Below the pieces are notes generated by a model that was not told the origin of the DNA, made no database searches, and was given only the letters and a program-made list of their open reading frames with translations. Of a stretch of DNA of 64,000 nucleotides, positions 1 through 64,000 are shown in pieces. The stretch lies in NCBI GenBank assembly GCA_902783835.1, contig CACZSN010000006.1, positions 1-64,000 of the forward strand. Direction: 5' to 3'. The position numbers and the translations under genes were made by a program. Numbering within the stretch: position 1 is the stretch's first letter; every line of letters begins with the position of its first letter. The stretch comes from an uncultured bacterium. Lineage in GTDB: Bacteria; Cyanobacteriota; Vampirovibrionia; Gastranaerophilales; Gastranaerophilaceae.

Positions 1-31
1 AAAAAAAATGTTTGCCGAGTTGAAGCAAACA
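1..31 (-). terminator. Intrinsic terminator at the left edge
   Basis: TGTTTGC (9-15) and GCAAACA (25-31) form a 7-bp stem with a 9-nt loop. On the minus strand the stem is followed by eight T. It would end a minus-strand transcript entering from higher coordinates. The only candidate gene is a weak 58-62 codon ORF at about 32-220, which I do not call. Confidence 0.55.
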
Positions 32-270
32 TCAAATAAACACGAGGATATTAGAGAGAGAGAGTAAAGCTTGTTTATCGGCTCTGCCATTGAATTTGAG
101 AGCCTTGCAAAATATCCTCTTTACTCTTTTATAAAGTATTTCTGTCTGAAAAAATTGCCCCTTTTTTAAAATCAAATTCTCAATTCCCATGATTACAAGG
201 GTTTTCATGTTTCTTCTCAAGTTTACAATACTTCACATTCTCCACACAAAGAAAAAACCGACAAAACTGA
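32..270. other. Intergenic stretch without a confident gene
   Basis: It contains an (AG)n run at about 51-64 and a minus-strand ORF of about 60 codons that resembles nothing I know. The + strand promoter of the next gene begins at 271. Confidence 0.4.
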
Positions 271-300
271 TTGCAATATCAAGTTTTTTCGATTTATAAT
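271..300 (+). promoter_or_regulatory. Promoter of rqcH, predicting a leaderless mRNA
   Basis: TTGCAA (271-276), an 18-nt spacer and a perfect TATAAT (295-300). Transcription should start near 306-308, next to the ATG at 310, leaving no room for a Shine-Dalgarno site. Confidence 0.6.
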
Positions 301-309
301 ACACGCACT

Positions 310-1971
310 ATGATAAATTTTGATTCATTAAGTTTAAAAGCGTGGGTGATTGAAAATGCTGATTATTTGACGAATGCGTCCGTCAGAAAAATTCAACAGC
401 CGTCAAGACGGGAACTTATTTTGCACCTTCGCAATAACGGAGAAAACAAAAAATTATATATAAATATTAATCCTGAATTTTTTCACGTTTGTTTGGCAGA
501 AGACTTGCAACGTCGGGGAATTTCAATCCCTGATGCAGCTCCGATGTTTTGCATGCTTCTTAGAAAATATATCCAAAACGGAAGGATTTCAGAGGTTCGA
601 CAACCTTTTGGCGAAAGGATTTTAGAGCTTAGATTTGAATACAAAGATGCTCTTGATGAAATAAACACACTCTGTCTTGCCGTCGAACTTATGGGCAAGT
701 ATAGCAATATTATTTTGTATAACGTCAAAACAGGCATTATTATTGGCTGTGCACACAATGTTGGGGAAGAAAAAAGTAAACTTCGGGAACTTGCTGGAAC
801 TTTGCCGTACGTTTATCCCGTTCCGCAAGACAAGACGGACATTTGTGCCGAAAATTTTGAAGATTTTAAAGAAAAATTTAACGGCAATTTTGACAAAAAT
901 TCTGTCGCTTGCGAAATTGCAAATGAATATGCTTATATGACCGTATCGCTTGTAAAACAAGCGTTTGCGGCTTTAAAAATTAAAAATTTTAATGAAGAAA
1001 ATTTGAAGAAATTGTTTGAAATGCTTAAAAATACATCGTCTTTGACGGAGTTTGAGCCGTCAATCAGTGAAGATTATTCACAATTTTCGTTGATAAAAAA
1101 TTCCGGCTATAACCCGATAAATTCAGTCAATCAAATGATTAACGACTATTTTGAATATAATCAAATCCAAAAAATTCTCAAGCAAAAGAAATCGCGATTG
1201 TATGCTCATATTGATACTCAAATCAAGAAATTGAATAAACAAACAGATATTTTCAAGACAAAACTTCTTGAAAGCGAAAAAGCTGATAATTACAGGATAA
1301 AGGGTGATATTTTGATGATGAATATTAACGAAAAAGTTTCGCCCGTTTTGAAATTGGAAAGTCCTTATGATGGCGAACTTGTTGAGATTGAACTCGATGA
1401 GCGTTATTCGATTGTTCAAAATGCAAATCGATATTATAAACTCTACAAAAAGACCAAAACCGCCGTAGATTATGCTTCTTCTCAACTTGAAGAACTCGAA
1501 AATCAACTGAATTTGCTCGAAGAACAAAGATTTTTTGTTGAAATTTCATCAAATTTAGAGGAAATTGAAGAAATTTCAGTAGAAATCGGATTGAAGACGG
1601 AACAAAACGGCAAAAAAGATAAGAAAAAACAAATCAATCTTGAAATGCACGATATAGAAGGATTTAAGGTATATTTGGGTAAAAATTCCGTTCAGAATGA
1701 TTTTTTGCTCTCAAAAGTCGCATCGCCTGAAGATTTGTGGTTTCACCCTCTGAATATGCACGGTGCACACGTCATTTTGAAGAAAAATAATTCAAAAGAA
1801 ATTATTCCGAATGATGTGCTTTTGTCTTGTGCAAAACTTGCGAAAAGATTTTCGAAAGCCAATAACGAAGCCAAAATTCCGATTATTTACACCGAGCGTA
1901 AATATGTCAAAAAGGCAAATTCGAAAATCGCATTTGTCACATATAAAAACGAAACGGAAATTTATTGCTAA
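310..1971 (+). CDS. rqcH: NFACT family ribosome quality control protein (RqcH/FbpA-like)
   Basis: This 553-residue protein fits the NFACT family (RqcH/Rqc2/FbpA), which binds obstructed 50S subunits and recruits tRNA-Ala to add C-terminal alanine tails. The N-terminal NFACT-N region (about 1-200) contains the family segment PMFCMLLRKYIQNGR. A charged coiled-coil middle lies at about 270-430. The C-terminal NFACT-R domain carries LGKNSVQNDFLLSKVASPED followed by LWFHP. In B. subtilis RqcH an Asp-Arg pair is needed for tailing; here the aligned position appears to be Glu-Arg (GERI), so tailing is plausible but untested. I chose ATG 310 because an upstream in-frame TTG at 271 lies inside a strong promoter. 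The neighbours are an MFS exporter and rsfS, another 50S-associated factor. Confidence 0.88.
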   Translation: MINFDSLSLKAWVIENADYLTNASVRKIQQPSRRELILHLRNNGENKKLYININPEFFHVCLAEDLQRRGISIPDAAPMFCMLLRKYIQNGRISEVRQPFGERILELRFEYKDALDEINTLCLAVELMGKYSNIILYNVKTGIIIGCAHNVGEEKSKLRELAGTLPYVYPVPQDKTDICAENFEDFKEKFNGNFDKNSVACEIANEYAYMTVSLVKQAFAALKIKNFNEENLKKLFEMLKNTSSLTEFEPSISEDYSQFSLIKNSGYNPINSVNQMINDYFEYNQIQKILKQKKSRLYAHIDTQIKKLNKQTDIFKTKLLESEKADNYRIKGDILMMNINEKVSPVLKLESPYDGELVEIELDERYSIVQNANRYYKLYKKTKTAVDYASSQLEELENQLNLLEEQRFFVEISSNLEEIEEISVEIGLKTEQNGKKDKKKQINLEMHDIEGFKVYLGKNSVQNDFLLSKVASPEDLWFHPLNMHGAHVILKKNNSKEIIPNDVLLSCAKLAKRFSKANNEAKIPIIYTERKYVKKANSKIAFVTYKNETEIYC

Positions 1972-2007
1972 TTTGATTTTTCGATTTGTTAGTGGGAAAA
2001 TCGGGGC

Positions 2008-3183
2008 ATGATTTACGAAAAAGAAGAACGAAAACCTCAAATTTGGCTCTGCGGTGGACATTTTATCAACGACATTTACACGGGCGTTTTGAACCCGATT
2101 ATGCCGTTTATTGCCGAGCAGGTCAATATTTCGATGGCGTTTGCGACGTTTATTTTGAGTTGCTCTCATATTTTTGCATCGATTTTTCAACCGTTTTTCG
2201 GCTATTTTGCCGACAAGATGAGAAAACGTGCGTTGATTTTTTGGGGGCTAATTTTCACGGCTGTATTTTTGTCGAATGCACCGACAGTCACAAACCCTTA
2301 TGTGATGATTGTTTTCATTGTTTTGGGAAGTTTGGGCTCAAGTCTTTACCACCCGCAGGCATTGGGTTTAATTCCTAAATTTTCGACATCAAATGTTGCT
2401 AAAAATATGGGAATTTTCATCGCGATGGGGACATTGGGATTTTCGTTAGGACCTTTGGTTTCTTCATCGATTGCACAATATTTAGGCTTGGACAAAATGC
2501 CTATAATGTGTGTTATTGGTATTGTTTGGGCATTATTAATGTTCAAATTTGTCCCGAAATTTTCGACAGAACCGATAACGAAAGCTGATAATTTCGATTT
2601 CGGAAAAGCATTTTCCGATATTTTGAAGAACAGAAAATTAGATATTTTGATTGTAATTTCGATTTTGAAATCGTTGATGCAGACATCTTGTTCGATGTTG
2701 TTGCCGTTTTTGTGGCAAAGAATGCATTACAGTAAATTTGAAATCGGACTTGCGTTGTTCTTTTTCTTATTTGCAGGCGGAATTGCATCGTTTTTAAGTC
2801 CGAAAATTGAGAAGAAAATCGGAACGAAAAATGTATTTTACATTTCAATGATTATGCCGTTGCCGATAATTTTGTTGTTTGCATTGACATATCGCACGAT
2901 ACCGCTTTTGTCCTTTGCTCTTGTGGCATTGACGGGATTTGTAATAATGTTTGCGGTACCGGTTATGATGAGTATGGCACAAAAGATTTTGCCGCAATAT
3001 AAGAGCATTATAGGCGGATTTATCAACGGATTTTCGTGGGGTGTTGTAGCAATTATGATTACAATGATTAGTAAATTTGCGGACCACAATAACTGCATAG
3101 TTCCCGTAATCTGCGTGGTTGCACTCATTCCTGCAATTTGTTCATTTATGGTCAATAAATTGTTTCCGAAAAATGCCAACTGA
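2008..3183 (+). CDS. MFS transporter, fosmidomycin-resistance (Fsr) type
   Basis: The 391-residue hydrophobic protein has about 12 predicted membrane spans. Its N-terminus GGHFINDIYTGVLNPIMPFI resembles the HF-x2-D-x3-G-x-L signature of the fosmidomycin-resistance branch of the major facilitator superfamily. The loop GYFADKMRKRALIFWG is the MFS motif A (G-x3-D-x2-R-R-like) between TM2 and TM3. The likely role is drug or metabolite export by proton antiport in the inner membrane; the substrate cannot be read from sequence. It starts 36 bp after rqcH on the same strand and may share its transcript. The SD is poor (GGGG just before ATG). Confidence 0.8.
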   Translation: MIYEKEERKPQIWLCGGHFINDIYTGVLNPIMPFIAEQVNISMAFATFILSCSHIFASIFQPFFGYFADKMRKRALIFWGLIFTAVFLSNAPTVTNPYVMIVFIVLGSLGSSLYHPQALGLIPKFSTSNVAKNMGIFIAMGTLGFSLGPLVSSSIAQYLGLDKMPIMCVIGIVWALLMFKFVPKFSTEPITKADNFDFGKAFSDILKNRKLDILIVISILKSLMQTSCSMLLPFLWQRMHYSKFEIGLALFFFLFAGGIASFLSPKIEKKIGTKNVFYISMIMPLPIILLFALTYRTIPLLSFALVALTGFVIMFAVPVMMSMAQKILPQYKSIIGGFINGFSWGVVAIMITMISKFADHNNCIVPVICVVALIPAICSFMVNKLFPKNAN

Positions 3184-3242
3184 TTTTTCGGTATAAAATT
3201 TTTGTGATAAAATTTACTTGTGAGAAAAATAAGGATAAATTA

Positions 3243-3641
3243 ATGGAAGAAATTTCATCATACAAAACAGCATGTGCAGTAGCAAGCGTTTTGGACGACA
3301 AATTGGCAAAAGATATTTCAATTTTGAATATTTCACAAGTTTCAGTTTTGGCAGATTATTTTGTAATTTGTTCGGCAGATACTCCGACACAGGTAAAAGC
3401 ATTGACAGAGTATGTAAGAGACAGAATTAAGAAATGGTTCAATCGTATTCCTATCGGAGAAGAAAACGACCTTAAAAATCGCTGGAACTTGCTTGATTAC
3501 GGTGATGTAGTTGTTCATGTTTTGCACAGAGAAGAACGTGAAACGTACGCAATCGAAAAATTCTGGAATCATGCATTGGTTGTTAAGCCTGAAGAATGGG
3601 CAGAAACAGCGAAAGAATTTTCAGAATATCAAGAACAGTAA
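3243..3641 (+). CDS. rsfS: Ribosomal silencing factor RsfS
   Basis: This 132-residue protein matches the RsfS/Iojap family, which binds uL14 on the 50S subunit and blocks subunit joining under nutrient limitation. Family hallmarks are DKLAKDISILNISQVSVLAD, YFVICSADTPTQVKAL, and the C-terminal NLLDYGDVVVHVLHREERE followed by IEKFW. ATG 3243 has an upstream AAGGA; the longer frame from GTG 3204 adds 13 atypical residues. An intrinsic terminator follows about 20 bp downstream. Confidence 0.92.
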   Translation: MEEISSYKTACAVASVLDDKLAKDISILNISQVSVLADYFVICSADTPTQVKALTEYVRDRIKKWFNRIPIGEENDLKNRWNLLDYGDVVVHVLHREERETYAIEKFWNHALVVKPEEWAETAKEFSEYQEQ

Positions 3642-3661
3642 TAAATTCAGACTTAAAATTG

Positions 3662-3693
3662 AAAAAAGGACACTTTCGAGTGTCTTTTTTTTT
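3662..3693 (+). terminator. Intrinsic terminator after rsfS
   Basis: GACAC and GTGTC flank a short TTTCGA loop, with flanking A and T runs and at least nine T downstream. Confidence 0.8.
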
Positions 3694-3736
3694 GCAAAAA
3701 TTTTGACTTAAAAAAAAATATTATTATAAAAAAAAT

Positions 3737-4120
3737 ATGTTGATTTCAGAGTTTATAAAATCGTTAAAAGGCTGCCGCCACTCAAAAGTTGCTATTAATA
3801 CAAACGGAGCTTACTGCCCTGATTGCGGTCAATTTGTAGTCGTAAAATGGTATCTTGTCCGTTGTTCTTGTTGCGGTGTAAAACGGGTAGCTTATCTCGA
3901 TTTGAACGACAATGTAAAACCTGCGGACAAATTTTGTCCCAATTGCGGAGGAGTGCATACAGTCATTGAGGAGTTGGATAGAATAAACTTTGTCGATATA
4001 AACTTTGCCGTCCACAAAAGAGAAGTCGTTGAACCGATATTAGCAAAGGCTTCAACACAAGTTTGGACAGACCCCGATGATACCGAAGAACAGGCTTTAT
4101 TGGGGTTGAAATCAGCTTAA
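3737..4120 (+). CDS. Hypothetical zinc-ribbon protein
   Basis: I do not recognise this 127-residue protein as a named family. It contains several Cys pairs: CPDC near residue 30, CSCC near 48 and CPNC near 73, which suggest one or two rubredoxin-like zinc knuckles. The rest is acidic, without a signal peptide or membrane segment. It stands alone between the rsfS terminator and hsp20. A nucleic-acid or protein adaptor role is possible but not shown. Confidence 0.65.
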   Translation: MLISEFIKSLKGCRHSKVAINTNGAYCPDCGQFVVVKWYLVRCSCCGVKRVAYLDLNDNVKPADKFCPNCGGVHTVIEELDRINFVDINFAVHKREVVEPILAKASTQVWTDPDDTEEQALLGLKSA

Positions 4121-4342
4121 TATCAAAAATCAAAATGTCAGACATTTTTTTTGGGGGGGATTTTAATTATTTTTTAACAATGTTTGATTTCCTTAAAAAC
4201 ATTGTGAACAGGGGGTTTTCAGCATTTGAACAATTTTTTTAATTCGAAAAGTTAATATTTGGTTAAAGAAAACAGTCATAATAAAAAACGGTGCTATAAC
4301 AATAATGTAAGAAATGAAAGAGCAATTGCTCAAGGAGGAATT

Positions 4343-4768
4343 ATGAGATTTGGCATTATTGAAAGAGAACCTGAAATGTTGTTTGACAGTTTTCGTAATA
4401 ACTTGGAAAAAATGTTGAGAGAAAATTATAATCAAAACTTCCGTCCGTGTTGCGAAATTAAAGAAAACGAAAAAGAATATAAGGTAAAATTCATGCTTCC
4501 GGGAATGAGCAAAGAAGATATCAACGTTGAACTTGCAGACAATGTATTGACGGTTAAAGCAGAATTCAAGAAAGAAGAATCGCCGGAAGATGAAGTTTTA
4601 CACGTATCTGAATTCACATACGGAAGCTACGAAAAATCTATCAGATTTGAACAAGAAATCGATGACGAAAAGTCAACAAGTGAATACAAAGACGGCATTT
4701 TGCACATCACATTGGCAAAAAAACAAGAAAATAAAAAAGATTCAGTAAAGAAAATTTCAGTAAGATAA
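4343..4768 (+). CDS. Small heat-shock protein, Hsp20/alpha-crystallin family
   Basis: The 141-residue protein has a short N-terminal arm and an alpha-crystallin domain from about residue 38. Recognisable features are FMLPGMSKEDINVELADNVL, the segment ending in FTYGSYEKSIRF, and DGILHITLAKK. Such proteins form oligomers that hold unfolding proteins soluble in the cytoplasm. ATG 4343 has a strong AAGGAGG SD five bases upstream; an in-frame extension upstream to 4259 is not supported. It is monocistronic, ended by a GC-rich terminator. Confidence 0.92.
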   Translation: MRFGIIEREPEMLFDSFRNNLEKMLRENYNQNFRPCCEIKENEKEYKVKFMLPGMSKEDINVELADNVLTVKAEFKKEESPEDEVLHVSEFTYGSYEKSIRFEQEIDDEKSTSEYKDGILHITLAKKQENKKDSVKKISVR

Positions 4769-4807
4769 TTCTTCATTCAATATAATCCTTTTTTCACATT
4801 TGACAAG

Positions 4808-4836
4808 ACAACGCTCCTTCGGGAGCGTTTTTTTTA
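4808..4836 (+). terminator. Intrinsic terminator after hsp20
   Basis: ACGCTCC-TTCG-GGAGCGT is a perfect 7-bp stem with a UUCG tetraloop, followed by eight T. Confidence 0.93.
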
Positions 4837-5037
4837 GCAACCCAAAAAGGCTTGATATACACGCTTTTGGGAAGAATTTAACCAAGCCGAATGGTGTTGT
4901 GACCATAAAAATACAAATCAAATAAGCAAATTCTATATATTACAACCATATTAACTTGTATCAAATACCATGTCAAGCAATATTAATAAACTGATGATTT
5001 GACAAAAAAAAGAGATTATATAATAATAAAAACTGTT

Positions 5038-5616
5038 ATGGTAAATGATTACACAGCACATCAAAAAAAAGAAAACGAAAAATTAGCCGCATATCACTGT
5101 CCGAGATTTGAAGAATTACCGAAAATAGAAGTTTATATGGATCAACTTATCGGTATTTTGGAAGAATATCTTACTCCGTTTGAAAATCCGGAAGAAGAAA
5201 AGACAATTACGGCTACAATGGTCAATAATTACGTAAAACAAAAGGTTATTGAACCGCCGAAAAACAAAAAATACTCGAAAAGCCACATTGTATATTTGGT
5301 CGTAATCGGAGTATTGAAGAATGTTTTGAGCATTTCTGACATCAGAAATCTTATTAAAATGCAAACAAAACAATATTCTTTGAGCAGAGCGTACAATTTC
5401 TTTGCCGAAGAGCTTGAAAGTGTTTTGAACGTAACATTCGGTACGAGAGATTTTTCTGAAGCAAACAGCAAAAAAGAACGCACAAACCTTTCAAAATTGG
5501 TTCGTTCGGCACTTTTATCGTTTGCTAATAATGTTTACGTTAAAAAGAATATTTATTTTATGCTTCAGGAACAAAAGAAAAAAGCCTTGAAAGCAGAAGC
5601 CGAAACAAAAGAATAA
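5038..5616 (+). CDS. DUF1836 domain protein
   Basis: This 192-residue protein fits the DUF1836 family: CPRFEELPKIEVYMDQLIGI, a MVNNYVKQKVIEPPKNKKYS segment, and HIVYLVVIGVLKNVLSISDI. The pattern MVNNYVK-x-KxIxPP-x-KKYs suggests a MerR-like winged HTH, so a DNA-binding regulator is likely but the target is unknown. ATG 5038 is preferred over a TTG at 4999 because conserved sequence begins later. The roughly 200 bp between the hsp20 terminator and this gene hold nothing I can name. Confidence 0.75.
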   Translation: MVNDYTAHQKKENEKLAAYHCPRFEELPKIEVYMDQLIGILEEYLTPFENPEEEKTITATMVNNYVKQKVIEPPKNKKYSKSHIVYLVVIGVLKNVLSISDIRNLIKMQTKQYSLSRAYNFFAEELESVLNVTFGTRDFSEANSKKERTNLSKLVRSALLSFANNVYVKKNIYFMLQEQKKKALKAEAETKE

Positions 5617-5682
5617 TAATTATATATTAAAGTTTTTAAATATTTTCCCGATAAATAACTTGAGAGGTTTTCAAATAAACAC

Positions 5683-7443
5683 ATGGGAATAGGCAGTAAT
5701 ATCTCGAAAGTCAATAATATCGGGATTAATCACTATATAAAGCAAAAAGAAAATTCGGCTGAAAATAACAAAAGTATGCCGAAGCAAACTTATGCTGCCT
5801 ACCCGTCAGGACAACTTTTGAAAGCCATGTTTGTTGGCGAAAAAAAAATTGACGAGCAAACGCAAAACATTGATAAAATTAAAAATACATCGTTTGCCGA
5901 TAAATTGGAAGATTACGAAATTGATGCTCTTTCGGGCATGATGAAATCCGACAACAAAAATTCAAAAGCCGTAAATGGCTTAATCGACCTGATTGAAAGC
6001 GGTTTGGTTCCGAACCATACAATTTATTATTCAAGCAAACATTCTGATATTCAACCTAATATTGCAAACGACATAGAACTTATGCAACAGGCAAAAGCAA
6101 CAGGCACACCTATTGAGGACTTAATCGTTCCGAAGTTTGAAACAGCGGAAGATGCACGCAAAAACGCTAAAACGGGTGACGTTTACAATATTGGCGACGA
6201 AAATAATGTTTATATTAAAACTGATGATGAAAACTCAAAACAGTTAAAATTTGACAAAGAAACTTACTTGAAACTTTTTCCGCCGGTAGAAAGATTTTGC
6301 ACTTTTCAATCTCGAATCGGTGATTGTTACTTGATTTCAATGCTTGATACTCTGTATCAGAACCCCGAAACGAGGGTGAAGATTTTGGATTGTTTCGAGC
6401 AAGACGGAAAAGACGTCAAAGCAAAACTTCCTAACAAAGATGTGTCTTTCGTTGCAAAGGATTGCAAACTTTTTGACAAAACAGAAGATAATCCGCAAAA
6501 AGGAATTTACAACAGAGGTGCGGAAGGGTTAAAAATTCTTGAACATCTTTATGGCGATTTTCGTGTTCAAAAAAGTATTGAAGATGCAAAAACACAAACT
6601 TACAAAAAAATCGACAATACGTTTTTTGAGCAACTTGACTATGAAGATGATAAAAGATTTTATACCGATGCAAAACAAGGCTCAAATGACAGAATAGCAC
6701 ATGCTAAGGCTGAACTTGATTACTTACAAAATGGCGGAAATATTCCGAAATCAGCAGGTTTCTCAAGAGAAGACAGAATTACAATGTTAAAAGAAACAAT
6801 TGCGGATGATGAAATATCTATAAAAGAATATAATAAACAACTTCAAACCGAAGAACCGGATACTGACAAAAAAATGGGACGTCAACTCAAAAGAAAAGAC
6901 CAATTGTTGGAAACCGCTAAAAATCCTGAAAATTTTTGGGCTGAAAGAAATCTAAGCAAAACGAAAGTTTACAAAAATGATGACGACTCTTTTCTCAACT
7001 GCGTATTCACTTTTGAGGAAGATGAAGACGGTGTCATTCTTGACGGAATGAAAGAAAAACTTCAAGCACAAAACAAAAATTACTTGAACGTTGGAGCTAT
7101 GTTCCGTGAAGCAGGTTATCAAGATGAAATTTTTAAAGCTTTTGATATGGCAGCGTATAAGATTTTTACGAAAGATGAAAACTTTGAATCTAAATTGAAA
7201 GAACAAATGTCTCAAGGTGTCATATTTGCGGCTGCTTCAAAAGCTGAAATAGAAAATGAAAATAAAATGACTCAAGATTATAACATCGTGTCGAGTCATG
7301 CCTATGGTGCAACACCTTATGTGGACGATAACGACAAGATTCGGATTAAAGTTGTAAATCCTTGGAGTACAACGTTTAGTACGGATTTATCTCTCGAAGA
7401 ATTTCAGAATAATTTTAGCAGATTAATTTATGCAAAAAAATAA
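5683..7443 (+). CDS. Calpain-like (family C2) cysteine protease
   Basis: This 586-residue protein carries what looks like a full calpain catalytic set. FQSRIGDCYLISMLDTLYQ gives the oxyanion Gln209 and nucleophile Cys215, SSHAYGA gives His539, and VNPWS gives Asn559. The order Q-C-H-N and the HAY and NPW motifs are typical of calpains. About 320 residues separate the Cys and His lobes, more than in a minimal calpain core, and include a charged helical segment (about 325-410). The N-terminal 200 residues are polar and without a signal peptide or calcium-binding motif. It stands alone with a GAGAGG SD. Bacterial calpains are rare and mostly uncharacterised; the substrate is unknown. Confidence 0.75.
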   Translation: MGIGSNISKVNNIGINHYIKQKENSAENNKSMPKQTYAAYPSGQLLKAMFVGEKKIDEQTQNIDKIKNTSFADKLEDYEIDALSGMMKSDNKNSKAVNGLIDLIESGLVPNHTIYYSSKHSDIQPNIANDIELMQQAKATGTPIEDLIVPKFETAEDARKNAKTGDVYNIGDENNVYIKTDDENSKQLKFDKETYLKLFPPVERFCTFQSRIGDCYLISMLDTLYQNPETRVKILDCFEQDGKDVKAKLPNKDVSFVAKDCKLFDKTEDNPQKGIYNRGAEGLKILEHLYGDFRVQKSIEDAKTQTYKKIDNTFFEQLDYEDDKRFYTDAKQGSNDRIAHAKAELDYLQNGGNIPKSAGFSREDRITMLKETIADDEISIKEYNKQLQTEEPDTDKKMGRQLKRKDQLLETAKNPENFWAERNLSKTKVYKNDDDSFLNCVFTFEEDEDGVILDGMKEKLQAQNKNYLNVGAMFREAGYQDEIFKAFDMAAYKIFTKDENFESKLKEQMSQGVIFAAASKAEIENENKMTQDYNIVSSHAYGATPYVDDNDKIRIKVVNPWSTTFSTDLSLEEFQNNFSRLIYAKK

Positions 7444-7650
7444 ATTATCATATGAAATTTAGCAAAAATACGGTCGGTTAAAGTCGACCCCGCTTCTAAA
7501 TTGACCCTGTTCTATGTGTTTCACGGCGGGTGAAGTGAATACGAAGCGAAGAATTGAGGAAAAAGCAATCCATTTTATTCTTTAATTTGTATTTTTGTTA
7601 AAAGATGAAATCCGTTCGGAAATTTGATATAATATAAGTACGGAGTTTTA
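7444..7650. other. Intergenic region with a weak hairpin
   Basis: GGTCG (7472-7476) and CGACC (7485-7489) could pair, but no T run follows. A TATAAT at 7628-7633 precedes the next gene. No RNA gene is recognisable. Confidence 0.35.
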
Positions 7651-8559
7651 ATGAAAAAAACAGTTTACGATTATTTTAAAGTTTCAAGTAAAGGAAGTTT
7701 TCCGAAAGAATTATATCATTATACATCGCCGAAAGCTTTAAGAGGGATTTTAAAAAGCAACCAGCTCTGGTTTTCAAATATCTATTTTCTCAATGATAAA
7801 AGCGAAATGAAATACACATATTCATTGATTTTGGAACTTTTATCACAAATCAAAGAATTTTTGGTGCCTGAATTTTATCAAAAAATTCTTGCAAGAGCGG
7901 AGTATATGACTTGCAACACTTATTATGACGAAGAAAGTGAACTTTTTGCAAGACTTGAATACTATGTTTTTTGCCTTTCTACAGAAAAAAACTGCCTGAG
8001 TTTGTGGAATAATTACACAAAAACCGCAGACAAAACCGGTTACGGAATTACGTTTTCAACCGACAAACTTAAAGAAAGCGTAGAGACAAAAGGATATGAA
8101 TTTTCAGCATTTGCAAGGGTTTGCTATGATAAACAAAAACAGAACAAAATGTTGACCGATACAATATTGTCCTACAACGAAAAATATAAAACGGCAAAAA
8201 ACGGAAAAGAAAAACAAATCGTTCTTTGGGATATTATTGATAATTTCAAGATTTACAGCGTATTTTTAAAACATCCGGCATTTTATGAGGAAAATGAATT
8301 TCGTATTGTTTTGGGAATAAGAAGCCATTCCCATAATGAAGCTTGTGAATTTGAAATACAAAACGGGATTTTCGTTCCGCACATTGAACACCAATTGCCC
8401 GATGCAGAAACAGCTTCCATAATAAAAAGCATAATGATTTCACCGACTTGCGACAAAGAACTTGCCGTTTACAGCGTCAGAAAACTCGCAAATGCAACAA
8501 AACACTATTTCTTGCCGATATCGGTTTCTGACATCCCGCTCAGAACTCAAGCAAATTAA
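7651..8559 (+). CDS. DUF2971 domain protein
   Basis: This 302-residue protein matches the DUF2971 family: LYHYTSPKALRGILKSNQLW near the start, then FSNIYFLNDKSEMKY, VFCLSTEKNCLSLWNNYTK, and a late FRIVLGIRS block. The HYT, LW and NDxxE pattern recalls ADP-ribosyltransferase-like folds, and DUF2971 genes often occur near phage-defence or toxin genes, but no activity can be assigned. It has ATG 7651 with CGGAG upstream and a -10 at 7628. It converges with yggT by 4 bp. Confidence 0.75.
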   Translation: MKKTVYDYFKVSSKGSFPKELYHYTSPKALRGILKSNQLWFSNIYFLNDKSEMKYTYSLILELLSQIKEFLVPEFYQKILARAEYMTCNTYYDEESELFARLEYYVFCLSTEKNCLSLWNNYTKTADKTGYGITFSTDKLKESVETKGYEFSAFARVCYDKQKQNKMLTDTILSYNEKYKTAKNGKEKQIVLWDIIDNFKIYSVFLKHPAFYEENEFRIVLGIRSHSHNEACEFEIQNGIFVPHIEHQLPDAETASIIKSIMISPTCDKELAVYSVRKLANATKHYFLPISVSDIPLRTQAN

Positions 8560-8831
8560 GCAATAAAAATGTTTCTGATAAGCCCTAAAACAATCGCCTC
8601 AATCACTTGCAACAAAATAAACGCAACAATTGGGGATAAATCAATGCCCGAAATCGGCGGAACAATTTTTCTGCATGGAGCAAAAAAGAAATCGCTGAAT
8701 TCTCTCATAAATCTGAACGGCTGATTATACCAATTAATATTAGGTAACCAAGTTAAAAAACAACTTACAATCAAAATAAAATAAGTCGCATTAAAAAGAT
8801 TTCTTACAACACTATAAATGAAATAACCCAA
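8556..8831 (-). CDS. YggT family membrane protein
   Basis: YggT proteins are small inner-membrane proteins of unclear role, linked to division and osmotic adaptation in cyanobacteria and plastids (CCB3/Ycf19). Two hydrophobic segments flank the family segment WYNQPFRFMREFSDFFFAPC and KIVPPISGIDLSPIVAFILL. I place the start at TTG 8831, giving 91 residues, because a good AAGGAG lies six bases upstream. The upstream in-frame GTG at 8858 sits inside the terminator hairpin of mtnP and lacks an SD. Confidence 0.8.
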   Translation of the reverse strand: MGYFIYSVVRNLFNATYFILIVSCFLTWLPNINWYNQPFRFMREFSDFFFAPCRKIVPPISGIDLSPIVAFILLQVIEAIVLGLIRNIFIA

Positions 8832-8843
8832 AATTTTCTCCTT

Positions 8844-8875
8844 AAAAACTGTCGCCACCCCAAAGGCAGCGACAG
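8844..8875 (-). terminator. Intrinsic terminator of mtnP
   Basis: On the minus strand CTGTCGC and GCGACAG form a 7-bp stem followed by TTTTT. It separates mtnP from yggT and overlaps the false upstream start of yggT. Confidence 0.85.
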
Positions 8876-8890
8876 ATATTTAATCAATAA

Positions 8891-9697
8891 CTATGATGTT
8901 TTGGAAGTGTTCATGCAATCGCAATTTGCTCTGTCAGCAGGAATGCTTTCAATCAAAGTTACCAACATCTTTTTAAGATTGTCAATATTTTCATTGAAGA
9001 TTTTGCAAACTTGTTGGTGAGTAACAGGTTCGACATCACCTTCCAAACCGCAGTCGTGGTCAGTGATAAGAGCAATTGTTACAGGACACATATCAAGTTC
9101 TTTAACAAGATGAACTTCAGGGAATTGAGTCATACTTGCAACTTCCCAACCTTGTCTTGTAAAGAATTGAGATTCTGCCTTAGTTGAGAAACGAGGTCCG
9201 TTGATAGTAACAACAGTACCTGTTTCGTGAACTTTAATACCGTTCTTGTGAGCAGCATCGATTGCCAATTTACGCAACTCAGGGCAATAAGGATTTGCAG
9301 CACTTGCGTGAATAACTTTAGGTCCTTCAAAGAAAGTGCTTTTACGTCCGTCTGTCCAATCAACGAATTGATCGGGAACAACGAATGAACCCGGTTCAAC
9401 GTGTTTTTGGAAACTTCCTGCTGCACAAGGAGAAATAACTCTTTCACAGCCTAAAGATTTCAAAGCCCAAACATTGGCTCTGTAATTAACCAAGTGAGGC
9501 GGAAATCTATGATCAAGACCGTGACGGGGTAAAAATGCTACCTTGTGAGGTCCGATAGTTCCGATTGTAATAGTGTCGCTCGGTTTGCCGTAAGGTGTTT
9601 CCATATTGATTTCTTCAACTTCTTGTCCTGCGAAGAATGAATAGAAACCCGTTCCTCCGATAATACCGATTGTTGCTTTTTTTTCATTTGCTTCCAT
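8891..9697 (-). CDS. mtnP: S-methyl-5'-thioadenosine phosphorylase
   Basis: This 268-residue purine phosphorylase (MTAP/PNP family 2) splits methylthioadenosine with phosphate into adenine and methylthioribose-1-phosphate. Landmarks are IGIIGGTGFY (phosphate loop), FLPRHGLDHRFPPHLVNYRA, NGPRFSTKAES and SMTQFPEVHLVKE. TDHDC supplies the base-binding Asp that favours adenine over 6-oxopurines, so MTAP is preferred over a guanosine/inosine phosphorylase. AAAGGA precedes ATG. It is monocistronic, with its own promoter and terminator. Confidence 0.9.
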   Translation of the reverse strand: MEANEKKATIGIIGGTGFYSFFAGQEVEEINMETPYGKPSDTITIGTIGPHKVAFLPRHGLDHRFPPHLVNYRANVWALKSLGCERVISPCAAGSFQKHVEPGSFVVPDQFVDWTDGRKSTFFEGPKVIHASAANPYCPELRKLAIDAAHKNGIKVHETGTVVTINGPRFSTKAESQFFTRQGWEVASMTQFPEVHLVKELDMCPVTIALITDHDCGLEGDVEPVTHQQVCKIFNENIDNLKKMLVTLIESIPADRANCDCMNTSKTS

Positions 9698-9739
9698 TAA
9701 AATAGTCCTTTCTTAATGATAGTTGAATGATTATGGAAG

Positions 9740-9768
9740 ATGATAACATAAGCAAAAAACATATACAA
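9740..9768 (-). promoter_or_regulatory. Promoter of mtnP
   Basis: On the minus strand TTGTAT (9768-9763), a 17-nt spacer and TATCAT (9745-9740), about 40 nt upstream of the start codon. Confidence 0.65.
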
Positions 9769-9784
9769 TCCCCCTTTTGCAACA

Positions 9785-9816
9785 AAAAAGAGACCCGTTT
9801 AAACGAGTCTCTTTTA
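9785..9816 (-). terminator. Terminator of the prepilin-like gene
   Basis: AAAAGAGAC and GTCTCTTTT form a long A/T-flanked hairpin 20 bp after the prepilin-like stop codon. It could also act on the + strand. Confidence 0.8.
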
Positions 9817-9836
9817 ATAATAAATCAGAAGAAATA

Positions 9837-10490
9837 TTAACGAATACTTTTAGAATCTTCCGACTTGTCATTTTTGTCGGTCGTAATATTCTTCAAATCT
9901 TGTGACAATAAGTATTCACGTTCAAATGACCAATCATAATCATCGCTCGAACTGTCATCATAAGCGGGAACGATTACACGACCGTCTTTCATCAAACGGA
10001 TTTTCAATCTGTCAGGGTTAGTAACAACCGTATTTTCGTCACTGACAGTTGTCATATTCTTACCGCCTTCACCGTTGATATCAACCGTGATATCGATGTG
10101 ATCGGCAGCTCCGCCTTCATCATTAGACGGCCATTGTTTCGGCAAATCCCACCAAATCATACCGTCATTAGAACGGAATGAAGGATCATCAGATGATGTA
10201 CCTGCACCATATCCGCCCATAAGAATCATTTTTGAACCGATAGCTTTTTGCAAATCGCCGCCGTTGTTACTCAAATCAGGCCAGAAATTAGCCGAGTTAA
10301 CAACACCGTTTTCGTTCATAACGGCAGAAACTGCGTTTTGCATCGTGTTAATAGCTTTTTTGTAAAGAAATTTTTCCTTATTTTGGGTGGTTTTTGTGAT
10401 GATAGGAATAATCATCATTGCGAGAATGCCCACAACTGCAAGACAGACCAAAACTTCTGCCATAGTCATAGCTTTTTTCTTTTTGCCCAT
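9837..10490 (-). CDS. Type IV prepilin/pseudopilin-like protein
   Basis: The 217-residue protein begins with the class III signal KKKKAMTMAEVLVCLAVVGI. There is a basic leader, predicted PilD cleavage before Met8 (after Ala7), Glu5 of the mature protein, and a hydrophobic N-terminal helix. The remainder is an Asp/Ser-rich exported domain without Cys pairs. It could be a minor pilin or a pseudopilin; pilM/N/O-like genes lie far away at 59-62 kb. AAGGA precedes ATG, and a terminator follows. The absence of adjacent pilus genes is usual for scattered pilins. Confidence 0.85.
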   Translation of the reverse strand: MGKKKKAMTMAEVLVCLAVVGILAMMIIPIITKTTQNKEKFLYKKAINTMQNAVSAVMNENGVVNSANFWPDLSNNGGDLQKAIGSKMILMGGYGAGTSSDDPSFRSNDGMIWWDLPKQWPSNDEGGAADHIDITVDINGEGGKNMTTVSDENTVVTNPDRLKIRLMKDGRVIVPAYDDSSSDDYDWSFEREYLLSQDLKNITTDKNDKSEDSKSIR

Positions 10491-10599
10491 ATTTTTTAAA
10501 TCCTTTTTTACAAGTGCTTGTTTCTTTTATATAGTACCACAAAACATGATTTTTTAACATGTATTTAAAAGAAAATTGGAACAAAAAATTACAATTTAC

Positions 10600-10628
10600 T
10601 TGATATTAATTTTTTAGGTGTATATAAT
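10600..10628 (+). promoter_or_regulatory. Promoter of rpmE
   Basis: TTGATA (10600-10605), a 17-nt spacer and TATAAT (10623-10628), 38 bp before the L31 start codon. Confidence 0.75.
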
Positions 10629-10666
10629 CAAATAGAAAAGTTTTTCAAAACAGTAGAGGAAAAATC

Positions 10667-10867
10667 ATGAAAAAAGATATTCATCCGGATTACAAAAAAA
10701 CAGTTATCAAATGTGTATGCGGTAATGAAATTGAAACCGGTTCAATTCAAGACAATCTTACGGTTGAAATTTGCAACCACTGTCACCCGTTCTACACAGG
10801 CAACCAAAAAATCGTTGACACAGAAGGACGTGTTGAAAGATTCAAAAAACGTTACCAACAAAAATAA
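10667..10867 (+). CDS. rpmE: 50S ribosomal protein bL31
   Basis: This 66-residue protein has the L31 core [20 protein letters not shown] and the ending [20 protein letters not shown]. Cys16, Cys18 and the later C-x2-H-C-type cluster (CNHCHP) make it the zinc-binding (type A) form. AGAGGA precedes ATG. It has its own promoter and two downstream hairpins. Confidence 0.97.
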
Positions 10868-10880
10868 GTGTTGTAAGAAA

Positions 10881-10898
10881 GCCGCTTAGCGGTTTTTC
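10881..10898 (+). terminator. Terminator after rpmE
   Basis: CCGC-TTA-GCGG followed by five T. Confidence 0.7.
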
Positions 10899-10903
10899 AA
10901 AGA

Positions 10904-10929
10904 TACCCGCACCTATAAGGCGGGTATTT
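10904..10929 (+). terminator. Second hairpin between rpmE and thyX
   Basis: TACCCGC and GCGGGTA form a 7-bp stem ending in TATTTG. The T run is weak, so this may be a partial terminator or a 5' structure of the thyX mRNA, ending 20 bp before its start codon. Confidence 0.5.
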
Positions 10930-10948
10930 GCGTATAAAAGAGGTTACA

Positions 10949-11656
10949 ATGGCAAATCATAAGGTCACACCGCAGGTCAAGATTATTTCCAAGCCGGAAG
11001 ACATGCTCAAAACTATCTACACGGCTTGCAGAACTTGTTATTCCGCGGACTCTCCCATAAAAATTAACGAGAGTGAAAATGCTAATGACAAAGAAAAAGC
11101 TTTAAAATTAATACAAAGAGTTATTTCATCAGGGCATTACAGCACAATCGAGCATATTCAGGTATCTTATGCAATAAGCGGAATTTCCCGGGCATGCTCG
11201 CATCAATTTGTCAGACACAGACTGATGTCATTTTCGCAAAAATCGCAACGTTATGTTCAGGAAAAGGACCAATTTGATTACATTGTACCCGCTTCAATCG
11301 CAAATAATGAAGAACTTGCCAAAAAATACGATGAATTTATGGCGGCAACGACAAAATTTTACATAGAAATGACGGAAAAAGGCATTAAGGCGGAAGATGC
11401 AAGAATGATTTTGCCGAATGCAACATCGACGTCAATGGTAGCAAGTTTAAATTTAAGGGAATTGATTCACCTTTCCAATTTAAGACTTTGCACAAGAGCA
11501 CAGGCAGAAATAAGAACTATGGTCAAAATGATGTGTGATGAACTCATCAAGACAGAACCGTGGCTCAAGGAATATTTAGTACCAAAATGTGAAAAAACAG
11601 GCTTTTGTGACGAAGATAAATCTTGCGGACGAAAGGCAAAAAGAGGACTTGACTAA
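10949..11656 (+). CDS. thyX: FAD-dependent thymidylate synthase
   Basis: This 235-residue protein is ThyX, which makes dTMP from dUMP using methylene-THF and FAD/NADPH. The ThyX motif is [14 protein letters not shown], preceded by [20 protein letters not shown] and followed by [20 protein letters not shown], where the conserved Arg and His bind dUMP. ATG 10949 follows AGAGG; a start 7 codons earlier lies in a hairpin. Its stop overlaps the prfA start as TAATG, so the two are translationally coupled. Confidence 0.95.
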
Positions 11657-12741
11657 TGGAAGAAATGCTCGATAAAATCAAAAAGATTGAAGAAAAATAT
11701 ACCGAATTGGGTGAAATTTTAAGCAAGCCCGAAGTAATCCAAGATTACAACAAATTTCGTGACCTTTCTAAGCAAAGAAAGTCAATGGAAGAAACCGTAG
11801 AACTTTATCACCAATGGCAAGAGGCTAAAAAGGCAATCGACGACGGTGAAGAAATGCTTCACGGTGAAACCGATGAGGAGATGAGAGATTTTTTAAAAGC
11901 CGAAATTGCGGAAAACGAAAAGAAGATTGAAGAATATTCCGAAAAGATGAAGGTTCTTTTGTTGCCCCGTGACCCGATGGACGATAAGGACATTATGCTT
12001 GAAATCAGAGGTTCGGCAGGTGGTGACGAAGCGAACATTTTCGCAGGCGACTTGATGAGAATGTATATGAGATACGCTGATAAAATGGGCTGGAAGACAG
12101 AAGTTTTGTCAAAGACAGAATCCGAAATGGGCGGTGTATCGGAAGTTATCATCTCTGTTAAGGGTGATAGCATTTATAGAAGATTGAAATACGAATCAGG
12201 AGTACACAGAGTTCAAAGAGTTCCTGAAACGGAATCTCAAGGCAGAGTGCACACTTCGACAGCAACCGTTGCCGTAATGCCGGAAGTAGATGATGTTGAA
12301 GTTGAAATCAGACCGGAAGATATCGAAATGTCGACGGCACGTTCAGGCGGTGCGGGCGGACAAAACGTAAACAAGGTTGAAACGGCGGCAAGACTTTATC
12401 ACAAACCGACAGGAATTATGATTTTCTGCACGGAAGAACGTTCACAATTACAAAACAAAGAACGTGCTATGCAAATTTTGAAGGCGAAATTGTACGATTT
12501 GGAACGTCAAAAACAAATGCAGGAAATTACGGACTTGAGACGTTCACAAGTCGGAACCGGCGACCGTTCGGAACGTATCAGAACTTACAATTTCCCGCAA
12601 GGAAGATTAACTGACCACAGAATCAACCACAACCTCAATGTTTGGACGGTTATTGACGGAGACTTGGACGAGTTGATTGACTTGCTCATGGAACATGACC
12701 AAAAGTTGAAGTTAGAAAAACTTGCAGAGATTGAAGAATAA
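11656..12741 (+). CDS. prfA: Peptide chain release factor 1
   Basis: RF1 (361 residues) reads UAA and UAG and triggers peptidyl-tRNA hydrolysis. The GGQ motif lies at residues 234-236 within [20 protein letters not shown]. The tripeptide anticodon is in [16 protein letters not shown], where PET replaces the usual PAT/PxT of RF1 and not the SPF of RF2. The N-terminal helical domain spans about 1-110. It overlaps thyX upstream and rsmH downstream (TAATG at both ends). Confidence 0.96.
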
Positions 12742-13643
12742 TGGCTGAATTTAAACATTTTCCCGTAATGGCAAAAGAAGCAACGGAAGCACTTTGTCTT
12801 GAGAGCGGAAAAGTTTATGTTGATGCAACTTTAGGCGGCGGCGGATATTCAGCGATTATTGCGAAAAAGATTTTGCCAGACGGTAAATTGTTCTCGTTTG
12901 ATGTCGACAACGATGCAATTAAGGCTGCAAGCGAACGTTTGCAAGGGTTTAAAAACGTTAAGATTATCAAAGACAGCCACGTTAATATTCGGGAACACCT
13001 TAATGAAATGGGTGTTGAAAAGATAACAGGCGGGGTTGTTTATGACTTTGGGGCATCGTTTTATCAGTTGACGAACGGAGAACGAGGCTTTTCGTTTCAA
13101 AAAGATGCACCGTTGGATATGAGATTTAATCAAGACGCTGATTTTTCGGCATATGATGTCGTAAATGGCTATCGTGAGGACGATTTGGTCAGAATTTTCA
13201 GTGAATATGGGGAAGAAAGATTTTCGAAAAGAATTGCAAAAGCGATTGTCGAAACGAGGAGAAAATCGCCGATTGAGACGACGAGCGAACTTTCGGATTT
13301 GATAATAAATTCCACCCCGAGGATAAAGAGCAAAATCCACCCTGCAACGAGAGTTTTTCAGGCAATTCGCATCGAAGTTAACGGTGAACTTGAAAACATA
13401 AAAGATACATTAAGAAACATTCTGCCCGTTTTGGAAACAGGTGCTATAATTTCAGCAGTAACATTTCATTCAGCGGAAGACAGAATTGTGAAAAACTTTT
13501 TCAGAGACAATTCCGCAAGATTTCACGAAGACGGAAAATTGGAAATTTTGACAAAAAAACCGCTGACCGCAACCGAAGAAGAATTAAAAATCAATCCGCC
13601 GTCACGCTCGGCAAAATTAAGATTTGCAAAAGTTATAAAATAA
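12741..13643 (+). CDS. rsmH: 16S rRNA (cytosine-1402-N4)-methyltransferase
   Basis: RsmH/MraW methylates C1402 in the 30S P site. Signatures are HFPVMAKEATEAL, the SAM loop VDATLGGGGYSAII, the YDFGASFYQLTNGERGFSF block (a variant of DLGVSS-x-QLD), GYREDDLVRIFSEYGEE, and the C-terminal HPATRVFQAIRIEVNGEL and VTFHSAEDRIVK. 300 residues is normal length. It couples to prfA by TAATG and is followed by the ftsL-like gene, as in division/cell-wall clusters. Confidence 0.96.
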   Translation: MAEFKHFPVMAKEATEALCLESGKVYVDATLGGGGYSAIIAKKILPDGKLFSFDVDNDAIKAASERLQGFKNVKIIKDSHVNIREHLNEMGVEKITGGVVYDFGASFYQLTNGERGFSFQKDAPLDMRFNQDADFSAYDVVNGYREDDLVRIFSEYGEERFSKRIAKAIVETRRKSPIETTSELSDLIINSTPRIKSKIHPATRVFQAIRIEVNGELENIKDTLRNILPVLETGAIISAVTFHSAEDRIVKNFFRDNSARFHEDGKLEILTKKPLTATEEELKINPPSRSAKLRFAKVIK

Positions 13644-13653
13644 GGAGCAAATT

Positions 13654-14025
13654 TTGACCCCCGAAGAATACGAACAAAAACAGCCTAAACATACTCTTTC
13701 GAGTTTAAATAAATCACTCTGCAGACTACTTGCGGTCGTGATGATTGTAATGTTCGTAAGCTATTATATAACAACTCTTATGCAAGTAAGATTGACAAAA
13801 TTGAGCAGTGAAACGATTAAACTTAACAACGAAAATATCGAACTCCAAAACAAAATGGATAACTTAATGTCTTATCATAACGTCGAAAACCTTGTTAAGC
13901 AAAACGGAAACCTCGATACGGCAACACAAGTCATCGAAATGGGAGAAGAATTGCCCGTCAGTGAAAAACCAGTAAAAAAGAAAAATTTTTATCCTAATTA
14001 TTACAGATGGTCATTGGGTTTTTAA
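13654..14025 (+). CDS. FtsL-like cell division membrane protein
   Basis: A small bitopic protein of 123 residues. It has a basic N-terminus, one membrane span (about 24-44) and a periplasmic leucine-zipper-like coiled coil (about 48-80). Sequence alone is weak, but the position between rsmH and a class B PBP is the classical place of ftsL, whose product bridges FtsB/FtsI in the divisome. It starts with TTG 13654 behind AAGGAG. DUF- or YlxW-type alternatives cannot be excluded. Confidence 0.65.
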   Translation: MTPEEYEQKQPKHTLSSLNKSLCRLLAVVMIVMFVSYYITTLMQVRLTKLSSETIKLNNENIELQNKMDNLMSYHNVENLVKQNGNLDTATQVIEMGEELPVSEKPVKKKNFYPNYYRWSLGF

Positions 14026-14129
14026 GAAAATTTTATTTTGATTAAGATAGATTAACATTTAACCCGATTTTGTCTGATGTGCTATGATTACAGGGGTATA
14101 AACCCATAATTTTACTGCGAAAAAAGATA

Positions 14130-16076
14130 ATGACCAATAAATATAGTAATAATTCAGACAGAATAAAACTTTTTAATAACCGACTGAGAGCGTTAAAAAT
14201 TATTTTTACGGCTTTTGCCGTCCTTTTGGCTGTTTATTTGTTTGCGGTTCAAATCCTTGATATCAAACATTATTCAAAAAAAGCAAAGGCACAACGTATC
14301 GCAAAAAAATTCATTATGCGTGGTTCGATTTTGGACAGAAACGGCATAAAACTTGCATCAGACCAACTTTCTTATAACGTTTACGTTCACAGACAATATA
14401 TGGACCATACCCCCGAAGAAATTGCACACAAAATCGCTAAATACCTTGGTATGACCGAGTCTGAAGTTGCGACCATTATCAAAAATAATCCGAATAATAT
14501 CATTCTTTTGAAAAAAGACATCGACCGTCCGACAGTCGAAAATATGCGTAAATTGGGACTTCGGGAAATCAGTACGGACAGAAAAAATTGTCGTGTTTAT
14601 CCTCAAGACACAATGGCAGCACACATTTTGGGCTATTATAATGCTGATGCGGACGTTGCTGCAGGCGTTGAGTTTACGATGAAAAAGGAACTTGAAAAAG
14701 TTGATAAAGACATCGTGATTGAGACGACTCGTGGGGGCGATGTTATTTATGACTTTAAAACCGACCCTGAAAAAATCACCTCTCCGACAATCGGCAAAAC
14801 GGTTACATTGACTATCGATTCGGCTATTCAACACGTTTGCGAAAGCGAACTTTTGAAAATGATTATGGAAAAACAAGCCTTAAGAGGTGCGGTAATTGTC
14901 ATGAACCCGAACAATGGCGAAATCTTGGGCTATGCGGTATATCCTACATATAACCCGAACGACTTCAAGGCGGCAACATATACACAACTTAAGAACTGGA
15001 CGCTATCGGACGTATTTCCTCCGGGGTCAACGTTTAAGGTTTTGACAGTTGCATCAGCCGTTGCAAACGGAAAAATCCACAGAAATTCAACTGTTTGTGA
15101 CTCTGGACGGGTTGAAATCGGCGGCTGGACGATTTCAAACTACGACTACCACAAGTTCCCTTATCCCGGGGATATTAATATGGAATATTTGTTCCAACAC
15201 TCAAGTAACGTCGGCAGTTTGAAGGTTGCACTTTTGATGACTCCGAGGGAATTTTATAACAGCTTGTATAAATTCGGTATCGGACAAAAAACGGGAATTG
15301 ACCTTCCCGGGGAATCGACGGGTCTTTTGCCGAAGCCTGAAACTTGGGATATGTCAAGACACGCTTCAATGGGTTATGGCTACGGTGCTTCGGTTACTTG
15401 CATACAAATGATTTCAGCAATTTCCGCAATCGCAAACGATGGCTTGAAAGTTACCCCTCACGTCGTTAAATACCCCGAAGAAGAACTTCCGAAACACGTT
15501 AAAAAAGTTCGCGTTATGCAACCTGAACAGGCACGTCTTGTAACTGAATTTTTGACAAAAAGTACATCAAGAACGAAGTTGCCGTTGAATTTGTCAAATT
15601 ATCAAGTTGCCTCAAAAACAGGTACATCGAGAAAAACAATGGAAGGTGCAAAAGGTTATACTGATAAACTTTATACATCCGCAATCGGTTATTTGCCAGC
15701 ATCTGACCCGCAAGTCGTTATCTACGTTGTGGTTGACTCGGCGAAGGGTTGGGAAATTTGGGGTTCAACCGTTGCCGTACCTGTATTTGCGGAAGTTGCA
15801 AAACAAGTAGCAAGAATTTTGAATTTAAAAAGCGATAAATCACCCAATTCAGGCTTTAAAGCTTGCACAAGACCTTTGCCTGATTTGGAAGCGGAAAGAC
15901 TTGAAATTGAAGCGGAACAAAAAGCTTTGCACAAATTCTCACTTTTTCCGCAAAATGATAAGAAAAATGTTAAAAATCAAAAAAAATCATTCTTTGGTAA
16001 TGACAAAAAATCAAAAATGAAAAATGCAAAAAAATCCGCCAATAACGGAAAAATTAATCGCAAAAAGAAAAACTGA
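14130..16076 (+). CDS. Class B penicillin-binding protein (FtsI-like transpeptidase)
   Basis: This 648-residue protein has a single N-terminal membrane anchor (about 24-44), a PBP dimerisation region with RGSILDRNG near 64, and a transpeptidase domain. Its catalytic motifs are S300-T-F-K (PPGSTFKVLTVA), SSN (HSSNVGSLKV) and K496-T-G-T (ASKTGTSR). It cross-links peptidoglycan in the periplasm. The context (after rsmH/ftsL, before murE) favours the septal FtsI/PBP3 over the elongation enzyme. The last 60 residues form a very Lys/Asn-rich tail not present in typical FtsI. Confidence 0.92.
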   Translation: MTNKYSNNSDRIKLFNNRLRALKIIFTAFAVLLAVYLFAVQILDIKHYSKKAKAQRIAKKFIMRGSILDRNGIKLASDQLSYNVYVHRQYMDHTPEEIAHKIAKYLGMTESEVATIIKNNPNNIILLKKDIDRPTVENMRKLGLREISTDRKNCRVYPQDTMAAHILGYYNADADVAAGVEFTMKKELEKVDKDIVIETTRGGDVIYDFKTDPEKITSPTIGKTVTLTIDSAIQHVCESELLKMIMEKQALRGAVIVMNPNNGEILGYAVYPTYNPNDFKAATYTQLKNWTLSDVFPPGSTFKVLTVASAVANGKIHRNSTVCDSGRVEIGGWTISNYDYHKFPYPGDINMEYLFQHSSNVGSLKVALLMTPREFYNSLYKFGIGQKTGIDLPGESTGLLPKPETWDMSRHASMGYGYGASVTCIQMISAISAIANDGLKVTPHVVKYPEEELPKHVKKVRVMQPEQARLVTEFLTKSTSRTKLPLNLSNYQVASKTGTSRKTMEGAKGYTDKLYTSAIGYLPASDPQVVIYVVVDSAKGWEIWGSTVAVPVFAEVAKQVARILNLKSDKSPNSGFKACTRPLPDLEAERLEIEAEQKALHKFSLFPQNDKKNVKNQKKSFFGNDKKSKMKNAKKSANNGKINRKKKN

Positions 16077-16087
16077 AAGAGCAGGAT

Positions 16088-17554
16088 ATGTTATTAAGCA
16101 AATTAATTTCGGGAATAAAAAATGCTGAAGGCATTAATTTTAAAGAAACAGAAGTTACAGGAATTTCTTACAATTCAAAAACCACACAAAAAGGCGACAT
16201 TTTTGTATGTTTGGTTGGTGAAAATTCCGACGGACATAACTTTGCCAAAATGGCGATAGACAACGGTGCTGTTGCACTTATGGTTGAAAAAAAATTGGAT
16301 TTTGATATTCCGCAAATCAAAGTTGAATCAACTCGTCATCAAATTGCGGATTTGGCGGCAACTTTTTATGATTACCCGTCCAAAAACATTAATATGATTG
16401 GTGTTACGGGAACAAATGGCAAGACGACCGTAACTCATCTTTTGCAAAAAATCTTTGAGGCTAATAACGAAAAATGCGGTCTTATCGGCACTTTAGGCTT
16501 CAAGTTCAAAAGTACGGACAATTATGCAGAAGCAAAACATACCACTCCGCAAGCACCTGAATTTCAACATTTATTGCAACGTGCGGTTGATGCGGGGATT
16601 AAAACAATTGCGGCAGAAGTAAGTTCACACTCACTGGAACAAAACAGAGTCGGCGGAACGATTTGGAATACGGCCGTTTTGACAAATTTGACCCAAGACC
16701 ACCTCGATTACCACATCACGATGAATAATTATTTTGAGGCGAAGGCAATTTTGTTCCGAGGATTGGGAAAAGGTGCAACGGCAGTAATTAACGCAGATGA
16801 TGAGTATGCCGAAAGATTTATCGGAGCAGTTCCCGAAGGGGTAAAAATCGTAACTTACGGAATTAAAAAAGATGCTGATTTCAAGGCAAAAGACATCAGT
16901 TTTTCAATGCATGGTGCAAAATATACACTTTGTTTTGAAAATGTTGAAAAGCCGGTCGACTTGCAGTTAAACGGAATGTTCAGTGTTTACAATACTTTAG
17001 CGGCTATTGCAACTGCAAAATCAAACGGTGTCGACATCGATACCATTGTTAAAGTTTTAGAAGAAACAAAAGGTGTTGCGGGCAGATTTGAAGCTGTTCA
17101 CAAACACCCGCTCGTGATTGTCGATTACGCTCATACTCCCGATGGTTTGGAAAATGTTCTTAAAGCGGCAGCAGAGTTGAAAAAAGACGATGCAAGATTG
17201 ATTTGTCTTTTCGGTTGCGGTGGAGACAGAGATGCGACGAAACGTCCGAAGATGGGCAAAATTGCTGATGAAAAGGCTGATATCATCGTGGTAACTTCCG
17301 ATAACCCAAGAAGTGAAGACCCCGATTTGATTATTTCGGACATTATGGCAGGAATTCAGACAGTGAACCCGAAACGAGTATTTGTTGAACCGGATAGAGG
17401 TAAGGCAATCGAAATGCTCAAAAAAATCGCAAAACCCAATGATATCGTGATGATTGCGGGTAAGGGGCACGAAGATTACCAAATTTTGAAAGACAAGACG
17501 ATTCACTTTGATGACAGAGAAGAAGTCAGAAAAGTGTTTGAAAGTGAGGAATAG
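16088..17554 (+). CDS. murE: UDP-MurNAc-tripeptide synthetase (meso-DAP adding)
   Basis: MurE (488 residues) ligates the third amino acid to UDP-MurNAc-dipeptide in the cytoplasm. The ATP loop is GVTGTNGKTTVTHLL (GTNGKT at 108-113), the Mur central motif ends in TNLTQDHLDYH, and VDYAHTPDGLE marks the C-terminal domain. The specificity motif DNPRSEDP (from residue 405) indicates meso-diaminopimelate, not lysine. AGGA precedes ATG 16088. It is 11 bp from the PBP gene and 2 bp from gpsA. Confidence 0.96.
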   Translation: MLLSKLISGIKNAEGINFKETEVTGISYNSKTTQKGDIFVCLVGENSDGHNFAKMAIDNGAVALMVEKKLDFDIPQIKVESTRHQIADLAATFYDYPSKNINMIGVTGTNGKTTVTHLLQKIFEANNEKCGLIGTLGFKFKSTDNYAEAKHTTPQAPEFQHLLQRAVDAGIKTIAAEVSSHSLEQNRVGGTIWNTAVLTNLTQDHLDYHITMNNYFEAKAILFRGLGKGATAVINADDEYAERFIGAVPEGVKIVTYGIKKDADFKAKDISFSMHGAKYTLCFENVEKPVDLQLNGMFSVYNTLAAIATAKSNGVDIDTIVKVLEETKGVAGRFEAVHKHPLVIVDYAHTPDGLENVLKAAAELKKDDARLICLFGCGGDRDATKRPKMGKIADEKADIIVVTSDNPRSEDPDLIISDIMAGIQTVNPKRVFVEPDRGKAIEMLKKIAKPNDIVMIAGKGHEDYQILKDKTIHFDDREEVRKVFESEE

Positions 17555-17556
17555 TA

Positions 17557-18555
17557 ATGAAATTAACTGTTTTAGGTCCTGGGTGTTGGGGACTTACACT
17601 TGCAAAATTATTAGCCCCAAACTTCGACAGAGTGTGCGTTTGGGGACGTAAACAAGATATTTCCGACGAACTTCGCAACGAAAAAAAGACGACGAAGCCC
17701 GTCGCGGTTGAATTAGACCCCAAAACGGAAATTTCATCAGACTTAAAAGAGGCAATTTCCGATGCGGATTATATCCTTATGGTTATTGCGACTTCGGGGA
17801 TTAGAGCGGTTTCGAAGCAGATTGCGGAAATTGGACTTCGTGATGAACAAATTTTGGTCAACACCTCAAAAGGCTTGGAATTGCCCTCGTTGATGAGAAT
17901 GTCAGAGGTCATAAAGCAAGAATTGCCGAATGTTTCGCCTGTAATTTTATCAGGTCCGACCCTTGCAAAAGAAGTCTTGATGGGCTTGCCGACGGCGGCT
18001 TCAGTGGCTTGTGAGGATATGGATAAGGCTTTGAAAGCACAAAAACAGTTGAACGTTGCCAGAAAATTCAGACTTTACGCAAACGCTGATGTCATCGGAG
18101 TTGAACTTGGCGGAAGTTTGAAAAACGTTATTGCTATTGCTTCCGGCTTTGCCGGAGAAATGGGTCTCGGCGATAATGCCCGTGGTGCCTTGCTTACAAG
18201 AGGTATGGCTGAGGTCGTCCGTGTAAGTGTCGCTTTGGGTGCAAAACCAGAAACCCTCTATGGATTGTCGGGTATGGGCGATTTGATTGCAACCTGTTCC
18301 AGCCCTTTGAGCCGAAACTATACGGTCGGTTCAATGCTTGGTAAAGGCAAAAAAATTGATGATATTTTGAAAGAATTAGGCTCGGTTGCTGAAGGTGTCA
18401 AAACTTCAAAAGCGGTTTGTGAACTTGCTAAAAAATTGGGTATCGAAACACCTGTTTCAAACGCAATCTACGAAGCGGTTTACACGGATATCACCCCTAA
18501 AGAAATTCTTGAAAAATTAATGAACAGAAAATTGAAACGGGAAGAAGAAAGATAA
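17557..18555 (+). CDS. gpsA: Glycerol-3-phosphate dehydrogenase [NAD(P)+]
   Basis: GpsA (332 residues) reduces dihydroxyacetone phosphate to sn-glycerol-3-phosphate for phospholipid synthesis. The Rossmann loop is VLGPGCWGLTLAKLLA (GxGxxG form with Pro-Gly-Cys instead of the common AGS/AGA). Further hallmarks are NTSKGLE, LSGPTLAKEV, the catalytic Lys in GGSLKNVIAIASG, and the GLSGMGDLIATCSSPLSRN block. It starts 2 bp after murE and ends the thyX-gpsA run. Confidence 0.95.
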   Translation: MKLTVLGPGCWGLTLAKLLAPNFDRVCVWGRKQDISDELRNEKKTTKPVAVELDPKTEISSDLKEAISDADYILMVIATSGIRAVSKQIAEIGLRDEQILVNTSKGLELPSLMRMSEVIKQELPNVSPVILSGPTLAKEVLMGLPTAASVACEDMDKALKAQKQLNVARKFRLYANADVIGVELGGSLKNVIAIASGFAGEMGLGDNARGALLTRGMAEVVRVSVALGAKPETLYGLSGMGDLIATCSSPLSRNYTVGSMLGKGKKIDDILKELGSVAEGVKTSKAVCELAKKLGIETPVSNAIYEAVYTDITPKEILEKLMNRKLKREEER

Positions 18556-18836
18556 TTTTTCGCCTCAAAAAGCAAAAATCCGAAGGCAAAAGACAAATTA
18601 TTTTCAAAACAAAAGGGCTTAACGCCCAGAAAAACCTATAAAAACAATAAGTGGTCGGCTTAAACCGACCATTTTTCTTGCGAATTTTGTCCCCACATTG
18701 TCTTGTCGTTAACTGTCATAATTCGTGAGCGGCACGACCAACCACACAAAATTCATTATCATATAACTATTAATCTTTGCCCCGAACAATCCCCGACTGT
18801 CCGTTTTATTGGGCAATATAAATTGTACCACAAAAT
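18556..18836. other. Intergenic region after gpsA
   Basis: Apart from the terminator at 18652-18677 and a small GGGC/GCCC hairpin near 18614-18626, I see no gene or RNA. Confidence 0.4.
18652..18677 (+). terminator. Terminator of the cell-wall gene run
   Basis: TGGTCGG-CTTAAA-CCGACCA with a perfect 7-bp stem and five T. Confidence 0.9.
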
Positions 18837-19067
18837 TTAACCGTTGACAATTAAATTCAATTTTTCCTGAACAGGTTCAGATTCAAATAAATCACCCACT
18901 GAACATTCAAGTGCATCACATAATCTGTCCATATTTTCATATGACGGTTGTGTTCTGCCGCTTGCCCAAGAATATACCGTTTGTTGCGGAAGGTTCAAAA
19001 CTTTTGCAAGTTTATATAAACTCCAACCTTTTTTCATCTTTACAACTTCTTTGATTTTAATTTTCAT
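18837..19067 (-). CDS. Small XRE-family transcriptional regulator
   Basis: The 76-residue protein is one helix-turn-helix domain: WSLYKLAKVLNLPQQTVYSW, then SGRTQPSYENMDRLCDALEC and SVGDLF. This is the lambda-repressor/Cro fold without an added ligand domain. ATG 19067 has GGAGAG upstream; a start nine codons earlier is less likely. The palindrome AGTATA-T-TATACT at 19101-19113 upstream may be its own operator. No toxin partner is adjacent. Confidence 0.82.
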   Translation of the reverse strand: MKIKIKEVVKMKKGWSLYKLAKVLNLPQQTVYSWASGRTQPSYENMDRLCDALECSVGDLFESEPVQEKLNLIVNG

Positions 19068-19100
19068 TATTTTCTCTCCGAAAATATTCAACACTTACAT

Positions 19101-19113
19101 AGTATATTATACT
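19101..19113. promoter_or_regulatory. Palindromic operator candidate of the XRE gene
   Basis: AGTATATTATACT is a perfect 13-bp palindrome 34 bp upstream of the regulator start and contains a TATAAT on the minus strand. Autoregulation is inferred. Confidence 0.45.
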
Positions 19114-19165
19114 GTTGTAACAAAAATTAATATACCGTTTTGGTCAAAATTACACTTTTTAGAGG

Positions 19166-19195
19166 AAAAAAAGAGGTGCCTTGAAACACCTCTTT
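19166..19195 (-). terminator. Terminator of the acyl-CoA ligase gene
   Basis: On the minus strand AAAGAGGTG and CACCTCTTT form a stem followed by more T, 20 bp after the stop codon. Confidence 0.88.
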
Positions 19196-19214
19196 GTATT
19201 TTTTGTTTAGAAAT

Positions 19215-21182
19215 CTATTTGTCTTTTCCTTCAAACATGCCCGAAATCGTTGTTTTATATTTTTCGGAAACCGTATTACGCTTGATTTTTGCGGTTTGGC
19301 TGAGCATACCGTTTGCCATCGTGAAGTTTTCATTGATAACTTCAAATTGTTTAATTTGTTCAAAAGATTTAAGACTCTTTTTCGATTTAATATGAGTTGC
19401 AATTTCTTTTTTGATAAGGTCGTGCAAAGTTTCATTTTTAATCGAAAGATTTTTTCCTGATTTCATATCTTTTGCAAGGATACCGCATTTTTTGAGTGCT
19501 TCTTCCGAAGGAACAACCAACGCTCCGATTGAGGATTGGTCTTGTCCGACGAGCATAATTTGGTCGATATAAGGACTTTCAAGACATGCCTCTTCAATCG
19601 GCACAGGTTCAACGTTTTCACCGTTTGAAAGTACGATTGTTTCCTTCATTCTTCCAACCAAAACGAGGTTGTTATCAGCCGTCAACCAGCCGATATCGCC
19701 GGTATTAAACCAACCGTCTTCGGTCAATACAGCCTTTGTTGCAGCTTCGTCTTTGTAATAACCTTTCATAACTTGGAAACCGCGAACGTGAACAACACCT
19801 TTTTGGAAAATTCCGAGTTCTTCTTTTGTTTCCATATCCAAAATCTTGACTTCCGTTGCCATAAGCGGTTTTCCGCAGCAACCGAGGAAGTTCGGGTCGC
19901 CAACGTTTCTAAGTGTCAAAACAGGAGCCGTTTCAGTCAAACCGTAACCTTCTCTAAGGTTTACACCGATTGCATCGTAGAAAAGCTGATCTTTCATAGA
20001 AAGTGCACCGCCACCTGAAATTGATGCTCTGAAATTAACACCCGCATTGTCTTTGATTTTTTTGTACAAAGTGTTTGTAAATAAAACGTGGAAAGGTTTC
20101 AAAAACGAACGTACAAATCTGTGATAAAGGCTTGAAAGTTTGTGGTAGCCGTTCTTTTTGTTCGTAATTCTTCTTTCGCTGTACATTTTGTGGATTTTGT
20201 AATTGATACTGAGTTTTACCGCAAAATCAAACACTCCGTACAAAAGCGGTGATTTTTGTTTCAATTTTTGGAAAATTCCCAATCTCAACGCTTCCCAAAT
20301 TCTCGGAACGGACATCATTGTATCGACGTCATATCTTGTCAAATCGTTCTTCAATCCCGTCAAAGTCGTGAAGTGCAAATGGCAGCCGCTCATAAAGAAA
20401 TAAAGTTGAACAATGTGTTCATAAGCGTGCCAAACGGGGAGAATTTGCAAAGTATTTTCACCTACTTTTGACATAAATCCGACTTCGACAGAAGGAATTT
20501 GTGCCAAAATATTTTGGTGTGTAAGAGCAACACCCTTCGGATTGCCCGTTGTGCCTGACGTGTAAAGCATTACGCAAAATTCGTCGATATTTTGTTCGGG
20601 CTTAACAAATTCATGATTTTTTCCGATTTCAAGTACGTCGTCAAAGTAATAAACAGGGCATTTTACGCCTGAAATATCGTCTTTATCAGATTTAAACATC
20701 AAAATTACAAATTTCAAATCATATTTATCCAAATAAGGCTTCAAACCGTTGAGTAACTTGCCGTCACGAAGGATAAGACCTTTCGATTCGCTGTGGTTAA
20801 TGATGTAATCAAGTTCTGTTACAGGGGCATTCGAACCTCTGAGGGTGCAAACTGCACCGGTTCTCATCGTACCTTGTTCGCAAATACACCAGCGACCGTT
20901 ATTTTCCGTGAAAATTCCGACGAAATCGCCTTTTTTAACTCCGAAAAATTGCAATGCTGCTGCAAATGCCGAAATTTGTTTTTCAACTTGGTTAAAATTC
21001 ATACTTATGTTGCAATAAGTATCAGTAATTGCAGGCAATTCGCCGTGTTTTGAAATACAATCCTTAAAATAATCATTCAATGAGGTTTGTTCTGATAAAA
21101 ATTTTACAACTTTTCTTTTTCCCGATAAAAATTTTCTTTTTAAAAATATTCTTCTGCGACGTTCTTGTCTTTCGTTGCTCAT
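19215..21182 (-). CDS. Long-chain fatty acid CoA/ACP ligase (AMP-forming)
   Basis: This 655-residue ANL-superfamily enzyme adenylates fatty acids and transfers them to CoA or ACP. Landmarks are the P-loop LYTSGTTGNPKGVALTH, then LPVWHAYEH, SGGGALS, REGYGLTETAPVL, NTGDIGWLT and a late LVGRMKE with GENVEPVPIEE. The WHAYEH/LTET arrangement is of the FAA1 (COG1022) type, as in cyanobacterial acyl-ACP synthetase, so CoA and ACP cannot be told apart. A basic N-terminus of about 25 residues could bind membrane. ATG 21182 has AAAGGTG upstream; an earlier ATG is 5 codons away. Confidence 0.9.
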   Translation of the reverse strand: MSNERQERRRRIFLKRKFLSGKRKVVKFLSEQTSLNDYFKDCISKHGELPAITDTYCNISMNFNQVEKQISAFAAALQFFGVKKGDFVGIFTENNGRWCICEQGTMRTGAVCTLRGSNAPVTELDYIINHSESKGLILRDGKLLNGLKPYLDKYDLKFVILMFKSDKDDISGVKCPVYYFDDVLEIGKNHEFVKPEQNIDEFCVMLYTSGTTGNPKGVALTHQNILAQIPSVEVGFMSKVGENTLQILPVWHAYEHIVQLYFFMSGCHLHFTTLTGLKNDLTRYDVDTMMSVPRIWEALRLGIFQKLKQKSPLLYGVFDFAVKLSINYKIHKMYSERRITNKKNGYHKLSSLYHRFVRSFLKPFHVLFTNTLYKKIKDNAGVNFRASISGGGALSMKDQLFYDAIGVNLREGYGLTETAPVLTLRNVGDPNFLGCCGKPLMATEVKILDMETKEELGIFQKGVVHVRGFQVMKGYYKDEAATKAVLTEDGWFNTGDIGWLTADNNLVLVGRMKETIVLSNGENVEPVPIEEACLESPYIDQIMLVGQDQSSIGALVVPSEEALKKCGILAKDMKSGKNLSIKNETLHDLIKKEIATHIKSKKSLKSFEQIKQFEVINENFTMANGMLSQTAKIKRNTVSEKYKTTISGMFEGKDK

Positions 21183-21319
21183 AAATACACCTTTCATACC
21201 TATGAGAGTAATTATACAAGAACATAAAAACTATATCAAGTAATTATCAAAACTACATGCTAAAAAAGGGAAATCTTCATAACTTCCTGAAAATAACCGT
21301 TTCCGAATATGTAAATTTT

Positions 21320-21532
21320 TTATTTTTTCCTTTGAAAAAACTTAAAATTAAAATTGAAGGGCAAAAGATTGCGTTTTTTTCTCATTTTTCTTGAGGAATT
21401 TTCGAGGAGAGAAATGAGTTGAAAATCGGAAAAATCGAAGTGTCTTTTTAACTCGGAAATGTACTTGCCGAGATGTTTTTCGGCTATTTTCATTCTATCG
21501 GGTTTATTTAACGTTTTCAAATCGTACAACAT
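21320..21532 (-). CDS. Small hypothetical protein
   Basis: A 70-residue basic, mostly helical protein with no family I recognise. Support is an excellent GGGAG SD placed 5 bases before ATG 21532 and a hydrophilic, protein-like N-terminal half (LNKPDRMKIAEKHLGKYISE). The frame also extends upstream to 21664 without an SD. It lies between the ligase and leuC on the opposite strand to leuC. It may be lineage-specific or chance. Confidence 0.45.
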   Translation of the reverse strand: MLYDLKTLNKPDRMKIAEKHLGKYISELKRHFDFSDFQLISLLENSSRKMRKKRNLLPFNFNFKFFQRKK

Positions 21533-21646
21533 TATTCTCCCTCTCAAACAAAAAATATCACTATTTAACCCCGAAAACATTACCGAAAAGGAGTATCGGG
21601 CAAAAATCATTTCGGCAATCAAAATTCTGATTTTCACAAGAATTGA

Positions 21647-21676
21647 TTGAAGTTGAAAAAACATAATATTTATAAT
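21647..21676 (+). promoter_or_regulatory. Promoter of leuC
   Basis: TTGAAG (21647-21652), an 18-nt spacer and TATAAT (21671-21676), 38 bp upstream of the ATG. Confidence 0.65.
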
Positions 21677-21714
21677 ATATTTAAGTCAAAACGAACTAAT
21701 AAAAGGAAAAAAAT

Positions 21715-22980
21715 ATGACAAGACCAATGAATATTCCGGAAAAAATCCTCGCTGCTCACGCAGGCTTGGACGAAGTAAGACCCGGACAACTCATAACCGC
21801 AAAGTTAGATATCACGCTTGCTAACGACATCACTGGCCCTGTTGCAATCAGAGAATTCAAGAAAATCGGTTGCAAAAAAGTTTTTGATAAGTCAAGATGC
21901 GTTTTCGTTCCCGACCACTTTGTTCCGAACAAGGACATCAAGTCGGCTGAACAAGTTAAGATGATTAGAGAATTTGCGAAAGAACAAGAACTTGAAAACT
22001 TCTTTGAAGTTGGCAGAATGGGTATTGAACACGCACTTTTGCCCGAAGCAGGCATTGTAACGGCAGGCGATTTGATTATCGGTGCTGACTCACACACTTG
22101 CACATACGGTGCATTGGGTGCATTTGCTACCGGTGTCGGCTCAACAGACCTTGCTTGCGGCATGGCATCAGGAGAAACTTGGTTCAAAGTTCCAGAAACA
22201 ATCAAAGTTGAATTCAACGGCAAACTCAACAAATGGGTTTCCGCAAAAGATTTGATTTTGCACTTAATCGGTGATATCGGCGTTGACGGTGCATTGTACC
22301 AAGCACTTGAAGTTGGTGGCAACGTTATCGAAGAAATGGATATGGACGGCAGATTTACTTTCTGCAACATGGCTATCGAAGCAGGTGCAAAAACAGGTAT
22401 CATCGCTGCTGACGACAAAACGGAAGCATACCTCAAAGGTCGTTCACGCAGACCGTACACAATTTATAAGAGCGATGAAGGTGCTGAATATGCAAGAGTT
22501 ATCAAGTACGATTGTGCAGACATCGAACCGACGGTTGCATTCCCTCACTTGCCCGAAAATACTAAACCGATTTCTCAAGTCGGCGACATAAAAATCGACC
22601 AATCAGTAATCGGAAGTTGCACAAACGGCAGACTTTCAGACTTGAAGGTTGCGGCTGAAATCTTAGAAGGTCATAAGGTTCACCCCGATGTAAGATTGAT
22701 TGTTTTCCCCGGAACTCAAAAAATCTACCTCGAAGCAATCGAAAAAGGCTATATTCAAACAATCATTAAAGCGGGCGGCGCTGTTTCAACACCGACTTGC
22801 GGACCTTGCTTAGGCGGACACGCAGGCATCTTGGCAGCAGGCGAAAGAGCAATTTCTACAACAAACAGAAACTTCGTCGGCAGAATGGGTCACGTTGATA
22901 GTGAAGTTTACCTTGCATCTCCTGCAATCGCAGCAGCAAGTGCAATTTTAGGCAAAATCGCATCTCCGGACAGCCTCTAA
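21715..22980 (+). CDS. leuC: 3-isopropylmalate dehydratase large subunit
   Basis: This 421-residue aconitase-superfamily protein fits the short LeuC/HacA type. It isomerises 2- to 3-isopropylmalate in leucine synthesis with a [4Fe-4S] cluster. Cluster ligands are Cys302 ([14 protein letters not shown]) and Cys362/Cys365 ([13 protein letters not shown]). [20 protein letters not shown] and [20 protein letters not shown] are further signatures. The small subunit LeuD is not adjacent; the gene is flanked by its own promoter and terminator. Homoaconitase or methyl-substituted substrates remain possible. Confidence 0.9.
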
Positions 22981-23005
22981 TTGTAAAAACAAATCAATTA
23001 TTTAA

Positions 23006-23036
23006 AAAATCCCGATGTTGAGTCGGGATTTTTTTC
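23006..23036 (+). terminator. Terminator of leuC
   Basis: AATCCCGA and TCGGGATT with a 7-nt loop and seven T. Confidence 0.92.
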
Positions 23037-23048
23037 TTTCTTTTTCGC

Positions 23049-23077
23049 TTGACACAAAATTGGTGTTTTGTTAAACT
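23049..23077 (+). promoter_or_regulatory. Promoter of the MATE leader
   Basis: Consensus TTGACA (23049-23054), a 17-nt spacer and TAAACT (23072-23077). Transcription should begin about 23085, leaving a roughly 100-nt leader. Confidence 0.7.
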
Positions 23078-23083
23078 GTCGCT

Positions 23084-23170
23084 AAATTGTCGGAGGGCAA
23101 TTTGTTCTTGGAAACAAAGAGCCGGATAAGGCACAGATTGAGATGTCTGTTTCTTATTCGGCTCTTTTTG
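23084..23170 (+). promoter_or_regulatory. Attenuator or riboswitch-like leader with built-in terminator
   Basis: AAATTG/CAATTT (23084-23103) and TTTGTT/AACAAA (23101-23118) can form alternative, partly overlapping hairpins. They are followed by a long stem: AGAGCCGGATAAG (23118-23130) with CTTATTCGGCTCT (23153-23165), capped by ACAGA/TCTGT, and a T run. This terminator lies only about 20 bp before the MATE start codon, so read-through must be regulated or partial. I could not match a known riboswitch class. Confidence 0.5.
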
Positions 23171-23187
23171 CATGAAAGGTTAAAATA

Positions 23188-23820
23188 ATGAATTTATTAA
23201 CAGACAAAATTAAAACACTTTATTTTAAATATTTATATGCGGCATTCGGAATTTTGGCAGGCGGAATTTTCAATATGGCAGGAGATTATATTTTTGTTTT
23301 TACCTGCGATATGGGAATATTCGGAGCAGGGTTAGCAACTGCCATTGGAGCGGTTATTTCTTTCTTTATTCTGCTTTCGCACTTTTTATCAAAGAAAAAC
23401 ACTTTAAAATTTGTAAGATCGACAGATTTTTTCAATAAATTTAAACAAATTTGTATTACCGGCTTCTCAACCTTCTTCATAGATATTGCGATGGGAATTT
23501 TGACAATATTATTTAACAGACAAATAATGCGACGATATTTAGGACCTGATGCTCTTGCTGTATACGGCCCGATAATTAATGTCAGCACTTTTGTTCAATG
23601 CTGTGCATACAGTGTAGGACAAGCCGCTCAGCCGATTATATCAATGAATTTCGGAGCAAAATGCGTTTTAAGAGGACTTGTCCTAAGCGGGGCTTTGATT
23701 TTGATTTTACCTAAAATTTTTGACGGAAATTCTATTTTGTATTCTATGCCAATAACTGAAGCAATAGTAGCTATTTTGGCAATTTTCTTTATTGTCAGAT
23801 ACACAAAAAAATTGGCTTAA
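23188..23820 (+). pseudogene. MATE-family efflux transporter, internally deleted
   Basis: Full MATE transporters have about 450 residues and 12 spans; this in-frame ORF has 210. The N-terminus NLLTDKIKTLYFKYLYAAFG looks like a normal MATE start. It then jumps to a TM5/6-like block (GGIFNMAGDYIFVFTCDMGI), continues through the second-half start ending in GQAAQPIISMNFGA, and then jumps to a TM12-like tail. The two missing parts (roughly 100 and 150 residues) would remove most of both bundles, so transport is doubtful. The frame is intact and the promoter looks good, so it may still be expressed. A half-size functional protein cannot be ruled out. Confidence 0.6.
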
Positions 23821-23830
23821 TTTTCAACTT

Positions 23831-23871
23831 CGTAATGATTACAAAAAATCCTGTAATCATTACGATTTTTT
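23831..23871 (+). terminator. Terminator after the MATE gene
   Basis: CGTAATGATTACA and TGTAATCATTACG form a perfect 13-bp stem followed by seven T. The T run is only on the + strand side. Confidence 0.88.
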
Positions 23872-25445
23872 TACTTTTTTTCAACAGATTCTTCTTTAGG
23901 AAAGTTTTTAATAAGCAAAACAAGCGGAATAACAACAATTGAAGCAAGTCCGCATATTCTGAAAGATTCCATAAATCCCCAAAGTGTAGATTGTTTCAAA
24001 AGTTCGCCGTACAAAGAATACTGAGCCGCATAATCCGCAACCGATGAGTGCATATACGCACACAGTGCTGCTTTTGTAGCCTCAAATTTTGCCGTAAATA
24101 CTGGGTTCAACGGTGATAAATTTCCAACCATCATAAATTGGTGCATTTGTGAAAATCTCGAAATCATTGTCGAAACAAGTGAAGTACCGATTGCACCGCC
24201 GATGTTTTTCAAAAGTGACTGCAAGCCGCTTGCATTAGTCATTTGTGCATTTGAAAGCGTTGCAACAGAAAGCGAAACCAAAGGCATCATCGCAAATCCC
24301 ATTCCCAAACCGAAAATAAAGTTCGGAATGACAATATTCATACTTGAAATTTGCAAGTTCAAAAATCCGAATTCCAAGCCTGCCGTACCGATTAATGCCA
24401 ATCCGACAACCGCCAAAAGTCTGTTATCGATTTTTGTGGACAAAATTCCGAAAAGAACCATAGACGTTAACGCTCCGACCCCTCGAGGCATAATCGTTAA
24501 ACCGCTTAAAAATGCCGTATATCCCATTACGGATTGCAAAAATTGGGGCAAAATCGCCACCGATGCAAGCAATACAGCCTGAATAATAACTTGAATAAAC
24601 GTTCCGACAGTGAAGTTTACGTCTTTGAAAATACTCAAATCAACAAGCGAGTCTTTTCTTCTTTGCGAAACGAAGAACAAAAATCCCGTAAGTACACAAA
24701 TTATGCTCAATCGACAAATCCAAGGAGCATTAAACCAATCGGCATTGTTTCCCTTATCCAAAATGATTTGCAATGTCGTAAGCCAAACCGTTAACAAGAA
24801 AAAACCCTTAAAGTCCATTTTGACATTGTCTTGTTTTCTCGCATATGGCGGGTCTTCAAGTAACATTTTTGCAAGCGTTACCGTCAAAATACCAAACGGA
24901 AGATTTATAAAGAAAATCCACGGCCAAGCATAATTATCGGTAATCCAACCGCCCAATACAGGACCTATAATCGGTGCAACAACTACTACCAAGCCGAAAA
25001 CCGCCATCGCACGTCCGCGTTCTTTCGGTTTGAAAGATTCAAGCAAAACCGCCTGTGAAACAGGCAACAATCCGCCGCCGCCGAAGCCTTGCAAAATTCT
25101 TGCCAAAATTATCATCTCGATAGAATTTGAAAGTCCGCACAGCACTGACGATACCGTGAACAAAATTACGCTGAAGATGAAAAAGTTCTTCCTTCCGACA
25201 AGTTTGCTGAACCAATCGACCGCTGTGATTGCGATACCGCTTGCTACGAGGTAACTTGTTAAAATCCAAGTCGACTCTTCACGGCTGACAGAAAAAGTTC
25301 CAGCCATATGCGGCAACGCTACGTTTGCAATCGTTTCATCGAGTACGAACATAAATGCTGCAAAAATCGTTGGAAGTGCAATCAGCCACGGATTATGTTT
25401 TGGCTGCCAAACTTCTTGTTCTGTTGTTTCGGCTGAATTTGTCAT
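23871..25445 (-). CDS. emrB: EmrB/QacA-type MFS drug exporter (DHA2)
   Basis: This 524-residue protein has about 14 membrane spans and DHA2 signatures: FMFVLDETIANVALPHMAGT (motif D1), WILTSYLVASGIAITAVDW, the RILQGFGGGGLLPVSQAVLL region and motif C (GLVVVVAPIIGPVLGGWITD). It is the inner-membrane pump of an EmrAB-TolC system expelling hydrophobic compounds. It starts 2 bp after emrA with no SD of its own, suggesting coupling, in the order marR-emrA-emrB. Confidence 0.93.
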   Translation of the reverse strand: MTNSAETTEQEVWQPKHNPWLIALPTIFAAFMFVLDETIANVALPHMAGTFSVSREESTWILTSYLVASGIAITAVDWFSKLVGRKNFFIFSVILFTVSSVLCGLSNSIEMIILARILQGFGGGGLLPVSQAVLLESFKPKERGRAMAVFGLVVVVAPIIGPVLGGWITDNYAWPWIFFINLPFGILTVTLAKMLLEDPPYARKQDNVKMDFKGFFLLTVWLTTLQIILDKGNNADWFNAPWICRLSIICVLTGFLFFVSQRRKDSLVDLSIFKDVNFTVGTFIQVIIQAVLLASVAILPQFLQSVMGYTAFLSGLTIMPRGVGALTSMVLFGILSTKIDNRLLAVVGLALIGTAGLEFGFLNLQISSMNIVIPNFIFGLGMGFAMMPLVSLSVATLSNAQMTNASGLQSLLKNIGGAIGTSLVSTMISRFSQMHQFMMVGNLSPLNPVFTAKFEATKAALCAYMHSSVADYAAQYSLYGELLKQSTLWGFMESFRICGLASIVVIPLVLLIKNFPKEESVEKK

Positions 25446-25447
25446 TG

Positions 25448-26449
25448 TTATTTAACTTTAACCTTTGGTACTACTGACATTCCTGCGACAATCGTGTATT
25501 TTGAACTGTCAATCGGTTCGTCAAATACGATTTTGACAGGGATTCTTTGAACAATTTTTACGAAAGAACCGACGGCATTTTCAGGTGGGAAAAGGCTCGA
25601 TTTTGCACCTGAAGCTCTTTGAATACTGTCAATTTTACCTTTGAAAACTTTATCGGGATATGCATCAACTCTGATTTCAACAGGCTGACCTTCTTTCATA
25701 TTCCCAACTTGACTTTCTTTATAATTTGCAACAACCCAAACTTCATCGGGAACGATTACAAATAAAGGAGACCCCGTTCCTACATATGCACCTTTTTCAG
25801 CTTTTTTATTAGTAACAATACCTGATTGCGGTGCAATAACTTCTGTATTTCTCAAATCCAATTCTGCCTTGTCACGCTTTGCTTTCAAGGATTTCAAGTT
25901 CGCATCCGCAACTTTATTTTGTCCGTTTGACAAAATCGATTCTTCTGCCGTTGTTCTTCTTGCAGAAACTGAATCGTAGCGGGTTTGAGCGTTGTCTAAA
26001 GTTTGCTTTGAAACAGCACCTGATTCGTACAATTTTTTATATCTGTCTAAATCAGCCTTCGCAACTGCAATTTCTGACTGAACGGCACTGAAATTAGCCT
26101 TTGCGACTTTTTGGTTGGCAAGTTCTTTTTGATAATCCGCATCAGCTTGTGCAAATCTGATTTTATAATCGTCTTTATCAATAACCGCAACGACATCACC
26201 TTCTTTTACACGTTGATTGTCTTCTACATTCAACTCAACAATCTGTCCCGTAACTTTCGGTGCAACTTGAACCATATGTGCTTCTACATATGCATCATCT
26301 GTCGATTGGTATTTTGAAGCATTATTTGCGTACAATCCGCCCGCCACACCGAGAACGACAAGGACAATAACTGCAATTATGCGTCTCTTGCCTATTCTCT
26401 TTTTTGCGGTTTCGTTTTGTTCTTCGTTATTAGTGTTTTCGTCTGCCAT
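25448..26449 (-). CDS. emrA: EmrA/HlyD-family membrane fusion protein
   Basis: The 333-residue periplasmic adaptor has one N-terminal span (about 23-43) and the lipoyl/barrel-sandwich half-motifs STDDAYVEAHMVQVAPKVTG and VIAPQSGIVTNKKAEKGAYV. Between them lies a helical hairpin (about 105-205). The start of the first motif is typical of EmrA. It links EmrB to an outer-membrane channel, probably the divergently encoded TolC-like protein. AGAGG precedes ATG 26449. Confidence 0.93.
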   Translation of the reverse strand: MADENTNNEEQNETAKKRIGKRRIIAVIVLVVLGVAGGLYANNASKYQSTDDAYVEAHMVQVAPKVTGQIVELNVEDNQRVKEGDVVAVIDKDDYKIRFAQADADYQKELANQKVAKANFSAVQSEIAVAKADLDRYKKLYESGAVSKQTLDNAQTRYDSVSARRTTAEESILSNGQNKVADANLKSLKAKRDKAELDLRNTEVIAPQSGIVTNKKAEKGAYVGTGSPLFVIVPDEVWVVANYKESQVGNMKEGQPVEIRVDAYPDKVFKGKIDSIQRASGAKSSLFPPENAVGSFVKIVQRIPVKIVFDEPIDSSKYTIVAGMSVVPKVKVK

Positions 26450-26459
26450 TTTTTACCTC

Positions 26460-26945
26460 TTAAATTTGAGTTTTTACATTTTCAGCAAGAATCGTTCTCA
26501 ATTCGTTCAACAATTTCTTTAACTGTTCTCCTTTTTCCGGAGAAAAATCCGTTTTTATTTTTTTAACCAACGGTATAAATTTTTTCGTCGTAAGCTTGAG
26601 CATCGCCTCACCGCTTTCGGTCAATTTCATCTTTCTGACAAGTCTGTTCCCTTTTGTGTCAACAAATCTTTCCACAAAACCTTTTGCCTCAAGCTGTAAC
26701 AATACTCTACCCGTGCCGGCTCTGTCTTTAAAAAGTTTTTTCGCCAAATCTCTCTGACAAATTCCAGGGTTTAAATATATAATATCAAGTGCCAAAGTTT
26801 CTTCGGGACCAACCCCTACATTCAACTCGTTACAATAGTTGTAACCCATTCTCTTGATATACTTCGCCGTGAATTCCAACTCGTAAAAAATACTTTCCGT
26901 ATAATGTTTAAAATCTTCTATGCTATTATTTTCTTCTTTTTTCAT
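26460..26945 (-). CDS. MarR-family transcriptional regulator
   Basis: This 161-residue protein has a winged HTH: LALDIIYLNPGICQRDLAKK, LFKDRAGTGRVLLQLEAKGF and VERFVDTKGNRLVRKMKLTE, the wing containing the conserved D-x-R-like turn. It heads the emrAB operon and lies next to a perfect 26-bp palindrome, so it most likely represses both emrAB and the divergent tolC-like gene until a drug ligand binds. ATG 26945 is preferred on homology; the SD is weak. A start 19 codons upstream is possible. Confidence 0.9.
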   Translation of the reverse strand: MKKEENNSIEDFKHYTESIFYELEFTAKYIKRMGYNYCNELNVGVGPEETLALDIIYLNPGICQRDLAKKLFKDRAGTGRVLLQLEAKGFVERFVDTKGNRLVRKMKLTESGEAMLKLTTKKFIPLVKKIKTDFSPEKGEQLKKLLNELRTILAENVKTQI

Positions 26946-26995
26946 AAATTTCTTTTCTTTTTTATATGTTGTTTTGAAAACATGTTGCTTTTGCA

Positions 26996-27021
26996 ACAAC
27001 AATATGTTAACATATTGTTGT
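26996..27021. promoter_or_regulatory. Perfect 26-bp palindrome, probable MarR operator
   Basis: The left arm ACAACAATATGTT (26996-27008) and right arm AACATATTGTTGT (27009-27021) are exact reverse complements. It lies midway between marR (start 26945) and the tolC-like gene (start 27054), with a second inverted repeat GTTGC-TTTT-GCAAC at 26984-26997. Binding there would control both directions. Confidence 0.75.
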
Positions 27022-27053
27022 AAAAATTGTCAAGTACAATCGAAGGAAAACGT

Positions 27054-28454
27054 ATGGATATTAAGAAACCGTTAGCAGCAACACTTTTAGGAATATTTTT
27101 ATTGGCAAACGGAGCACCTGGTTTTGCCATTGGAGACACTAATAACAAAAAGGCGGATAAAAAATTTGAATATAAAAACAAGAACGGACGTCAAGTTGAA
27201 GCAGAATACAAGTATGAATATGTGAATATTGATTGGTGGAAATCGTTTAATGACGGTTATTTGCAAGAATACATCGTTAAGGCTGTTCAACACAATCATG
27301 ATTTAAAGATGGCATCAATTGCGGTTGATGAATATTATCAATATACAAAAATTCAATTTGCAAATGAACTTCCGACAGTCGGTGGCGGTTTTTCACCGGC
27401 ATTAGTAAAAAATCCGGCTCAAACGGATTGGAATTGGACATTTTTGACACCTGCGATGGTAAATTACGAAGCGGACATTTTTTTGAAAAATCACGACAAA
27501 ACGAAGTCGGTAAAAAAAGATTATGAAGCGTCTTTGCAGGATGAAAGAGCTGCATATATTGCAGTTGCTTCAGCCGTCGGAACCACATATTTCAACATTG
27601 TAAAACTTGACGAAATGATAAAATTACAAGAACAAATAGTTGATTTGAGAAAAGATATTTATGATTTAATGAAACTTTGTAACGAAGCGGGTACAGCATC
27701 AATGTCCGACACCGTAAAAGCAAACAAGTCTTATGTTTACGGGCAAAGTGAACTTCCCGAACTGAAGAAAAATAGAACGAAATTGTTACATCAACTTGCA
27801 GTTTTGACGGGCGAAAATCCAAATGATGCCGAAGATTTGCCAAGGGCGGCACTTTCGGAGATTACGTTTCCTGAGAACATTCCCAACGAAATTTCGTCTG
27901 AAATCATCGTGAACCGTCCCGATTACATCAGAGCCGAAAAAATGCTTGAAAAGGCAGGAATTGACATAAGAGTAGCAAAAAAAGAATTTTTACCGACAAT
28001 AAATTTATCGGGTTTGGTTGCGTTTAACTCAACTGATTTAGGCAGTATGTTTTCGACAAAATCAGCACTTGCAGCACTTGCGGGCGGAGCTGTTTTACCG
28101 ATTTTTACGGGGGGAAAGAGACTTGCAAATTTGAGATTAAAACGCTCAACATATGACAGAATGCTCGAAGACTACCTCAAAGTTAATCAAACAGCCGCTC
28201 AAGAAATTAATGATTCTCTTGTTGCATTAAAGCAGGATAAAAATAAACTTTTTAGAAACGAAGAGCATCAAACCCTCGAAAACAAAGATTTTTCATACTC
28301 TAAAGACAAATTTGCACAAGGTATAATTTCAAGAAAAGATTTAATTCAAGTTCAAGAAAATCTTTTGACCGTAGACAAATTGGTTGTCTCGGGCAAAGCA
28401 GATTGTTTGATAGACTGTATCGGAATCTACAAGGCAGTTTCGGCTAAAATATAA
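27054..28454 (+). CDS. TolC-like outer-membrane efflux protein
   Basis: This 466-residue protein has a signal peptide (MDIKKPLAATLLGIFLLANG, ending GAPGFA). It shows the OEP/NodT pattern: WWKSFNDGYLQEYIVKAVQH, NHDLKMASIAV, a repeated second half with VNRPDYIRAEKMLEKAGIDI and VAKKEFLPTINLSGLVAFN, and GGAVLPIFTGGKR. It would form the trimeric channel completing the EmrAB efflux pump. There is no lipobox Cys. ATG 27054 follows AAGGAAA. It is divergent from marR-emrA-emrB across the shared operator. Confidence 0.9.
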   Translation: MDIKKPLAATLLGIFLLANGAPGFAIGDTNNKKADKKFEYKNKNGRQVEAEYKYEYVNIDWWKSFNDGYLQEYIVKAVQHNHDLKMASIAVDEYYQYTKIQFANELPTVGGGFSPALVKNPAQTDWNWTFLTPAMVNYEADIFLKNHDKTKSVKKDYEASLQDERAAYIAVASAVGTTYFNIVKLDEMIKLQEQIVDLRKDIYDLMKLCNEAGTASMSDTVKANKSYVYGQSELPELKKNRTKLLHQLAVLTGENPNDAEDLPRAALSEITFPENIPNEISSEIIVNRPDYIRAEKMLEKAGIDIRVAKKEFLPTINLSGLVAFNSTDLGSMFSTKSALAALAGGAVLPIFTGGKRLANLRLKRSTYDRMLEDYLKVNQTAAQEINDSLVALKQDKNKLFRNEEHQTLENKDFSYSKDKFAQGIISRKDLIQVQENLLTVDKLVVSGKADCLIDCIGIYKAVSAKI

Positions 28455-28479
28455 AAACAAAATACAAATATTTTTCAAC

Positions 28480-28513
28480 AAAAAAGTCCGACTTAATTCA
28501 TCGGACTTTTTAT
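28480..28513. terminator. Bidirectional terminator between the tolC-like gene and glyS
   Basis: AAAAAGTCCGA and TCGGACTTTTT flank a 9-nt loop, giving T runs on both strands for the two convergent genes. Confidence 0.92.
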
Positions 28514-28528
28514 TTTTGAAATTTCAAA

Positions 28529-30550
28529 CTAAACCGAGAACTTTGAAAAATCACAAATTGCATCGAATTTCGATTTTGCCAAAGTCAAGAGTTTCAAACG
28601 ATTATTCTTAACGGCTTCATCTTTGTCCATAACGAGAACTTTATCGAAGAAATTGCCGATTTTATCCGTGCAAGCTGCAAGTTCATCCGCTATTTTTTCG
28701 GAATTTTGTTTTTCGTCAATTGCATTAACAGCATCAAATAAAGCCTTTTCGCAATCTTCCTTGAAGAGGTCTGCTGACGGCATTTCTGCGATTTCTTTGC
28801 CCTTGATAATTCTGATAATTCTGCCTGCAGATTCACTCAATGCTGCGAAATAATCTTTGCCGATAATGTTCAAAAGTGCGTTAACTCTTGAAATAAAGCC
28901 TTTCAAATCAGCAAGAACATCAGTATTTGCGATGCAAGCATCCATAATATCGTTTTTGTAAGTATCAGAGAGCAAAATTGTCAATCTTTGAACGAAGAAG
29001 TCGTAAATCTTGTCAAAGAGTGCTTTTTCGTCCTCAACCTTTACAGGAAGAAGTTCTATTGCCTTTTTGATTAAATCCGTCAAATTGATGTTTAAATCTG
29101 AATTGAGGATTGTTTTCAAAACACCCAAAGCCGCACGGCGAACACCCAACGGGTCTTGTGAACCGCTGATTTTTGCTCCGCTTGCAAAGATTACAACGAC
29201 GGTGTCGACTTTGTCTGCAATTCCGACCAATTTACCTTCGATACCTTTTGCAAGTTCGCTTGTAGCGTTGAGTGGGAAGTAGTGTTCCTTGATACCTTCT
29301 GCAACTTCAGGTTTTTCACCGCAATGTTTTGCATAATCGCAACCGATGAAACCTTGAAGTTCTGTAAATTCGAAAACTAATTGAGTTGCCAAATCAGCCT
29401 TACAAAGTTTTGCGGTTCTTGTAACCGTGTCAACAGGGGCATTTGTTTCTTTCGCAAGTTTTTCCGAAAGTTCGACGACTCTCATTGTTTTGTCATAAAT
29501 CGAACCCATGCCTTTTTGGAAAGTCATGTCTTTGAGGTTTTCGAGGTATGCTTCGAGCGGTTTTTTTGTATCTTCGTCGAAGAAGAACACACCGTCTTCA
29601 AGTCTTGCTACGACTACTCTTTCGTTACCTGCTTTGATGTTGTCAAAACCGTCATTTCCGACAAAGTTTGCCATTGTGATGAACTTGTTCAAAAGTTTTC
29701 CGTCCTTGTAAAGCGGGAAATATCTTTGGTGAACAGCCATTACGGTAACCGTAACTTTATCGGGGACTTTGAGATATTTTTCATCAAAATCGCAGATAAC
29801 AGGAACAGGCCATTCCGTAAGGTAAGTTACTTCGTCGAGCAAATCTTCATCAAATACGATTTCCGCACCGATTGATTTTGCAGCTTCAGAAGCTGACTTA
29901 ACGATTTCAGCCTTTCTCTTTTCAGCATCTGCAATAACTTTTGCCTTGTATAATTCTTGTTCGTAATTGTCGATATCAACTTCGACTGACATATCCGCAA
30001 ATCTGTGTCCGCGGGAAATTCTGCCTGATGTTACATCTAAGAATGAAATTTTTGCTTCTTCGTTATTGAATAATGAAACAAGCCAACGGATAGGACGTTG
30101 AAATTTTACGTCGAAATCAGCCCAACGCATAAAGTGTGAGCCATTCAAAGAAGAAATAATTTTAGAAACATTTTCTTCTAAAAGTTCTTTTGTCGATTTA
30201 CCTTTTTCTTCTGTCTTTGCCCAAACATAATTGTCTTTAACAAATAACGTTGAAGGATCAACACCGTTTTTTTTCGCAAAACCTTGTGCCGCAGGTGTAA
30301 GATTGCCGTCTTTGTATGCAATATTTTCAGCAGGTCCTTTCACCGTTTTTACAACATCTTCTTTTTTATCCGGCAATCCTTCAAGAAGAACCGTTAATCT
30401 TCTCGGAGTTGCATATGTCTTAATATTGGAAAAAGTTATTTCATTTTCTTTCGCAAATTTTTCAAATCCCGCAACGAGTTGCTTTACAGCATCAGGGATA
30501 AACTTATACGGTAATTCTTCCGTTCCTATTTCCAATAAATATTTATTCAT
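28529..30550 (-). CDS. glyS: Glycyl-tRNA synthetase beta subunit
   Basis: This 673-residue subunit pairs with GlyQ in the bacterial alpha2beta2 GlyRS. Signatures are LLEIGTEELPYKFIPDAVKQ, then YATPRRLTVLLEGL, KGPAENIAYK, FQRPIRWLVSLF, GRISRGHRF, ALGVLKTILN and the C-terminal anticodon-binding VFFFDEDTK/DKVLVMDKDEAVKNNRLK blocks. AGAGG precedes ATG 30550. glyQ is not within the window, though the two often sit together. Confidence 0.96.
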   Translation of the reverse strand: MNKYLLEIGTEELPYKFIPDAVKQLVAGFEKFAKENEITFSNIKTYATPRRLTVLLEGLPDKKEDVVKTVKGPAENIAYKDGNLTPAAQGFAKKNGVDPSTLFVKDNYVWAKTEEKGKSTKELLEENVSKIISSLNGSHFMRWADFDVKFQRPIRWLVSLFNNEEAKISFLDVTSGRISRGHRFADMSVEVDIDNYEQELYKAKVIADAEKRKAEIVKSASEAAKSIGAEIVFDEDLLDEVTYLTEWPVPVICDFDEKYLKVPDKVTVTVMAVHQRYFPLYKDGKLLNKFITMANFVGNDGFDNIKAGNERVVVARLEDGVFFFDEDTKKPLEAYLENLKDMTFQKGMGSIYDKTMRVVELSEKLAKETNAPVDTVTRTAKLCKADLATQLVFEFTELQGFIGCDYAKHCGEKPEVAEGIKEHYFPLNATSELAKGIEGKLVGIADKVDTVVVIFASGAKISGSQDPLGVRRAALGVLKTILNSDLNINLTDLIKKAIELLPVKVEDEKALFDKIYDFFVQRLTILLSDTYKNDIMDACIANTDVLADLKGFISRVNALLNIIGKDYFAALSESAGRIIRIIKGKEIAEMPSADLFKEDCEKALFDAVNAIDEKQNSEKIADELAACTDKIGNFFDKVLVMDKDEAVKNNRLKLLTLAKSKFDAICDFSKFSV

Positions 30551-30796
30551 TTTTTGCCTCTTAATTTTGTGTTTTTGTTGCAATTATACCAAAAAAATAC
30601 CGCTATCAACAATTTATTTTATTATTTTTATCTCAAAAATACTCTACAAAATACATACTCATTTTTTTGTTGATAAACCGTTTAATGTATATTGGAACAT
30701 CTTAACATTTTTTAATCTTTTTGGGTGAGATTTTTTTTCAAAGTTTTGGTATCATAAGAATACAGACTTGAGAGACAGCGTAAGCGAGAGAACGGA
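30551..30796. other. AT-rich divergent intergenic region
   Basis: It must hold the glyS promoter (minus) and that of the next small gene; TATCAT near 30750 fits the latter. No RNA structure is evident. Confidence 0.35.
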
Positions 30797-31036
30797 ATGA
30801 AAAAAGAAATGGCAGAAAAGACTAAAAGTGCAGTAAATTTGTGCAAAGTGAAATTGGAAAATTTGAAATCAAGATTGAACAAATCTAATGAAGCGAATAT
30901 TGTTTATAATCGCGTCTTGATTGAAAAAGCGGTACTTGAACACAATTTGAAAAAAAATCCGTTTGGATTTTTTGAAAATGTAAAAAGAATTTTCACAAAA
31001 GAAGAAAAAAGAATTTGTGATTACTTCAAAAACTAA
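30797..31036 (+). CDS. Small basic hypothetical protein
   Basis: A 79-residue Lys-rich, mostly helical protein without a recognisable family. The frame is hydrophilic and protein-like, with an AGAACGGA SD-like site. A terminator hairpin lies about 40 bp downstream, which supports an independent transcript. No function is proposed. Confidence 0.55.
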   Translation: MKKEMAEKTKSAVNLCKVKLENLKSRLNKSNEANIVYNRVLIEKAVLEHNLKKNPFGFFENVKRIFTKEEKRICDYFKN

Positions 31037-31074
31037 CGACAGATAATTGGTAAGTGTGTGTGTAAGAAAGAAAT

Positions 31075-31108
31075 CGGGTGACTATAAAGTCACCCGTAAT
31101 CCTTTTTT
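31075..31108 (+). terminator. Terminator between the small gene and hcp
   Basis: CGGGTGACT-ATAA-AGTCACCCG, a perfect 9-bp stem; six T follow on the + strand after a short gap, fewer on the minus strand. Confidence 0.75.
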
Positions 31109-31121
31109 GTAACGATTTTTA

Positions 31122-32651
31122 TTATTTTAGAATTTCATCCAAATCCTTTTGAGAAGTTGTAATCGGTGAAATTTTGAATTTTTTGACAAGAATATTCAAA
31201 ACTTTCGGTGAAACGAACGCGGGCAAACTCGGTCCTAATTTAATATTTTCAATGCCGAGATAAAGCAAGGTTAACAAAATACAGACGGCTTTTTGTTCGT
31301 ACCAAGACAATACCATTGACAAAGGCAATTCGTTTACGGTGCAATTAAAGGCTTTCGAAAGTTCAACGGCAACACGGATTGCAGAATATGCATCGTTACA
31401 TTGTCCCATATCGAGCAATCTCGGAAGTCCTCCTATTTCGCCCAAATCGAGGTCGTTGAAGCGATATTTTCCGCAAGCAAGAGTTAAGACCAAAGTGTCT
31501 TTTGGGGTCAATTTTACAAATTCCGTATAGTAATTTCTTCCGGGTTTTGCACCGTCGCAACCTCCGACGAGGAAGATATGTCTCAATGCACCTGATTTTA
31601 CGGCATTAACAACTTTATCCGTCACTGACAAAACTGTTTTGTGTCCGAAGCCGACGGTCAAAATGTCTCCGCCATTTATTCCCGTCATTTTTTTCGTTTC
31701 TTTGTAACCGCCAAGTTCGAGAGCCTTTTCGATTAACGGGGTGAAATCTTTTCGTCCGTCGATGTAAAACATTTCAGGATATCTAACGACTGATGTTGTA
31801 AAAACGCGGTCTTTATAACTGTCTTTTACAGGCATAAGGCAGTTTGTAGTAAACAAAATCGGGGCAGGAATGTTTTCAAATTCATTTTGTTGATTTTGCC
31901 AAGCCGTACCGAAATTGCCCTTTAAATGAGGATATTTTTTCAATTTCGGATAAGCGTGTGCGGGCAGCATTTCTCCGTGAGTGTAGATGTTTATGTTTTT
32001 GTCTTTTGTTTGTTCAAGAAGAAGTTCCAAATCTCGCAAATCGTGACCTGTTATGACGATGAAAGGTTTGGGTTCAATATTTGTGGAAACCTTTGTCGGA
32101 ACGGGGTCTCCGTATGTTTCTGTATTTGCTTTATCCAAAAGTTCCATACATTTCAAATTCACCTCTCCGACACGCAAAACCATTGACAACAATTCATCTA
32201 ACGATAAATCGGAAGATATTGCTCTTAACGCTTCATAAAAGAATTCATCAATCGAATGTTCTTTGTATCCCAAAACTCTTGCGTGATGAGCATAAGCAGC
32301 CATTCCTTTTAATCCGAAAAGAATTAAAGATTTAAGACTTCTGATATCTTCTTCACATTTCCAAACGGATTGGATATCAAAATCCTTGTCACAAACGGCT
32401 TTTTCAAGAATATCTTCTGCCATATCATCGATAGAACGATTATCGAAGCTAACATTTGTAACGGTTGTAAATAAACCGTCGATTATGAGTTCGGTATTTT
32501 CTTCATTTGGTTCGCAACAATTTGCCAATTTTATTACCGCATTTATTAATTTATCTTGTAAATCAGCCGTATCGGCTTTTTTGCCGCAAACACCCTGTTG
32601 AAGTGTACAGCCGGTACCTCTTGCGGTTTGTTCACATTGAAAACAAAACAT
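31122..32651 (-). CDS. hcp: Hybrid cluster protein (hydroxylamine/NO reductase)
   Basis: This 509-residue protein is Hcp, an anaerobic iron-sulfur enzyme reported to reduce NO and hydroxylamine and to S-nitrosylate proteins in E. coli. The N-terminal cluster motif is C3-x2-C6-x8-C15-x6-C22 (FCFQCEQTARGTGC). The x8 spacing is like the class I [4Fe-4S] form; the x6 is like E. coli. Hybrid-cluster ligands are seen in THGEMLPAH, LFTTNCLMPV, FLVGGCDGAKPGRNYYTEF, TLACGKYRFN and the later QCNDAYSA region. AAGGAG precedes ATG 32651. No hcr reductase gene is adjacent. Confidence 0.95.
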   Translation of the reverse strand: MFCFQCEQTARGTGCTLQQGVCGKKADTADLQDKLINAVIKLANCCEPNEENTELIIDGLFTTVTNVSFDNRSIDDMAEDILEKAVCDKDFDIQSVWKCEEDIRSLKSLILFGLKGMAAYAHHARVLGYKEHSIDEFFYEALRAISSDLSLDELLSMVLRVGEVNLKCMELLDKANTETYGDPVPTKVSTNIEPKPFIVITGHDLRDLELLLEQTKDKNINIYTHGEMLPAHAYPKLKKYPHLKGNFGTAWQNQQNEFENIPAPILFTTNCLMPVKDSYKDRVFTTSVVRYPEMFYIDGRKDFTPLIEKALELGGYKETKKMTGINGGDILTVGFGHKTVLSVTDKVVNAVKSGALRHIFLVGGCDGAKPGRNYYTEFVKLTPKDTLVLTLACGKYRFNDLDLGEIGGLPRLLDMGQCNDAYSAIRVAVELSKAFNCTVNELPLSMVLSWYEQKAVCILLTLLYLGIENIKLGPSLPAFVSPKVLNILVKKFKISPITTSQKDLDEILK

Positions 32652-32793
32652 ATTTTTCTCCTTCTTTTTGTTTTTAAAAAATAAATCAAAACAACGCAAA
32701 AGTATTTTAGAAAATTGACTTACTGATAGGTTATAAAAAATAATTTTAAAATTTATAAAAATATACGATATTTTCGTTTCAATCTTAAAAAAT

Positions 32794-32822
32794 TTGAACA
32801 AATTTTATGTGAGTGATATAAC
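32794..32822 (+). promoter_or_regulatory. Promoter of thrS
   Basis: TTGAAC (32794-32799), a 17-nt spacer and TATAAC (32817-32822), 39 bp before the start codon. No T-box specifier structure is visible in the short leader. Confidence 0.65.
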
Positions 32823-32860
32823 AGTAAAAGAAGAATTATTAACGCTCAAAGGATAAATTT

Positions 32861-34654
32861 ATGGAAAAGAATGCAGAAAATTTACATATATTAAGACACT
32901 CGGCTTCACACATTATGGCACAAGCCGTACAAAAATTATTTCCCGAGACAAAATTGGCAATCGGTCCTGCCGTTGACAACGGATTTTATTACGATTTTGA
33001 CTCGGAACATTCATTTACGGAAGAAGATTTGACGAAAATCGAAAACGAAATGAAGGCTATTCTTAAACAAAATTTAGTCTTTGAAAAATATGAAATTCCC
33101 GATGTTCAAAAGCAAATCGACGAATTTAAGGCACAAGGCGAAATTTATAAGGCAGAACTTCTTGAAGAACACAGAAACGACAATCCGACTTTGTATTTGA
33201 CAAAAGATAAAGACGGAAACGTCCTCTTCAACGACCTTTGTGCAGGACCTCACGTTCCGAATACAAGCTACATCAAAGGTAATGCAATCAAATTGATGAA
33301 GGTTGCAGGTGCTTATTGGAGAGGTAATGAAAAGAACAAAATGCTTCAACGTATTTATGCAACAGCATTTTGGAACAAAGAAGATTTGGCTGAATACTTG
33401 ACTATGCTTGAAGAAGCACAAAAACGTGACCACAGAAAACTTGGTACTCAACTCGACTTGTTCTCTGTAAGAGAAGAAATCGGCGGCGGTTTGGTTCTTT
33501 GGCACCCTAACCTCTATACAGTAAGAGAAGAAATCGAAAATTACTGGAGAACGGAACACAGAAAAAGAGGTTATGTAATCGTTCAAACTCCGCAAATCGC
33601 TAAGTCGAAATTGTGGGAAATTTCAGGTCACATCGACCACTACAAAGACAATATGTTCTTTATTCAAAAAGAAAATGAAGATGATGATCAATATATCGTA
33701 AAACCGATGAACTGCCCGTTCCACATCTTGATTTATCAATCACAAAGACACTCATACCGTTCTTTGCCGCTCAGAATGGCAGAATTAGGTACGGTTTATC
33801 GTCGTGAAAAATCAGGTGCATTGTCTGGCTTAACTCGTGTTCAAGGCTTTACACAAGATGATGCTCACATTTTCTGTACTCCCGAACAGTTGGTTGATGA
33901 AATCAACGCTATCATTGACTTTGTTTCTGATACAATGAAAATTTTCAATATGAGTTTCGAAGTCGAACTTTCGACAAGACCTGAAAGTTACGTCGGAGAA
34001 TTGGCAAATTGGGATTTGGCAGAAGCAGGCTTGAAAGAAGCGATGGACAAACGCGGTATGAAATATGACATCAACGAAGGTGACGGTGCATTCTACGGTC
34101 CGAAAATCGACTTCAAAGTTAAAGATGCAATAGGCAGAACTTGGCAATGTGCTACAATTCAACTCGATTTCAACTTGCCCGAAAGATTTGGCATCAAATA
34201 CCAAGACAAAGACGGTCAAATGAAAACTCCTGTAATGCTTCACAGAGTTATTTTCGGTTCAATGGAAAGATTTCACGGTATTCTTATTGAACACTATGCA
34301 GGTGCATTCCCGACTTGGCTTGCTCCTACACAAGTTTGTGTCGTACCTATTGCGGAACGTCATAATGATTATGCTAAGAAAATTTATGATGAATTGTTTG
34401 CGGAAGGCATAAGAGTTCAACTTGATGACCGTTCGGAAAGTATGAACTACAAAATCAGAGAAGCTTTGCAAGATAAGAAAATTCCTTACGTCGTAGTTGT
34501 CGGCGATAAAGAAATTGAAGCTGACCAAGTTGCAGTCAGAGTCAGAGCCGTAGGTGCAGTAGGAACAATGGGTGTCGAAGAATTCAAGAATGCGGTTCTT
34601 GCGGAAATTAAAGCAAAAACATCCGTACCTGCAATCGGAGTAAAAAATGCTTAA
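32861..34654 (+). CDS. thrS: Threonyl-tRNA synthetase lacking the TGS domain
   Basis: This 597-residue ThrRS starts directly with the editing domain (ILRHSASHIMAQAVQKLFPE and LCAGPHVPNTS). The class II catalytic core follows: motif 1 near RGYVIVQTPQI, the zinc-binding Cys in VKPMNCPFHILIYQS, motif 2 in LGTVYRREKSG, motif 3 in HRVIFGSMERF. The anticodon domain is last. The usual N-terminal TGS domain (about 60 residues) is missing, as I recall for cyanobacterial ThrRS. AAAGGA precedes ATG. It overlaps the next gene by 8 bp. Confidence 0.96.
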   Translation: MEKNAENLHILRHSASHIMAQAVQKLFPETKLAIGPAVDNGFYYDFDSEHSFTEEDLTKIENEMKAILKQNLVFEKYEIPDVQKQIDEFKAQGEIYKAELLEEHRNDNPTLYLTKDKDGNVLFNDLCAGPHVPNTSYIKGNAIKLMKVAGAYWRGNEKNKMLQRIYATAFWNKEDLAEYLTMLEEAQKRDHRKLGTQLDLFSVREEIGGGLVLWHPNLYTVREEIENYWRTEHRKRGYVIVQTPQIAKSKLWEISGHIDHYKDNMFFIQKENEDDDQYIVKPMNCPFHILIYQSQRHSYRSLPLRMAELGTVYRREKSGALSGLTRVQGFTQDDAHIFCTPEQLVDEINAIIDFVSDTMKIFNMSFEVELSTRPESYVGELANWDLAEAGLKEAMDKRGMKYDINEGDGAFYGPKIDFKVKDAIGRTWQCATIQLDFNLPERFGIKYQDKDGQMKTPVMLHRVIFGSMERFHGILIEHYAGAFPTWLAPTQVCVVPIAERHNDYAKKIYDELFAEGIRVQLDDRSESMNYKIREALQDKKIPYVVVVGDKEIEADQVAVRVRAVGAVGTMGVEEFKNAVLAEIKAKTSVPAIGVKNA

Positions 34655-35309
34655 GAAGTTTTTAATATCTTTTGTAATTCTTGCTACAACGGCAATTTCA
34701 GCTTTTGCCGTTGACAGGGTTCCGTCCTCATCAAGAAGTATTCATCATTACGGAATCGGTCTTTTAAAGATGGAAAAAGATTTTGATGCATACGTTGCAC
34801 CAAGCGAAAAATCAAGAAAAATAAAGCATTTTACTTTGCCCGTTGCAAATTCTAAATCTGCAATTGTAAGAGACTCAAAAAATGTTTTTAATCCTTATGT
34901 CGTAAGTATTTCATCGAAAAATGAATTTTATTCTGCAATTGCGGAATATCCCGAAAACGGTTGGGCTCAAATTTATATCAACCAAAACGGAAATCAATTA
35001 GGCTGGGTTAGAATAAAAGATGATTCAAACTTTTTGACTTGGAAAGAATTTGTTTATAAATTTGGCAGAGAAAACGGTGTCAAATTGATGACAGATGTCC
35101 CGAAAAGTCAGTTTAAACTTTACTCAAAAGACTCTGAAGAAGCACAAGTTGTGGATGAATTTACATATCCGGAACATGTTGCTTTGCGTATCGTAAGAGG
35201 AAATTGGGCATTGGTTACGGTTGTAGATTCAGGCTCAGTCTATAAAACAGGTTGGTTCAAATGGAGAACCGATGACGGAAAATTAAGAGTTTTCCCGAAA
35301 ATGAAGTAA
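34647..35309 (+). CDS. Exported SH3-like hypothetical protein
   Basis: The 220-residue protein has a clear signal peptide (MLKKFLISFVILATTAISAF, ending A-V) and then two beta-rich segments resembling bacterial SH3 modules. The first is around 75-125 (GWAQIYINQNGNQLGWVRI), the second around 150-215 (NWALVTVVDSGSVYKTGWFK). No catalytic residues are visible; wall binding or a scaffold in the periplasm is a guess. It overlaps thrS by 8 bp with CGGAG inside the thrS frame. Confidence 0.7.
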   Translation: MLKKFLISFVILATTAISAFAVDRVPSSSRSIHHYGIGLLKMEKDFDAYVAPSEKSRKIKHFTLPVANSKSAIVRDSKNVFNPYVVSISSKNEFYSAIAEYPENGWAQIYINQNGNQLGWVRIKDDSNFLTWKEFVYKFGRENGVKLMTDVPKSQFKLYSKDSEEAQVVDEFTYPEHVALRIVRGNWALVTVVDSGSVYKTGWFKWRTDDGKLRVFPKMK

Positions 35310-35440
35310 TTTTTGACAAAGGCAAAGGAAAAAAGATTAAGATTTTTGCCGATTTGCTTAACAATATGTCAAAAGGTACTTTTAATATTTAAAAATATGT
35401 TCTATAATTTAAAAGTTATTATGTAGGAGGCTAAAAGTTT

Positions 35441-35785
35441 ATGCGAATTATCGTAAACGGACGTAACATTGAAATCACAGACGCAATCAAAGCGTACACA
35501 AAAGAAAAAATCGGAAAGGTTTTGACTCATTATGACCAAATCCAATTGATTGAAGTTGTTTTGAGCGTAATCAAAAATCCTTCAGTCAGCGAAAGCCACA
35601 CGGCAGAAGTTATTTGCAAAATGACATCAGGTTCTATCAAATTGGAAGAAACCGCTGAAACAATGTATGCCGCAATCGATTTATTGGCAGATAAATTGCT
35701 TCGTCAAGTTGAAAAGCACAAAAGCAAGACTATTAAAGGTTCAAAAGCATCTATCAGAACAGATGTTGCGGAAGAAGAAGCATAG
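35441..35785 (+). CDS. hpf: Ribosome hibernation promoting factor, short form
   Basis: This 114-residue protein fits the HPF/YfiA family: MRIIVNGRNIEITDAIKAYT, then LIEVVLSVIKNP and AAIDLLADKLLRQVEKHK, the basic helix that lies in the decoding channel of the 30S subunit. It lacks the C-terminal dimerisation domain of long HPF (LrtA), which cyanobacteria usually have. AGGAGG precedes ATG. A terminator follows at once. Confidence 0.93.
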   Translation: MRIIVNGRNIEITDAIKAYTKEKIGKVLTHYDQIQLIEVVLSVIKNPSVSESHTAEVICKMTSGSIKLEETAETMYAAIDLLADKLLRQVEKHKSKTIKGSKASIRTDVAEEEA

Positions 35786-35793
35786 TTTTTTAC

Positions 35794-35821
35794 GGGGAAG
35801 GGTTAATCCCTTCCCTCTTTA
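35794..35821 (+). terminator. Terminator of hpf
   Basis: GGGAAGGG-TTAAT-CCCTTCCC, an 8-bp stem followed by TCTTT. Confidence 0.8.
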
Positions 35822-35843
35822 ACAATTGTATGGGAAAATAGAC

Positions 35844-36110
35844 GTGTTACCTATTATTACAGAAGAGCAATCATCTTTGGTATTTGCTGAAATTTTTCAG
35901 GATGTTCACGCATGGCGAAAAAAGATGATACATTATATCAAAACCGAAAATCCCGAAATCAACTCGGCTATAATTGAGGCGGCAAATAATACGGAACTTG
36001 ACCCCAAAGCTGTTGCATTAGGGGCATATATGACATATATATTGCTTGAAACGGCTATGAAAGAAGATAATGAAGACGATGTAGCACTTCGTGATTTCAC
36101 GATTGACTGA
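35844..36110 (+). CDS. Small acidic hypothetical protein
   Basis: An 88-residue acidic helical protein of no known family (AEIFQDVHAWRKKMIHYIKT, then ALGAYMTYILLETAM). The start is uncertain. GTG 35844 with GGGAAAA upstream is preferred over TTG 35826, which lies right after the hpf terminator. It may be translated from hpf read-through. Confidence 0.55.
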   Translation: MLPIITEEQSSLVFAEIFQDVHAWRKKMIHYIKTENPEINSAIIEAANNTELDPKAVALGAYMTYILLETAMKEDNEDDVALRDFTID

Positions 36111-36284
36111 TTTTGCAAAGTCTTTATAAAAATTTTTGAGTATTTTTGCCTGCAAGACAAAAATTTCATTTGTAAATTTGGTTGTTACAATTACAAATGA
36201 ACAATCAGCAGTGCAAAATAAAACTTTGTTATATTATGCCTTGCAAAATCTGCACAAAGGCGAATAAAGAAATTGTGATTAAAC
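36111..36284. other. Convergent intergenic region, no gene seen
   Basis: A short + strand ORF from 36182 runs into the antisense of the kinase gene and is not credible. No clear terminator was found. Confidence 0.35.
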
Positions 36285-37094
36285 CTAATTTAAATATAAA
36301 TCGGCGATTACGTTCAAAATTTTATTCAAAAATTCTTTGTAACTCGAAATCGGTGCGGCACCTGATAATACAATATCCGCAATTTCTCTGCAGGGTTTAA
36401 TATAAATTTCCGCCTTATTTGCAACATTTTTATACATTGATTTTGCGGAATCACCCAATTTTCTTTCTTCCGCTCTGGCAAAAAATCTTTGTTTTTGAGT
36501 TTCCGTATCAATATCAACGTAGATTTTAAAATCAAAAGCTCCTCGGATTTTTTCCGTAAGTGCAAATAAACCCTCAGAAATAATAATTTTCGAGGGTTCT
36601 GCAAGTGTATGATTATCCCATCTGATGGTAGTTCCGGACATGTCATATTTGGGAAGCATTACGGAATTACCGGAAAGAAGTTTTTGAACATGGTTGAACA
36701 TCAAATCCAATTCCAAAGCTTCAGGAACATCCAAATCATATGTTTTCACAAACTCAGCCATGCTTCCGGCTTTTTTGACCTGTTCCGAACGGTCGTAATA
36801 ATAATCGTCCGTATTCACTCGTGTTATAACTTGACCCAAATCATTATCTTTTGCGAAATTTTCTATCGTCTCAATAAATTCTCTTGCAATTGTTGACTTA
36901 CCGCTTGCCGATTCACCCGCAATACCTATCGCCATAGAACGATTAATCTCTCCCGTGATAAATTTTGCCAATAATTCAAGAGATTGAGGATTATAAGACA
37001 AAACGACGGGAACTTCTGACTTACGGTCACATTCAAATAAATCAACCAACTTCCGTTCTATTTCTTTAACATTTTCGACTTGGGTATCAAGCAT
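36285..37094 (-). CDS. Uridine kinase-like P-loop kinase
   Basis: This 269-residue protein has the phosphoribulokinase/uridine kinase fold. The Walker A is AIGIAGESASGKSTIAREFI, and the substrate region is VNTDDYYYDRSEQ with a following FVKTYDLDVPEALELDL. A PKYDMSGTT segment and SEGLFALTEKIR (Walker B-like) complete it. About 50 extra residues precede the Walker A compared with Udk. Pyrimidine ribonucleoside salvage is the likely role; pantothenate-kinase-like or other sugar kinase activity is possible. It is the last host gene before the integrated element. Confidence 0.85.
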   Translation of the reverse strand: MLDTQVENVKEIERKLVDLFECDRKSEVPVVLSYNPQSLELLAKFITGEINRSMAIGIAGESASGKSTIAREFIETIENFAKDNDLGQVITRVNTDDYYYDRSEQVKKAGSMAEFVKTYDLDVPEALELDLMFNHVQKLLSGNSVMLPKYDMSGTTIRWDNHTLAEPSKIIISEGLFALTEKIRGAFDFKIYVDIDTETQKQRFFARAEERKLGDSAKSMYKNVANKAEIYIKPCREIADIVLSGAAPISSYKEFLNKILNVIADLYLN

Positions 37095-37286
37095 ACATTT
37101 CTCAAATCTATTCTTATTGACATTATTATATCAAAAAATTTCTATTTTTCCATTAATGTTTTTCATACAAGAATATGATTTTTACGGCTCAAAAGCACTC
37201 TTTTCAAAGTAAAAGCCCAATCTTTATAACTAAAATATAATATAATTCTTTATAAAAATTTTACATGAGAAGAAAAATTAGGCACT

Positions 37287-37308
37287 AAAAAAGAGCCTTG
37301 CGGCTCTT
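37287..37308 (-). terminator. Original terminator of tRNA-Glu, now separated from it
   Basis: AAGAGCC-TTGC-GGCTCTT with a T run on the minus strand. It directly follows the displaced tRNA 3' end copy (attL) and would have ended tRNA-Glu transcription before the element inserted. Confidence 0.7.
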
Positions 37309-37314
37309 AAAAAA

Positions 37315-37324
37315 ATGGTACCCC
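37315..37324 (+). repeat. Left attachment repeat (attL core)
   Basis: ATGGTACCCC is identical to 46860-46869. It equals the antisense of the last bases of tRNA-Glu including CCA. Confidence 0.7.
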
Positions 37325-37432
37325 TAGTGAAAACTAGTTGGAACCGAATAGTCTCTGACCTCCGCAGGTTTTATGAGTTGAGGCATATTGCATAATGTTT
37401 ATGTTATTATAAAAGTACGAGGAGTTTATTGC

Positions 37433-38278
37433 ATGGATAAAGATTTAACTATATTTGAGGGACAACGTATTAGACATATTTATGATGAAGAAAAAGAAGT
37501 TTATTATTTTTCAGTTGTAGATATTGTTGCCATTCTAATTGATAAAGATTATCAAAGTGCAAGAAAATACTGGAACAAATTAGCTCAACGCCTACGGGAA
37601 GAGGGTTCTGAACAAACGGTGACAAATTGTCACCAGTTGAAAATGCTAGCAGATGACGGGAAAATGCGTAAGACTGATGTTGCCGATATTAAAACTGTTT
37701 TCCGTATCATTCAGTCGATTCCTTCCAAGAAAGCTGAACCTATCAAACAATGGTTGGCTAAAGTTGGACAAGAACGTATTTTGGAAATGGCAGACCCAAC
37801 AACGGCAATAGATAGGGCTAGGGAAACTTATAAAAAACTAGGTCGTTCTGATAAATGGATTCAACAAAGAATGACGGGACAAGAAACAAGAAATAAACTC
37901 ACTGATTACTGGAAAGACCATGAAATTACAAAGAATGAAGAATTTGCAATCTTAACAAACATAATACATCAAGAGTGGAGTGGACTAAGTGTTAAAGAAC
38001 ATAAACAATTAAAGAATTTAAAATCTCAAAACTTACGAGACCATATGAGTGAAGCTGAACTTATTTTTACAGCCTTAGCAGAGCTTTCAACAAGGCAAAT
38101 TGCAGAATCCGAAAACTCTACAGGGCTAGAAGAAAATAAAAAATCCGCCAAACGTGGTGGTAAAATAGCGAAAGAGGCAAAAGAAAAACTCGAATTGGAA
38201 ACTGGAAAGAAGGTTGTAACAGGAGAAAACTTTATTCCCCAACAGAAACGGCAAATCAAAAATAAAGATGAGATTTGA
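37433..38278 (+). CDS. BRO-N / DinD-like protein (antirepressor family)
   Basis: This 281-residue protein resembles the BRO family N-terminal domain proteins often annotated as phage antirepressor or DNA-damage-inducible protein D. The segment VYYFSVVDIVAILIDKDYQS and ARKYWNKLAQRLREEGSEQ is the BRO-N core. KMRKTDVADIKTVFRIIQSI and KAEPIKQWLAKVGQERI continue it, and the C-terminal half is typical of the longer DinD-like group (GRSDKWIQQRM, NLRDHMSEAELIFTALAEL, KRGGKIAKEAKEKLE). ATG 37433 has CGAGGAG 8 bases upstream. It heads a four-gene operon in the element; a sensor or regulatory role is inferred. Confidence 0.8.
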   Translation: MDKDLTIFEGQRIRHIYDEEKEVYYFSVVDIVAILIDKDYQSARKYWNKLAQRLREEGSEQTVTNCHQLKMLADDGKMRKTDVADIKTVFRIIQSIPSKKAEPIKQWLAKVGQERILEMADPTTAIDRARETYKKLGRSDKWIQQRMTGQETRNKLTDYWKDHEITKNEEFAILTNIIHQEWSGLSVKEHKQLKNLKSQNLRDHMSEAELIFTALAELSTRQIAESENSTGLEENKKSAKRGGKIAKEAKEKLELETGKKVVTGENFIPQQKRQIKNKDEI

Positions 38279-38312
38279 AATTAAACGCAATAATCAAAAA
38301 GGAAAAAACTTT

Positions 38313-40121
38313 ATGTCATTATTGGAAATTCAAGAATATTTAGAAAGCAATGTTAAAATATTAGACCATTTATATAAATTTGCCGAATTTATATCATCTA
38401 AAAAATCTGAAGACATTTCAGCTACTGATATAACAAAATTTGATATTGAAAATAGTATTTTTTCAATAATTGAGCATATCAAAACTAAACGTTTAGATTG
38501 GATGGTTAAATCTTATGAAATTATTTCACAAGATTACAATTACGTTATTCAAAGAATAAAACAAACAAAAAATCCATTATTAAAAGCTATTTACTCTGAA
38601 ATATTATATTATTCTGATGAACAAAAATATAAAACCTATATTCAGCAGGCGGTAGAAAGTTATTACGAAGTATTAGATAGATTTTGCATTGAATTATCAA
38701 ATAAATCGACTGATGATTTTATTCATAGCATGATAGATGTTATGAGAAAACTTATACATCTAGCAGTTAAGTCTAAAACCTCAAAGTTAAAGGATATAAA
38801 AAAACTAATTTTAAAAATTATTCAAGTAGATAGTAATGTTAAATTGTATCACTATCTGATTGTTTCTATTATTGAATTGATGTTTGAATATAATAAAACC
38901 TTTAAAAAAAATGATTTTGATGGTGTTGATGATATTTTTTGGAACCTAGTTCAGTTAAAGCTAAAAGAGAAAAATTATCACTATTTAATAAATATAATTC
39001 CTAAATATGGTAATAAAATTGATGAAAAAAGAGGGAAACTATCATATCCTTGGGATGAAGTGTTAGGGAAATGTTTTATAAAAGCAATGGAAAAAGCTGA
39101 TTCTAATCTAACCGCAAGACATTGGTGTATAGATGCAATAAAACACTATACAAGATTAAATAAGTATACAAATAAAATAAAACAACTAGAGCAAAAATAC
39201 ATATCTTTTAAAGATAAATTAGAGTTTACAGAGTTTAAAGAAAATATTGATACTAAACCATTTACAGATGCTGCTGAAGAGATTTTAATGCATTCTCCTA
39301 TAGAAATTTTTAAAATATTATCAGTATCTAATGATTTATACACATCATTAGAGAGTTTAAAAACTCAAGGTGGTGTATTTGATGATATCTTCCCCACCTC
39401 ATATCTTGACCATAATTTGCATCCTTCCAAAATATCATCATTGAAAACTGAACAGGATTTGTATCTTACTAATTATAAATGGTACTGGCAATTATATCAG
39501 ATAACGATACAATACATTCTTATTGAGGGAATTAGGAATAAAAAAATTAAGTTACAAGACTTAATAAATTTTTTGATGAGTTATAGTAGCTTTTTTGATT
39601 TAATAACTACATCCCAATCAAAGAAAAAGCGTTTACGATATAACTGGAGTGCAACTATTATCTCAATTTTTGAGACATATTTCAACGAAATTGAAAAGAG
39701 TTTTGAAGCTCCTAAAAAGTATTATCCTTATTTAGTAACAATAACAGAAAGCCTTGTCCTTAAATTTGAAACTTGGATAAGACATTACCTAGCCTGTTAT
39801 AAACAACCAACTATATCCTCTTTACCTCAAGAAAATGGTATTATTAGAGAAAAAGATTTAAATTATCTTTTATATGATGAATTTATCATTGAGAAATTTG
39901 ATTTTAATGATTTATTATATTTTAGGTATTTATTTATAGCCAAAGAAGGCTGGAATTTACGTAATGAAATTGCACATGGCGTTTTAATTCCTGAACAATA
40001 TACTGTTGAATTATTTAATTGGGTATTTTTTGCATTTTTACGCTTAGCAAAATACGATTTTCCTACGGCTGAAAGAAATCGACTTGTGAAAAACAGAAAA
40101 CAACGATTATTAAAATTATAA
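38313..40121 (+). CDS. DUF4209-like protein with HEPN-type RxxxxH motif
   Basis: The 602-residue, largely helical protein ends in a region resembling DUF4209: LYFRYLFIAKEGWNLRNEIA followed by HGVLIPEQYTVELF. The RNEIAH hexad (Arg550 to His555) matches the R-x4-6-H signature of HEPN ribonucleases found in toxins and anti-phage systems. The first 500 residues are helical repeat-like with no known domain. AAAAGGA precedes ATG 38313. It is 34 bp after the BRO-like gene and 12 bp before the HNH gene. An RNase effector is a hypothesis. Confidence 0.7.
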   Translation: MSLLEIQEYLESNVKILDHLYKFAEFISSKKSEDISATDITKFDIENSIFSIIEHIKTKRLDWMVKSYEIISQDYNYVIQRIKQTKNPLLKAIYSEILYYSDEQKYKTYIQQAVESYYEVLDRFCIELSNKSTDDFIHSMIDVMRKLIHLAVKSKTSKLKDIKKLILKIIQVDSNVKLYHYLIVSIIELMFEYNKTFKKNDFDGVDDIFWNLVQLKLKEKNYHYLINIIPKYGNKIDEKRGKLSYPWDEVLGKCFIKAMEKADSNLTARHWCIDAIKHYTRLNKYTNKIKQLEQKYISFKDKLEFTEFKENIDTKPFTDAAEEILMHSPIEIFKILSVSNDLYTSLESLKTQGGVFDDIFPTSYLDHNLHPSKISSLKTEQDLYLTNYKWYWQLYQITIQYILIEGIRNKKIKLQDLINFLMSYSSFFDLITTSQSKKKRLRYNWSATIISIFETYFNEIEKSFEAPKKYYPYLVTITESLVLKFETWIRHYLACYKQPTISSLPQENGIIREKDLNYLLYDEFIIEKFDFNDLLYFRYLFIAKEGWNLRNEIAHGVLIPEQYTVELFNWVFFAFLRLAKYDFPTAERNRLVKNRKQRLLKL

Positions 40122-40133
40122 TAAGGAATTAAT

Positions 40134-40832
40134 ATGACACAGTGTATTTATTATAAAAATAAAACAGGCTTAACCTTTAACAAACGAGAACATATTTTCC
40201 CTAAAGCTATTGGAGGAATAGAAAGGCTTGATAATGGTGTTGTATCTGACCAAGCTAATGAATTTTTTGCAAATAATCTTGAAGTAAAAACTCTCCGTAC
40301 ATCTGAGGTTTTTGTAGGTCGTTTTGTAAATGGATATAATAAAAAGCCTAGTAAAGAAAAAAAGAAAAATAGAACCTTGCCCGAATATTTATATAATAGA
40401 GAGATTGATTCAAGAACATTAGGCAAGATAGCTTTTAACGTATTAGCGAAGATTAAAGGTAAGGATTATGTATTAAAACCAGAATTTGACGAATTTAGAA
40501 ATTGGATAATAGGCGGAAACAATGATTGGTATCATTGTAAAATGGGAAAAGAGATTATTGCAAGTACACAAATAATGCCAAATCAGTCTCATTATTGTGT
40601 GTTTGTAGATGATGGAGAATATTTAATCGCGGATATTTGCCTATACAATTATTGGAGAAAAATGTTCGGTATCTGTAAAAAATTTGATGATAATTTTGTT
40701 ATTCCGCAAGGTTATATTTGCGATTGGAATAATAAAAGAGAGTTTACCCTTATAGATTTAATGCATGAAATTGCAAATGAAGAAGAATATAAATATTTAA
40801 AATCAAAGGAGAATAGCAATGCTTTGGGATAA
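40134..40832 (+). CDS. HNH endonuclease-like protein with degenerate zinc site
   Basis: This 232-residue protein begins CIYYKNKTGLTFNKREHIFP followed by KAIGG, resembling the HNH_5-type pattern C-x2-C ... EHI-x-P-x-x-x-GG. In a typical member the first motif is CIYC and a later CxxC sits before a Asn; here these read CIYY and SDQAN, so zinc-binding Cys residues are lost while the catalytic EH is kept. The C-terminal 150 residues match nothing I know. AAGGA precedes ATG. It overlaps the next gene by 14 bp. Confidence 0.65.
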   Translation: MTQCIYYKNKTGLTFNKREHIFPKAIGGIERLDNGVVSDQANEFFANNLEVKTLRTSEVFVGRFVNGYNKKPSKEKKKNRTLPEYLYNREIDSRTLGKIAFNVLAKIKGKDYVLKPEFDEFRNWIIGGNNDWYHCKMGKEIIASTQIMPNQSHYCVFVDDGEYLIADICLYNYWRKMFGICKKFDDNFVIPQGYICDWNNKREFTLIDLMHEIANEEEYKYLKSKENSNALG

Positions 40833-41970
40833 TTTGTCGGCATCGATAGAGAATGATTACATAGATTTTAAGCAGGAGTGGTACACTAATGATAAACTAG
40901 GCGACGTTGATATGATACACGACATATTATGTATGAGTAACTCACTTACAGATAGTTTTGACAGGTATATTGTCATTGGTATAGAAGAAGATAAATCTAC
41001 AAAAGAGAAAATAATTCATGATGTAAGTGCAGATAATAATTGCCGACAAAGTGCTGATGTCATTCAAGCTTTAAGAAATTATATGTCAGTTATTCCCAAT
41101 ATTGAGTTAATAAGAGAACAAACCGATAGTGGATATATTGATATTATAAAAATTATGCCAGTTGCTAGGGAATTGCCGTATGTTTTAAATAAAGAGTGTC
41201 AAGCTCAGAAACCTAATGGTAAAAAAGTTACAGTTAGGAAAGAATGGATATATTCAAGAAATTCGGATAGAAACACACCAAAAGATGAGTGTTGCACAAA
41301 AGCAGAATTAGAAGAATTGTTTGCACGCAAGCGAGGAGAACATCTTCCTATTTTAGAAAGGTTCTCAATGTATCTTGATGATATTCATAATTGGAAACAT
41401 CCGAAAAGTGAATATGAAATAGCCGAAAGCGAAACTGCATATTACTACTCTTTGAATCATAAGTTTAAAATTGTAAGAAGTAATAGAGATTTAGACAAAA
41501 CAATATCATTATCACTTGCTAATTCTTATGATGAACTTCTTACTGATACATGTATAGGTGTAGATTATTGGAATTATCGCAATACACAAAATTATTGTTA
41601 TGATGATTGCATAAATCTTTTTAATGTAGAACTATGGGCAGATAATACATTAATAGAAGTTTTTAATATTACGGGAATGTTTATTAAGCATTTTAATTAC
41701 GATAGATATTATGGCTCTTACTATGTGCCTAATCGGATGCATTTGATTGAAAGTGATATTACTATTAATAATAGTAGCGACATAGAAAAGCTACTCGTTT
41801 GGAAAATATGTAAACTACTTTTTCATTTCAACCTATATGATGGCTGTAATTTAGTTACAGACGATGCTTCAAGAATTTTAGAAATATTAAACTATAATTA
41901 TTTACAAAATCCGAGTGAATATCGTAAACAAAATGAAGACTGGCTTTATCTACCAATTAAAAGTAAATAA
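40819..41970 (+). CDS. AlbA_2 (Schlafen-like) domain protein
   Basis: The N-terminal 130 residues fit the AlbA_2/Schlafen core: NDYIDFKQEWY, MIHDILCMSNS, DRYIVIGIEED and a VTVRKEWIYSRNSDRNTP ending. Such domains bind nucleic acid and some have RNase activity; the ExD/FKxxW face is present here. The remaining 250 residues are unassigned. ATG 40819 follows AAAGGAG inside the end of the HNH gene. It closes the four-gene operon. Confidence 0.75.
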   Translation: MLWDNLSASIENDYIDFKQEWYTNDKLGDVDMIHDILCMSNSLTDSFDRYIVIGIEEDKSTKEKIIHDVSADNNCRQSADVIQALRNYMSVIPNIELIREQTDSGYIDIIKIMPVARELPYVLNKECQAQKPNGKKVTVRKEWIYSRNSDRNTPKDECCTKAELEELFARKRGEHLPILERFSMYLDDIHNWKHPKSEYEIAESETAYYYSLNHKFKIVRSNRDLDKTISLSLANSYDELLTDTCIGVDYWNYRNTQNYCYDDCINLFNVELWADNTLIEVFNITGMFIKHFNYDRYYGSYYVPNRMHLIESDITINNSSDIEKLLVWKICKLLFHFNLYDGCNLVTDDASRILEILNYNYLQNPSEYRKQNEDWLYLPIKSK

Positions 41971-42030
41971 TAACGACAGAAAACGACTAAAATAGCTGTA
42001 TAAATTTTATATCTGCAGTAAAATATCAGT

Positions 42031-42405
42031 ATGAATTATAGTATTGAAGATTTTACAAATTATATCGGTAGTAAGACTTGGAAAAATGCCAAGACCTTTG
42101 AACATTTTGCTCCACATGAGTATGTTTTGAGTTTTCCGTGTGAAAAGTTAAAAGCAGAAAATAAATGCCCGAGCAATTGCGACATCTGCAAAGCTGAACG
42201 AAAGGCTTTTGAGGATGCTGTTATGTTTATTCGTGAAAATGGCGAGCGTGCAAAGTTTCAAAACAGAATTTATACGATGCTTTGTCTAGGCAATTATCAA
42301 TACTGGACAATGGGCGACCCGCTTGAAACAACTTGGGTACTTAACAAAGCATTAATCAATGACCCTCGCTGTAAAGTAAAAACATACTGGCTTGATAGAG
42401 TCTAA
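42031..42405 (+). CDS. Hypothetical Cys-rich protein
   Basis: This 124-residue protein has a Cys cluster (SFPCEKLKAENKCPSNCDIC) that may bind zinc and a segment NYQYWTMGDPLETTWVLNKA; I cannot name the family. A TATAAA-like -10 lies about 30 bp upstream; the SD is weak. It ends 4 bp inside the convergent PD-(D/E)XK gene, which hints at a linked pair. Confidence 0.6.
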   Translation: MNYSIEDFTNYIGSKTWKNAKTFEHFAPHEYVLSFPCEKLKAENKCPSNCDICKAERKAFEDAVMFIRENGERAKFQNRIYTMLCLGNYQYWTMGDPLETTWVLNKALINDPRCKVKTYWLDRV

Positions 42406-43436
42406 AGAAGGTCGATATACTCTTTTGCTTGTTTTATCAAGTCATCTACCATTTCAAACTCATTTGTATTACGCTTTGGATAAAGCGGTACAATCAGCAT
42501 ATCGGATTTATCAGATTTCTCTATCAAGTATTTTTTACCTTTATCATCCAAGTTGTAACGGAGTTTTGGCGAATATGTAACCCAATTATTGTTTTCATCA
42601 ATAGTCTTAAATGTCATCCAAAATGGAGTCGTTTTTCCGCAAATCCCTTTTTGCCATAAATTACAACTAAATTGAATGCTTAAGCCAGTCGAAGGATTAT
42701 CTATTCTTAAGTAGCGACAGTACCCGCCTTTTTGTGGAGTAGCTTTAACACCTTTTGAATTACAAATTTTATGAATTAAAAGACTATCAGCAATTTTGTC
42801 AACAATTCTGTAGTAATCTACGATGCGATTTGCCATGTTAGAACTTAAATCACCTGCTGAAAACGGCTTAAAATCCTGATTATTCATTTCTCCAGTAAGC
42901 CCTTTTAACTGTAGTAAATCATTATACAAAGTATCTTCCTGTAAAACATTATCAAGTAGATTAAGAACTTCTTCCCAAGATAAAACAAGCATTGGAGGCT
43001 TGCCGTCTTTTTGTAATAATCTGCCTTGTGGTTTCTCGTATTCAGCAGAAGCGGCAAGTTCATCAACAAGCGATATAATTCTTGATTTAGGACATACAAA
43101 TATAAGTCCTTTCCCACCTTTTTTCTGTAATCGCTCAAGGTAGGTATTAGGCTGATTGTCAGTCAGATTTGCCCAAAACTTCATTTCAAAAATTAAGATT
43201 TCATCATTATGTGTATTCCTTAAAGACATATCAGGTCTTTCAAGATTTTCTCCGCATGATTGAAGCTCAAAATGCAAGTCTTTTTCAAACAGGAGACCTA
43301 ATTCAGTTCCAATATAGTCCAATAAAGTATCACGAGCAGTTGTTGAATTTTGCAGGATATAATGCAGGCTCATTGTTGCAATATCTTCAGTTGATGTTCC
43401 AACACTATTAGCAATATGACACAATAATAAACTCAT
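42402..43436 (-). CDS. PD-(D/E)XK superfamily nuclease-like protein
   Basis: This 344-residue protein has the core ERPDMSLRNTHNDEILIFEM followed by KFWANLTDNQPNTYLERL. Pro68-Asp69 and Glu84-x-Lys86 give the PD-x(14)-ExK site, and the following LTDNQ-x-x-Y resembles nuclease-like proteins in mobile and defence loci. The last 180 residues are of unknown type and might be a sensor. It is the only major minus-strand gene in the element. AAAGGAGA precedes ATG 43436. Confidence 0.75.
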   Translation of the reverse strand: MSLLLCHIANSVGTSTEDIATMSLHYILQNSTTARDTLLDYIGTELGLLFEKDLHFELQSCGENLERPDMSLRNTHNDEILIFEMKFWANLTDNQPNTYLERLQKKGGKGLIFVCPKSRIISLVDELAASAEYEKPQGRLLQKDGKPPMLVLSWEEVLNLLDNVLQEDTLYNDLLQLKGLTGEMNNQDFKPFSAGDLSSNMANRIVDYYRIVDKIADSLLIHKICNSKGVKATPQKGGYCRYLRIDNPSTGLSIQFSCNLWQKGICGKTTPFWMTFKTIDENNNWVTYSPKLRYNLDDKGKKYLIEKSDKSDMLIVPLYPKRNTNEFEMVDDLIKQAKEYIDLL

Positions 43437-43604
43437 TACATTCTCCTTTCAAGTTCAACTGTAAAAATAAGTAAAATCTCTAATTCAAAATGATTATATC
43501 TTAACTGAAACAATTTTATCAAGCTAAAACTCCATTTTGAATTTATGTAAATTAACATTTTAATTTAATACCATGATGTTGATGCTTAAATTGAGGTATT
43601 GACA

Positions 43605-43919
43605 GTGGATAACAGAAAATTATTAGGTTTAAGAATAAAAGAATTACGCAAAAGAGCTTCACTAAGTCAGGAAGTTCTAGCAGAAAAAGCAGGAATTGAG
43701 CCAACATCACTTAGTAATATTGAAAATGGGAGAAATTTCCCGTCATTTATTACATTGGAAAATATTATGCGGGTATTGAATGTCGGGTATTTTGATGTAT
43801 TTCAGTTTGCACAATATGCACCCGCTGATGATTTAATCCAAGAAATCACAACAATTTTAAAAGATAATCCTGAACGAGTAAAAGATGCTTATAAAATTAT
43901 AAAAGCTCTTGTTGATTAA
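43605..43919 (+). CDS. XRE-family regulator of the element
   Basis: The 104-residue protein has an N-terminal HTH: IKELRKRASLSQEVLAEKAG and IEPTSLSNIENGRNFPS, plus a short helical tail (DLIQEITTILKDNPERVKDA). GTG 43605 is chosen because GAGG lies 8 bases upstream; TTG 43599 is too close. It is divergent from the nuclease gene and may control it or the recombinase module. Confidence 0.85.
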   Translation: MDNRKLLGLRIKELRKRASLSQEVLAEKAGIEPTSLSNIENGRNFPSFITLENIMRVLNVGYFDVFQFAQYAPADDLIQEITTILKDNPERVKDAYKIIKALVD

Positions 43920-43982
43920 TTTAACGGTGGCTGACGGTGGAGTTTGTAAAATTTTATTAAACTTCTAAAGAATTATACTTGT

Positions 43983-44019
43983 ATGTATATTTTAACTATG
44001 TTAATATAAAAATATACAT
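43983..44019. promoter_or_regulatory. Inverted repeat upstream of the MerR-like gene
   Basis: ATGTATATTTT (43983-43993) and AAAATATACAT (44009-44019) are perfect 11-bp arms 15 bp apart, followed by TATAAT at 44025-44030. It is a likely operator. Confidence 0.5.
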
Positions 44020-44049
44020 TAGTGTATAATTTCAAAAGAGGTTATTAAT

Positions 44050-44922
44050 ATGACTAGTTCTAAAAACTCAAATAACATAAGTCAAAAGACATTTTTACAA
44101 ATTCATTCTCTTTTAGAATTTGATAACATAGTTGGAACTAATGTTTATAATAAGACTTTTGCAGAGGTTGAGAATATTAATGAACCTCGTTACTATCCGC
44201 AACAGATTATTAAATTAATACCTGAAATAACATCACGGAAATTAAATGATTGGGATGCAAAAGGTTTACTCGTACAACATCGTCAAAGTGATAACGGTTG
44301 GCGCTTGTTTTCTCTTGCAGATGTTATTCGCTTAAGGATTATTCAAGATTTAAAAACTTACGGGATGTCAAATATCCAAATTCAAAAGACTTTAAACGAT
44401 ATTTTTGAATCAAACGACATGAAACGACAGTATTTATTCGAAACCTTTTTAAATGTATGTGCAACAGCAAGAAAGGTTGTTATTATTGTAGAATTTGATG
44501 GAAGTGCATCGTTCTATTTAGAAGATACTGCTTATGTTAATTTAAAAATGGATAAAAGCTGTTGTAAACCTGTTTTAATTCTTCCGTTTTACGACTACTG
44601 TATGCCGTTTATGCCCCATAATGGGTATAAAATGGCTATAACTACCGCTGAGATTGTAAACGAGCAAAGTAGGGCAAGGATTGATGCCGTAGCCGATAAA
44701 TTAATTAATAATGAAAATAAAAACATTAACATAGAACGAAAAAATACTAGAGGAAAAGAGTATTTAATAATGAAAACAACATCAACTGAGACAAATTTAA
44801 ATTTGTCACCTAAAGAGTTGATGAATAGGATTAAAAGTAAACCTTATACAAAAACAATACCTTTTGTTGATGAAAATGGAGCAATGTCTATAACAACAGA
44901 GGTAACGGATAAAATTAAATAA
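44050..44922 (+). CDS. MerR-like HTH protein
   Basis: The 290-residue protein has a MerR-type winged HTH at about 45-115: RYYPQQIIKLIPEITSRKLN, then a GLLVQHRQSDNGWRLFSLAD segment (wing) and VIRLRIIQDLKTYGMSNIQI. A C-terminal domain of 170 residues is unassigned. GAGG precedes ATG. Its position before two small genes and the recombinase suggests control of excision or transfer. Confidence 0.75.
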   Translation: MTSSKNSNNISQKTFLQIHSLLEFDNIVGTNVYNKTFAEVENINEPRYYPQQIIKLIPEITSRKLNDWDAKGLLVQHRQSDNGWRLFSLADVIRLRIIQDLKTYGMSNIQIQKTLNDIFESNDMKRQYLFETFLNVCATARKVVIIVEFDGSASFYLEDTAYVNLKMDKSCCKPVLILPFYDYCMPFMPHNGYKMAITTAEIVNEQSRARIDAVADKLINNENKNINIERKNTRGKEYLIMKTTSTETNLNLSPKELMNRIKSKPYTKTIPFVDENGAMSITTEVTDKIK

Positions 44923-45027
44923 ATTCAGTGGCTAAAAAATAGAGCTGAATTATTCGGATAACAAAATATTTTAAGGCGGCAACAAGAGACGTTGAACCTT
45001 AATACAAAAGCAAAAGGATGGATAACC

Positions 45028-45210
45028 ATGCTTAGTATTAAGGCGTGCAGACATAGTCTTAGAAAGTATGCCAAAGATTTAGATGATAGTGAAGTTGAGG
45101 CTATCAGAGATTTAATGTACCAATTAGCATTTGTTATGGTAGAAGATTACCTGAATAAATGCTCTAAAATTGTGCCGATTACGGCGGAAAGGAACACAAA
45201 TGAAAAATGA
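45028..45210 (+). CDS. Small hypothetical protein of the element
   Basis: A 60-residue helical protein (SLRKYAKDLDDSEVEAIRDL) with AAAGGA upstream of ATG 45028. It overlaps the next gene by 11 bp in another frame, which supports expression. No family known. Confidence 0.6.
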   Translation: MLSIKACRHSLRKYAKDLDDSEVEAIRDLMYQLAFVMVEDYLNKCSKIVPITAERNTNEK

Positions 45211-45379
45211 CGATTTTTTGAAGTTATTAGAAGACCCTGAGTTCAGAAATTCTCCGTTAGGTGAACTCCAAGCTACCTTGCAGGAGGCTTTTAAGCAGTA
45301 TGAATGGCGAATAAGAAGTGAACGCATAAAAGCGGGTATTAGAGAAGCAAAATTAAGAAAGGCAGGTAAGGCGAAGTAA
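45200..45379 (+). CDS. Small basic protein resembling a serine-recombinase helix
   Basis: This 59-residue protein ends in YEWRIRSERIKAGIREAKLR, which resembles the alphaE helix segment of serine recombinases, including its neighbour's KSERVTAGMKQAFLTG. The rest is acidic-helical. AAAGGA precedes ATG 45200. It lies 28 bp before the recombinase; a role as recombination directionality factor or interaction partner is a guess. Confidence 0.65.
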   Translation: MKNDDFLKLLEDPEFRNSPLGELQATLQEAFKQYEWRIRSERIKAGIREAKLRKAGKAK

Positions 45380-45407
45380 TCCCGCCTCCTAATGAAAGGA
45401 AAAATTT

Positions 45408-46901
45408 ATGAGTAATGCAATTATTTATACAAGGGTTTCAACGAAAGAACAAGCAGAGGGTGGATATAGCTTGTCAAATCAAGACAAAGAATGTAAAAAA
45501 TTTGCTATAGATAATAAGTTTTCAATACTTAAAGTTTATGAAGAAAGAGGTGAAAGTGCAAAAACAACAGCTAGAACAGAATTACAACATTTAATGCGTT
45601 ACTGCACTCAAAATAAAAAAGAAATTGATGCACTTATTATATGGAAATTTGATAGATTAGCAAGAAACATGAAAGATTTTTATTTTTTAAATAACTATTT
45701 TAACAGTTTAAATATAAAGGTTCTTTCCGCAACAGAAGTGAATGGTGAGTCAGCAACTGAAAAATTAACTAGAAACATGTTAGGAGCCTTTGCTCAATTT
45801 GAAAATGACCAAAAATCAGAAAGAGTTACGGCTGGCATGAAACAAGCCTTTTTAACAGGTCATTGGTTGTGGAGAGCGCCAATCGGTTATATTACGAAAA
45901 ACGGTAATATTGAACCAGACCCCAAAACTGCGCATCACGTTAAAAAGATTTTCAAATTATTTTCTACAGGAATGTATGAGCAGACACAGCTTATTAAAAT
46001 TATTGAGGCTGATGGGATAAAAATTAACACTAACAGAATGTGCAGACTATTGAGAAACCCACTTTATATGGGGTATATGCATAAAAATAAGTGGTCGGAA
46101 GAACCCATTAGAGGAATTTTCGAACCACTTATTTCTGAGGCAGAATTTAAAAAAGTACAGGATATATTGAATGGCAAAAAGCCTGTTATTACCGCTTACA
46201 AGAGGAATAATCCCGAATTTCCATTAAGACAGTTCATTACCTGTCCTAATTGCAACCAACCGCTAACAGGAAGTAAATCAAAAGGAAGAAAAGAAAGATA
46301 TGCTTATTATCACTGTCATCATAAGGATTGTTGTATTAATTTCAGAATAAGAAAAGAAAAATTAGAAAAAATATTTGTAGATTACTTGAAGTTTATAAAA
46401 CCTGAACGTGATTTACTTAATTTATTTGAAGCAACGGTAAAAGATGTTTATAACGAAAAGTTATCAGTAAGGTTAAACAGCCAAAAACAGGTGCAAGATA
46501 AGTTAATTGAGCTTAAAAATAGAAAAAGTAAGTTAATTGATTTCAGATTGGATGGAACAATAAGTGAAGAGGATTATAAGTTTAAAACAAAGCAACTTGC
46601 AGAGGAAATACAAGAGCAAGAGTTCCGTTTACGTGAAGCTGACGCCGTAAGTGATGATTTAACAAAATGTCTTAAATACGCATGCAGGGCAATTTGTAAT
46701 ATTGATACAATATGGGAAAATGGGGATTTAGATTTAAAACAAAGATTGCAGAAATTAATTTTTCCTAAAGGTTTGATGTACTATTCAAACGATTTTCGAA
46801 CCGCTGAAATCTCAAGCCTATTCATTAAAAAAGACGCCTCATTGGCGTCTTATAATAATATGGTACCCCCAAGCGAATTCGAATCGCTGCCGCCTCCGTG
46901 A
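45408..46901 (+). CDS. Large serine recombinase (integrase of the element)
   Basis: This 497-codon recombinase has the resolvase domain (IIYTRVSTKEQAEGGYSLSN with catalytic Ser9 in the RVST motif, then LIIWKFDRLARN), the SERVTAGMKQAF helix, a recombinase domain (APIGYITKNG, NPLYMGYMHKN), a zinc ribbon (CPNC ... CHHKDC), and a coiled coil (about 350-415). The last 13 codons, from 46860, lie in the repeat and the antisense of tRNA-Glu, so the natural C-terminus in the excised form should differ. AAGGA precedes ATG. Confidence 0.93.
   Translation: MSNAIIYTRVSTKEQAEGGYSLSNQDKECKKFAIDNKFSILKVYEERGESAKTTARTELQHLMRYCTQNKKEIDALIIWKFDRLARNMKDFYFLNNYFNSLNIKVLSATEVNGESATEKLTRNMLGAFAQFENDQKSERVTAGMKQAFLTGHWLWRAPIGYITKNGNIEPDPKTAHHVKKIFKLFSTGMYEQTQLIKIIEADGIKINTNRMCRLLRNPLYMGYMHKNKWSEEPIRGIFEPLISEAEFKKVQDILNGKKPVITAYKRNNPEFPLRQFITCPNCNQPLTGSKSKGRKERYAYYHCHHKDCCINFRIRKEKLEKIFVDYLKFIKPERDLLNLFEATVKDVYNEKLSVRLNSQKQVQDKLIELKNRKSKLIDFRLDGTISEEDYKFKTKQLAEEIQEQEFRLREADAVSDDLTKCLKYACRAICNIDTIWENGDLDLKQRLQKLIFPKGLMYYSNDFRTAEISSLFIKKDASLASYNNMVPPSEFESLPPP
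46827..46851 (-). terminator. Element-borne terminator for tRNA-Glu
   Basis: On the minus strand AAGACGCC and GGCGTCTT with a 5-nt loop and T run. It lies about 10 bp beyond the tRNA 3' end but inside the recombinase coding sequence, replacing the terminator displaced to 37287. Confidence 0.85.
46860..46869 (+). repeat. Right attachment repeat (attR core)
   Basis: ATGGTACCCC, identical to 37315-37324. It covers the CCA end and the last acceptor-stem bases of tRNA-Glu. Confidence 0.7.
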
Positions 46902-46936
46902 AAGGGAGGTGTCCTAGGCCACTAGACGATGGGGGC
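46861..46936 (-). tRNA. tRNA-Glu (anticodon UUC)
   Basis: 76 nt including an encoded CCA. Acceptor GCCCCCA pairs with TGGGGGT (one G-U at the end). The anticodon stem CCTCC/GGAGG encloses loop CTTTCAC with TTC, and the T arm has the GATTCGAATTC loop region. It closely resembles cyanobacterial and plastid tRNA-Glu. It is the attachment site of the element, which lies at its 3' side and restores its end. Confidence 0.97.
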
Positions 46937-46954
46937 ATAAGACTTTGTGATATT

Positions 46955-46983
46955 AATATACGAAAAACATAATTTATTGTCAA
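46955..46983 (-). promoter_or_regulatory. Promoter of tRNA-Glu
   Basis: On the minus strand consensus TTGACA (46983-46978), a 17-nt spacer and TATATT (46960-46955), about 19 bp before the tRNA 5' end. Confidence 0.85.
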
Positions 46984-47102
46984 CAAATTTCTTTAATTTT
47001 TTCTGAAATTTTTTAAAAAATTTTATTACTCTCCATTCCTATTGACCTTGGCAAGGGTTTTTTCTCCACTTTCGGCTATTCTGTTTTTGTAAGGAAATTA
47101 AT

Positions 47103-47702
47103 ATGTTTAATATAAAAAATTACAAAAAATCAGATATAAGAGAACTTATAATTCTTACGCAAAACAATGATTACAAGGCTCTCGAAGAACTTGTAAAAAG
47201 ATTGCAGGACAAAATTTATCTGACTTTTTATTATCTTTGCCCGGACTGTGATGACCTTTCCGATTTAACACAAGAAGCACTTATGAGAATGTGTAAGGGG
47301 ATTTTTAAACTTAAAAATCCTAAACATTTCAAAAGTTGGCTCAACAGAATCGTCTCAAATCTTTTTTACGACAAATTACGAAAACAAAAAAAATCACCGG
47401 CATGCATTTCGACAGACGAAAAAAGTGAGGAAAATTCCTGCGATATTTTACAAATCTCTGATCCTTGTCCCTGTCCCGATGAAAAAACTTTAAATGATGA
47501 AGTTGCTCAAATTATAAAAGACAATATCTCAAAATTGCCCGAACACTTTAGGCTTGTAACGGTTTTGAGGGAAATCGGAGGTTTGAGCTACAACGAAATC
47601 GCAAAAGCAACCGGTATTGAAGTCGGCACGGTCAAATCACGTATTAACAGGGCAAGAAACAAGCTTAAACTTTGCCTTGCACCATATTTTACCAACAATT
47701 AA
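47103..47702 (+). CDS. ECF-type RNA polymerase sigma factor
   Basis: The 199-residue protein has sigma region 2 (LYYL-like FYYLCPDCDDLSDLTQEAL, then HFKSWLNRIVSNLFYDKLRK) and region 4 (LPEHFRLVTVLREIGGLSYN and EIAKATGIEVGTVKSRINRA). The linker is short and Cys-rich (CPCPDE). It is followed 9 bp later by a zinc-type anti-sigma gene, so it probably answers an envelope or redox signal. No matching autoregulatory promoter was recognised. Confidence 0.93.
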   Translation: MFNIKNYKKSDIRELIILTQNNDYKALEELVKRLQDKIYLTFYYLCPDCDDLSDLTQEALMRMCKGIFKLKNPKHFKSWLNRIVSNLFYDKLRKQKKSPACISTDEKSEENSCDILQISDPCPCPDEKTLNDEVAQIIKDNISKLPEHFRLVTVLREIGGLSYNEIAKATGIEVGTVKSRINRARNKLKLCLAPYFTNN

Positions 47703-47711
47703 GGAGAAACA

Positions 47712-48278
47712 ATGAACACTTTAACCTGCGAACGAGTAATGATTCTTTTGCCCCTATATATAGAAGAAAAAACATCAGAAATGGAAAATTTTGAGATTGA
47801 AAAACACCTCACAGAATGTCCCGAATGCATGGAAAAATATACTTCTTTACAAGCTATTGCCTTAAAAATAAAATCTGCCTTTGATAGTGTCGAAAATCAA
47901 CATTTTGAAAAAGAAAAAAGTTATTTTAACGAAAATCTCTGTGCATACCTTGATAATGAACTCTCCGACGAAGACTATCTCACAATGACAAAAATCCTCA
48001 TAGACAACGATGATGCAAAAAAAGAAGCGGAAGAAATGAGTGATTTTGACAAAAAATTGCAAAAATCATTGAACGAAAATAATCAGGTTTTACAAGATTT
48101 CAGCAGCGATATAATCAAAAAAGTTAAAAAAAATGCACCCGATTATACTTACAAACTATACGTCAAAGCAATAATAATGACCGTCGTTTTCATTACTTTA
48201 ACGTTATTAATCGGCTATTTTTCATCACAAAACTACTTCGATGATTTCAGAAATTTTGCCAATCTGTCACTCTTTTAA
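47712..48278 (+). CDS. Zinc-finger anti-sigma factor
   Basis: This 188-residue protein has a zf-HC2-type site (Cys6, then HLTECPEC with His-x3-Cys-x2-Cys) in its cytoplasmic N-terminus and one membrane span near residues 148-170, followed by a short outer tail. It should hold the upstream ECF sigma at the membrane until a signal is received. AAGGAG precedes ATG. Confidence 0.85.
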   Translation: MNTLTCERVMILLPLYIEEKTSEMENFEIEKHLTECPECMEKYTSLQAIALKIKSAFDSVENQHFEKEKSYFNENLCAYLDNELSDEDYLTMTKILIDNDDAKKEAEEMSDFDKKLQKSLNENNQVLQDFSSDIIKKVKKNAPDYTYKLYVKAIIMTVVFITLTLLIGYFSSQNYFDDFRNFANLSLF

Positions 48279-48288
48279 CACAAAATCG

Positions 48289-49125
48289 TCACTCATCAGT
48301 GTCACAGATTGAAAAAAATTCTTTTAAACAAGGATAATACCCGCTCTCCGCAAGCTCCGAAAATCGCTCGGTAGCCTTCGGTGCAAGTAATTTTGCTCCG
48401 TCTTTATCAGAACAGTAAAATTGAAAAAACCTTGCAAATAATTCAGTCGGTTGCTTCAAATATCTGTTTATACGGGCATTTCGGGCATTAAGCCTATTCC
48501 TGTGACGTTCGTACGACTTCATACGAATATATGCAACAAATGCTTCAGGCATTTTCGGAAAATCATCCTCAACGGTTTTGACACTAATAGTGGTATCCAT
48601 TGTGAACCAACCGCCACGGATAATTACTCTGTCATATTTCAACAAATATTTTGCACTCGAAAATCTAATGTACCTATCAAATTCTTTAAATTTTTCCCCG
48701 GCTTGAAATTTAGGATAATATTTTTTGATTATTTCCCGCTCAATCTTTATTTTTTCATTTAAATTTTCTTTCAAAGCCTTTATACGGCGAGTCGTTTCAC
48801 CGTTAAACACTATTAGTGTTATTTGAAACAACTCATTTTCTAACTCATCAACAAAACATTTATTATCGGAATTAAATAGTTTTTCTAAAGTGCCATGAGT
48901 TCTTGCCATATCCGGTTCTAACTTAAAATGGATATAATGGGCAAACTCATGTAATAAAACATCTTTTGCTTTTTCTTCCGAGAGATTTTTGGACACATCA
49001 ATACGACTGCCCGTACAGAAACCGGCATTTCCACGGGCTTTCGTATCGAAATGAACGTCGATTCCGAGATTTCTCAAAAAATCGACAAATTTTTTCTTAT
49101 CTACACGGTTTCTGATTTCAGCCAT
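48289..49125 (-). CDS. Putative zinc metallopeptidase (HExxH)
   Basis: The 278-residue protein has the zinc motif HEFAH in LLHEFAHYIHF (about residue 59), preceded by a short beta-rich region with GFCTGSRIDVSKNLSEEKAK. This looks like an ImmA/IrrE-like or minigluzincin-type peptidase. The C-terminal 200 residues are helical and basic and unlike a known domain. No signal peptide. It overlaps cutA by 25 bp, so they form one transcript. The substrate is unknown. Confidence 0.7.
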   Translation of the reverse strand: MAEIRNRVDKKKFVDFLRNLGIDVHFDTKARGNAGFCTGSRIDVSKNLSEEKAKDVLLHEFAHYIHFKLEPDMARTHGTLEKLFNSDNKCFVDELENELFQITLIVFNGETTRRIKALKENLNEKIKIEREIIKKYYPKFQAGEKFKEFDRYIRFSSAKYLLKYDRVIIRGGWFTMDTTISVKTVEDDFPKMPEAFVAYIRMKSYERHRNRLNARNARINRYLKQPTELFARFFQFYCSDKDGAKLLAPKATERFSELAESGYYPCLKEFFSICDTDE

Positions 49126-49415
49126 TTAAGATAGTCTTTATTTCCTTTAATAATAGGTGTTGCAACGATTTCAGGAAGTGCATATTCATGTCTTTCCGTA
49201 ATTGCTTTTTCAACCTTTTTGAACAAACTTTCTTTTGTTTTAATAATCATCAAAAATTCTTGTCCTTCAACGACTTTGCCTTCCCATTTGTATACGGAAA
49301 CAACATTGGGGACAATATTTACACAAGCTGCAAGTTTACTTTCGATTAAGTATTCAGAAATTTCCATAGCGTTAATTTTTGTTGAAGTTGTGCAATTTAC
49401 GATACAATATCCCAT
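49101..49415 (-). CDS. cutA: Divalent-cation tolerance protein CutA
   Basis: This 104-residue protein matches CutA1, a trimeric PII-like protein linked to copper tolerance: VNCTTSTKINAMEISEYLIE, ACVNIVPNVVSVYKWEGKVV, EFLMIIKTKESLF and HEYALPEIVATPI. AAGGAGG precedes ATG 49415. It overlaps the metallopeptidase gene downstream. Confidence 0.94.
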   Translation of the reverse strand: MGYCIVNCTTSTKINAMEISEYLIESKLAACVNIVPNVVSVYKWEGKVVEGQEFLMIIKTKESLFKKVEKAITERHEYALPEIVATPIIKGNKDYLKWLKSETV

Positions 49416-49620
49416 TTTTCCTCCTTAAATTTCATAGAACATCATCTGTATTTTGAACCGATTTAATAAAATAATTATAAACCGAATAAGCATTTATGTC
49501 AGTCTGTTTCTTTTAATTTTAAGCATTTATTTAATGTTACGAGACAAAGGCTCACTGTCGGATTTTTTCGCTTCGCTGAATTTATACAATGTAAATGTGG
49601 TAAAAACGTGGAGTGTTGTA

Positions 49621-50289
49621 ATGAAAAAACTTTTATCAACAATCATTTTATCCTTTATATTAGGAGTCGGCAGTGCTTATGCGGTAAATTATTCTCAAGA
49701 TGAAGCAATTAACGTTACTGTCTATGAAAAAATCAATCCTTCCATTGTATTTATAGAAGCAATTTCAGGAGATGAAGTCTCAACCGGAACCGGCATCGTT
49801 GTAGGTTCTCACGGTGAAATCTTAACAAGTGCCCACGTCATTGACAAAGATTCTTCAATCGAAGTCAGAACTTATAAAGGTGAAGTCTATAAGGGCGAAG
49901 TTCTCTATAAACCCGAAAAAGGACACAATGACTTAATGCTCATAAAAATCAAACCGAAAGGAAATCTTCCGGCTATAAAATTAGGCGATTCTTCAATATT
50001 AAAAGTCGGACAAAAAGTCCTCGCCGTCGGCAATCCGTTCGGTTTTAGCGGAACTTTAACGACGGGAATAATTTCCAGAATTGATTACGAAAAAAATAAA
50101 ATCCAAACAGATGCTGCCATTAACCCCGGAAGCTCCGGCGGTCCGATAGTCAATGCTTCAGGCGAAGTCATCGGGATTAGTCAATCTATCTATAACCCCG
50201 ATAACAATCGCTCAAATATTGGCATAGGCTTTGCAATACCTGTAAACGATGTAAAAAAATTGTTAATCGCTTACGGAAAAATTAAATAA
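49621..50289 (+). CDS. HtrA/DegP-like periplasmic serine protease without PDZ
   Basis: The 222-residue protein has a signal peptide (MKKLLSTIILSFILGVGSAY) and a trypsin-like domain with the triad His72 (TSAHVI), Asp104 (HNDLMLI) and Ser172 (NPGSSGGPIV). AVGNPFGFSGTLTTGIIS is the HtrA loop. No PDZ domain follows, so it is shorter than DegP/DegQ. ATG 49621 with GGAG upstream is chosen. An in-frame extension from 49453 would add a membrane-like segment and make it a membrane-anchored form, which I cannot exclude. Confidence 0.88.
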   Translation: MKKLLSTIILSFILGVGSAYAVNYSQDEAINVTVYEKINPSIVFIEAISGDEVSTGTGIVVGSHGEILTSAHVIDKDSSIEVRTYKGEVYKGEVLYKPEKGHNDLMLIKIKPKGNLPAIKLGDSSILKVGQKVLAVGNPFGFSGTLTTGIISRIDYEKNKIQTDAAINPGSSGGPIVNASGEVIGISQSIYNPDNNRSNIGIGFAIPVNDVKKLLIAYGKIK

Positions 50290-50290
50290 C

Positions 50291-50515
50291 CTATGATTTT
50301 CTCATTTGTTGTGTTTGCTTCATCTTGATGTCTAAAGCAGCATTGTGTCCCATCATATAGAATGAGCACATTTTGAAATTCTTAACATACAATGCACAAG
50401 CATCTTGTACGCACAAAACCGCACTCGGCTGTCCAACCGTCATAATCGGACATACCGGTATTCCGCCTGTTCTGTCTTTTCTCTTTTCTGCATATCTTCC
50501 GGTATTATTTAGCAT
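50291..50515 (-). CDS. Small Cys-rich protein downstream of the NfnA-like gene
   Basis: A 74-residue protein with five Cys (VCPIM, LCVQDACALY, MCSFYMM), enough for a small metal or iron-sulfur site. AAGG precedes ATG 50515, and it starts 9 bp after the flavoprotein gene, so they form one operon. I do not recognise the family; it could be a partner in electron transfer. Confidence 0.6.
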   Translation of the reverse strand: MLNNTGRYAEKRKDRTGGIPVCPIMTVGQPSAVLCVQDACALYVKNFKMCSFYMMGHNAALDIKMKQTQQMRKS

Positions 50516-50524
50516 GTCAACCTT

Positions 50525-51355
50525 CTATTTCTTTAATAAATTACAATTTTCATGTCTTCTGCGTTCTTCGGCTTTGTATATTTTTGTTCTGTTAATAACT
50601 TCATCAAAATCAATTTCATGAGCATCAAAATCAGGTCCGTCTACACAAGCGAACTTAACTTTTCCACCGACCGTCAATCTGCAAGCACCGCACATGCCCG
50701 TTCCGTCAACCATAATCGGGTTCATGCTTGCTTCGGTTTTAATTCCCGTATCTCTTGTCAAATCAGCAACAGCCTTCATCATCGGCATAGGACCTACTGC
50801 AATAACATAGTCAATTTTTTCTTTTTCCATAAGTTCTTTAAGAACCTGCGTACCAAAACCTTTGATTCCCAAAGAACCGTCATCCGTTGTGATGAATAAT
50901 TCCGTTGATGCTTTTTTCATTTTATCTTGCCAGAAAATCAAATCTTTTGTTCTTGCACCGGAAATCATATAGACTTTGTTTCCTGCATCTTTGAAAGCTT
51001 TCGCAATCAAATAGCACGGTGCAGCACCGTAACCGCCGGCTATACAAACGACTGTTCCGTATTTTTCGACATGTGTCGGTTGTCCCAAAGGTCCGGTTAC
51101 ATCCAAAATTTCTTCACCGACTTCGATTTGAGCCAATTTTTCGGTTGAATATCCTACTGCCATAAATACAATTGTCAATTCACCTTTTTCTTTATCGACA
51201 TCAGCAATTGTCAACGGGAATCTTTCGCCGTTTTCTTCAACACGAAGAATTACAAACTGTCCCGCTTTTGCGTTTCTTGTAACAAAAGGTGCTTCGATAG
51301 TATATTCAAACTGACCTTTACATAATTCTTTTTTTGATAATAATTTATAGCCCAC
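50525..51355 (-). CDS. NfnA/SudB-like FAD/NAD-binding iron-sulfur subunit
   Basis: This 276-residue protein resembles the ferredoxin reductase-like subunit of NADH-dependent ferredoxin:NADP oxidoreductase and sulfide dehydrogenase (related to PyrK). It has an FAD domain (RFPLTIADVD), an NAD domain (VVCIAGGYGAAPCYLIAKAF), and the [2Fe-2S] signature VDGTGMCGACRLTVGGKVKF followed by ACVDGPDFD. These usually pair with a GltA/NfnB-like subunit, absent here. PyrK is less likely because the VDGTGMCGAC ending is typical of SudB/NfnA. Confidence 0.85.
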   Translation of the reverse strand: MGYKLLSKKELCKGQFEYTIEAPFVTRNAKAGQFVILRVEENGERFPLTIADVDKEKGELTIVFMAVGYSTEKLAQIEVGEEILDVTGPLGQPTHVEKYGTVVCIAGGYGAAPCYLIAKAFKDAGNKVYMISGARTKDLIFWQDKMKKASTELFITTDDGSLGIKGFGTQVLKELMEKEKIDYVIAVGPMPMMKAVADLTRDTGIKTEASMNPIMVDGTGMCGACRLTVGGKVKFACVDGPDFDAHEIDFDEVINRTKIYKAEERRRHENCNLLKK

Positions 51356-51494
51356 TGTTAGTTGCTCCTTAGTTTCTTACCTTTGATTATAGCAAAAGAA
51401 AAAGCCTTTACAAGATTATTATACTACAAAATATTTTCTTGAAAAATTTTCGGGGCAAAACGAAAAGATATATTTAATATTTAGTAAAATAAAT

Positions 51495-52277
51495 CTAAAA
51501 TATATTTGCGTAGCTCAAGAAATAATCATTAATGACACCGAACAATTTCGGTAGCAAAACCGCAAGCAAAAACGCACCCATTACAGGCTTAAACAGGAAG
51601 CTTAATTGGAAAACGTTAATTTGCGGAGCAGTTTTTGAAATGATACCCAAGATGATATCCTGTCCCAAAGTTGCGAGCAAAACGGGAGAAGCAAACTGCA
51701 AGCCGATATACAGAATATTAGATGTAATTTTAATCAAATATTCTTTATTAATAACCTGTTCAATGGGCAACGCTTGAGCGTATAACGGGCAAATGTCGAA
51801 ACTTCTTATAAAAGCATTCAACATCCAATAGACACCGCCCATATTGATAAAAATAATCAATCCGAGCAACCCCAAAAATTTACCCATAATTGAAACTTGT
51901 GTTGATGATGTCGGATCGAGAACCATAGCGGAAGACATACCCATTTGCGTATTAATCATATCACCGCCGGCATCGACAACCGCTACAATACAGTAACCGA
52001 TATAACCTATAATTGCACCGAAAACGTAATTAATAGCCATATAATAGATAATTGAAGCATTGGCAGGGGGCATTTCGGGTTTGATTATCGACATCAAAAA
52101 TACCGTAAGCAAAACCGCAAACCCCATTCTGATTGTATTTGGAATTTCGCTTCTGTTTAACAAAGGGGCAAATCTCATCATGCCAGCAACACGCATAAAG
52201 ATTAAAAATCCGCCGCCCAAAGCATTATTTATGACAGGCAAATAAGTTGCCATTCCATCGACAAATTGTTCAATCAC
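51495..52277 (-). CDS. fliR: Flagellar export component FliR
   Basis: FliR/SctT (260 residues) has about six membrane spans: FLIFMRVAGMMRFAPLLNRS near the start, then EIPNTIRMGFAVLLTVFL, and the conserved ending QINVFQLSFLFKPVMGAFLL. It sits in the export gate of flagellar or injectisome type III secretion. It starts with GTG, overlapping the upstream stop as GTGA. It is the last gene of the export operon. Confidence 0.92.
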   Translation of the reverse strand: MIEQFVDGMATYLPVINNALGGGFLIFMRVAGMMRFAPLLNRSEIPNTIRMGFAVLLTVFLMSIIKPEMPPANASIIYYMAINYVFGAIIGYIGYCIVAVVDAGGDMINTQMGMSSAMVLDPTSSTQVSIMGKFLGLLGLIIFINMGGVYWMLNAFIRSFDICPLYAQALPIEQVINKEYLIKITSNILYIGLQFASPVLLATLGQDIILGIISKTAPQINVFQLSFLFKPVMGAFLLAVLLPKLFGVINDYFLSYANIF

Positions 52278-52618
52278 GGCTTAATCCCCATAGGAAAATC
52301 AAGTTCCAAAAAAGTTGAATTTGTCTTAGCTCCGGAATTCATAATAGAAATGGAATATTCATTTATGCCTTTATCCGTTTCAATTTGAACTTTAGCATCA
52401 CCGATATTTTTCGCGGAAAAAATCAACTGACTTCCATCTCCCATATAAGTCATAACCCTTTGAGCGGAAATGATATCGGGATTATTGCTTTTAACTGATT
52501 TAACGGCATTTTCGGAGAAAAACAAATAATCCGCACCGCGGTTAAATTCATAAACCGTATCAGCAGAAGCGGAAAGTCCGAAAAACAATATAAATAAAGC
52601 AGTTAAGAACTTTTTCAT
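52274..52618 (-). CDS. Exported secretin-N/pilus-assembly-N-like protein
   Basis: The 114-residue protein has a signal peptide (MKKFLTALFILFFGLSASAD) and a domain resembling the N-terminal region of CpaC/type III secretins (SVKSNNPDIISAQRVMTYMG and IFSAKNIGDAKVQIETDKGI). In this position flagellar operons normally have no such protein. It is fused to no pore and may be a periplasmic accessory of the export apparatus. It lies 3 bp after fliQ and overlaps fliR by 4 bp. Confidence 0.65.
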   Translation of the reverse strand: MKKFLTALFILFFGLSASADTVYEFNRGADYLFFSENAVKSVKSNNPDIISAQRVMTYMGDGSQLIFSAKNIGDAKVQIETDKGINEYSISIMNSGAKTNSTFLELDFPMGIKP

Positions 52619-52621
52619 CTA

Positions 52622-53128
52622 TTATCTTCCTTGAAATCTTCTTTCGTTAATTTTCTTTTGTTCAATCAAGTTTGCTCTCGGAACGGGCATTTTGGAAGCA
52701 GCATTGTACTTCAATCTGTCATTTTCTTTTAAGAACGGAGGATTTCCCGCTGCATTCATCAAATCTCTTGCATTCGGAACATTGTCAAATCTATCCATTT
52801 GCATTTCGTCGGAAAATGGCTTGATATGTTTATAATAATCGGCATCAAGAACATATTTTTCGTTTTTGGGAATAACGTTGAAAGAAATCTGAACGGCTTC
52901 GGTAAAAAGTCCCGAAAGCATTTTTACAAAACCCGAACCCAAAACGAGGATTACAACGAAAACGGCAGTAATCTTAGGAGCGGCGGCGATGGTTTGTTCT
53001 TGAACCTGCGTAACCGCCTGCAAAATACCGACAACCAAACCTATCGCCGCCGCCGTCAATACACAGGGCAATGCAATAGAGAGCATCATTATAATTCCTT
53101 TTCCCATAAATTCGATTAATATTTCCAT
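52622..53128 (-). CDS. fliQ: Flagellar export component FliQ with long C-terminal tail
   Basis: The first 90 residues are FliQ: two spans with IALPCVLTAAAIGLVVGILQ followed by AVTQVQEQT, and FVVILVLGSGFVKMLSGLF. FliQ is normally about 90 residues; this one has 168. The extra 80 residues are hydrophilic, rich in Asn/Pro/Arg, and could contact other export proteins. It lies between fliP and the secretin-N-like gene with very short gaps. Confidence 0.9.
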   Translation of the reverse strand: MEILIEFMGKGIIMMLSIALPCVLTAAAIGLVVGILQAVTQVQEQTIAAAPKITAVFVVILVLGSGFVKMLSGLFTEAVQISFNVIPKNEKYVLDADYYKHIKPFSDEMQMDRFDNVPNARDLMNAAGNPPFLKENDRLKYNAASKMPVPRANLIEQKKINERRFQGR

Positions 53129-53141
53129 AATGAATTATCCT

Positions 53142-53786
53142 TTAGTTATAACTTGCCGCAAGACCGTGGACAACCAAACTCCAACCGTCAACCGCAATAA
53201 ATATCAGCAGTTTGAACGGCAACGAAATAATCGTCGGCGATAACATGAACATACCTAATGCCAATAGTACGTTTGCAACAACCATATCAAGTACAATGAA
53301 CGGGATATAAATAATAAAACCTATTTCAAATGCCGTTTTAAGTTCACTCAAAATAAACGCAGGAGCGACTTCCCAAATGGTGATTTCTTCAGGAGTTGCA
53401 GGAACTTTTCCCCCTCTTGATTTTTCGATGAAATACATCATATCAGTCTCTCTTGTGTTTTTCATCATAAATTCTTTCAAAGGTTTCGAACCTTCAACAA
53501 CCGCTTCTACAAGCGAACCCGACTTTTGATAAGGCTCATAGCCCGCTTCCCACATACTTTGGAACACTCCGCCCATTGAATAGAACGTCATAATAATGGA
53601 AAGTCCCAAAAGTACAATCGTCGGAGGAATTGATTGAGTACCCATTGCCTGTTTCAAAAAAGAAAATACAATCGCATACCGCATAAAACTTGTCATACAA
53701 GTAAAAATAAACGGCACAAATGCGAAACAACTCATTACCAATAAGAGTTGCAATACGGGATCTAAATTTTGTATAAGCGTATTCAT
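53142..53786 (-). CDS. fliP: Flagellar export component FliP
   Basis: This 214-residue FliP/SctR has four spans: LLLVMSCFAFVPFIFTCMTS, then FMRYAIVFSFLKQAMGTQSI and PPTIVLLGLSIIMTF. The conserved late block is ILSELKTAFEIGFIIYIPFI ending VLDMVVANVLLALGM and ISLPFKLLIFIAVDGWSLVV. It lacks the cleaved signal peptide that E. coli FliP has, more like SctR. AAAGG precedes ATG. Confidence 0.95.
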   Translation of the reverse strand: MNTLIQNLDPVLQLLLVMSCFAFVPFIFTCMTSFMRYAIVFSFLKQAMGTQSIPPTIVLLGLSIIMTFYSMGGVFQSMWEAGYEPYQKSGSLVEAVVEGSKPLKEFMMKNTRETDMMYFIEKSRGGKVPATPEEITIWEVAPAFILSELKTAFEIGFIIYIPFIVLDMVVANVLLALGMFMLSPTIISLPFKLLIFIAVDGWSLVVHGLAASYN

Positions 53787-53789
53787 TGA

Positions 53790-54188
53790 TTAAGCCTTTT
53801 TTCTTTCTTGGAATTTTTGAGGAATTTTAAACGAAAAAACCTTCTTCGCTTCATTGTTAACAACATTATTTTCCTTTTTTGTTTCGGCAACAACTTTTGC
53901 CAAAGGAGAAACTTTTGCGTTTACCAAAGGATTTTCATGACTGTCCAATTTTGCAAGCATTGTAGTCGTTTCCGCATCAGATGCGACCAAAAATCTTTCG
54001 TTGCCTGCTCTGACTACATAAATTTGCTTCTTCGGATTTAATCTCAATGCGTTTTCTATACATAAACAATCCGCAGAATTATTCATCATCGCAGGTTGAC
54101 AAAACTTTTTATAGGTAATCATGCAAACAGCCAAAAAACCGACCATCGCAAATGTATATGCTAAAAATTGAACAAAATATCCTGACAT
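53790..54188 (-). CDS. FliO-like flagellar assembly protein
   Basis: This 132-residue protein has one N-terminal span and the FliO domain core LRLNPKKQIYVVRAGNERFL followed by VASDAETTTMLAKL. FliO assists FliP ring assembly and is found only in flagella, which favours a flagellum over an injectisome. The C-terminus is a basic linker. It precedes fliP by 3 bp. Confidence 0.75.
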   Translation of the reverse strand: MSGYFVQFLAYTFAMVGFLAVCMITYKKFCQPAMMNNSADCLCIENALRLNPKKQIYVVRAGNERFLVASDAETTTMLAKLDSHENPLVNAKVSPLAKVVAETKKENNVVNNEAKKVFSFKIPQKFQERKKA

Positions 54189-54197
54189 TTTATCTCC

Positions 54198-55364
54198 TTA
54201 TATATCTTCATCTTCTATGTCAAAATCGTCATAATTAAATTCTTCACCGTTTGCAGCTTGAGGAGCTTGTTCATCGGAAGCCTTTTGAGCAGGGGCAGGT
54301 TGAGCTTGTTGACCGGCAGGTGCGGGGGCATTTTGCGTCGGTGATTCGGGTTCAATGTCCGCATATACTTCATCTACTCTTACCGCATATTTATCATTTA
54401 TAATGACCAATTCGCCCGAGGCAACAGGTTTGTTTTCAACCTTCAACATAATTTTATTTTCATAAAGCGAACCGACATCAACAATTACACCTTCTGAAAT
54501 TTGCTTCAATTCCCCAAGCGTAATCGTTACTTTTTCAAACTCCGCAGTTATATCAACAGGGATAACGTCCCACATCGTTTTGCCGCTATTGTTATTATTT
54601 TCCATATTTTCTCCTTCATCGTTGTCAACACCCATAATGATTGACGTTTCAGGGTTTATCATAAATTTTCTTGTCTGACCGTTTAATGATACCGACATCG
54701 CCTTAATATTACTGTTTTCAAGCACAACAATATCTCCGACATCAATATGTCGTACATCATATAACGTTATTTGCGATTTACCCGTGATAATTTTTACAGG
54801 TACTGTGTAATCCGCAAATGAACCCAAATCAAAATGTTGTCTCGTCGTTATAGGCTTGATTTCGGGTATCAGCGAAATAGGAACGGAAATAATATACTTT
54901 CCTAAAAATCCGCTCTCACTCTTCGCTATAAGCGTCAAATGAACTTGGTTAGTGTTTTCTTCTTCAACTATATCTTCACTTTTTACAAAAAATTGAGAAA
55001 TTCCTTTGTAAATAAAATCATTCAATTTCGTCAAAATCGTCGCTTCAAGCTCCGTCATATTTTCGGGAACAAAAGGCTCTTCGCTTTCGCCCAAACCTTT
55101 TTCCAAAATCATATCCATAAACGGTGAAGATATTCTCAAAAATACTTCGTGGGTCTTATCTGTCTTAATTCTCGTTACAAAATATTCTTCTCCGACAAAA
55201 AATACGTTATCCTGTTCCGTAATTCCGACTAACTTCAAGTCAAAATCCGTCAGCATAAATTCTCTCATCTTTTCCTTAATTCTTGTAAGCAATACTCGCT
55301 TAAACCAGTAAAATGAGCCGTTTAGTCTATTTGAAAATTTTGAATTATACTGAGAAACTACCAC
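54198..55364 (-). CDS. FliM/FliN-like switch protein with two SpoA domains
   Basis: The 388-residue protein contains two C-ring (SpoA) domains: around 185-245 (VPVKIITGKSQITLYDVRHI, DVGDIVVLEN) and around 270-335 (IPVDITAEFEKVTITLGELK). The second ends in VIINDKYAVRVDEVY, and an acidic, Pro/Gln-rich tail follows. The arrangement resembles SctQ or a FliM-FliN fusion. The CheY-binding N-terminal peptide of FliM (LSQ-x-EIDALL) is not seen. The start is uncertain: GTG 55364 with GGGG upstream, or ATG 55268 with AAGGA. It heads the export operon. Confidence 0.78.
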   Translation of the reverse strand: MVVSQYNSKFSNRLNGSFYWFKRVLLTRIKEKMREFMLTDFDLKLVGITEQDNVFFVGEEYFVTRIKTDKTHEVFLRISSPFMDMILEKGLGESEEPFVPENMTELEATILTKLNDFIYKGISQFFVKSEDIVEEENTNQVHLTLIAKSESGFLGKYIISVPISLIPEIKPITTRQHFDLGSFADYTVPVKIITGKSQITLYDVRHIDVGDIVVLENSNIKAMSVSLNGQTRKFMINPETSIIMGVDNDEGENMENNNNSGKTMWDVIPVDITAEFEKVTITLGELKQISEGVIVDVGSLYENKIMLKVENKPVASGELVIINDKYAVRVDEVYADIEPESPTQNAPAPAGQQAQPAPAQKASDEQAPQAANGEEFNYDDFDIEDEDI

Positions 55365-55560
55365 AATTTATCCCCAATGCTCGAGAAAATACAATTTCCT
55401 CAAATATAGATTATATTGTTTGCTTCAATATAACATCATTTATTTGTTGTATATATTTATTTGTTTAGTATTTTTCCATAACACAAAACTTTCCCCTCCC
55501 TGACATGTTTATAAGACTTTTTTGGGGAAAATCAATTAAAACACTAAGACCGCAAAAAAA

Positions 55561-55914
55561 TTAAAACTTTTTCATTAAATCAAGGACGGCATTTTCAAGT
55601 TCCGAAAAATTTGCATCAAGAGCCTTGCCTCTTGCGATAAAAATTAACGATAACGACTTTTGCAAATTGTCAGCCGTATGGTTTTTTACGGACGAAATAT
55701 AAATTTCTCTCAATCTACGCTTGATTTTGTTACGTTTTACGGCACGTTTGTGGATTTTTTTGCTCACAACAAACCCCGCTTTTGTCGGAATTTTTTCGTC
55801 TGATTTTTCTTTTCCGACATAAAGCGTTAAAAACTCGTTACTTTTGCAATTTCTCAAACGAAAAGTTGCAGAAAACGCTTTTTCATTTTTGAGCCTGTAT
55901 TTTTTTTTCAACAT
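55561..55914 (-). CDS. rnpA: Ribonuclease P protein component
   Basis: RnpA (117 residues) binds RNase P RNA for tRNA 5' processing. The RNR motif is RAVKRNKIKRRLREIY, preceded by AGFVVSKKIHKR and a later LSLIFIARGKAL. ATG 55914 lacks a clear SD; a TTG five codons earlier lies in the hairpin region. It follows rpmH, the usual order, but with an intervening hairpin. Confidence 0.95.
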   Translation of the reverse strand: MLKKKYRLKNEKAFSATFRLRNCKSNEFLTLYVGKEKSDEKIPTKAGFVVSKKIHKRAVKRNKIKRRLREIYISSVKNHTADNLQKSLSLIFIARGKALDANFSELENAVLDLMKKF

Positions 55915-55933
55915 AATAACATCAAGCAAACAA

Positions 55934-55955
55934 GAGGCTGTCCGATGACAGCCTC
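55934..55955 (-). terminator. Hairpin between rpmH and rnpA
   Basis: GAGGCTGTC and GACAGCCTC form a perfect 9-bp stem with a 4-nt loop. On the minus strand it is followed by TTGTTTGCTT, a poor T run, so it may only partly terminate and lower rnpA output. Confidence 0.65.
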
Positions 55956-55964
55956 AAATTTTTG

Positions 55965-56117
55965 TTAAGCTCTTTCTTTAGCAGTAATTGCTAATTTATG
56001 ACGACCTTTTGCTCTTCTTCTGTTAAGAACTTCTCTACCGCCGTCAGTTGCCATTCTTGCTCTGAAACCGCTTACGTTTTGTCTTTTTCTTTTTGTTCCT
56101 TCAAGCGTACGTTTCAT
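55965..56117 (-). CDS. rpmH: 50S ribosomal protein bL34
   Basis: A 50-residue, highly basic protein: [20 protein letters not shown], then [20 protein letters not shown]. This is L34, slightly longer than the usual 44-47. AAGGAG precedes ATG 56117. It forms the rpmH-rnpA pair behind a strong promoter. Confidence 0.97.
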
Positions 56118-56154
56118 ATTATTTCTCCTTGAAAATTCTTTTCTAAGTTATATC

Positions 56155-56183
56155 ATAATAGACAAGACATGATTTATTGTCAA
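56155..56183 (-). promoter_or_regulatory. Promoter of rpmH-rnpA
   Basis: On the minus strand TTGACA (56183-56178), a 17-nt spacer and TATTAT (56160-56155). Its first 17 bases are nearly the same as the tRNA-Glu promoter. Confidence 0.85.
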
Positions 56184-56209
56184 ATAGAAAAATTATAAGG
56201 TAAATTATT

Positions 56210-57007
56210 ATGAACAAAATAGGTTTTATCGGTGCCGGAAAAATGGCGACCGCAATCATTAAAGGTATTATTGACTCAAACTTTTGCAAAAGTGAAAACA
56301 TTCTCGTTTCGGACGTTAACGAAGATGCTCTTAAAAAAATGCAATCAGATTTAAAAATCACTCCCGCAAAATCAAATAACGATGTTGTAAAAAATTCAGA
56401 CATAATATTTTTCGCAGTCAAACCGTTCGTTTTGAAGGACGTTTTGTCGGGTGTTCAAGAAGATTTCACGGGCGATAAACTCATCGTCTCAATCGCAGCA
56501 GGCATTTCTACCGCAACAATCGAACAATTCACAAAAGACATGCCCGTAATCCGTGTTATGCCGAACACTCCGGCCTTTGTAAAAGCAGGCATGAGTGCAG
56601 TTTGCAAGGGAAAATTTGCAAAAGAAGAACACGCCGATTTGGTTTGCAAAATCATGGGCAGCCTCGGAATTGCGATTAAAGAAGATGAAAAAAATATCGA
56701 CGTAATCACCGCAATCAGTGGTTCCGGACCTGCATATTTCTATTATTTCATCAACGAATTTGCAAAATCAGGTGTAAAATACGGACTTGATGAAAAAACC
56801 GCTTTGATTTTGGCTGCACAAACGGCATTGGGTTCAGCGAAAATGGCATTGGAAACAAACACTCCGCTCGATATTTTAATCAAAAACGTAACAACTCCGG
56901 GGGGTTGTACCGAAGTCGGAAATAATATTTTAGCCGACAAAAAGACAAACGAAATTATCGATGAAGTCGTAAAAGGCACTATGGACAAGGCAAAAGCACT
57001 CGGCTAA
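56210..57007 (+). CDS. proC: Pyrroline-5-carboxylate reductase
   Basis: ProC (265 residues) reduces pyrroline-5-carboxylate to proline. The nucleotide loop is GFIGAGKMATAIIKGI. Other hallmarks are FFAVKPFVLKDVL, VSIAAGIS, VIRVMPNTPAFVKAGMSAVC, AISGSGPAYFYYFI and VTTPGGCTEVGNNIL. AAGGTAAA precedes ATG 56210. Divergent from rpmH. Confidence 0.96.
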   Translation: MNKIGFIGAGKMATAIIKGIIDSNFCKSENILVSDVNEDALKKMQSDLKITPAKSNNDVVKNSDIIFFAVKPFVLKDVLSGVQEDFTGDKLIVSIAAGISTATIEQFTKDMPVIRVMPNTPAFVKAGMSAVCKGKFAKEEHADLVCKIMGSLGIAIKEDEKNIDVITAISGSGPAYFYYFINEFAKSGVKYGLDEKTALILAAQTALGSAKMALETNTPLDILIKNVTTPGGCTEVGNNILADKKTNEIIDEVVKGTMDKAKALG

Positions 57008-57103
57008 TCATTTGCTTTGGTATTTTTGATTGAAAATTTTTCGGCATGGTTGAAAAATAAATTTTCTCATAGTATCATTAAGACATATTCAGGAGAAAAA
57101 ATA

Positions 57104-57346
57104 ATGAACCAAATTATAAAAATTGCATGGGACTTAAATGATAACTGCGAAAACCGCTATGAATTAGTTTATGAAATTGCGGAATTGGCAAAAAAATTAG
57201 TTGATGAAAATCAAGCAAAAAGAGCAAAAGATGAATTCGGTTTCGAAGAATACGGATTTGACAATTCTATTAAGAAAGAAAATCCCGTTGAACATGCCAT
57301 TATGGTAAAAGCTTCGGAAACAGACGATTCCGGCTTGGTTGGCTAA
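57104..57346 (+). CDS. Probable RNA polymerase omega subunit
   Basis: An 80-residue protein with an omega-like pattern: NRYELVYEIAELAKKLVDE near the start and KENPVEHAIMVKA later, resembling the RYxLV-x3-A-x-RA and NPV-x-x-AI elements of RpoZ. It also lies next to the rpoD-like gene (convergent). AGGAG precedes ATG 57104. The match is weak, so it may be another small helical protein. Confidence 0.5.
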   Translation: MNQIIKIAWDLNDNCENRYELVYEIAELAKKLVDENQAKRAKDEFGFEEYGFDNSIKKENPVEHAIMVKASETDDSGLVG

Positions 57347-57368
57347 TTTATTTAAGTTAAAAATTTTA

Positions 57369-57398
57369 AAAATCCTCTCAAATTGAGAGGATTTTTTG
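57369..57398. terminator. Terminator between the omega-like gene and rpoD
   Basis: AAAATCCTCTC and GAGAGGATTTTT with a 4-nt loop; T runs on both strands serve two convergent genes. Confidence 0.9.
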
Positions 57399-57418
57399 TT
57401 TTTATTAAATACAATTTT

Positions 57419-58399
57419 TTAAATATAATTTTTGAGGGCCGTTTCCATTTCTTTGTCACCGCGACAGAGTTTGCGAAGTTTGCTGATAGCACGGTTTTCA
57501 ATCTGTCTGATACGTTCTCTTGAAACGTTATATTGCGTACCGATTTCTTCTAAAGTTTTTCTTTCGCCGTCTTTACCCAAACCAAATCGGAGCATCAAAA
57601 CATCCCGTTCTTTTTGGCTCAATTTTCCCAAAATTTTATTAATATCACCGAAAAGATTTTCCTGTGTAACTTTTATATCGGGAGAAAGTGTGCTTTCATC
57701 GACAATAAAGTCTGCAATTACCGCATTATCTTCTTTTTGATTTGCAGGAGTTTCCATACTGACGGTGCTTTGAGCCGATTCAATCAAAGAATTTAACTTT
57801 GCAAGCGGCATACCCACTTTATATGCAAGTTCTTCTTTTCCCGGGGCATAGCCGTTTTGAATAGTTAATTCAGTCGAAGCTTTTTTAATTTTGCCAAGAG
57901 TTTCAATCATGTGAACAGGAAGTCGTATCAATCTTGATTTATCAGCGATTGCACGGGTTATAGCCTGTTGAATCCACCAAGTTGAATAGGTTGAAAACTT
58001 GTAACCTTTCGTATAATCAAATTTTTCGGCAGCCTTCATCAAACCCAAATTGCCTTCCTGAATTAAATCGAGGAAAGAAAGTCCGCGACCGATGTATTTT
58101 TTAGCGATACTGACGACGAGACGCAAGTTTGCGTTAACGAGTTTAGTAATAGCTTTTTCTTTTTCTTTGCCTTCACTTTCCATAATTGTTTTTGCGACTT
58201 CAAGTTCATGTTCTGCATCGAGGAGCGGAATTTTGCCTATTTGTTGAAGATAAATTTTGACGGAATCGTCGGTTACAGCAGAAGAATATGTTTCCGCAAC
58301 CTTCGGTTCTTCAATTACCGCCACATCTTCATCTTTAATTTCAACATCTTCAGACGTATCAATATCGTCTTTGTCTAATTGTTCTGATTTGTTTACCAT
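57419..58399 (-). CDS. RNA polymerase sigma-70 factor, primary type
   Basis: The 326-residue protein has region 1.2 ([20 protein letters not shown]), region 2 ([20 protein letters not shown] and [33 protein letters not shown]), region 3 and region 4 ([40 protein letters not shown]). Regions 2 and 4 are those of RpoD/SigA, but region 1.1 is short, as in SigA of cyanobacteria and Firmicutes. It may be the principal sigma or a group 2 paralogue. It overlaps rlmB by 1 bp (TAATG). Confidence 0.93.
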
Positions 58400-59175
58400 T
58401 ATTTCTTTTTATTGTCCTTTTGAATTTTTTGTCTAACCGATTCATAGATTATGACGGAAGCGGCATTTGCAACATTCAAAGAATCAAAATCGGTCTCTAT
58501 TGGTAATCTTACCCGAAAATCCGAGTTTTTAACATTTGTCCTCGAAATACCTGATTTTTCGTTGCCCATAATAAGTGCAAAATTCATATCCGTATAATCG
58601 ATGTCAAAGTAATTATCCTCTGCGTCGATTACGGATGCAATTATCCAAAAGTCGTTATCCTTTAGGGTAGTAATCGCATTTTGAATACTGTTAACGGTAA
58701 TAATGTCGATATGGTTAGTTGCCCCGGCAGAAGATTTTTCAACCGTTGCGTTAATCAAAGAACTTCTTCTTTTGGGAAGAATTATTCCGTCATATCCGGC
58801 ACAAACCGCCGTTCTGATGATTGAACCGACATTATGCGGATCTTCAACTTCATCAAGAATTACTACACGTTTATACTGTTTTTCTGTTTCTTTTTGTAAA
58901 AAATCTTCAAGTTCCACATATTCAACAGGTGAAACAAAAGCGATGACTCCTTGGTGAGAAACATCTTCAAATTGCTTAAATTTTTCTCTCGGAACGAACG
59001 AAAACGGAACACCGTTATCTCTTGCAAGTTGAATAATAGTGTCAATTCTGCGATCACCGTGTCCTGTTTTGAGGAGCATAATTTTGTTAACTTTTCGCTC
59101 ATTAGTTTTTAACAATTCCGCGACATTGTTTTTTCCGTATATAAAATCTGCGTTTTCTATGGTCATTTCCCTCAT
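58399..59175 (-). CDS. rlmB: 23S rRNA 2'-O-methyltransferase RlmB (SpoU/TrmH family)
   Basis: This 258-residue SPOUT enzyme has the substrate-binding N-terminal domain ([20 protein letters not shown]) and the knotted SAM domain with [33 protein letters not shown] and [20 protein letters not shown]. RlmB methylates G2251 in E. coli; other SpoU members methylate other sites. The start is ATG 59175 or 59166. Neither has an ideal SD. It is upstream of rpoD in one operon. Confidence 0.9.
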
Positions 59176-59278
59176 CTTGTAGTATAATTAATATTATTAT
59201 ATTACAAAATTAGGTAATTTTTGATTTGTAGTATAAAATGTTATTGTAACCAATGAGATTTAAGGCAAGTCGGATTTT

Positions 59279-60994
59279 ATGGAAAAATTATTAGAGCAAC
59301 TCGGCTTGAGTTCGGTATCAACAGTAGGTATATCGATATCTGCGGCTAATATTATAGAAATGATTTGTATCGACAAAAGTCGAAGAATGATTACTAAATA
59401 TGCCTGCAAAGAACTTAAGTATAACAATGCAATTCGTGAAATTATCAGCTATGATGACTTTGCTCTTGCTTTGCAAGAATTGTTCAAAGAAATCGGTGTC
59501 AGTACTAAAAATTGTAACGTTGTATTAAATATTCCGAACGTACATTTTGCATTCATAAGTTTGCCGTTAGTTTTGCCTGATGAACAAATTTCCGGAGCTA
59601 TCAGTTCAGAAGTCGAAGAAATGTATCTTTTCAAAAGACACGAACCCGTAATCTCTTGGAACACAGTTACAGTCAATAAAGATACGGATAAACGGTATAT
59701 CGTATTTGGTGCGGTTCAAGAAAACACCATCCAAAACATTAAAGATATTTTTGATGATTTAGGTTGTAAACTTGTTGCCGTTGAAACGGCACATTCTTCA
59801 ATGATTAAAGGTATTGTTTACAGCCGTGTACTTGAAGAAGAATTTGAAAACAATGAAACAACAAACATTTTGCTGATTAACTCTAACAGTTATTCAATTT
59901 TCTGTATGCAAGGCAAAAAGTTAGTTGATTATTTTGAAGAACCTTTGGCGATTAAATCTTTCTCAAGTGATGAAGTTTACGTGGCAATTTCTTCGGCAGC
60001 GGGTTCATCGTTAGAAAACTACCCAGCCAAAAACCTTTTGGTAGTCAGTGAAACAAACGAAGTCAGTGCGGAAATTTTGTGTCACAAAATCAACTTTGAC
60101 GGCACAATGAAATATTTGGACAGAAATATGTATGCCGATAAATCATTTATGGAAATTTCGGCGGCAATTTTGCCAAAATATTTACCCGTAATTTCGCTCG
60201 AAGCCGTCGGTGCCGCTGCATACACATATGAATCTTATCCCGTAAAATTCAATTTCTTATTAGGTTCAGACAGTGATTTTTCATCAACAATTATTTTAAC
60301 AATTTTTGACCAAGACTACGAAATTGAAAGACGTGCAATCTTGAATATCGGTGCAATTGTTGCCGTCGCGGTTTTGTGTATATTTCTTTTAATCGGAATG
60401 ATGTTCTCTATTTTTGACAGAAGATTGTTAAAAGAAATCTCGTTGATGTCTGATGAATTCGTTGATACAATGGCGAAAGTAAACGCTACTTCCGTATCCG
60501 GCGATGTCGGAAACATTTTCACAACAACAAAAGAAATTTCCGATTTCAACGCAAAAGAGTCTGCAATTCTTTTTGCACTCGGTTCAGAAATCCCTAACGA
60601 TGTATATTTAACAAACTTTTACAGCAATTCAAGAGGAGACATAACAATTGAAGGAAGTTCAAATTCGAGTGAATCAATTTACGCTTATGTCAAGGGATTA
60701 AAAACGAAAGATCCAAAATTAAAAATCACGAAATTGGAATTAAATTACGCTGATGATTCGGCAACTGCGACAATTTATTCATTTTTAATTGAAAGTGATA
60801 ATCCTTCCGCAGCAAAAGCAAATGCCGAACAAAATAATAACGATAAAGATAACAATGCAGGAAACAACGAAGATCCGAACAAAAAATCGAAGAATAATTT
60901 GTTGCCGTCAAACGGAGCTCCCGAAACACAGGCAGCACCTTCTGCACCTCCTGCAAACGCACCTAATGCCTTACCGGCACCTGCTGCACCATAA
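59279..60994 (+). CDS. PilM-PilN fusion-like pilus assembly protein
   Basis: The 571-residue protein has an actin-like PilM/GspL region (about 15-300, with VGISISAANIIEMI and NVVLNIPNVHFAFISLPLV), one membrane span (about 362-385, AILNIGAIVAVAVLCIFLLI), and a PilN-like domain (about 440-515, with LTNFYSNSRGDITIEGSSNS). A Pro/Ala/Asn-rich tail follows. In most type IV pili PilM and PilN are separate; the fused order resembles GspL. It precedes the PilO-like gene by 21 bp. Confidence 0.8.
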   Translation: MEKLLEQLGLSSVSTVGISISAANIIEMICIDKSRRMITKYACKELKYNNAIREIISYDDFALALQELFKEIGVSTKNCNVVLNIPNVHFAFISLPLVLPDEQISGAISSEVEEMYLFKRHEPVISWNTVTVNKDTDKRYIVFGAVQENTIQNIKDIFDDLGCKLVAVETAHSSMIKGIVYSRVLEEEFENNETTNILLINSNSYSIFCMQGKKLVDYFEEPLAIKSFSSDEVYVAISSAAGSSLENYPAKNLLVVSETNEVSAEILCHKINFDGTMKYLDRNMYADKSFMEISAAILPKYLPVISLEAVGAAAYTYESYPVKFNFLLGSDSDFSSTIILTIFDQDYEIERRAILNIGAIVAVAVLCIFLLIGMMFSIFDRRLLKEISLMSDEFVDTMAKVNATSVSGDVGNIFTTTKEISDFNAKESAILFALGSEIPNDVYLTNFYSNSRGDITIEGSSNSSESIYAYVKGLKTKDPKLKITKLELNYADDSATATIYSFLIESDNPSAAKANAEQNNNDKDNNAGNNEDPNKKSKNNLLPSNGAPETQAAPSAPPANAPNALPAPAAP

Positions 60995-61015
60995 ATATCT
61001 CATAGGAAATAACAA

Positions 61016-61684
61016 ATGCAATTACCTAATATAGATGAAAAATTTATAAAACAATATAAGGAACTCCTGATTTGCGGATTGCTTCTCTTTTTGGCGGTAG
61101 CTTTCGGTTTAAGACAAGTTATCGTTTCGGTTATGAAAGTTCAATCGACAACTCAAGAGCATAAAAAGCAAAAAGAAAAATTAAAAGAAGCAAAGAAAAA
61201 ACTTAAAGATTATGAAGACGCAAATAAGCGTTTGATGGATAAACAAAGCAATATCAAAAAAGTTTTTCAACCCAAAACATCCACGGAAGACTCAATCGCT
61301 TCATTCGGCGGCATGTTTGAGGATATCATTGATTACGTAAAAATCAATAACTTGATGCTTCGTTCCGTAGAATATCAAATTAATCCGTCAGACGATGTTA
61401 TTTATTCAAAATTCCCGACACTTTACAACGTTTGTAACGTTCAACTGATGCTTGTCGGAACATACGTCCAATTAGAAGGTTTGATTAGAGATTTAACCGT
61501 ATATCCTTATTTTATCAATATTTCGGAAGTTAAAATCAATCCTTACGAAAAAGATGAACAATACATTATCGTGACAATGAACATAACGTTGTACTCGAAA
61601 AAACAACAATCCGCGGCAAGTGTTGTCGGAGACGGAGCCGCAAAACCGAACGGCGGCGGAGCTGCAGGCGGACTTATTCAATAA
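61016..61684 (+). CDS. PilO-like pilus assembly protein
   Basis: This 222-residue protein has one N-terminal span (about 18-36), a Lys-rich coiled coil (about 45-85) and a ferredoxin-like domain (VQLMLVGTYVQLEGLIRDLT, YPYFINISEVKI), the PilO pattern. A short Gly-rich tail ends it. It would pair with the PilN part of the previous gene in the inner membrane. No pilus ATPase or secretin is in the window. Confidence 0.82.
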   Translation: MQLPNIDEKFIKQYKELLICGLLLFLAVAFGLRQVIVSVMKVQSTTQEHKKQKEKLKEAKKKLKDYEDANKRLMDKQSNIKKVFQPKTSTEDSIASFGGMFEDIIDYVKINNLMLRSVEYQINPSDDVIYSKFPTLYNVCNVQLMLVGTYVQLEGLIRDLTVYPYFINISEVKINPYEKDEQYIIVTMNITLYSKKQQSAASVVGDGAAKPNGGGAAGGLIQ

Positions 61685-61705
61685 AAAACTTTTACTTAGT
61701 TACGG

Positions 61706-61740
61706 AAAAACGAGGCTTTATCAAACCTCGTTTTTTTTGT
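61706..61740 (+). terminator. Terminator of the pilMN-pilO genes
   Basis: AACGAGG and CCTCGTT with a 10-nt loop and eight T. Confidence 0.9.
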
Positions 61741-61754
61741 TTAATTATAAAATT

Positions 61755-62174
61755 TTATACAATTTGAAACGGACATTTTTTGCAAGATGCTTTGTAGTGC
61801 AAAATCAAATTGTCCTCTAAATCATATCTTTTAACGACTCTTACATTTAATTCCGAACCGCAAATCGGACATCTTAAATCGTCCGTTTCACCAGCCATCA
61901 TTTTGACACGGGCATAATCTTCAAAATCTTTCGGTACACCGTAATTAATCTGAATATTTTTCTCGTGAGCCTTAATTTCAGAAGGATTTAATTTCAAACC
62001 TTTAGCAAGTTTTTGTCTAACCGTTGCAGAGAGGAAGAGTTCTTTTCCCGATTCAATATCGGAAACCTGTTCTTCCGTGAGGTTAGAGTGTTTTGCGAGC
62101 AACATAAGAGAAAGCCCGATATTTTCTCGGGCTTCTCGTACAAATGTTGCTAAAGATACTGTTTCTTCGCTCAT
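61755..62174 (-). CDS. HTH protein with C-terminal zinc ribbon
   Basis: The 139-residue protein joins an XRE-type HTH (about 10-70, REARENIGLSLMLLAKHSNL and TEEQVSDIESGKE) to a zinc ribbon (CPICGSEL ... CKKCPFQIV). It overlaps secF as TAATG, so it is coupled to the secDF operon. A DNA-binding regulator is likely; the target is unknown. Confidence 0.7.
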   Translation of the reverse strand: MSEETVSLATFVREARENIGLSLMLLAKHSNLTEEQVSDIESGKELFLSATVRQKLAKGLKLNPSEIKAHEKNIQINYGVPKDFEDYARVKMMAGETDDLRCPICGSELNVRVVKRYDLEDNLILHYKASCKKCPFQIV

Positions 62175-63145
62175 TATGCTGCTTTCTTTTTCGCTTTGAT
62201 ATCGTTGTAGAATACCAAAAGGACGCTTGCGAAGAAGATACTTGAGTAAGTACCAACCGCAATACCCAAAAGCATAGCGAGAACGAAATCTTTAGTAGTT
62301 ACACCGCCGAAGATATACAACGCAAGCAACGTAAAGATTGTTGTCAATGATGTGTTGATACTTCTTGCGAGTGTTTGGTTAACGCTTGCATCAACGATTT
62401 CGTGATAAGTCATTGATTTTGACGAAAACTTGACATTTTCACGAATTCTGTCGAAAACAACGATTGTATCGTGGACGGAGAAACCTAAAACGGTCAAAAC
62501 CGCCGATATGAATAAACCGTCGATGTGAACTCCACAGAATATTCCAAGGAATGCAAACACACCCAAAACGAACAAAACGTCGTGTACGAGGGTCAAAATT
62601 GCGATGATGGCGAATTCTAAGTGGAAACGGAGCGTCAAATACGCACAAATACCAAGAATTGCGAGCAATACAGCGATGCAAGAATTTTTCATCAATTCAG
62701 CACCCAATGTCGGACCGACCGAACTTACTTGAACGAGTTGAGCTTCAGGGTACATTGAAGTGATTATATCAGAAACGATTTTTGTTTTTGCACTGTCCTT
62801 GTCTCCGTCGAATGCAGTTTTTACCGAAATAAATTCGTTCATTTTCGCATTTGAGTCAGTTGATGCACTCGGAGCAGAAAGGATTTGAATAACTGGGTCT
62901 TCAAAACCTTGAGCCATAAGTTTTTCTCTGACATTTGCGATGTCTGAGTTATCCAATTTTTTGTCAACTGAATATTGGATAATCGTACCACCCGTGAAAT
63001 CAATACCGACCAATAACGGAGCACCTGTTTTTACCGTAAGATAACCCATAGCACCGATTGACGGAATTAATAACAAGAGGGAAATAATTAAAAATACCCA
63101 TTTGTATTTAACAATATCAATTATATTTTTTGCATGTGAAAACAT
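62174..63145 (-). CDS. secF: Protein translocase subunit SecF
   Basis: SecF (323 residues) works with SecD and SecYEG, using proton flow to complete protein export. Signatures are GIDFTGGTIIQYSVD, SSVGPTLGAELMKNSCIAVL, and the VLGFSVHDTIVVFDRIRENV block with the conserved Asp-Arg, then QTLARSINTSLTTIFTLLAL. AAGGAG precedes ATG 63145. It follows secD by 13 bp. Confidence 0.95.
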   Translation of the reverse strand: MFSHAKNIIDIVKYKWVFLIISLLLLIPSIGAMGYLTVKTGAPLLVGIDFTGGTIIQYSVDKKLDNSDIANVREKLMAQGFEDPVIQILSAPSASTDSNAKMNEFISVKTAFDGDKDSAKTKIVSDIITSMYPEAQLVQVSSVGPTLGAELMKNSCIAVLLAILGICAYLTLRFHLEFAIIAILTLVHDVLFVLGVFAFLGIFCGVHIDGLFISAVLTVLGFSVHDTIVVFDRIRENVKFSSKSMTYHEIVDASVNQTLARSINTSLTTIFTLLALYIFGGVTTKDFVLAMLLGIAVGTYSSIFFASVLLVFYNDIKAKKKAA

Positions 63146-63158
63146 TGTTTTCTCCTTA

Positions 63159-64000
63159 TTAATCCAAAATACCGAACTTAGCGTTTTCACGCTTTGTATC
63201 TTCCGACTCGTAAGCGGTATTTATTTCGTCAGCACGAATACCGAACCATTCCGGATGTTTCAAATGACCTGTGCCGAACAACAAGTGCATGAAGTTCTTC
63301 GTAACGGTAATTGCACTGAACATACTAACAATAGTACCGATTGCCAATGTTAAAGCGAAACCTTTAACAACACTTGAACCGAACATATAAAGAATGAGGC
63401 AGGTGATGATTGTTGACATGTTTGAGTCGAAAATACTTGTGAACGCTCTGTCAAAACCTAAGTTGATTGCGGTAAATAAACTTCTGCCTTCTTTCAATTC
63501 TTCTTTTGTACGTTCGAAAATAAGGATGTTAGCATCGACCGCCATACCGATTGAAAGGATAAAACCTGCAATACCGGCAAGTGTCAATGTAACAGGAATT
63601 AATTTGAAAATCGAGAATACGATTAAAGAGTAAATTATCAAGGCAACATCGGCAACAAGTCCGGGGACTCTGTAATAAGCAACCATGAAAATCATTACGA
63701 ATGCCAAACCGATTAAACCGGCGAATTTACTGTTTGCAATACTGTCAGCACCAAGTGTAGGTCCGACCGTGTTTTCTTCAATAATTTTAGCAGGAACAGG
63801 CAACGCACCAGCGTTGAGCAAATCCACCATGTTTTTAGCCTGTTCGTATTCAAAACCGCCTTCACCACCTGAGATTTGAGCTCTTCCGCCGATGATAGGT
63901 TCTTGAATTACAGGAGCTGATTGCAATTCTCCGTTAAAGAAAATTGCCATCGGTTTTCCGACTAATTCTTTTGTAAGTGTTGCAAATTTCTTTGCACCTG
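63159..64000 (-). CDS. secD: Protein translocase subunit SecD (N-terminus beyond the window)
   Basis: The visible 280 codons are the C-terminal part of SecD: a GKPMAIFFNGELQSAPVIQE region of the periplasmic domain, GGFEYEQAKNMVDLLNAGAL, EENTVGPTLGADSIANSKFA, and the membrane core GMAVDANILIFERTKEEL (the DAN/ER motif). The reading frame continues without stop through 64000 (preceding residues GAKKFATLTKELVGKP), so the gene is cut by the window end and not truncated itself. Confidence 0.96.
   Translation of the reverse strand, partial: GAKKFATLTKELVGKPMAIFFNGELQSAPVIQEPIIGGRAQISGGEGGFEYEQAKNMVDLLNAGALPVPAKIIEENTVGPTLGADSIANSKFAGLIGLAFVMIFMVAYYRVPGLVADVALIIYSLIVFSIFKLIPVTLTLAGIAGFILSIGMAVDANILIFERTKEELKEGRSLFTAINLGFDRAFTSIFDSNMSTIITCLILYMFGSSVVKGFALTLAIGTIVSMFSAITVTKNFMHLLFGTGHLKHPEWFGIRADEINTAYESEDTKRENAKFGILD

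What the first reader, a model, noticed from the sequence alone, without database searches (positions are those of the whole stretch)
5683..7443. Bacterial calpain-like protease with a long insert between catalytic lobes
All four expected residues (Q209, C215, H539, N559) are in place, with about 320 residues between Cys and His and no signal peptide or Ca-binding site. Calpains are rare in bacteria, and in a gut relative of predatory and symbiotic Melainabacteria an effector role is conceivable.
Basis: partly seen in the sequence, partly recalled or inferred. Interest (0 to 1): 0.52.

Follow-up and report, generated by a model that had tools for sequence, protein, structure and literature searches.

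The report
Expanded calpain-like proteases, possibly exported
A gut bacterium related to cyanobacteria carries at least eight copies of a calpain-like protein-cutting enzyme, most with a conserved polar front end that may be an export tag for a flagellum-like export machine, in a genus where no flagellar filament gene was found.

Summary
The 586-residue ORF at 5683-7443 (+) has Q209, C215, H539 and N559 in place. It matches Pfam Peptidase_C2, and a profile of it and six paralogues finds crystallised human calpains (best E 1.4e-6). The long insert is real: C-H spacing is 324 residues against 157 in calpain-9, and 156-334 (median 246) within the family. It is not a one-off. The 1.88-Mb genome holds eight family members, 126 of 286 genomes of the order have a match, and the catalytic triad is intact in 86 of 88 proteins where it could be read. 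Some relatives are giant proteins (up to 4136 residues) with EF-hand or LysM domains. Two structure predictions failed, so the fold is inferred from sequence. There is no Sec-type signal and neither calcium site is kept. Most copies share a polar N-terminal leader, also found on a 110-residue non-protease. The genome encodes a flagellum-type type III export apparatus, part of it in this window, but the genus has no detected flagellin. Most likely this is an active calpain-clan endopeptidase. Export by that apparatus as an effector is my preferred but unproven reading; a cytosolic regulatory protease is nearly as likely.

The parts
5683..7443 (+). Calpain-like (C2) cysteine peptidase gene, 586 aa
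5683..5838 (+). N-terminal leader, residues 1-52: I/V at residue 3, polar N/K/Q/S-rich spacer, conserved P41-S42-x-x-L-L-x-A-M motif
5914..6297 (+). Conserved region before the catalytic Cys, residues 78-205 (invariant L103, D130, G141, P150, G165, K179, L188, P200, R204)
6292..6330 (+). Catalytic Cys block, residues 204-216 (R204, Q209, G213, D214, C215, Y216)
6580..7032 (+). Long insert between the catalytic lobes, about residues 300-450; helices around 330-390 are the only well-predicted part of the models
7279..7371 (+). Catalytic His/Asn block, residues 533-563 (H539, N559, P560, W561)
51495..52277 (-). FliR-type export gate protein (Bac_export_1), part of the proposed exporter
   Evidence: 5.4e-52
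52622..53128 (-). FliQ-type export gate protein (Bac_export_3)
   Evidence: 9.5e-18
53142..53786 (-). FliP export gate protein
   Evidence: 8.1e-67
53790..54188 (-). FliO
   Evidence: 2.8e-6
54198..55364 (-). FliN/FliM C-terminal domain protein (C-ring)
   Evidence: 4.4e-21

Best explanation
The gene encodes an active cysteine endopeptidase of the calpain clan: C215 is the nucleophile, H539 the base, N559 orients the His, Q209 forms the oxyanion hole. This is shown by sequence conservation only; roles are taken from the known family. It is one of at least eight paralogues in the genome. A helical insert separates the two catalytic lobes and probably shapes substrate choice or activation in place of calcium (inferred). 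The uncleaved polar leader acts as a targeting tag. My preferred reading is that it is an export signal for the lineage's flagellum-type type III apparatus, which here lacks detected flagellin, so that the protease is released outside the cell or into neighbouring cells as an effector (inferred, unproven).
For: Protease: Pfam hit, calpain PDB chains found by profile, triad intact in 86 of 88, purifying selection. Family: eight members in this genome, 4-9 matching rows in each of the five genomes of the genus, with orthologous groups kept across species. Leader: I/V at residue 3 in 15 of 16 leader rows against 63 of 420 sampled genes, and a PSxxLL-type motif at residues 38-43 in 12 of 16. The N-terminal 40 residues of the eight calpains rank at the 87th-99th percentile for N/Q/S/T/P among 420 genes. 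The leader is also on a 110-aa non-calpain protein: E 1.6e-4 with a profile that did not contain it. Exporter: FliOPQR and FliN in the window; FliI, FlhA, FliH, FliF, FliE, SLT and rod proteins on contig C44. FliP in 284 of 286 genomes of the order but Flagellin_N in only 121 of 286 and 0 of 5 of the genus. Early flagellar substrates need a small non-polar residue 3-7 from the N-terminus and a spacer of about 30 residues before the gate recognition motif at 36-40 (PMC8983047, passages), which the leader layout resembles.
Against: No secretion data. The leader motif lacks the Phe of the FxxxPhi gate recognition motif; the only such match in the first 75 residues of the window protein is at 71-75, outside the usual place. 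The leader rows are mostly homologues, so their agreement is not independent evidence. FliP is nearly universal in the order, so presence cannot be correlated with calpains; calpains and flagellin are independent (48/78/73/87, Fisher p 0.23). Polar N-termini are also common among cytosolic proteins. Two of the eight own-genome copies lack the PSxxLL-type motif (L038, L039), and the EF-hand copy (L041) starts differently. The genus genomes are 81-92% complete, so flagellin could be missed in one, less likely in five. No conserved chaperone-like neighbour was seen.
Confidence: 0.42

Rival explanations
1. A cytosolic regulatory endopeptidase, as most calpains are: it makes limited cuts in the bacterium's own proteins, and the leader is a regulatory or docking tail.
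For: No signal peptide or hydrophobic N-terminus. Single genes with unrelated housekeeping neighbours. Strong purifying selection and orthologous groups kept across the genus.
Against: Copy number and presence vary widely (126 of 286 genomes). The leader is shared with a non-protease. Relatives are giant proteins with LysM or EF-hand domains, features usual in envelope or extracellular proteins.
Confidence: 0.38
2. An exported protease, but by another route, such as type IV pilus or type IV secretion machinery or an unknown system that reads the leader.
For: The leader-bearing 110-aa protein lies next to a PilT-like T2SSE ATPase. Vampirovibrio is proposed to use a type IV secretion system on prey (PMC4451040, passages).
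Against: Type IV secretion genes were not searched in this genome. The neighbourhood is one gene pair.
Confidence: 0.15
3. A non-catalytic calpain homologue (binding or scaffold role).
For: Known in the family: 29 of 267 homologues in Rawlings 2015.
Against: Triad intact in 86 of 88 and the oxyanion Gln in 97 of the 101 residues read at its column.
Confidence: 0.05

Closest known systems
Calpain catalytic core (MEROPS C2, PF00648), e.g. human calpain-9 and calpain-1
   Same: Q..GDC, HAY and NPW catalytic blocks; profile E 1.4e-6 to PDB 2p0r
   Different: Insert of about 165 residues between Cys and His, no conserved Ca sites, only 27 residues after the catalytic Asn, no recognised further domain, polar N-terminal leader
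Bacterial calpains (Rawlings 2015, PMC4631099; abstract, sections 9, 10, 11 and 14, and passages seen)
   Same: Peptidase domain C-terminal, no full Ca sites, chromosomal, lengths from about 260 to thousands of residues
   Different: There rare (67 homologues, seven phyla); here at least eight paralogues in one genome and matches in 126 of 286 genomes of an order. The words searched for this lineage (Melaina, CAG, uncultured) do not occur in that paper
Cyanobacterial calpains (PMC9380684; abstract and passages seen)
   Same: Related lineage, CysPc core
   Different: Those often carry PPC domains; Melainabacteria are not mentioned
Early flagellar type III substrates (PMC8983047; passages seen)
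   Same: Small non-polar residue near the N-terminus, long spacer, short motif near residue 40
   Different: No Phe in the motif; enzyme rather than rod or hook subunit; export not shown

Membership tests
Calpain clan peptidase (C2, PF00648) | Profile match above curated cut-off | tested here: met
   27.7 against 23.8 bits; 20.3 in the six-frame scan; PDB calpains by a 7-row profile
Calpain clan peptidase (C2, PF00648) | Gln, Cys, His, Asn catalytic residues in order | tested here: met
   86 of 88 relatives keep C/H/N
Calpain clan peptidase (C2, PF00648) | Papain-like fold bringing C215, H539 and N559 together | tested here: inconclusive
   two AlphaFold2 jobs on 2-row alignments, mean pLDDT 37.6 and 42.1
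Calpain clan peptidase (C2, PF00648) | Proteolytic activity | not testable with these tools
   needs an assay
Classical Ca-dependent calpain | Two Ca sites in the protease core | tested here: not met
   Site residues from PMC4631099 placed by the alignment and by counting: Asp96 position is C206, Glu292 position is F565, and the last site-2 residues lie beyond the C-terminus. Active-site numbering of rat calpain 2 is recalled
Classical Ca-dependent calpain | C2-like and penta-EF-hand domains | tested here: not met
   only Peptidase_C2 found in P0001
Flagellar-type type III substrate | Export apparatus present in the genome | tested here: met
Flagellar-type type III substrate | Small non-polar residue within 3-7 of the N-terminus and a spacer of 30 or so | tested here: met
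   I3, I7, motif at 41
Flagellar-type type III substrate | Gate recognition motif FxxxPhi at about 36-53 | tested here: not met
   PSGQLLKAM at 41-49 has no Phe; own rod-type proteins have FxxxPhi at 42-53. That the motif reads FxxxPhi is recalled
Flagellar-type type III substrate | Export dependent on the apparatus | not testable with these tools
   needs genetics in a cultured or surrogate strain

The most novel reading that the evidence does not exclude
Much of this gut order has kept the flagellar type III export machine without a flagellin gene and uses it as a protein exporter; an expanded, diversified family of calpain-like proteases, tagged with a two-part N-terminal leader shared with unrelated proteins, is among its cargo.
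Probability: 0.3. Interest if true: 0.82.

Novelty: new variant of a known kind. Interest (0 to 1): 0.52.

Why it matters
Bacterial calpains were described as rare genes of unknown role. Here one is part of an expanded, catalytically conserved family in gut bacteria whose lifestyle is unknown. If the leader is an export tag, the near-universal but often flagellin-less flagellar apparatus of this order, so far read in print as loss or genome reduction (MEL.A1 in PMC3787301; Soo 2014, PMC4040986; passages seen), would be a working secretion system, and this family a first set of candidate cargo to test.

Tried and rejected

Mobile origin: no match in phages or plasmids, none encoding a relative in viral contigs.

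Conserved operon partner: none seen around the copies.

FxG start motif: a loose regex hit 15 of 368 genes against 36 of 2944 internal Met; not decisive and dropped. A stricter leader regex hit 7 of 467 N-termini, of which 4 are calpains and one is a pilin-like false hit, against 0 of 2117 internal Met; it was written after seeing the calpains, so it is not a fair test.

Calpain presence against flagellin presence: no association.

Script crashed after the 2x2 table; the spacing part was rerun. NCBIfam gave no hit; single-sequence PDB search gave none.

Literature: 'calpain' with 'Melainabacteria' 0 papers, with 'Gastranaerophil' 0 papers, in the open-licence library only; 'Gastranaerophilales' with 'type III secretion' gave 2 papers, unrelated by title and abstract start.

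Full report
WHAT IS THERE. The ORF at 5683-7443 (+) encodes 586 residues. Pfam finds only Peptidase_C2, 27.7 bits over a cut-off of 23.8, matching the His/Asn half. The six-frame scan of the genome gave 20.3 bits at the same locus, under the cut-off. NCBIfam and a single-sequence PDB search gave nothing. A profile of the protein and six paralogues found ten PDB sequences at E up to 10, all calpains, the best being calpain-9 2p0r at 1.4e-6, with HAY and NPW aligned and a weaker Q..GDC block. I take membership of the calpain clan as settled by sequence; the fold was not confirmed.

THE FAMILY. The genome (1,878,002 bases, 92% complete) holds seven more members: one 67% identical over its whole length on C19, five at 30-36% in their best segments, and one with an EF-hand on C34. 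The same PF00648 search matched 30 of 59 genomes (the window's own included) at E <= 0.01, 11 of them over the cut-off. The profile matched 126 of 286 genomes drawn from the order, 34 of 50 genera. Within the genus the five genomes gave 8, 9, 6, 8 and 4 matching rows, some of them fragments at contig ends. A tree of 27 rows puts the window gene beside its C19 copy and the rumen MAG copy, and shows other paralogue groups kept across species; several deep branches are weak or long. The nearest named record, RUG841 (68%), shares the downstream gene with the C19 copy, so the window gene is a duplicate.

CATALYTIC CONSERVATION. Over the fetched loci, 112 ORFs carried a domain at E <= 1e-5, 102 after merging by their last 40 residues. 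Cys was present in 102 of 102, His in 90 of 91, Asn in 87 of 88, and the triad in 86 of 88. The two exceptions are a D for N and one apparent E for H that has a His two residues on. Loci were cut at different places, so at least three proteins are counted twice. dN/dS is 0.12-0.19 in six pairs; synonymous sites are near saturation in most.

THE INSERT. Cys-His spacing runs from 156 to 334, median 246, over 91 measured domains. The window protein has 324, calpain-9 157 (counted). So the insert is real, shared with the close copies, and near one end of a continuum; the short forms equal classical calpain spacing. Only its helices, about residues 330-390, were predicted with confidence.

CALCIUM AND SIGNAL PEPTIDE. 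Set against the residues listed by Rawlings, neither core site is kept: C206 stands for Asp96, F565 for Glu292, and only 27 residues follow N559. The N-terminus has no hydrophobic segment (6th percentile of 420 genes).

THE LEADER. Most long-form copies start with M-x-I/V, then about 30 polar residues, then a P-S-x-x-L-L-x-A-M-like motif. I/V is at residue 3 in 15 of 16 rows against 63 of 420 sampled genes, and the motif lies at 38-43 in 12 of 16. The rows are related, so this is conservation, not independent recurrence. Recurrence is shown by a 110-residue non-calpain protein, found at E 1.6e-4 by a profile without it, with relatives in two other genomes of the genus. Weaker leader-like starts sit on other non-calpain proteins and on an M2/M3-type metallopeptidase (L146). 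These weak cases are leads only; in a scan of 480 own N-termini, apart from calpains, only one start reached E 0.002.

THE EXPORTER. The window carries FliO, P, Q, R and a FliN-like protein. Contig C44 carries FliI with a T3SS ATPase C-terminal domain, FlhA, FliH, FliF, FliE, a lytic transglycosylase and rod proteins. FlhA and FliF are in 5 of 5 genomes of the genus and flagellin in 0 of 5. Over 286 genomes of the order FliP is in 284 and Flagellin_N in 121; the two without FliP also lack flagellin, so 163 have FliP without flagellin. Earlier papers noted partial flagellar sets and read them as loss or non-motility (PMC3787301, PMC4040986, PMC5877343; passages). In Salmonella, early flagellar substrates need a small non-polar residue near the N-terminus and a spacer of about 30 residues before a docking motif at 36-40 (PMC8983047, passages). 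The calpain leader has that layout but not the Phe of the docking motif.

JUDGEMENT. Active calpain-clan protease: about 0.9. Exported by the type III apparatus: about 0.4, by layout and company rather than by test. A cytosolic role is nearly as likely.

Noticed in passing
window 51495-55364 (-) and L141 6560-16789: Flagellum-type type III export apparatus with rod genes; FliP in 284 of 286 genomes of the order, flagellin in 121 of 286 and 0 of 5 of the genus.
   Followed up: partly
L073 6549-18959, L076 3719-14074, L078 7132-15876: Giant relatives of 2914-4136 residues: EF-hands near the N-terminus, LysM near residue 350-400 in two of them, calpain domain near residue 2000-2450; one has a second calpain-type Cys block.
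   Followed up: partly
L098 1501-1833: 110-aa protein with the calpain leader and no known domain, next to a PilT-like ATPase; relatives in two other genomes of the genus.
   Followed up: partly
L146 300-2027 (-): M2/M3-type metallopeptidase (PF01432 3e-18, PF01401 2e-11) with a polar leader-like N-terminus.
   Followed up: no
L041 6719-8320: Eighth own-genome calpain-like protein carries an EF-hand upstream of the protease domain and a different N-terminus.
   Followed up: no
window 52274-52618 (-): 114-aa ORF between the fliR and fliQ genes, with a signal-peptide-like start and no Pfam match.
   Followed up: no
window 37388-46901: Run of ORFs of unusual make-up ending in what looks like a serine recombinase start (45408), possibly an integrated element; read by eye only.
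   Followed up: no

Follow-up and report, generated by a model that had tools for sequence, protein, structure and literature searches.

The repressor of mycobacteriophage BPs loses a C-terminal degradation tag on integration. In this system, immunity is integration-dependent and attP lies within the repressor gene (PMC4557955). Closer to the case described here are elements with the attachment site in the integrase gene. In Mx8 and Mx9, attP is located inside the integrase gene, and in Mx8 the conversion of IntP to IntR replaces 112 residues with 13 (PMC6070905, PMC4701971). The Mx8 enzyme is described as a tyrosine integrase (PMC4701971), and its modified form is reported to be less active, with altered activity or specificity (PMC4701971, PMC6070905). 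Streptococcal ICEs inserted in rumA encode a single serine integrase whose gene contains the att site; their target is a protein gene, and both gene ends and frame are reciprocally exchanged (PMC4701971). The principle is already known, then, from Mx8 and, with a serine integrase, from the rumA ICEs (PMC4701971). In A118-type integrases, the zinc-domain motif of attB sits 5 bp nearer the centre than that of attP (PMC3783163). A paper from 2014 states that tRNA genes were not among the known targets of serine integrases (PMC4383910). We considered Bacillus phage phi105 as having the same architecture and rejected it, as its attP is annotated just downstream of the recombinase gene and not inside it.

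We analysed a window of 64,000 nucleotides (contig CACZSN010000006.1) from an uncultured member of the Gastranaerophilaceae. It contains an integrative element of ~9.55 kb that spans, core to core, positions 37315-46869 (no strand assigned) and has an exact 10-bp direct repeat, ATGGTACCCC, at each end. Across the whole window, this repeat has exactly two copies, both on the plus strand (at 37315 and 46860), and none on the minus strand, with ~0.06 additional copies expected by chance. The attL core occupies 37315-37324 and the attR core 46860-46869, both on the plus strand, with the latter falling within codons 485-488 of a recombinase gene. The right end of the element is the 3' end of a tRNA-Glu (TTC) gene, predicted by ARAGORN at 46861-46936 on the minus strand, and this 3' end is unaltered by the insertion. 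The layout is that of a tRNA-gene island under the Islander definition, having the intact tRNA-Glu at one end, the tRNA-Glu 3' end as part of the 10-bp repeat at 37315 at the other, and an integrase gene inside, except that this integrase is a serine recombinase instead of a member of the tyrosine family. A Pfam scan of 10 ORFs of the element, several of which match nothing, showed no conjugation module. Genus mates possess tRNA-Glu genes that are free of the element, and because their left flank lacks synteny with the window, no flank-to-flank empty site is demonstrated. In one relative, a tRNA-Glu 3' fragment broken by other sequence adjoins the element's left core (L006:188-370), which is perhaps the scar of an earlier insertion. 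The cargo at 37436-41970 of the window matched the PADLOC candidate-defence models PDC-S13 (BRO-N), PDC-S39 (DUF4209), and PDC-S50 (AlbA_2), which raises the possibility that the element is a small defence island.

In its integrated form, the recombinase gene (45408-46901, plus strand) encodes a large serine recombinase (LSR) of 497 aa. Its resolvase catalytic, Recombinase, and zinc-ribbon domains (Pfam PF00239, PF07508, and PF13408) all score above curated cut-offs, and the A118 integrase structure 4kis matches the profile. In an AlphaFold2 model, the integrated form has a folded structure up to about residue 475, with residues 475-497 disordered. Codon 485 is the ATG at 46860 that starts ATGGTACCCC, and the translation together with the tRNA position shows that the last 13 codons (46860-46898, plus strand), encoding MVPPSEFESLPPP, belong to the core and antisense tRNA-Glu. 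When the repeat is joined to the left end of the element, the frame continues as a predicted circle-form tail of 26 aa, MVPLVKTSWNRIVSDLRRFYELRHIA (37315-37392, plus strand), and stops at TAA (37393-37395). The circle junction would be expected to read ...TATAATAAT-ATGGTACCCC-TAGTGAAAAC. Because the attachment site is inside the enzyme's own gene, the end of the recombinase is cut off and swapped upon insertion into the tRNA gene. The preliminary description had already proposed this arrangement, and its coordinates for codon 485 and the last 13 codons were right, while its joined tail and stop codon were exact.

As in Mx8, attP is within the integrase reading frame and integration replaces the C-terminus. 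Since the enzyme has serine rather than tyrosine recombinase domains, the locus is Mx8-like in this respect but not a relative of Mx8. It further differs from Mx8 in that the lost tail is short and its conservation can be shown across many elements. As in the rumA ICEs, the att site is in a serine integrase gene and the excised form has another C-terminus; however, the target is a tRNA-Glu gene rather than rumA, and this gene is left intact with the frame kept. The available part of PMC4701971 does not mention a test of tail conservation for the rumA ICEs. BPs also couples integration to a change in a protein's C-terminus (PMC4557955), although there attP is in a repressor gene and here it is in the recombinase gene. 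A118-family and other large serine integrases share the domain architecture and the 5-bp shift in motif position between attP and attB, and the accessible text of PMC3783163 does not describe overlap of attP with the integrase frame or targeting of tRNA genes.

The geometry of the attachment sites is consistent with this class of enzyme. A putative zinc-domain motif of the attP arm, TTGGAACC, lies 23 nt from the core ATG (37338-37345, plus strand). Its counterpart in the T-arm of the tRNA gene, TTCGAATC, belongs to the attB arm and lies at a distance of 18 nt (46878-46885, plus strand). TTSGAACC or a near variant was found at offset 23 in 21/21 attP arms tested in the set comprising the tRNA-Glu and first tRNA-His clades, compared with offset 18 in the tRNA genes. 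The same shift of +5 bp was present in a tRNA-Asn clade and a second tRNA-His clade. As this shift is the signature expected of an LSR, it supports the inferred crossover. Differences between element ends narrowed the crossover further: the host side of L111 has no ATGG, and in both L007 and L032 the left end reads CCCC and the right end CTCC (C/T at core position 8). These differences place the exchange within the TAC at positions 5-7 of ATGGTACCCC, corresponding to 37319-37321 in attL.

The same end of the gene also serves the tRNA. An intrinsic terminator consisting of an 8-pair stem and a T run (46825-46851, minus strand) is supplied to the tRNA by the element from inside the recombinase coding end. 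Its stem displays compensatory changes in relatives, with a covariation of 0.503 versus 0.212 when shuffled (0/500 as high). The last recombinase codons are the terminator on the other strand, and hence this stretch is simultaneously coding sequence, terminator, and attP flank. A hairpin read directly from the left flank, AAGAGCC-TTGC-GGCTCTT (37290-37309, minus strand), is probably the original terminator of the tRNA, displaced by the element. Separately, TTCGAACCGCTG at 46794-46806 of the window, in the FRT-motif codons, resembles tRNA T-arm sequence 83 nt off and is largely kept in relatives; the likeness is possibly due to chance.

We compared the locus with two overlapping sets of relatives: 8 loci from Gastranaerophilales and MAGs with 67-94% identical recombinases, and another 19 genomes, from the family to which the window belongs, that carry the recombinase. 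Wherever the 3' end was present, the recombinase ORF crossed the core without a change of frame and continued into antisense tRNA-Glu. In a clade that is 43-45% identical, it enters antisense tRNA-His instead, also in frame. The recombinase frame was in phase with the core at 21/21 loci having both. At the left ends of relatives, different host sequences were followed by a same-frame tail of ~26 residues and then a stop. Predicted circle-form tails include MVPQIRNNWNTIVTEIYNFYELRNVA, MVLHLKKDLNQIIVTLQQFYELRNVA, and MVPHIEKNSKQIVLELYQLYELRNVA, as well as MGRVLSFSSNQLLDDLQRFDELRRIC beside tRNA-His. Searching 383 related genomes with a profile of the tail revealed 27 copies at element left ends, 25 of them uninterrupted, while weak matches in L120, L121, and L125 were rejected as chance. 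The two copies with stops (L110 and L113) are from genomes without a close match to the recombinase, which is compatible with decay once the enzyme had been lost, albeit in small numbers. All 10 distinct tails compared were open in the predicted frame, as opposed to 0/10 in either remaining forward frame. Residues conserved in the tail include ELR and FY. The 26-codon tail is not a product of chance, because the same frame and stop recur at the left ends of relatives located at other genomic sites. Searching IMG/VR for tail patterns yielded no true matches, with two apparent ones attributable to chance.

Codon-level analysis of nine separate tail pairs indicated that the tail is maintained as protein. 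Synonymous change exceeded nonsynonymous change across codons 5-26 in the predicted frame (ratio 0.39, p = 1.4e-7) and across codons 13-26, which are outside the LSR half-site (ratio 0.35, p = 2e-7), with no significance in the other frames and with p-values that are approximate because the pairs were picked by eye from sequences and not from a tree. Coding selection was not significant for codons 5-12 taken alone. Immediately past the stop codon, the DNA of four relatives (L004, L005, L006, and L007) is unrelated to that of the window.

Some recombinase genes appear naturally in unsplit form. One contig of 39832 bases (G357:C4; loci L137, L173, and L174) encodes terminase, head-tail connector, major head protein, endolysin, and ssDNA-binding genes, and has a single attP-like core and no tRNA-His. 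Its unsplit LSR ends in ...KYWKNVKNGAGNGSISEPHSNIFSIMEDEECQILYHKIEKLIAA, whereas integrated relatives with 81-88% identity end in ...NGADDGIRTHEYRNHNPRP or similar. This contig is apparently a complete, unintegrated phage genome within a MAG, with its free state inferred from content because the contig has no terminal overlap. In IMG/VR, integrated relatives of this phage were found (L179 and L180) but no free form, and a scan of IMG/VR with the L127 recombinase gave no matches. Elements in tandem at tRNA-His provide another route to an intact gene, as the upstream recombinase acquires its neighbour's tail and thereby regains a complete end. In G149:C54 (L127/L175), a tandem array, the first LSR reads into the left-end tail of the next element and the second ends in tRNA-His. 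The L159 recombinase (L159/L177, G174:C3) likewise reads a complete tail at a junction without a tRNA, and a tandem pair is likely because the L134 LSR on the same contig ends in tRNA-His ~40 kb off.

Taken at the level of sequence comparison, the swap is real and the tail is a functional, selected part of the protein. The preliminary description had placed attP inside the recombinase gene, regarded the tail as protein-like, and proposed that the circle encodes a different tail from the integrated copy. These claims are strongly supported by relatives, by purifying selection confined to the predicted frame, and by natural unsplit copies. It had also suggested comparing relatives for the tail and the crossover point: homologues do have the tail, and L111, L007, and L032 place the exchange inside the same core.

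Gene-end overlap extended well beyond this clade. We surveyed 56 LSR ORFs of the order (loci L080-L165), and 42 overlapped an antisense tRNA: His (21), Asn (12), Asp (4), Ile (2), Val (2), and Glu (1). Several of the non-overlapping rest end at contig ends or are damaged. Targeting of tRNA genes by serine integrases therefore seems to be the rule in this order. Left ends in the tRNA-Asn clade have their own conserved tail, CTTLELFVQELYEKIVDLNS..., in five copies, with a selection ratio of 0.57 (p = 0.035, two independent pairs). The second tRNA-His clade has yet another tail, NGASSGMISEPLKDVIISIDIELNQVLIQKIQRLIAA (L092).

As a stand-in for the circle form, we folded a weak unsplit homologue, the viral LSR L075, which ends contiguously in NNLNKIISEVKSFEILKEY. 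Its tail-profile score was above 2000/2000 shuffles, although the match is weak in absolute terms. In the resulting model, the end of L075 is a low-confidence helix after a disordered linker. We interpret the circle-form tail as a tethered C-terminal peptide that is possibly helical. An amphipathic helix was considered but received no support, as the hydrophobic moment was not above that of shuffles.

Large serine integrases recombine directionally, and their excision reaction calls for a directionality factor. Two neighbouring genes may be relevant to the reaction. A MerR-like gene (PF13411) is directly upstream of the recombinase at 44050-44922 on the plus strand, and a homologue occupies this position in 18/19 relatives, the exception (L039) being truncated upstream. 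Its product is, as guesswork, the best candidate for a partner or directionality factor of the recombinase. Between them is a 59-aa ORF (45200-45379, plus strand) resembling the end of the resolvase catalytic domain, in the helix E region (PF00239 positions 103-142, E = 4e-4, below the curated cut-off). It is conserved in the close tRNA-Glu clade only, and the protein might be a recombinase mimic acting as inhibitor or partner.

We consider it fairly probable that the circle-form tail is needed for integration, and that its loss helps to retain the element until it is excised by the tail-less enzyme and a partner. In the circle, the gene would encode a 510-aa enzyme in which a 484-aa body is followed by a C-terminal peptide of 26 aa, with the final dozen or so residues of the body serving as a short, disordered linker. 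Crossover in the TAC of ATGGTACCCC at the tRNA-Glu 3' end would move the last 26 codons to the far end of the element, leaving the body fused to 13 codons of core and antisense tRNA. The tail would serve integration by the circular form (attP x attB), and without it the integrated copy would have a different, probably lower, activity, which would help to keep the element where it is. Excision would be carried out by the tail-less enzyme with a partner, perhaps the adjacent MerR-like protein, and would restore the complete gene. By analogy with Mx8 and the rumA ICEs, a switch between integration and excision is plausible. It is unlikely, but conceivable, that the tail records the state of the element, such that a resident would be tail-less until circularization, or the tandem insertion of a second element that donates its left-end tail as in G149:C54 and at the L159 junction, resets it. 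If true, this would couple the mobility of residents to superinfection by related elements.

The main rival to retention by tail loss is a by-product without regulation, in which the tail works in the circular enzyme, the swap is a tolerated result of packing attP and the tRNA terminator together, and the tail-less enzyme excises adequately with no switch having been selected. We regard this explanation as possible but doubtful. The three roles of the coding end (tail, terminator, and attP flank) do suggest compactness, and integrated-form tails are arbitrary translations of whichever tRNA was hit. However, a stop before the core would prevent the swap, yet the open frame into attP has been kept in several clades and at six kinds of tRNA gene. 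It is quite improbable that the tail is instead a degradation or stabilising signal removed by integration. While a C-terminal segment that integration removes is reminiscent of the BPs repressor (PMC4557955), the extreme C-terminus, where tags are read, varies by clade (NIA/NVA, LLK, NVK, MYK, and RIC) and the conserved residues are internal, which led us to set a degron aside. A search for host tmRNA returned only sub-threshold matches.

Two other explanations would deny that the tail belongs to the recombinase. Conservation of attP DNA alone, with an incidental open frame, could account for the putative zinc-domain motif within codons 1-10 and the lack of significance for codons 5-12. As the sole reason it is ruled out, and as an explanation very improbable, because codons 13-26 are beyond the half-site and under frame-specific purifying selection (p = 2e-7), and the DNA directly past the stop is unrelated in several relatives. 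We give almost no credence to the left-end ORF being a stand-alone microprotein expressed from the integrated element, even though most tRNA-Glu elements, and most of those in the first tRNA-His clade, have a core that starts with ATG. Such a protein is excluded by L111, which at its core has an in-frame TAA but lacks the ATG, and by the tRNA-Asn clade, whose core is devoid of ATG; moreover, L112 has CTG, and the upstream sequence is host DNA that differs between sites.

What appears to be new, relative to the open-access literature covered, is the existence of tRNA-targeting LSRs with this overlap in several clades, together with evolutionary proof that the excised-form tail is functional. 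Annotated integrated elements yield the tail-less protein, and thus recombinases mined from them as tools for genome engineering may lack a functional end. The comparative evidence establishes that the recombinase includes, as a selected part, a peptide that only the circular form encodes, and that gene-end swapping is common among tRNA-targeting LSRs in one order of gut bacteria. Should the tail set directionality, these elements would be controlled in a manner dependent on the state of their own DNA.
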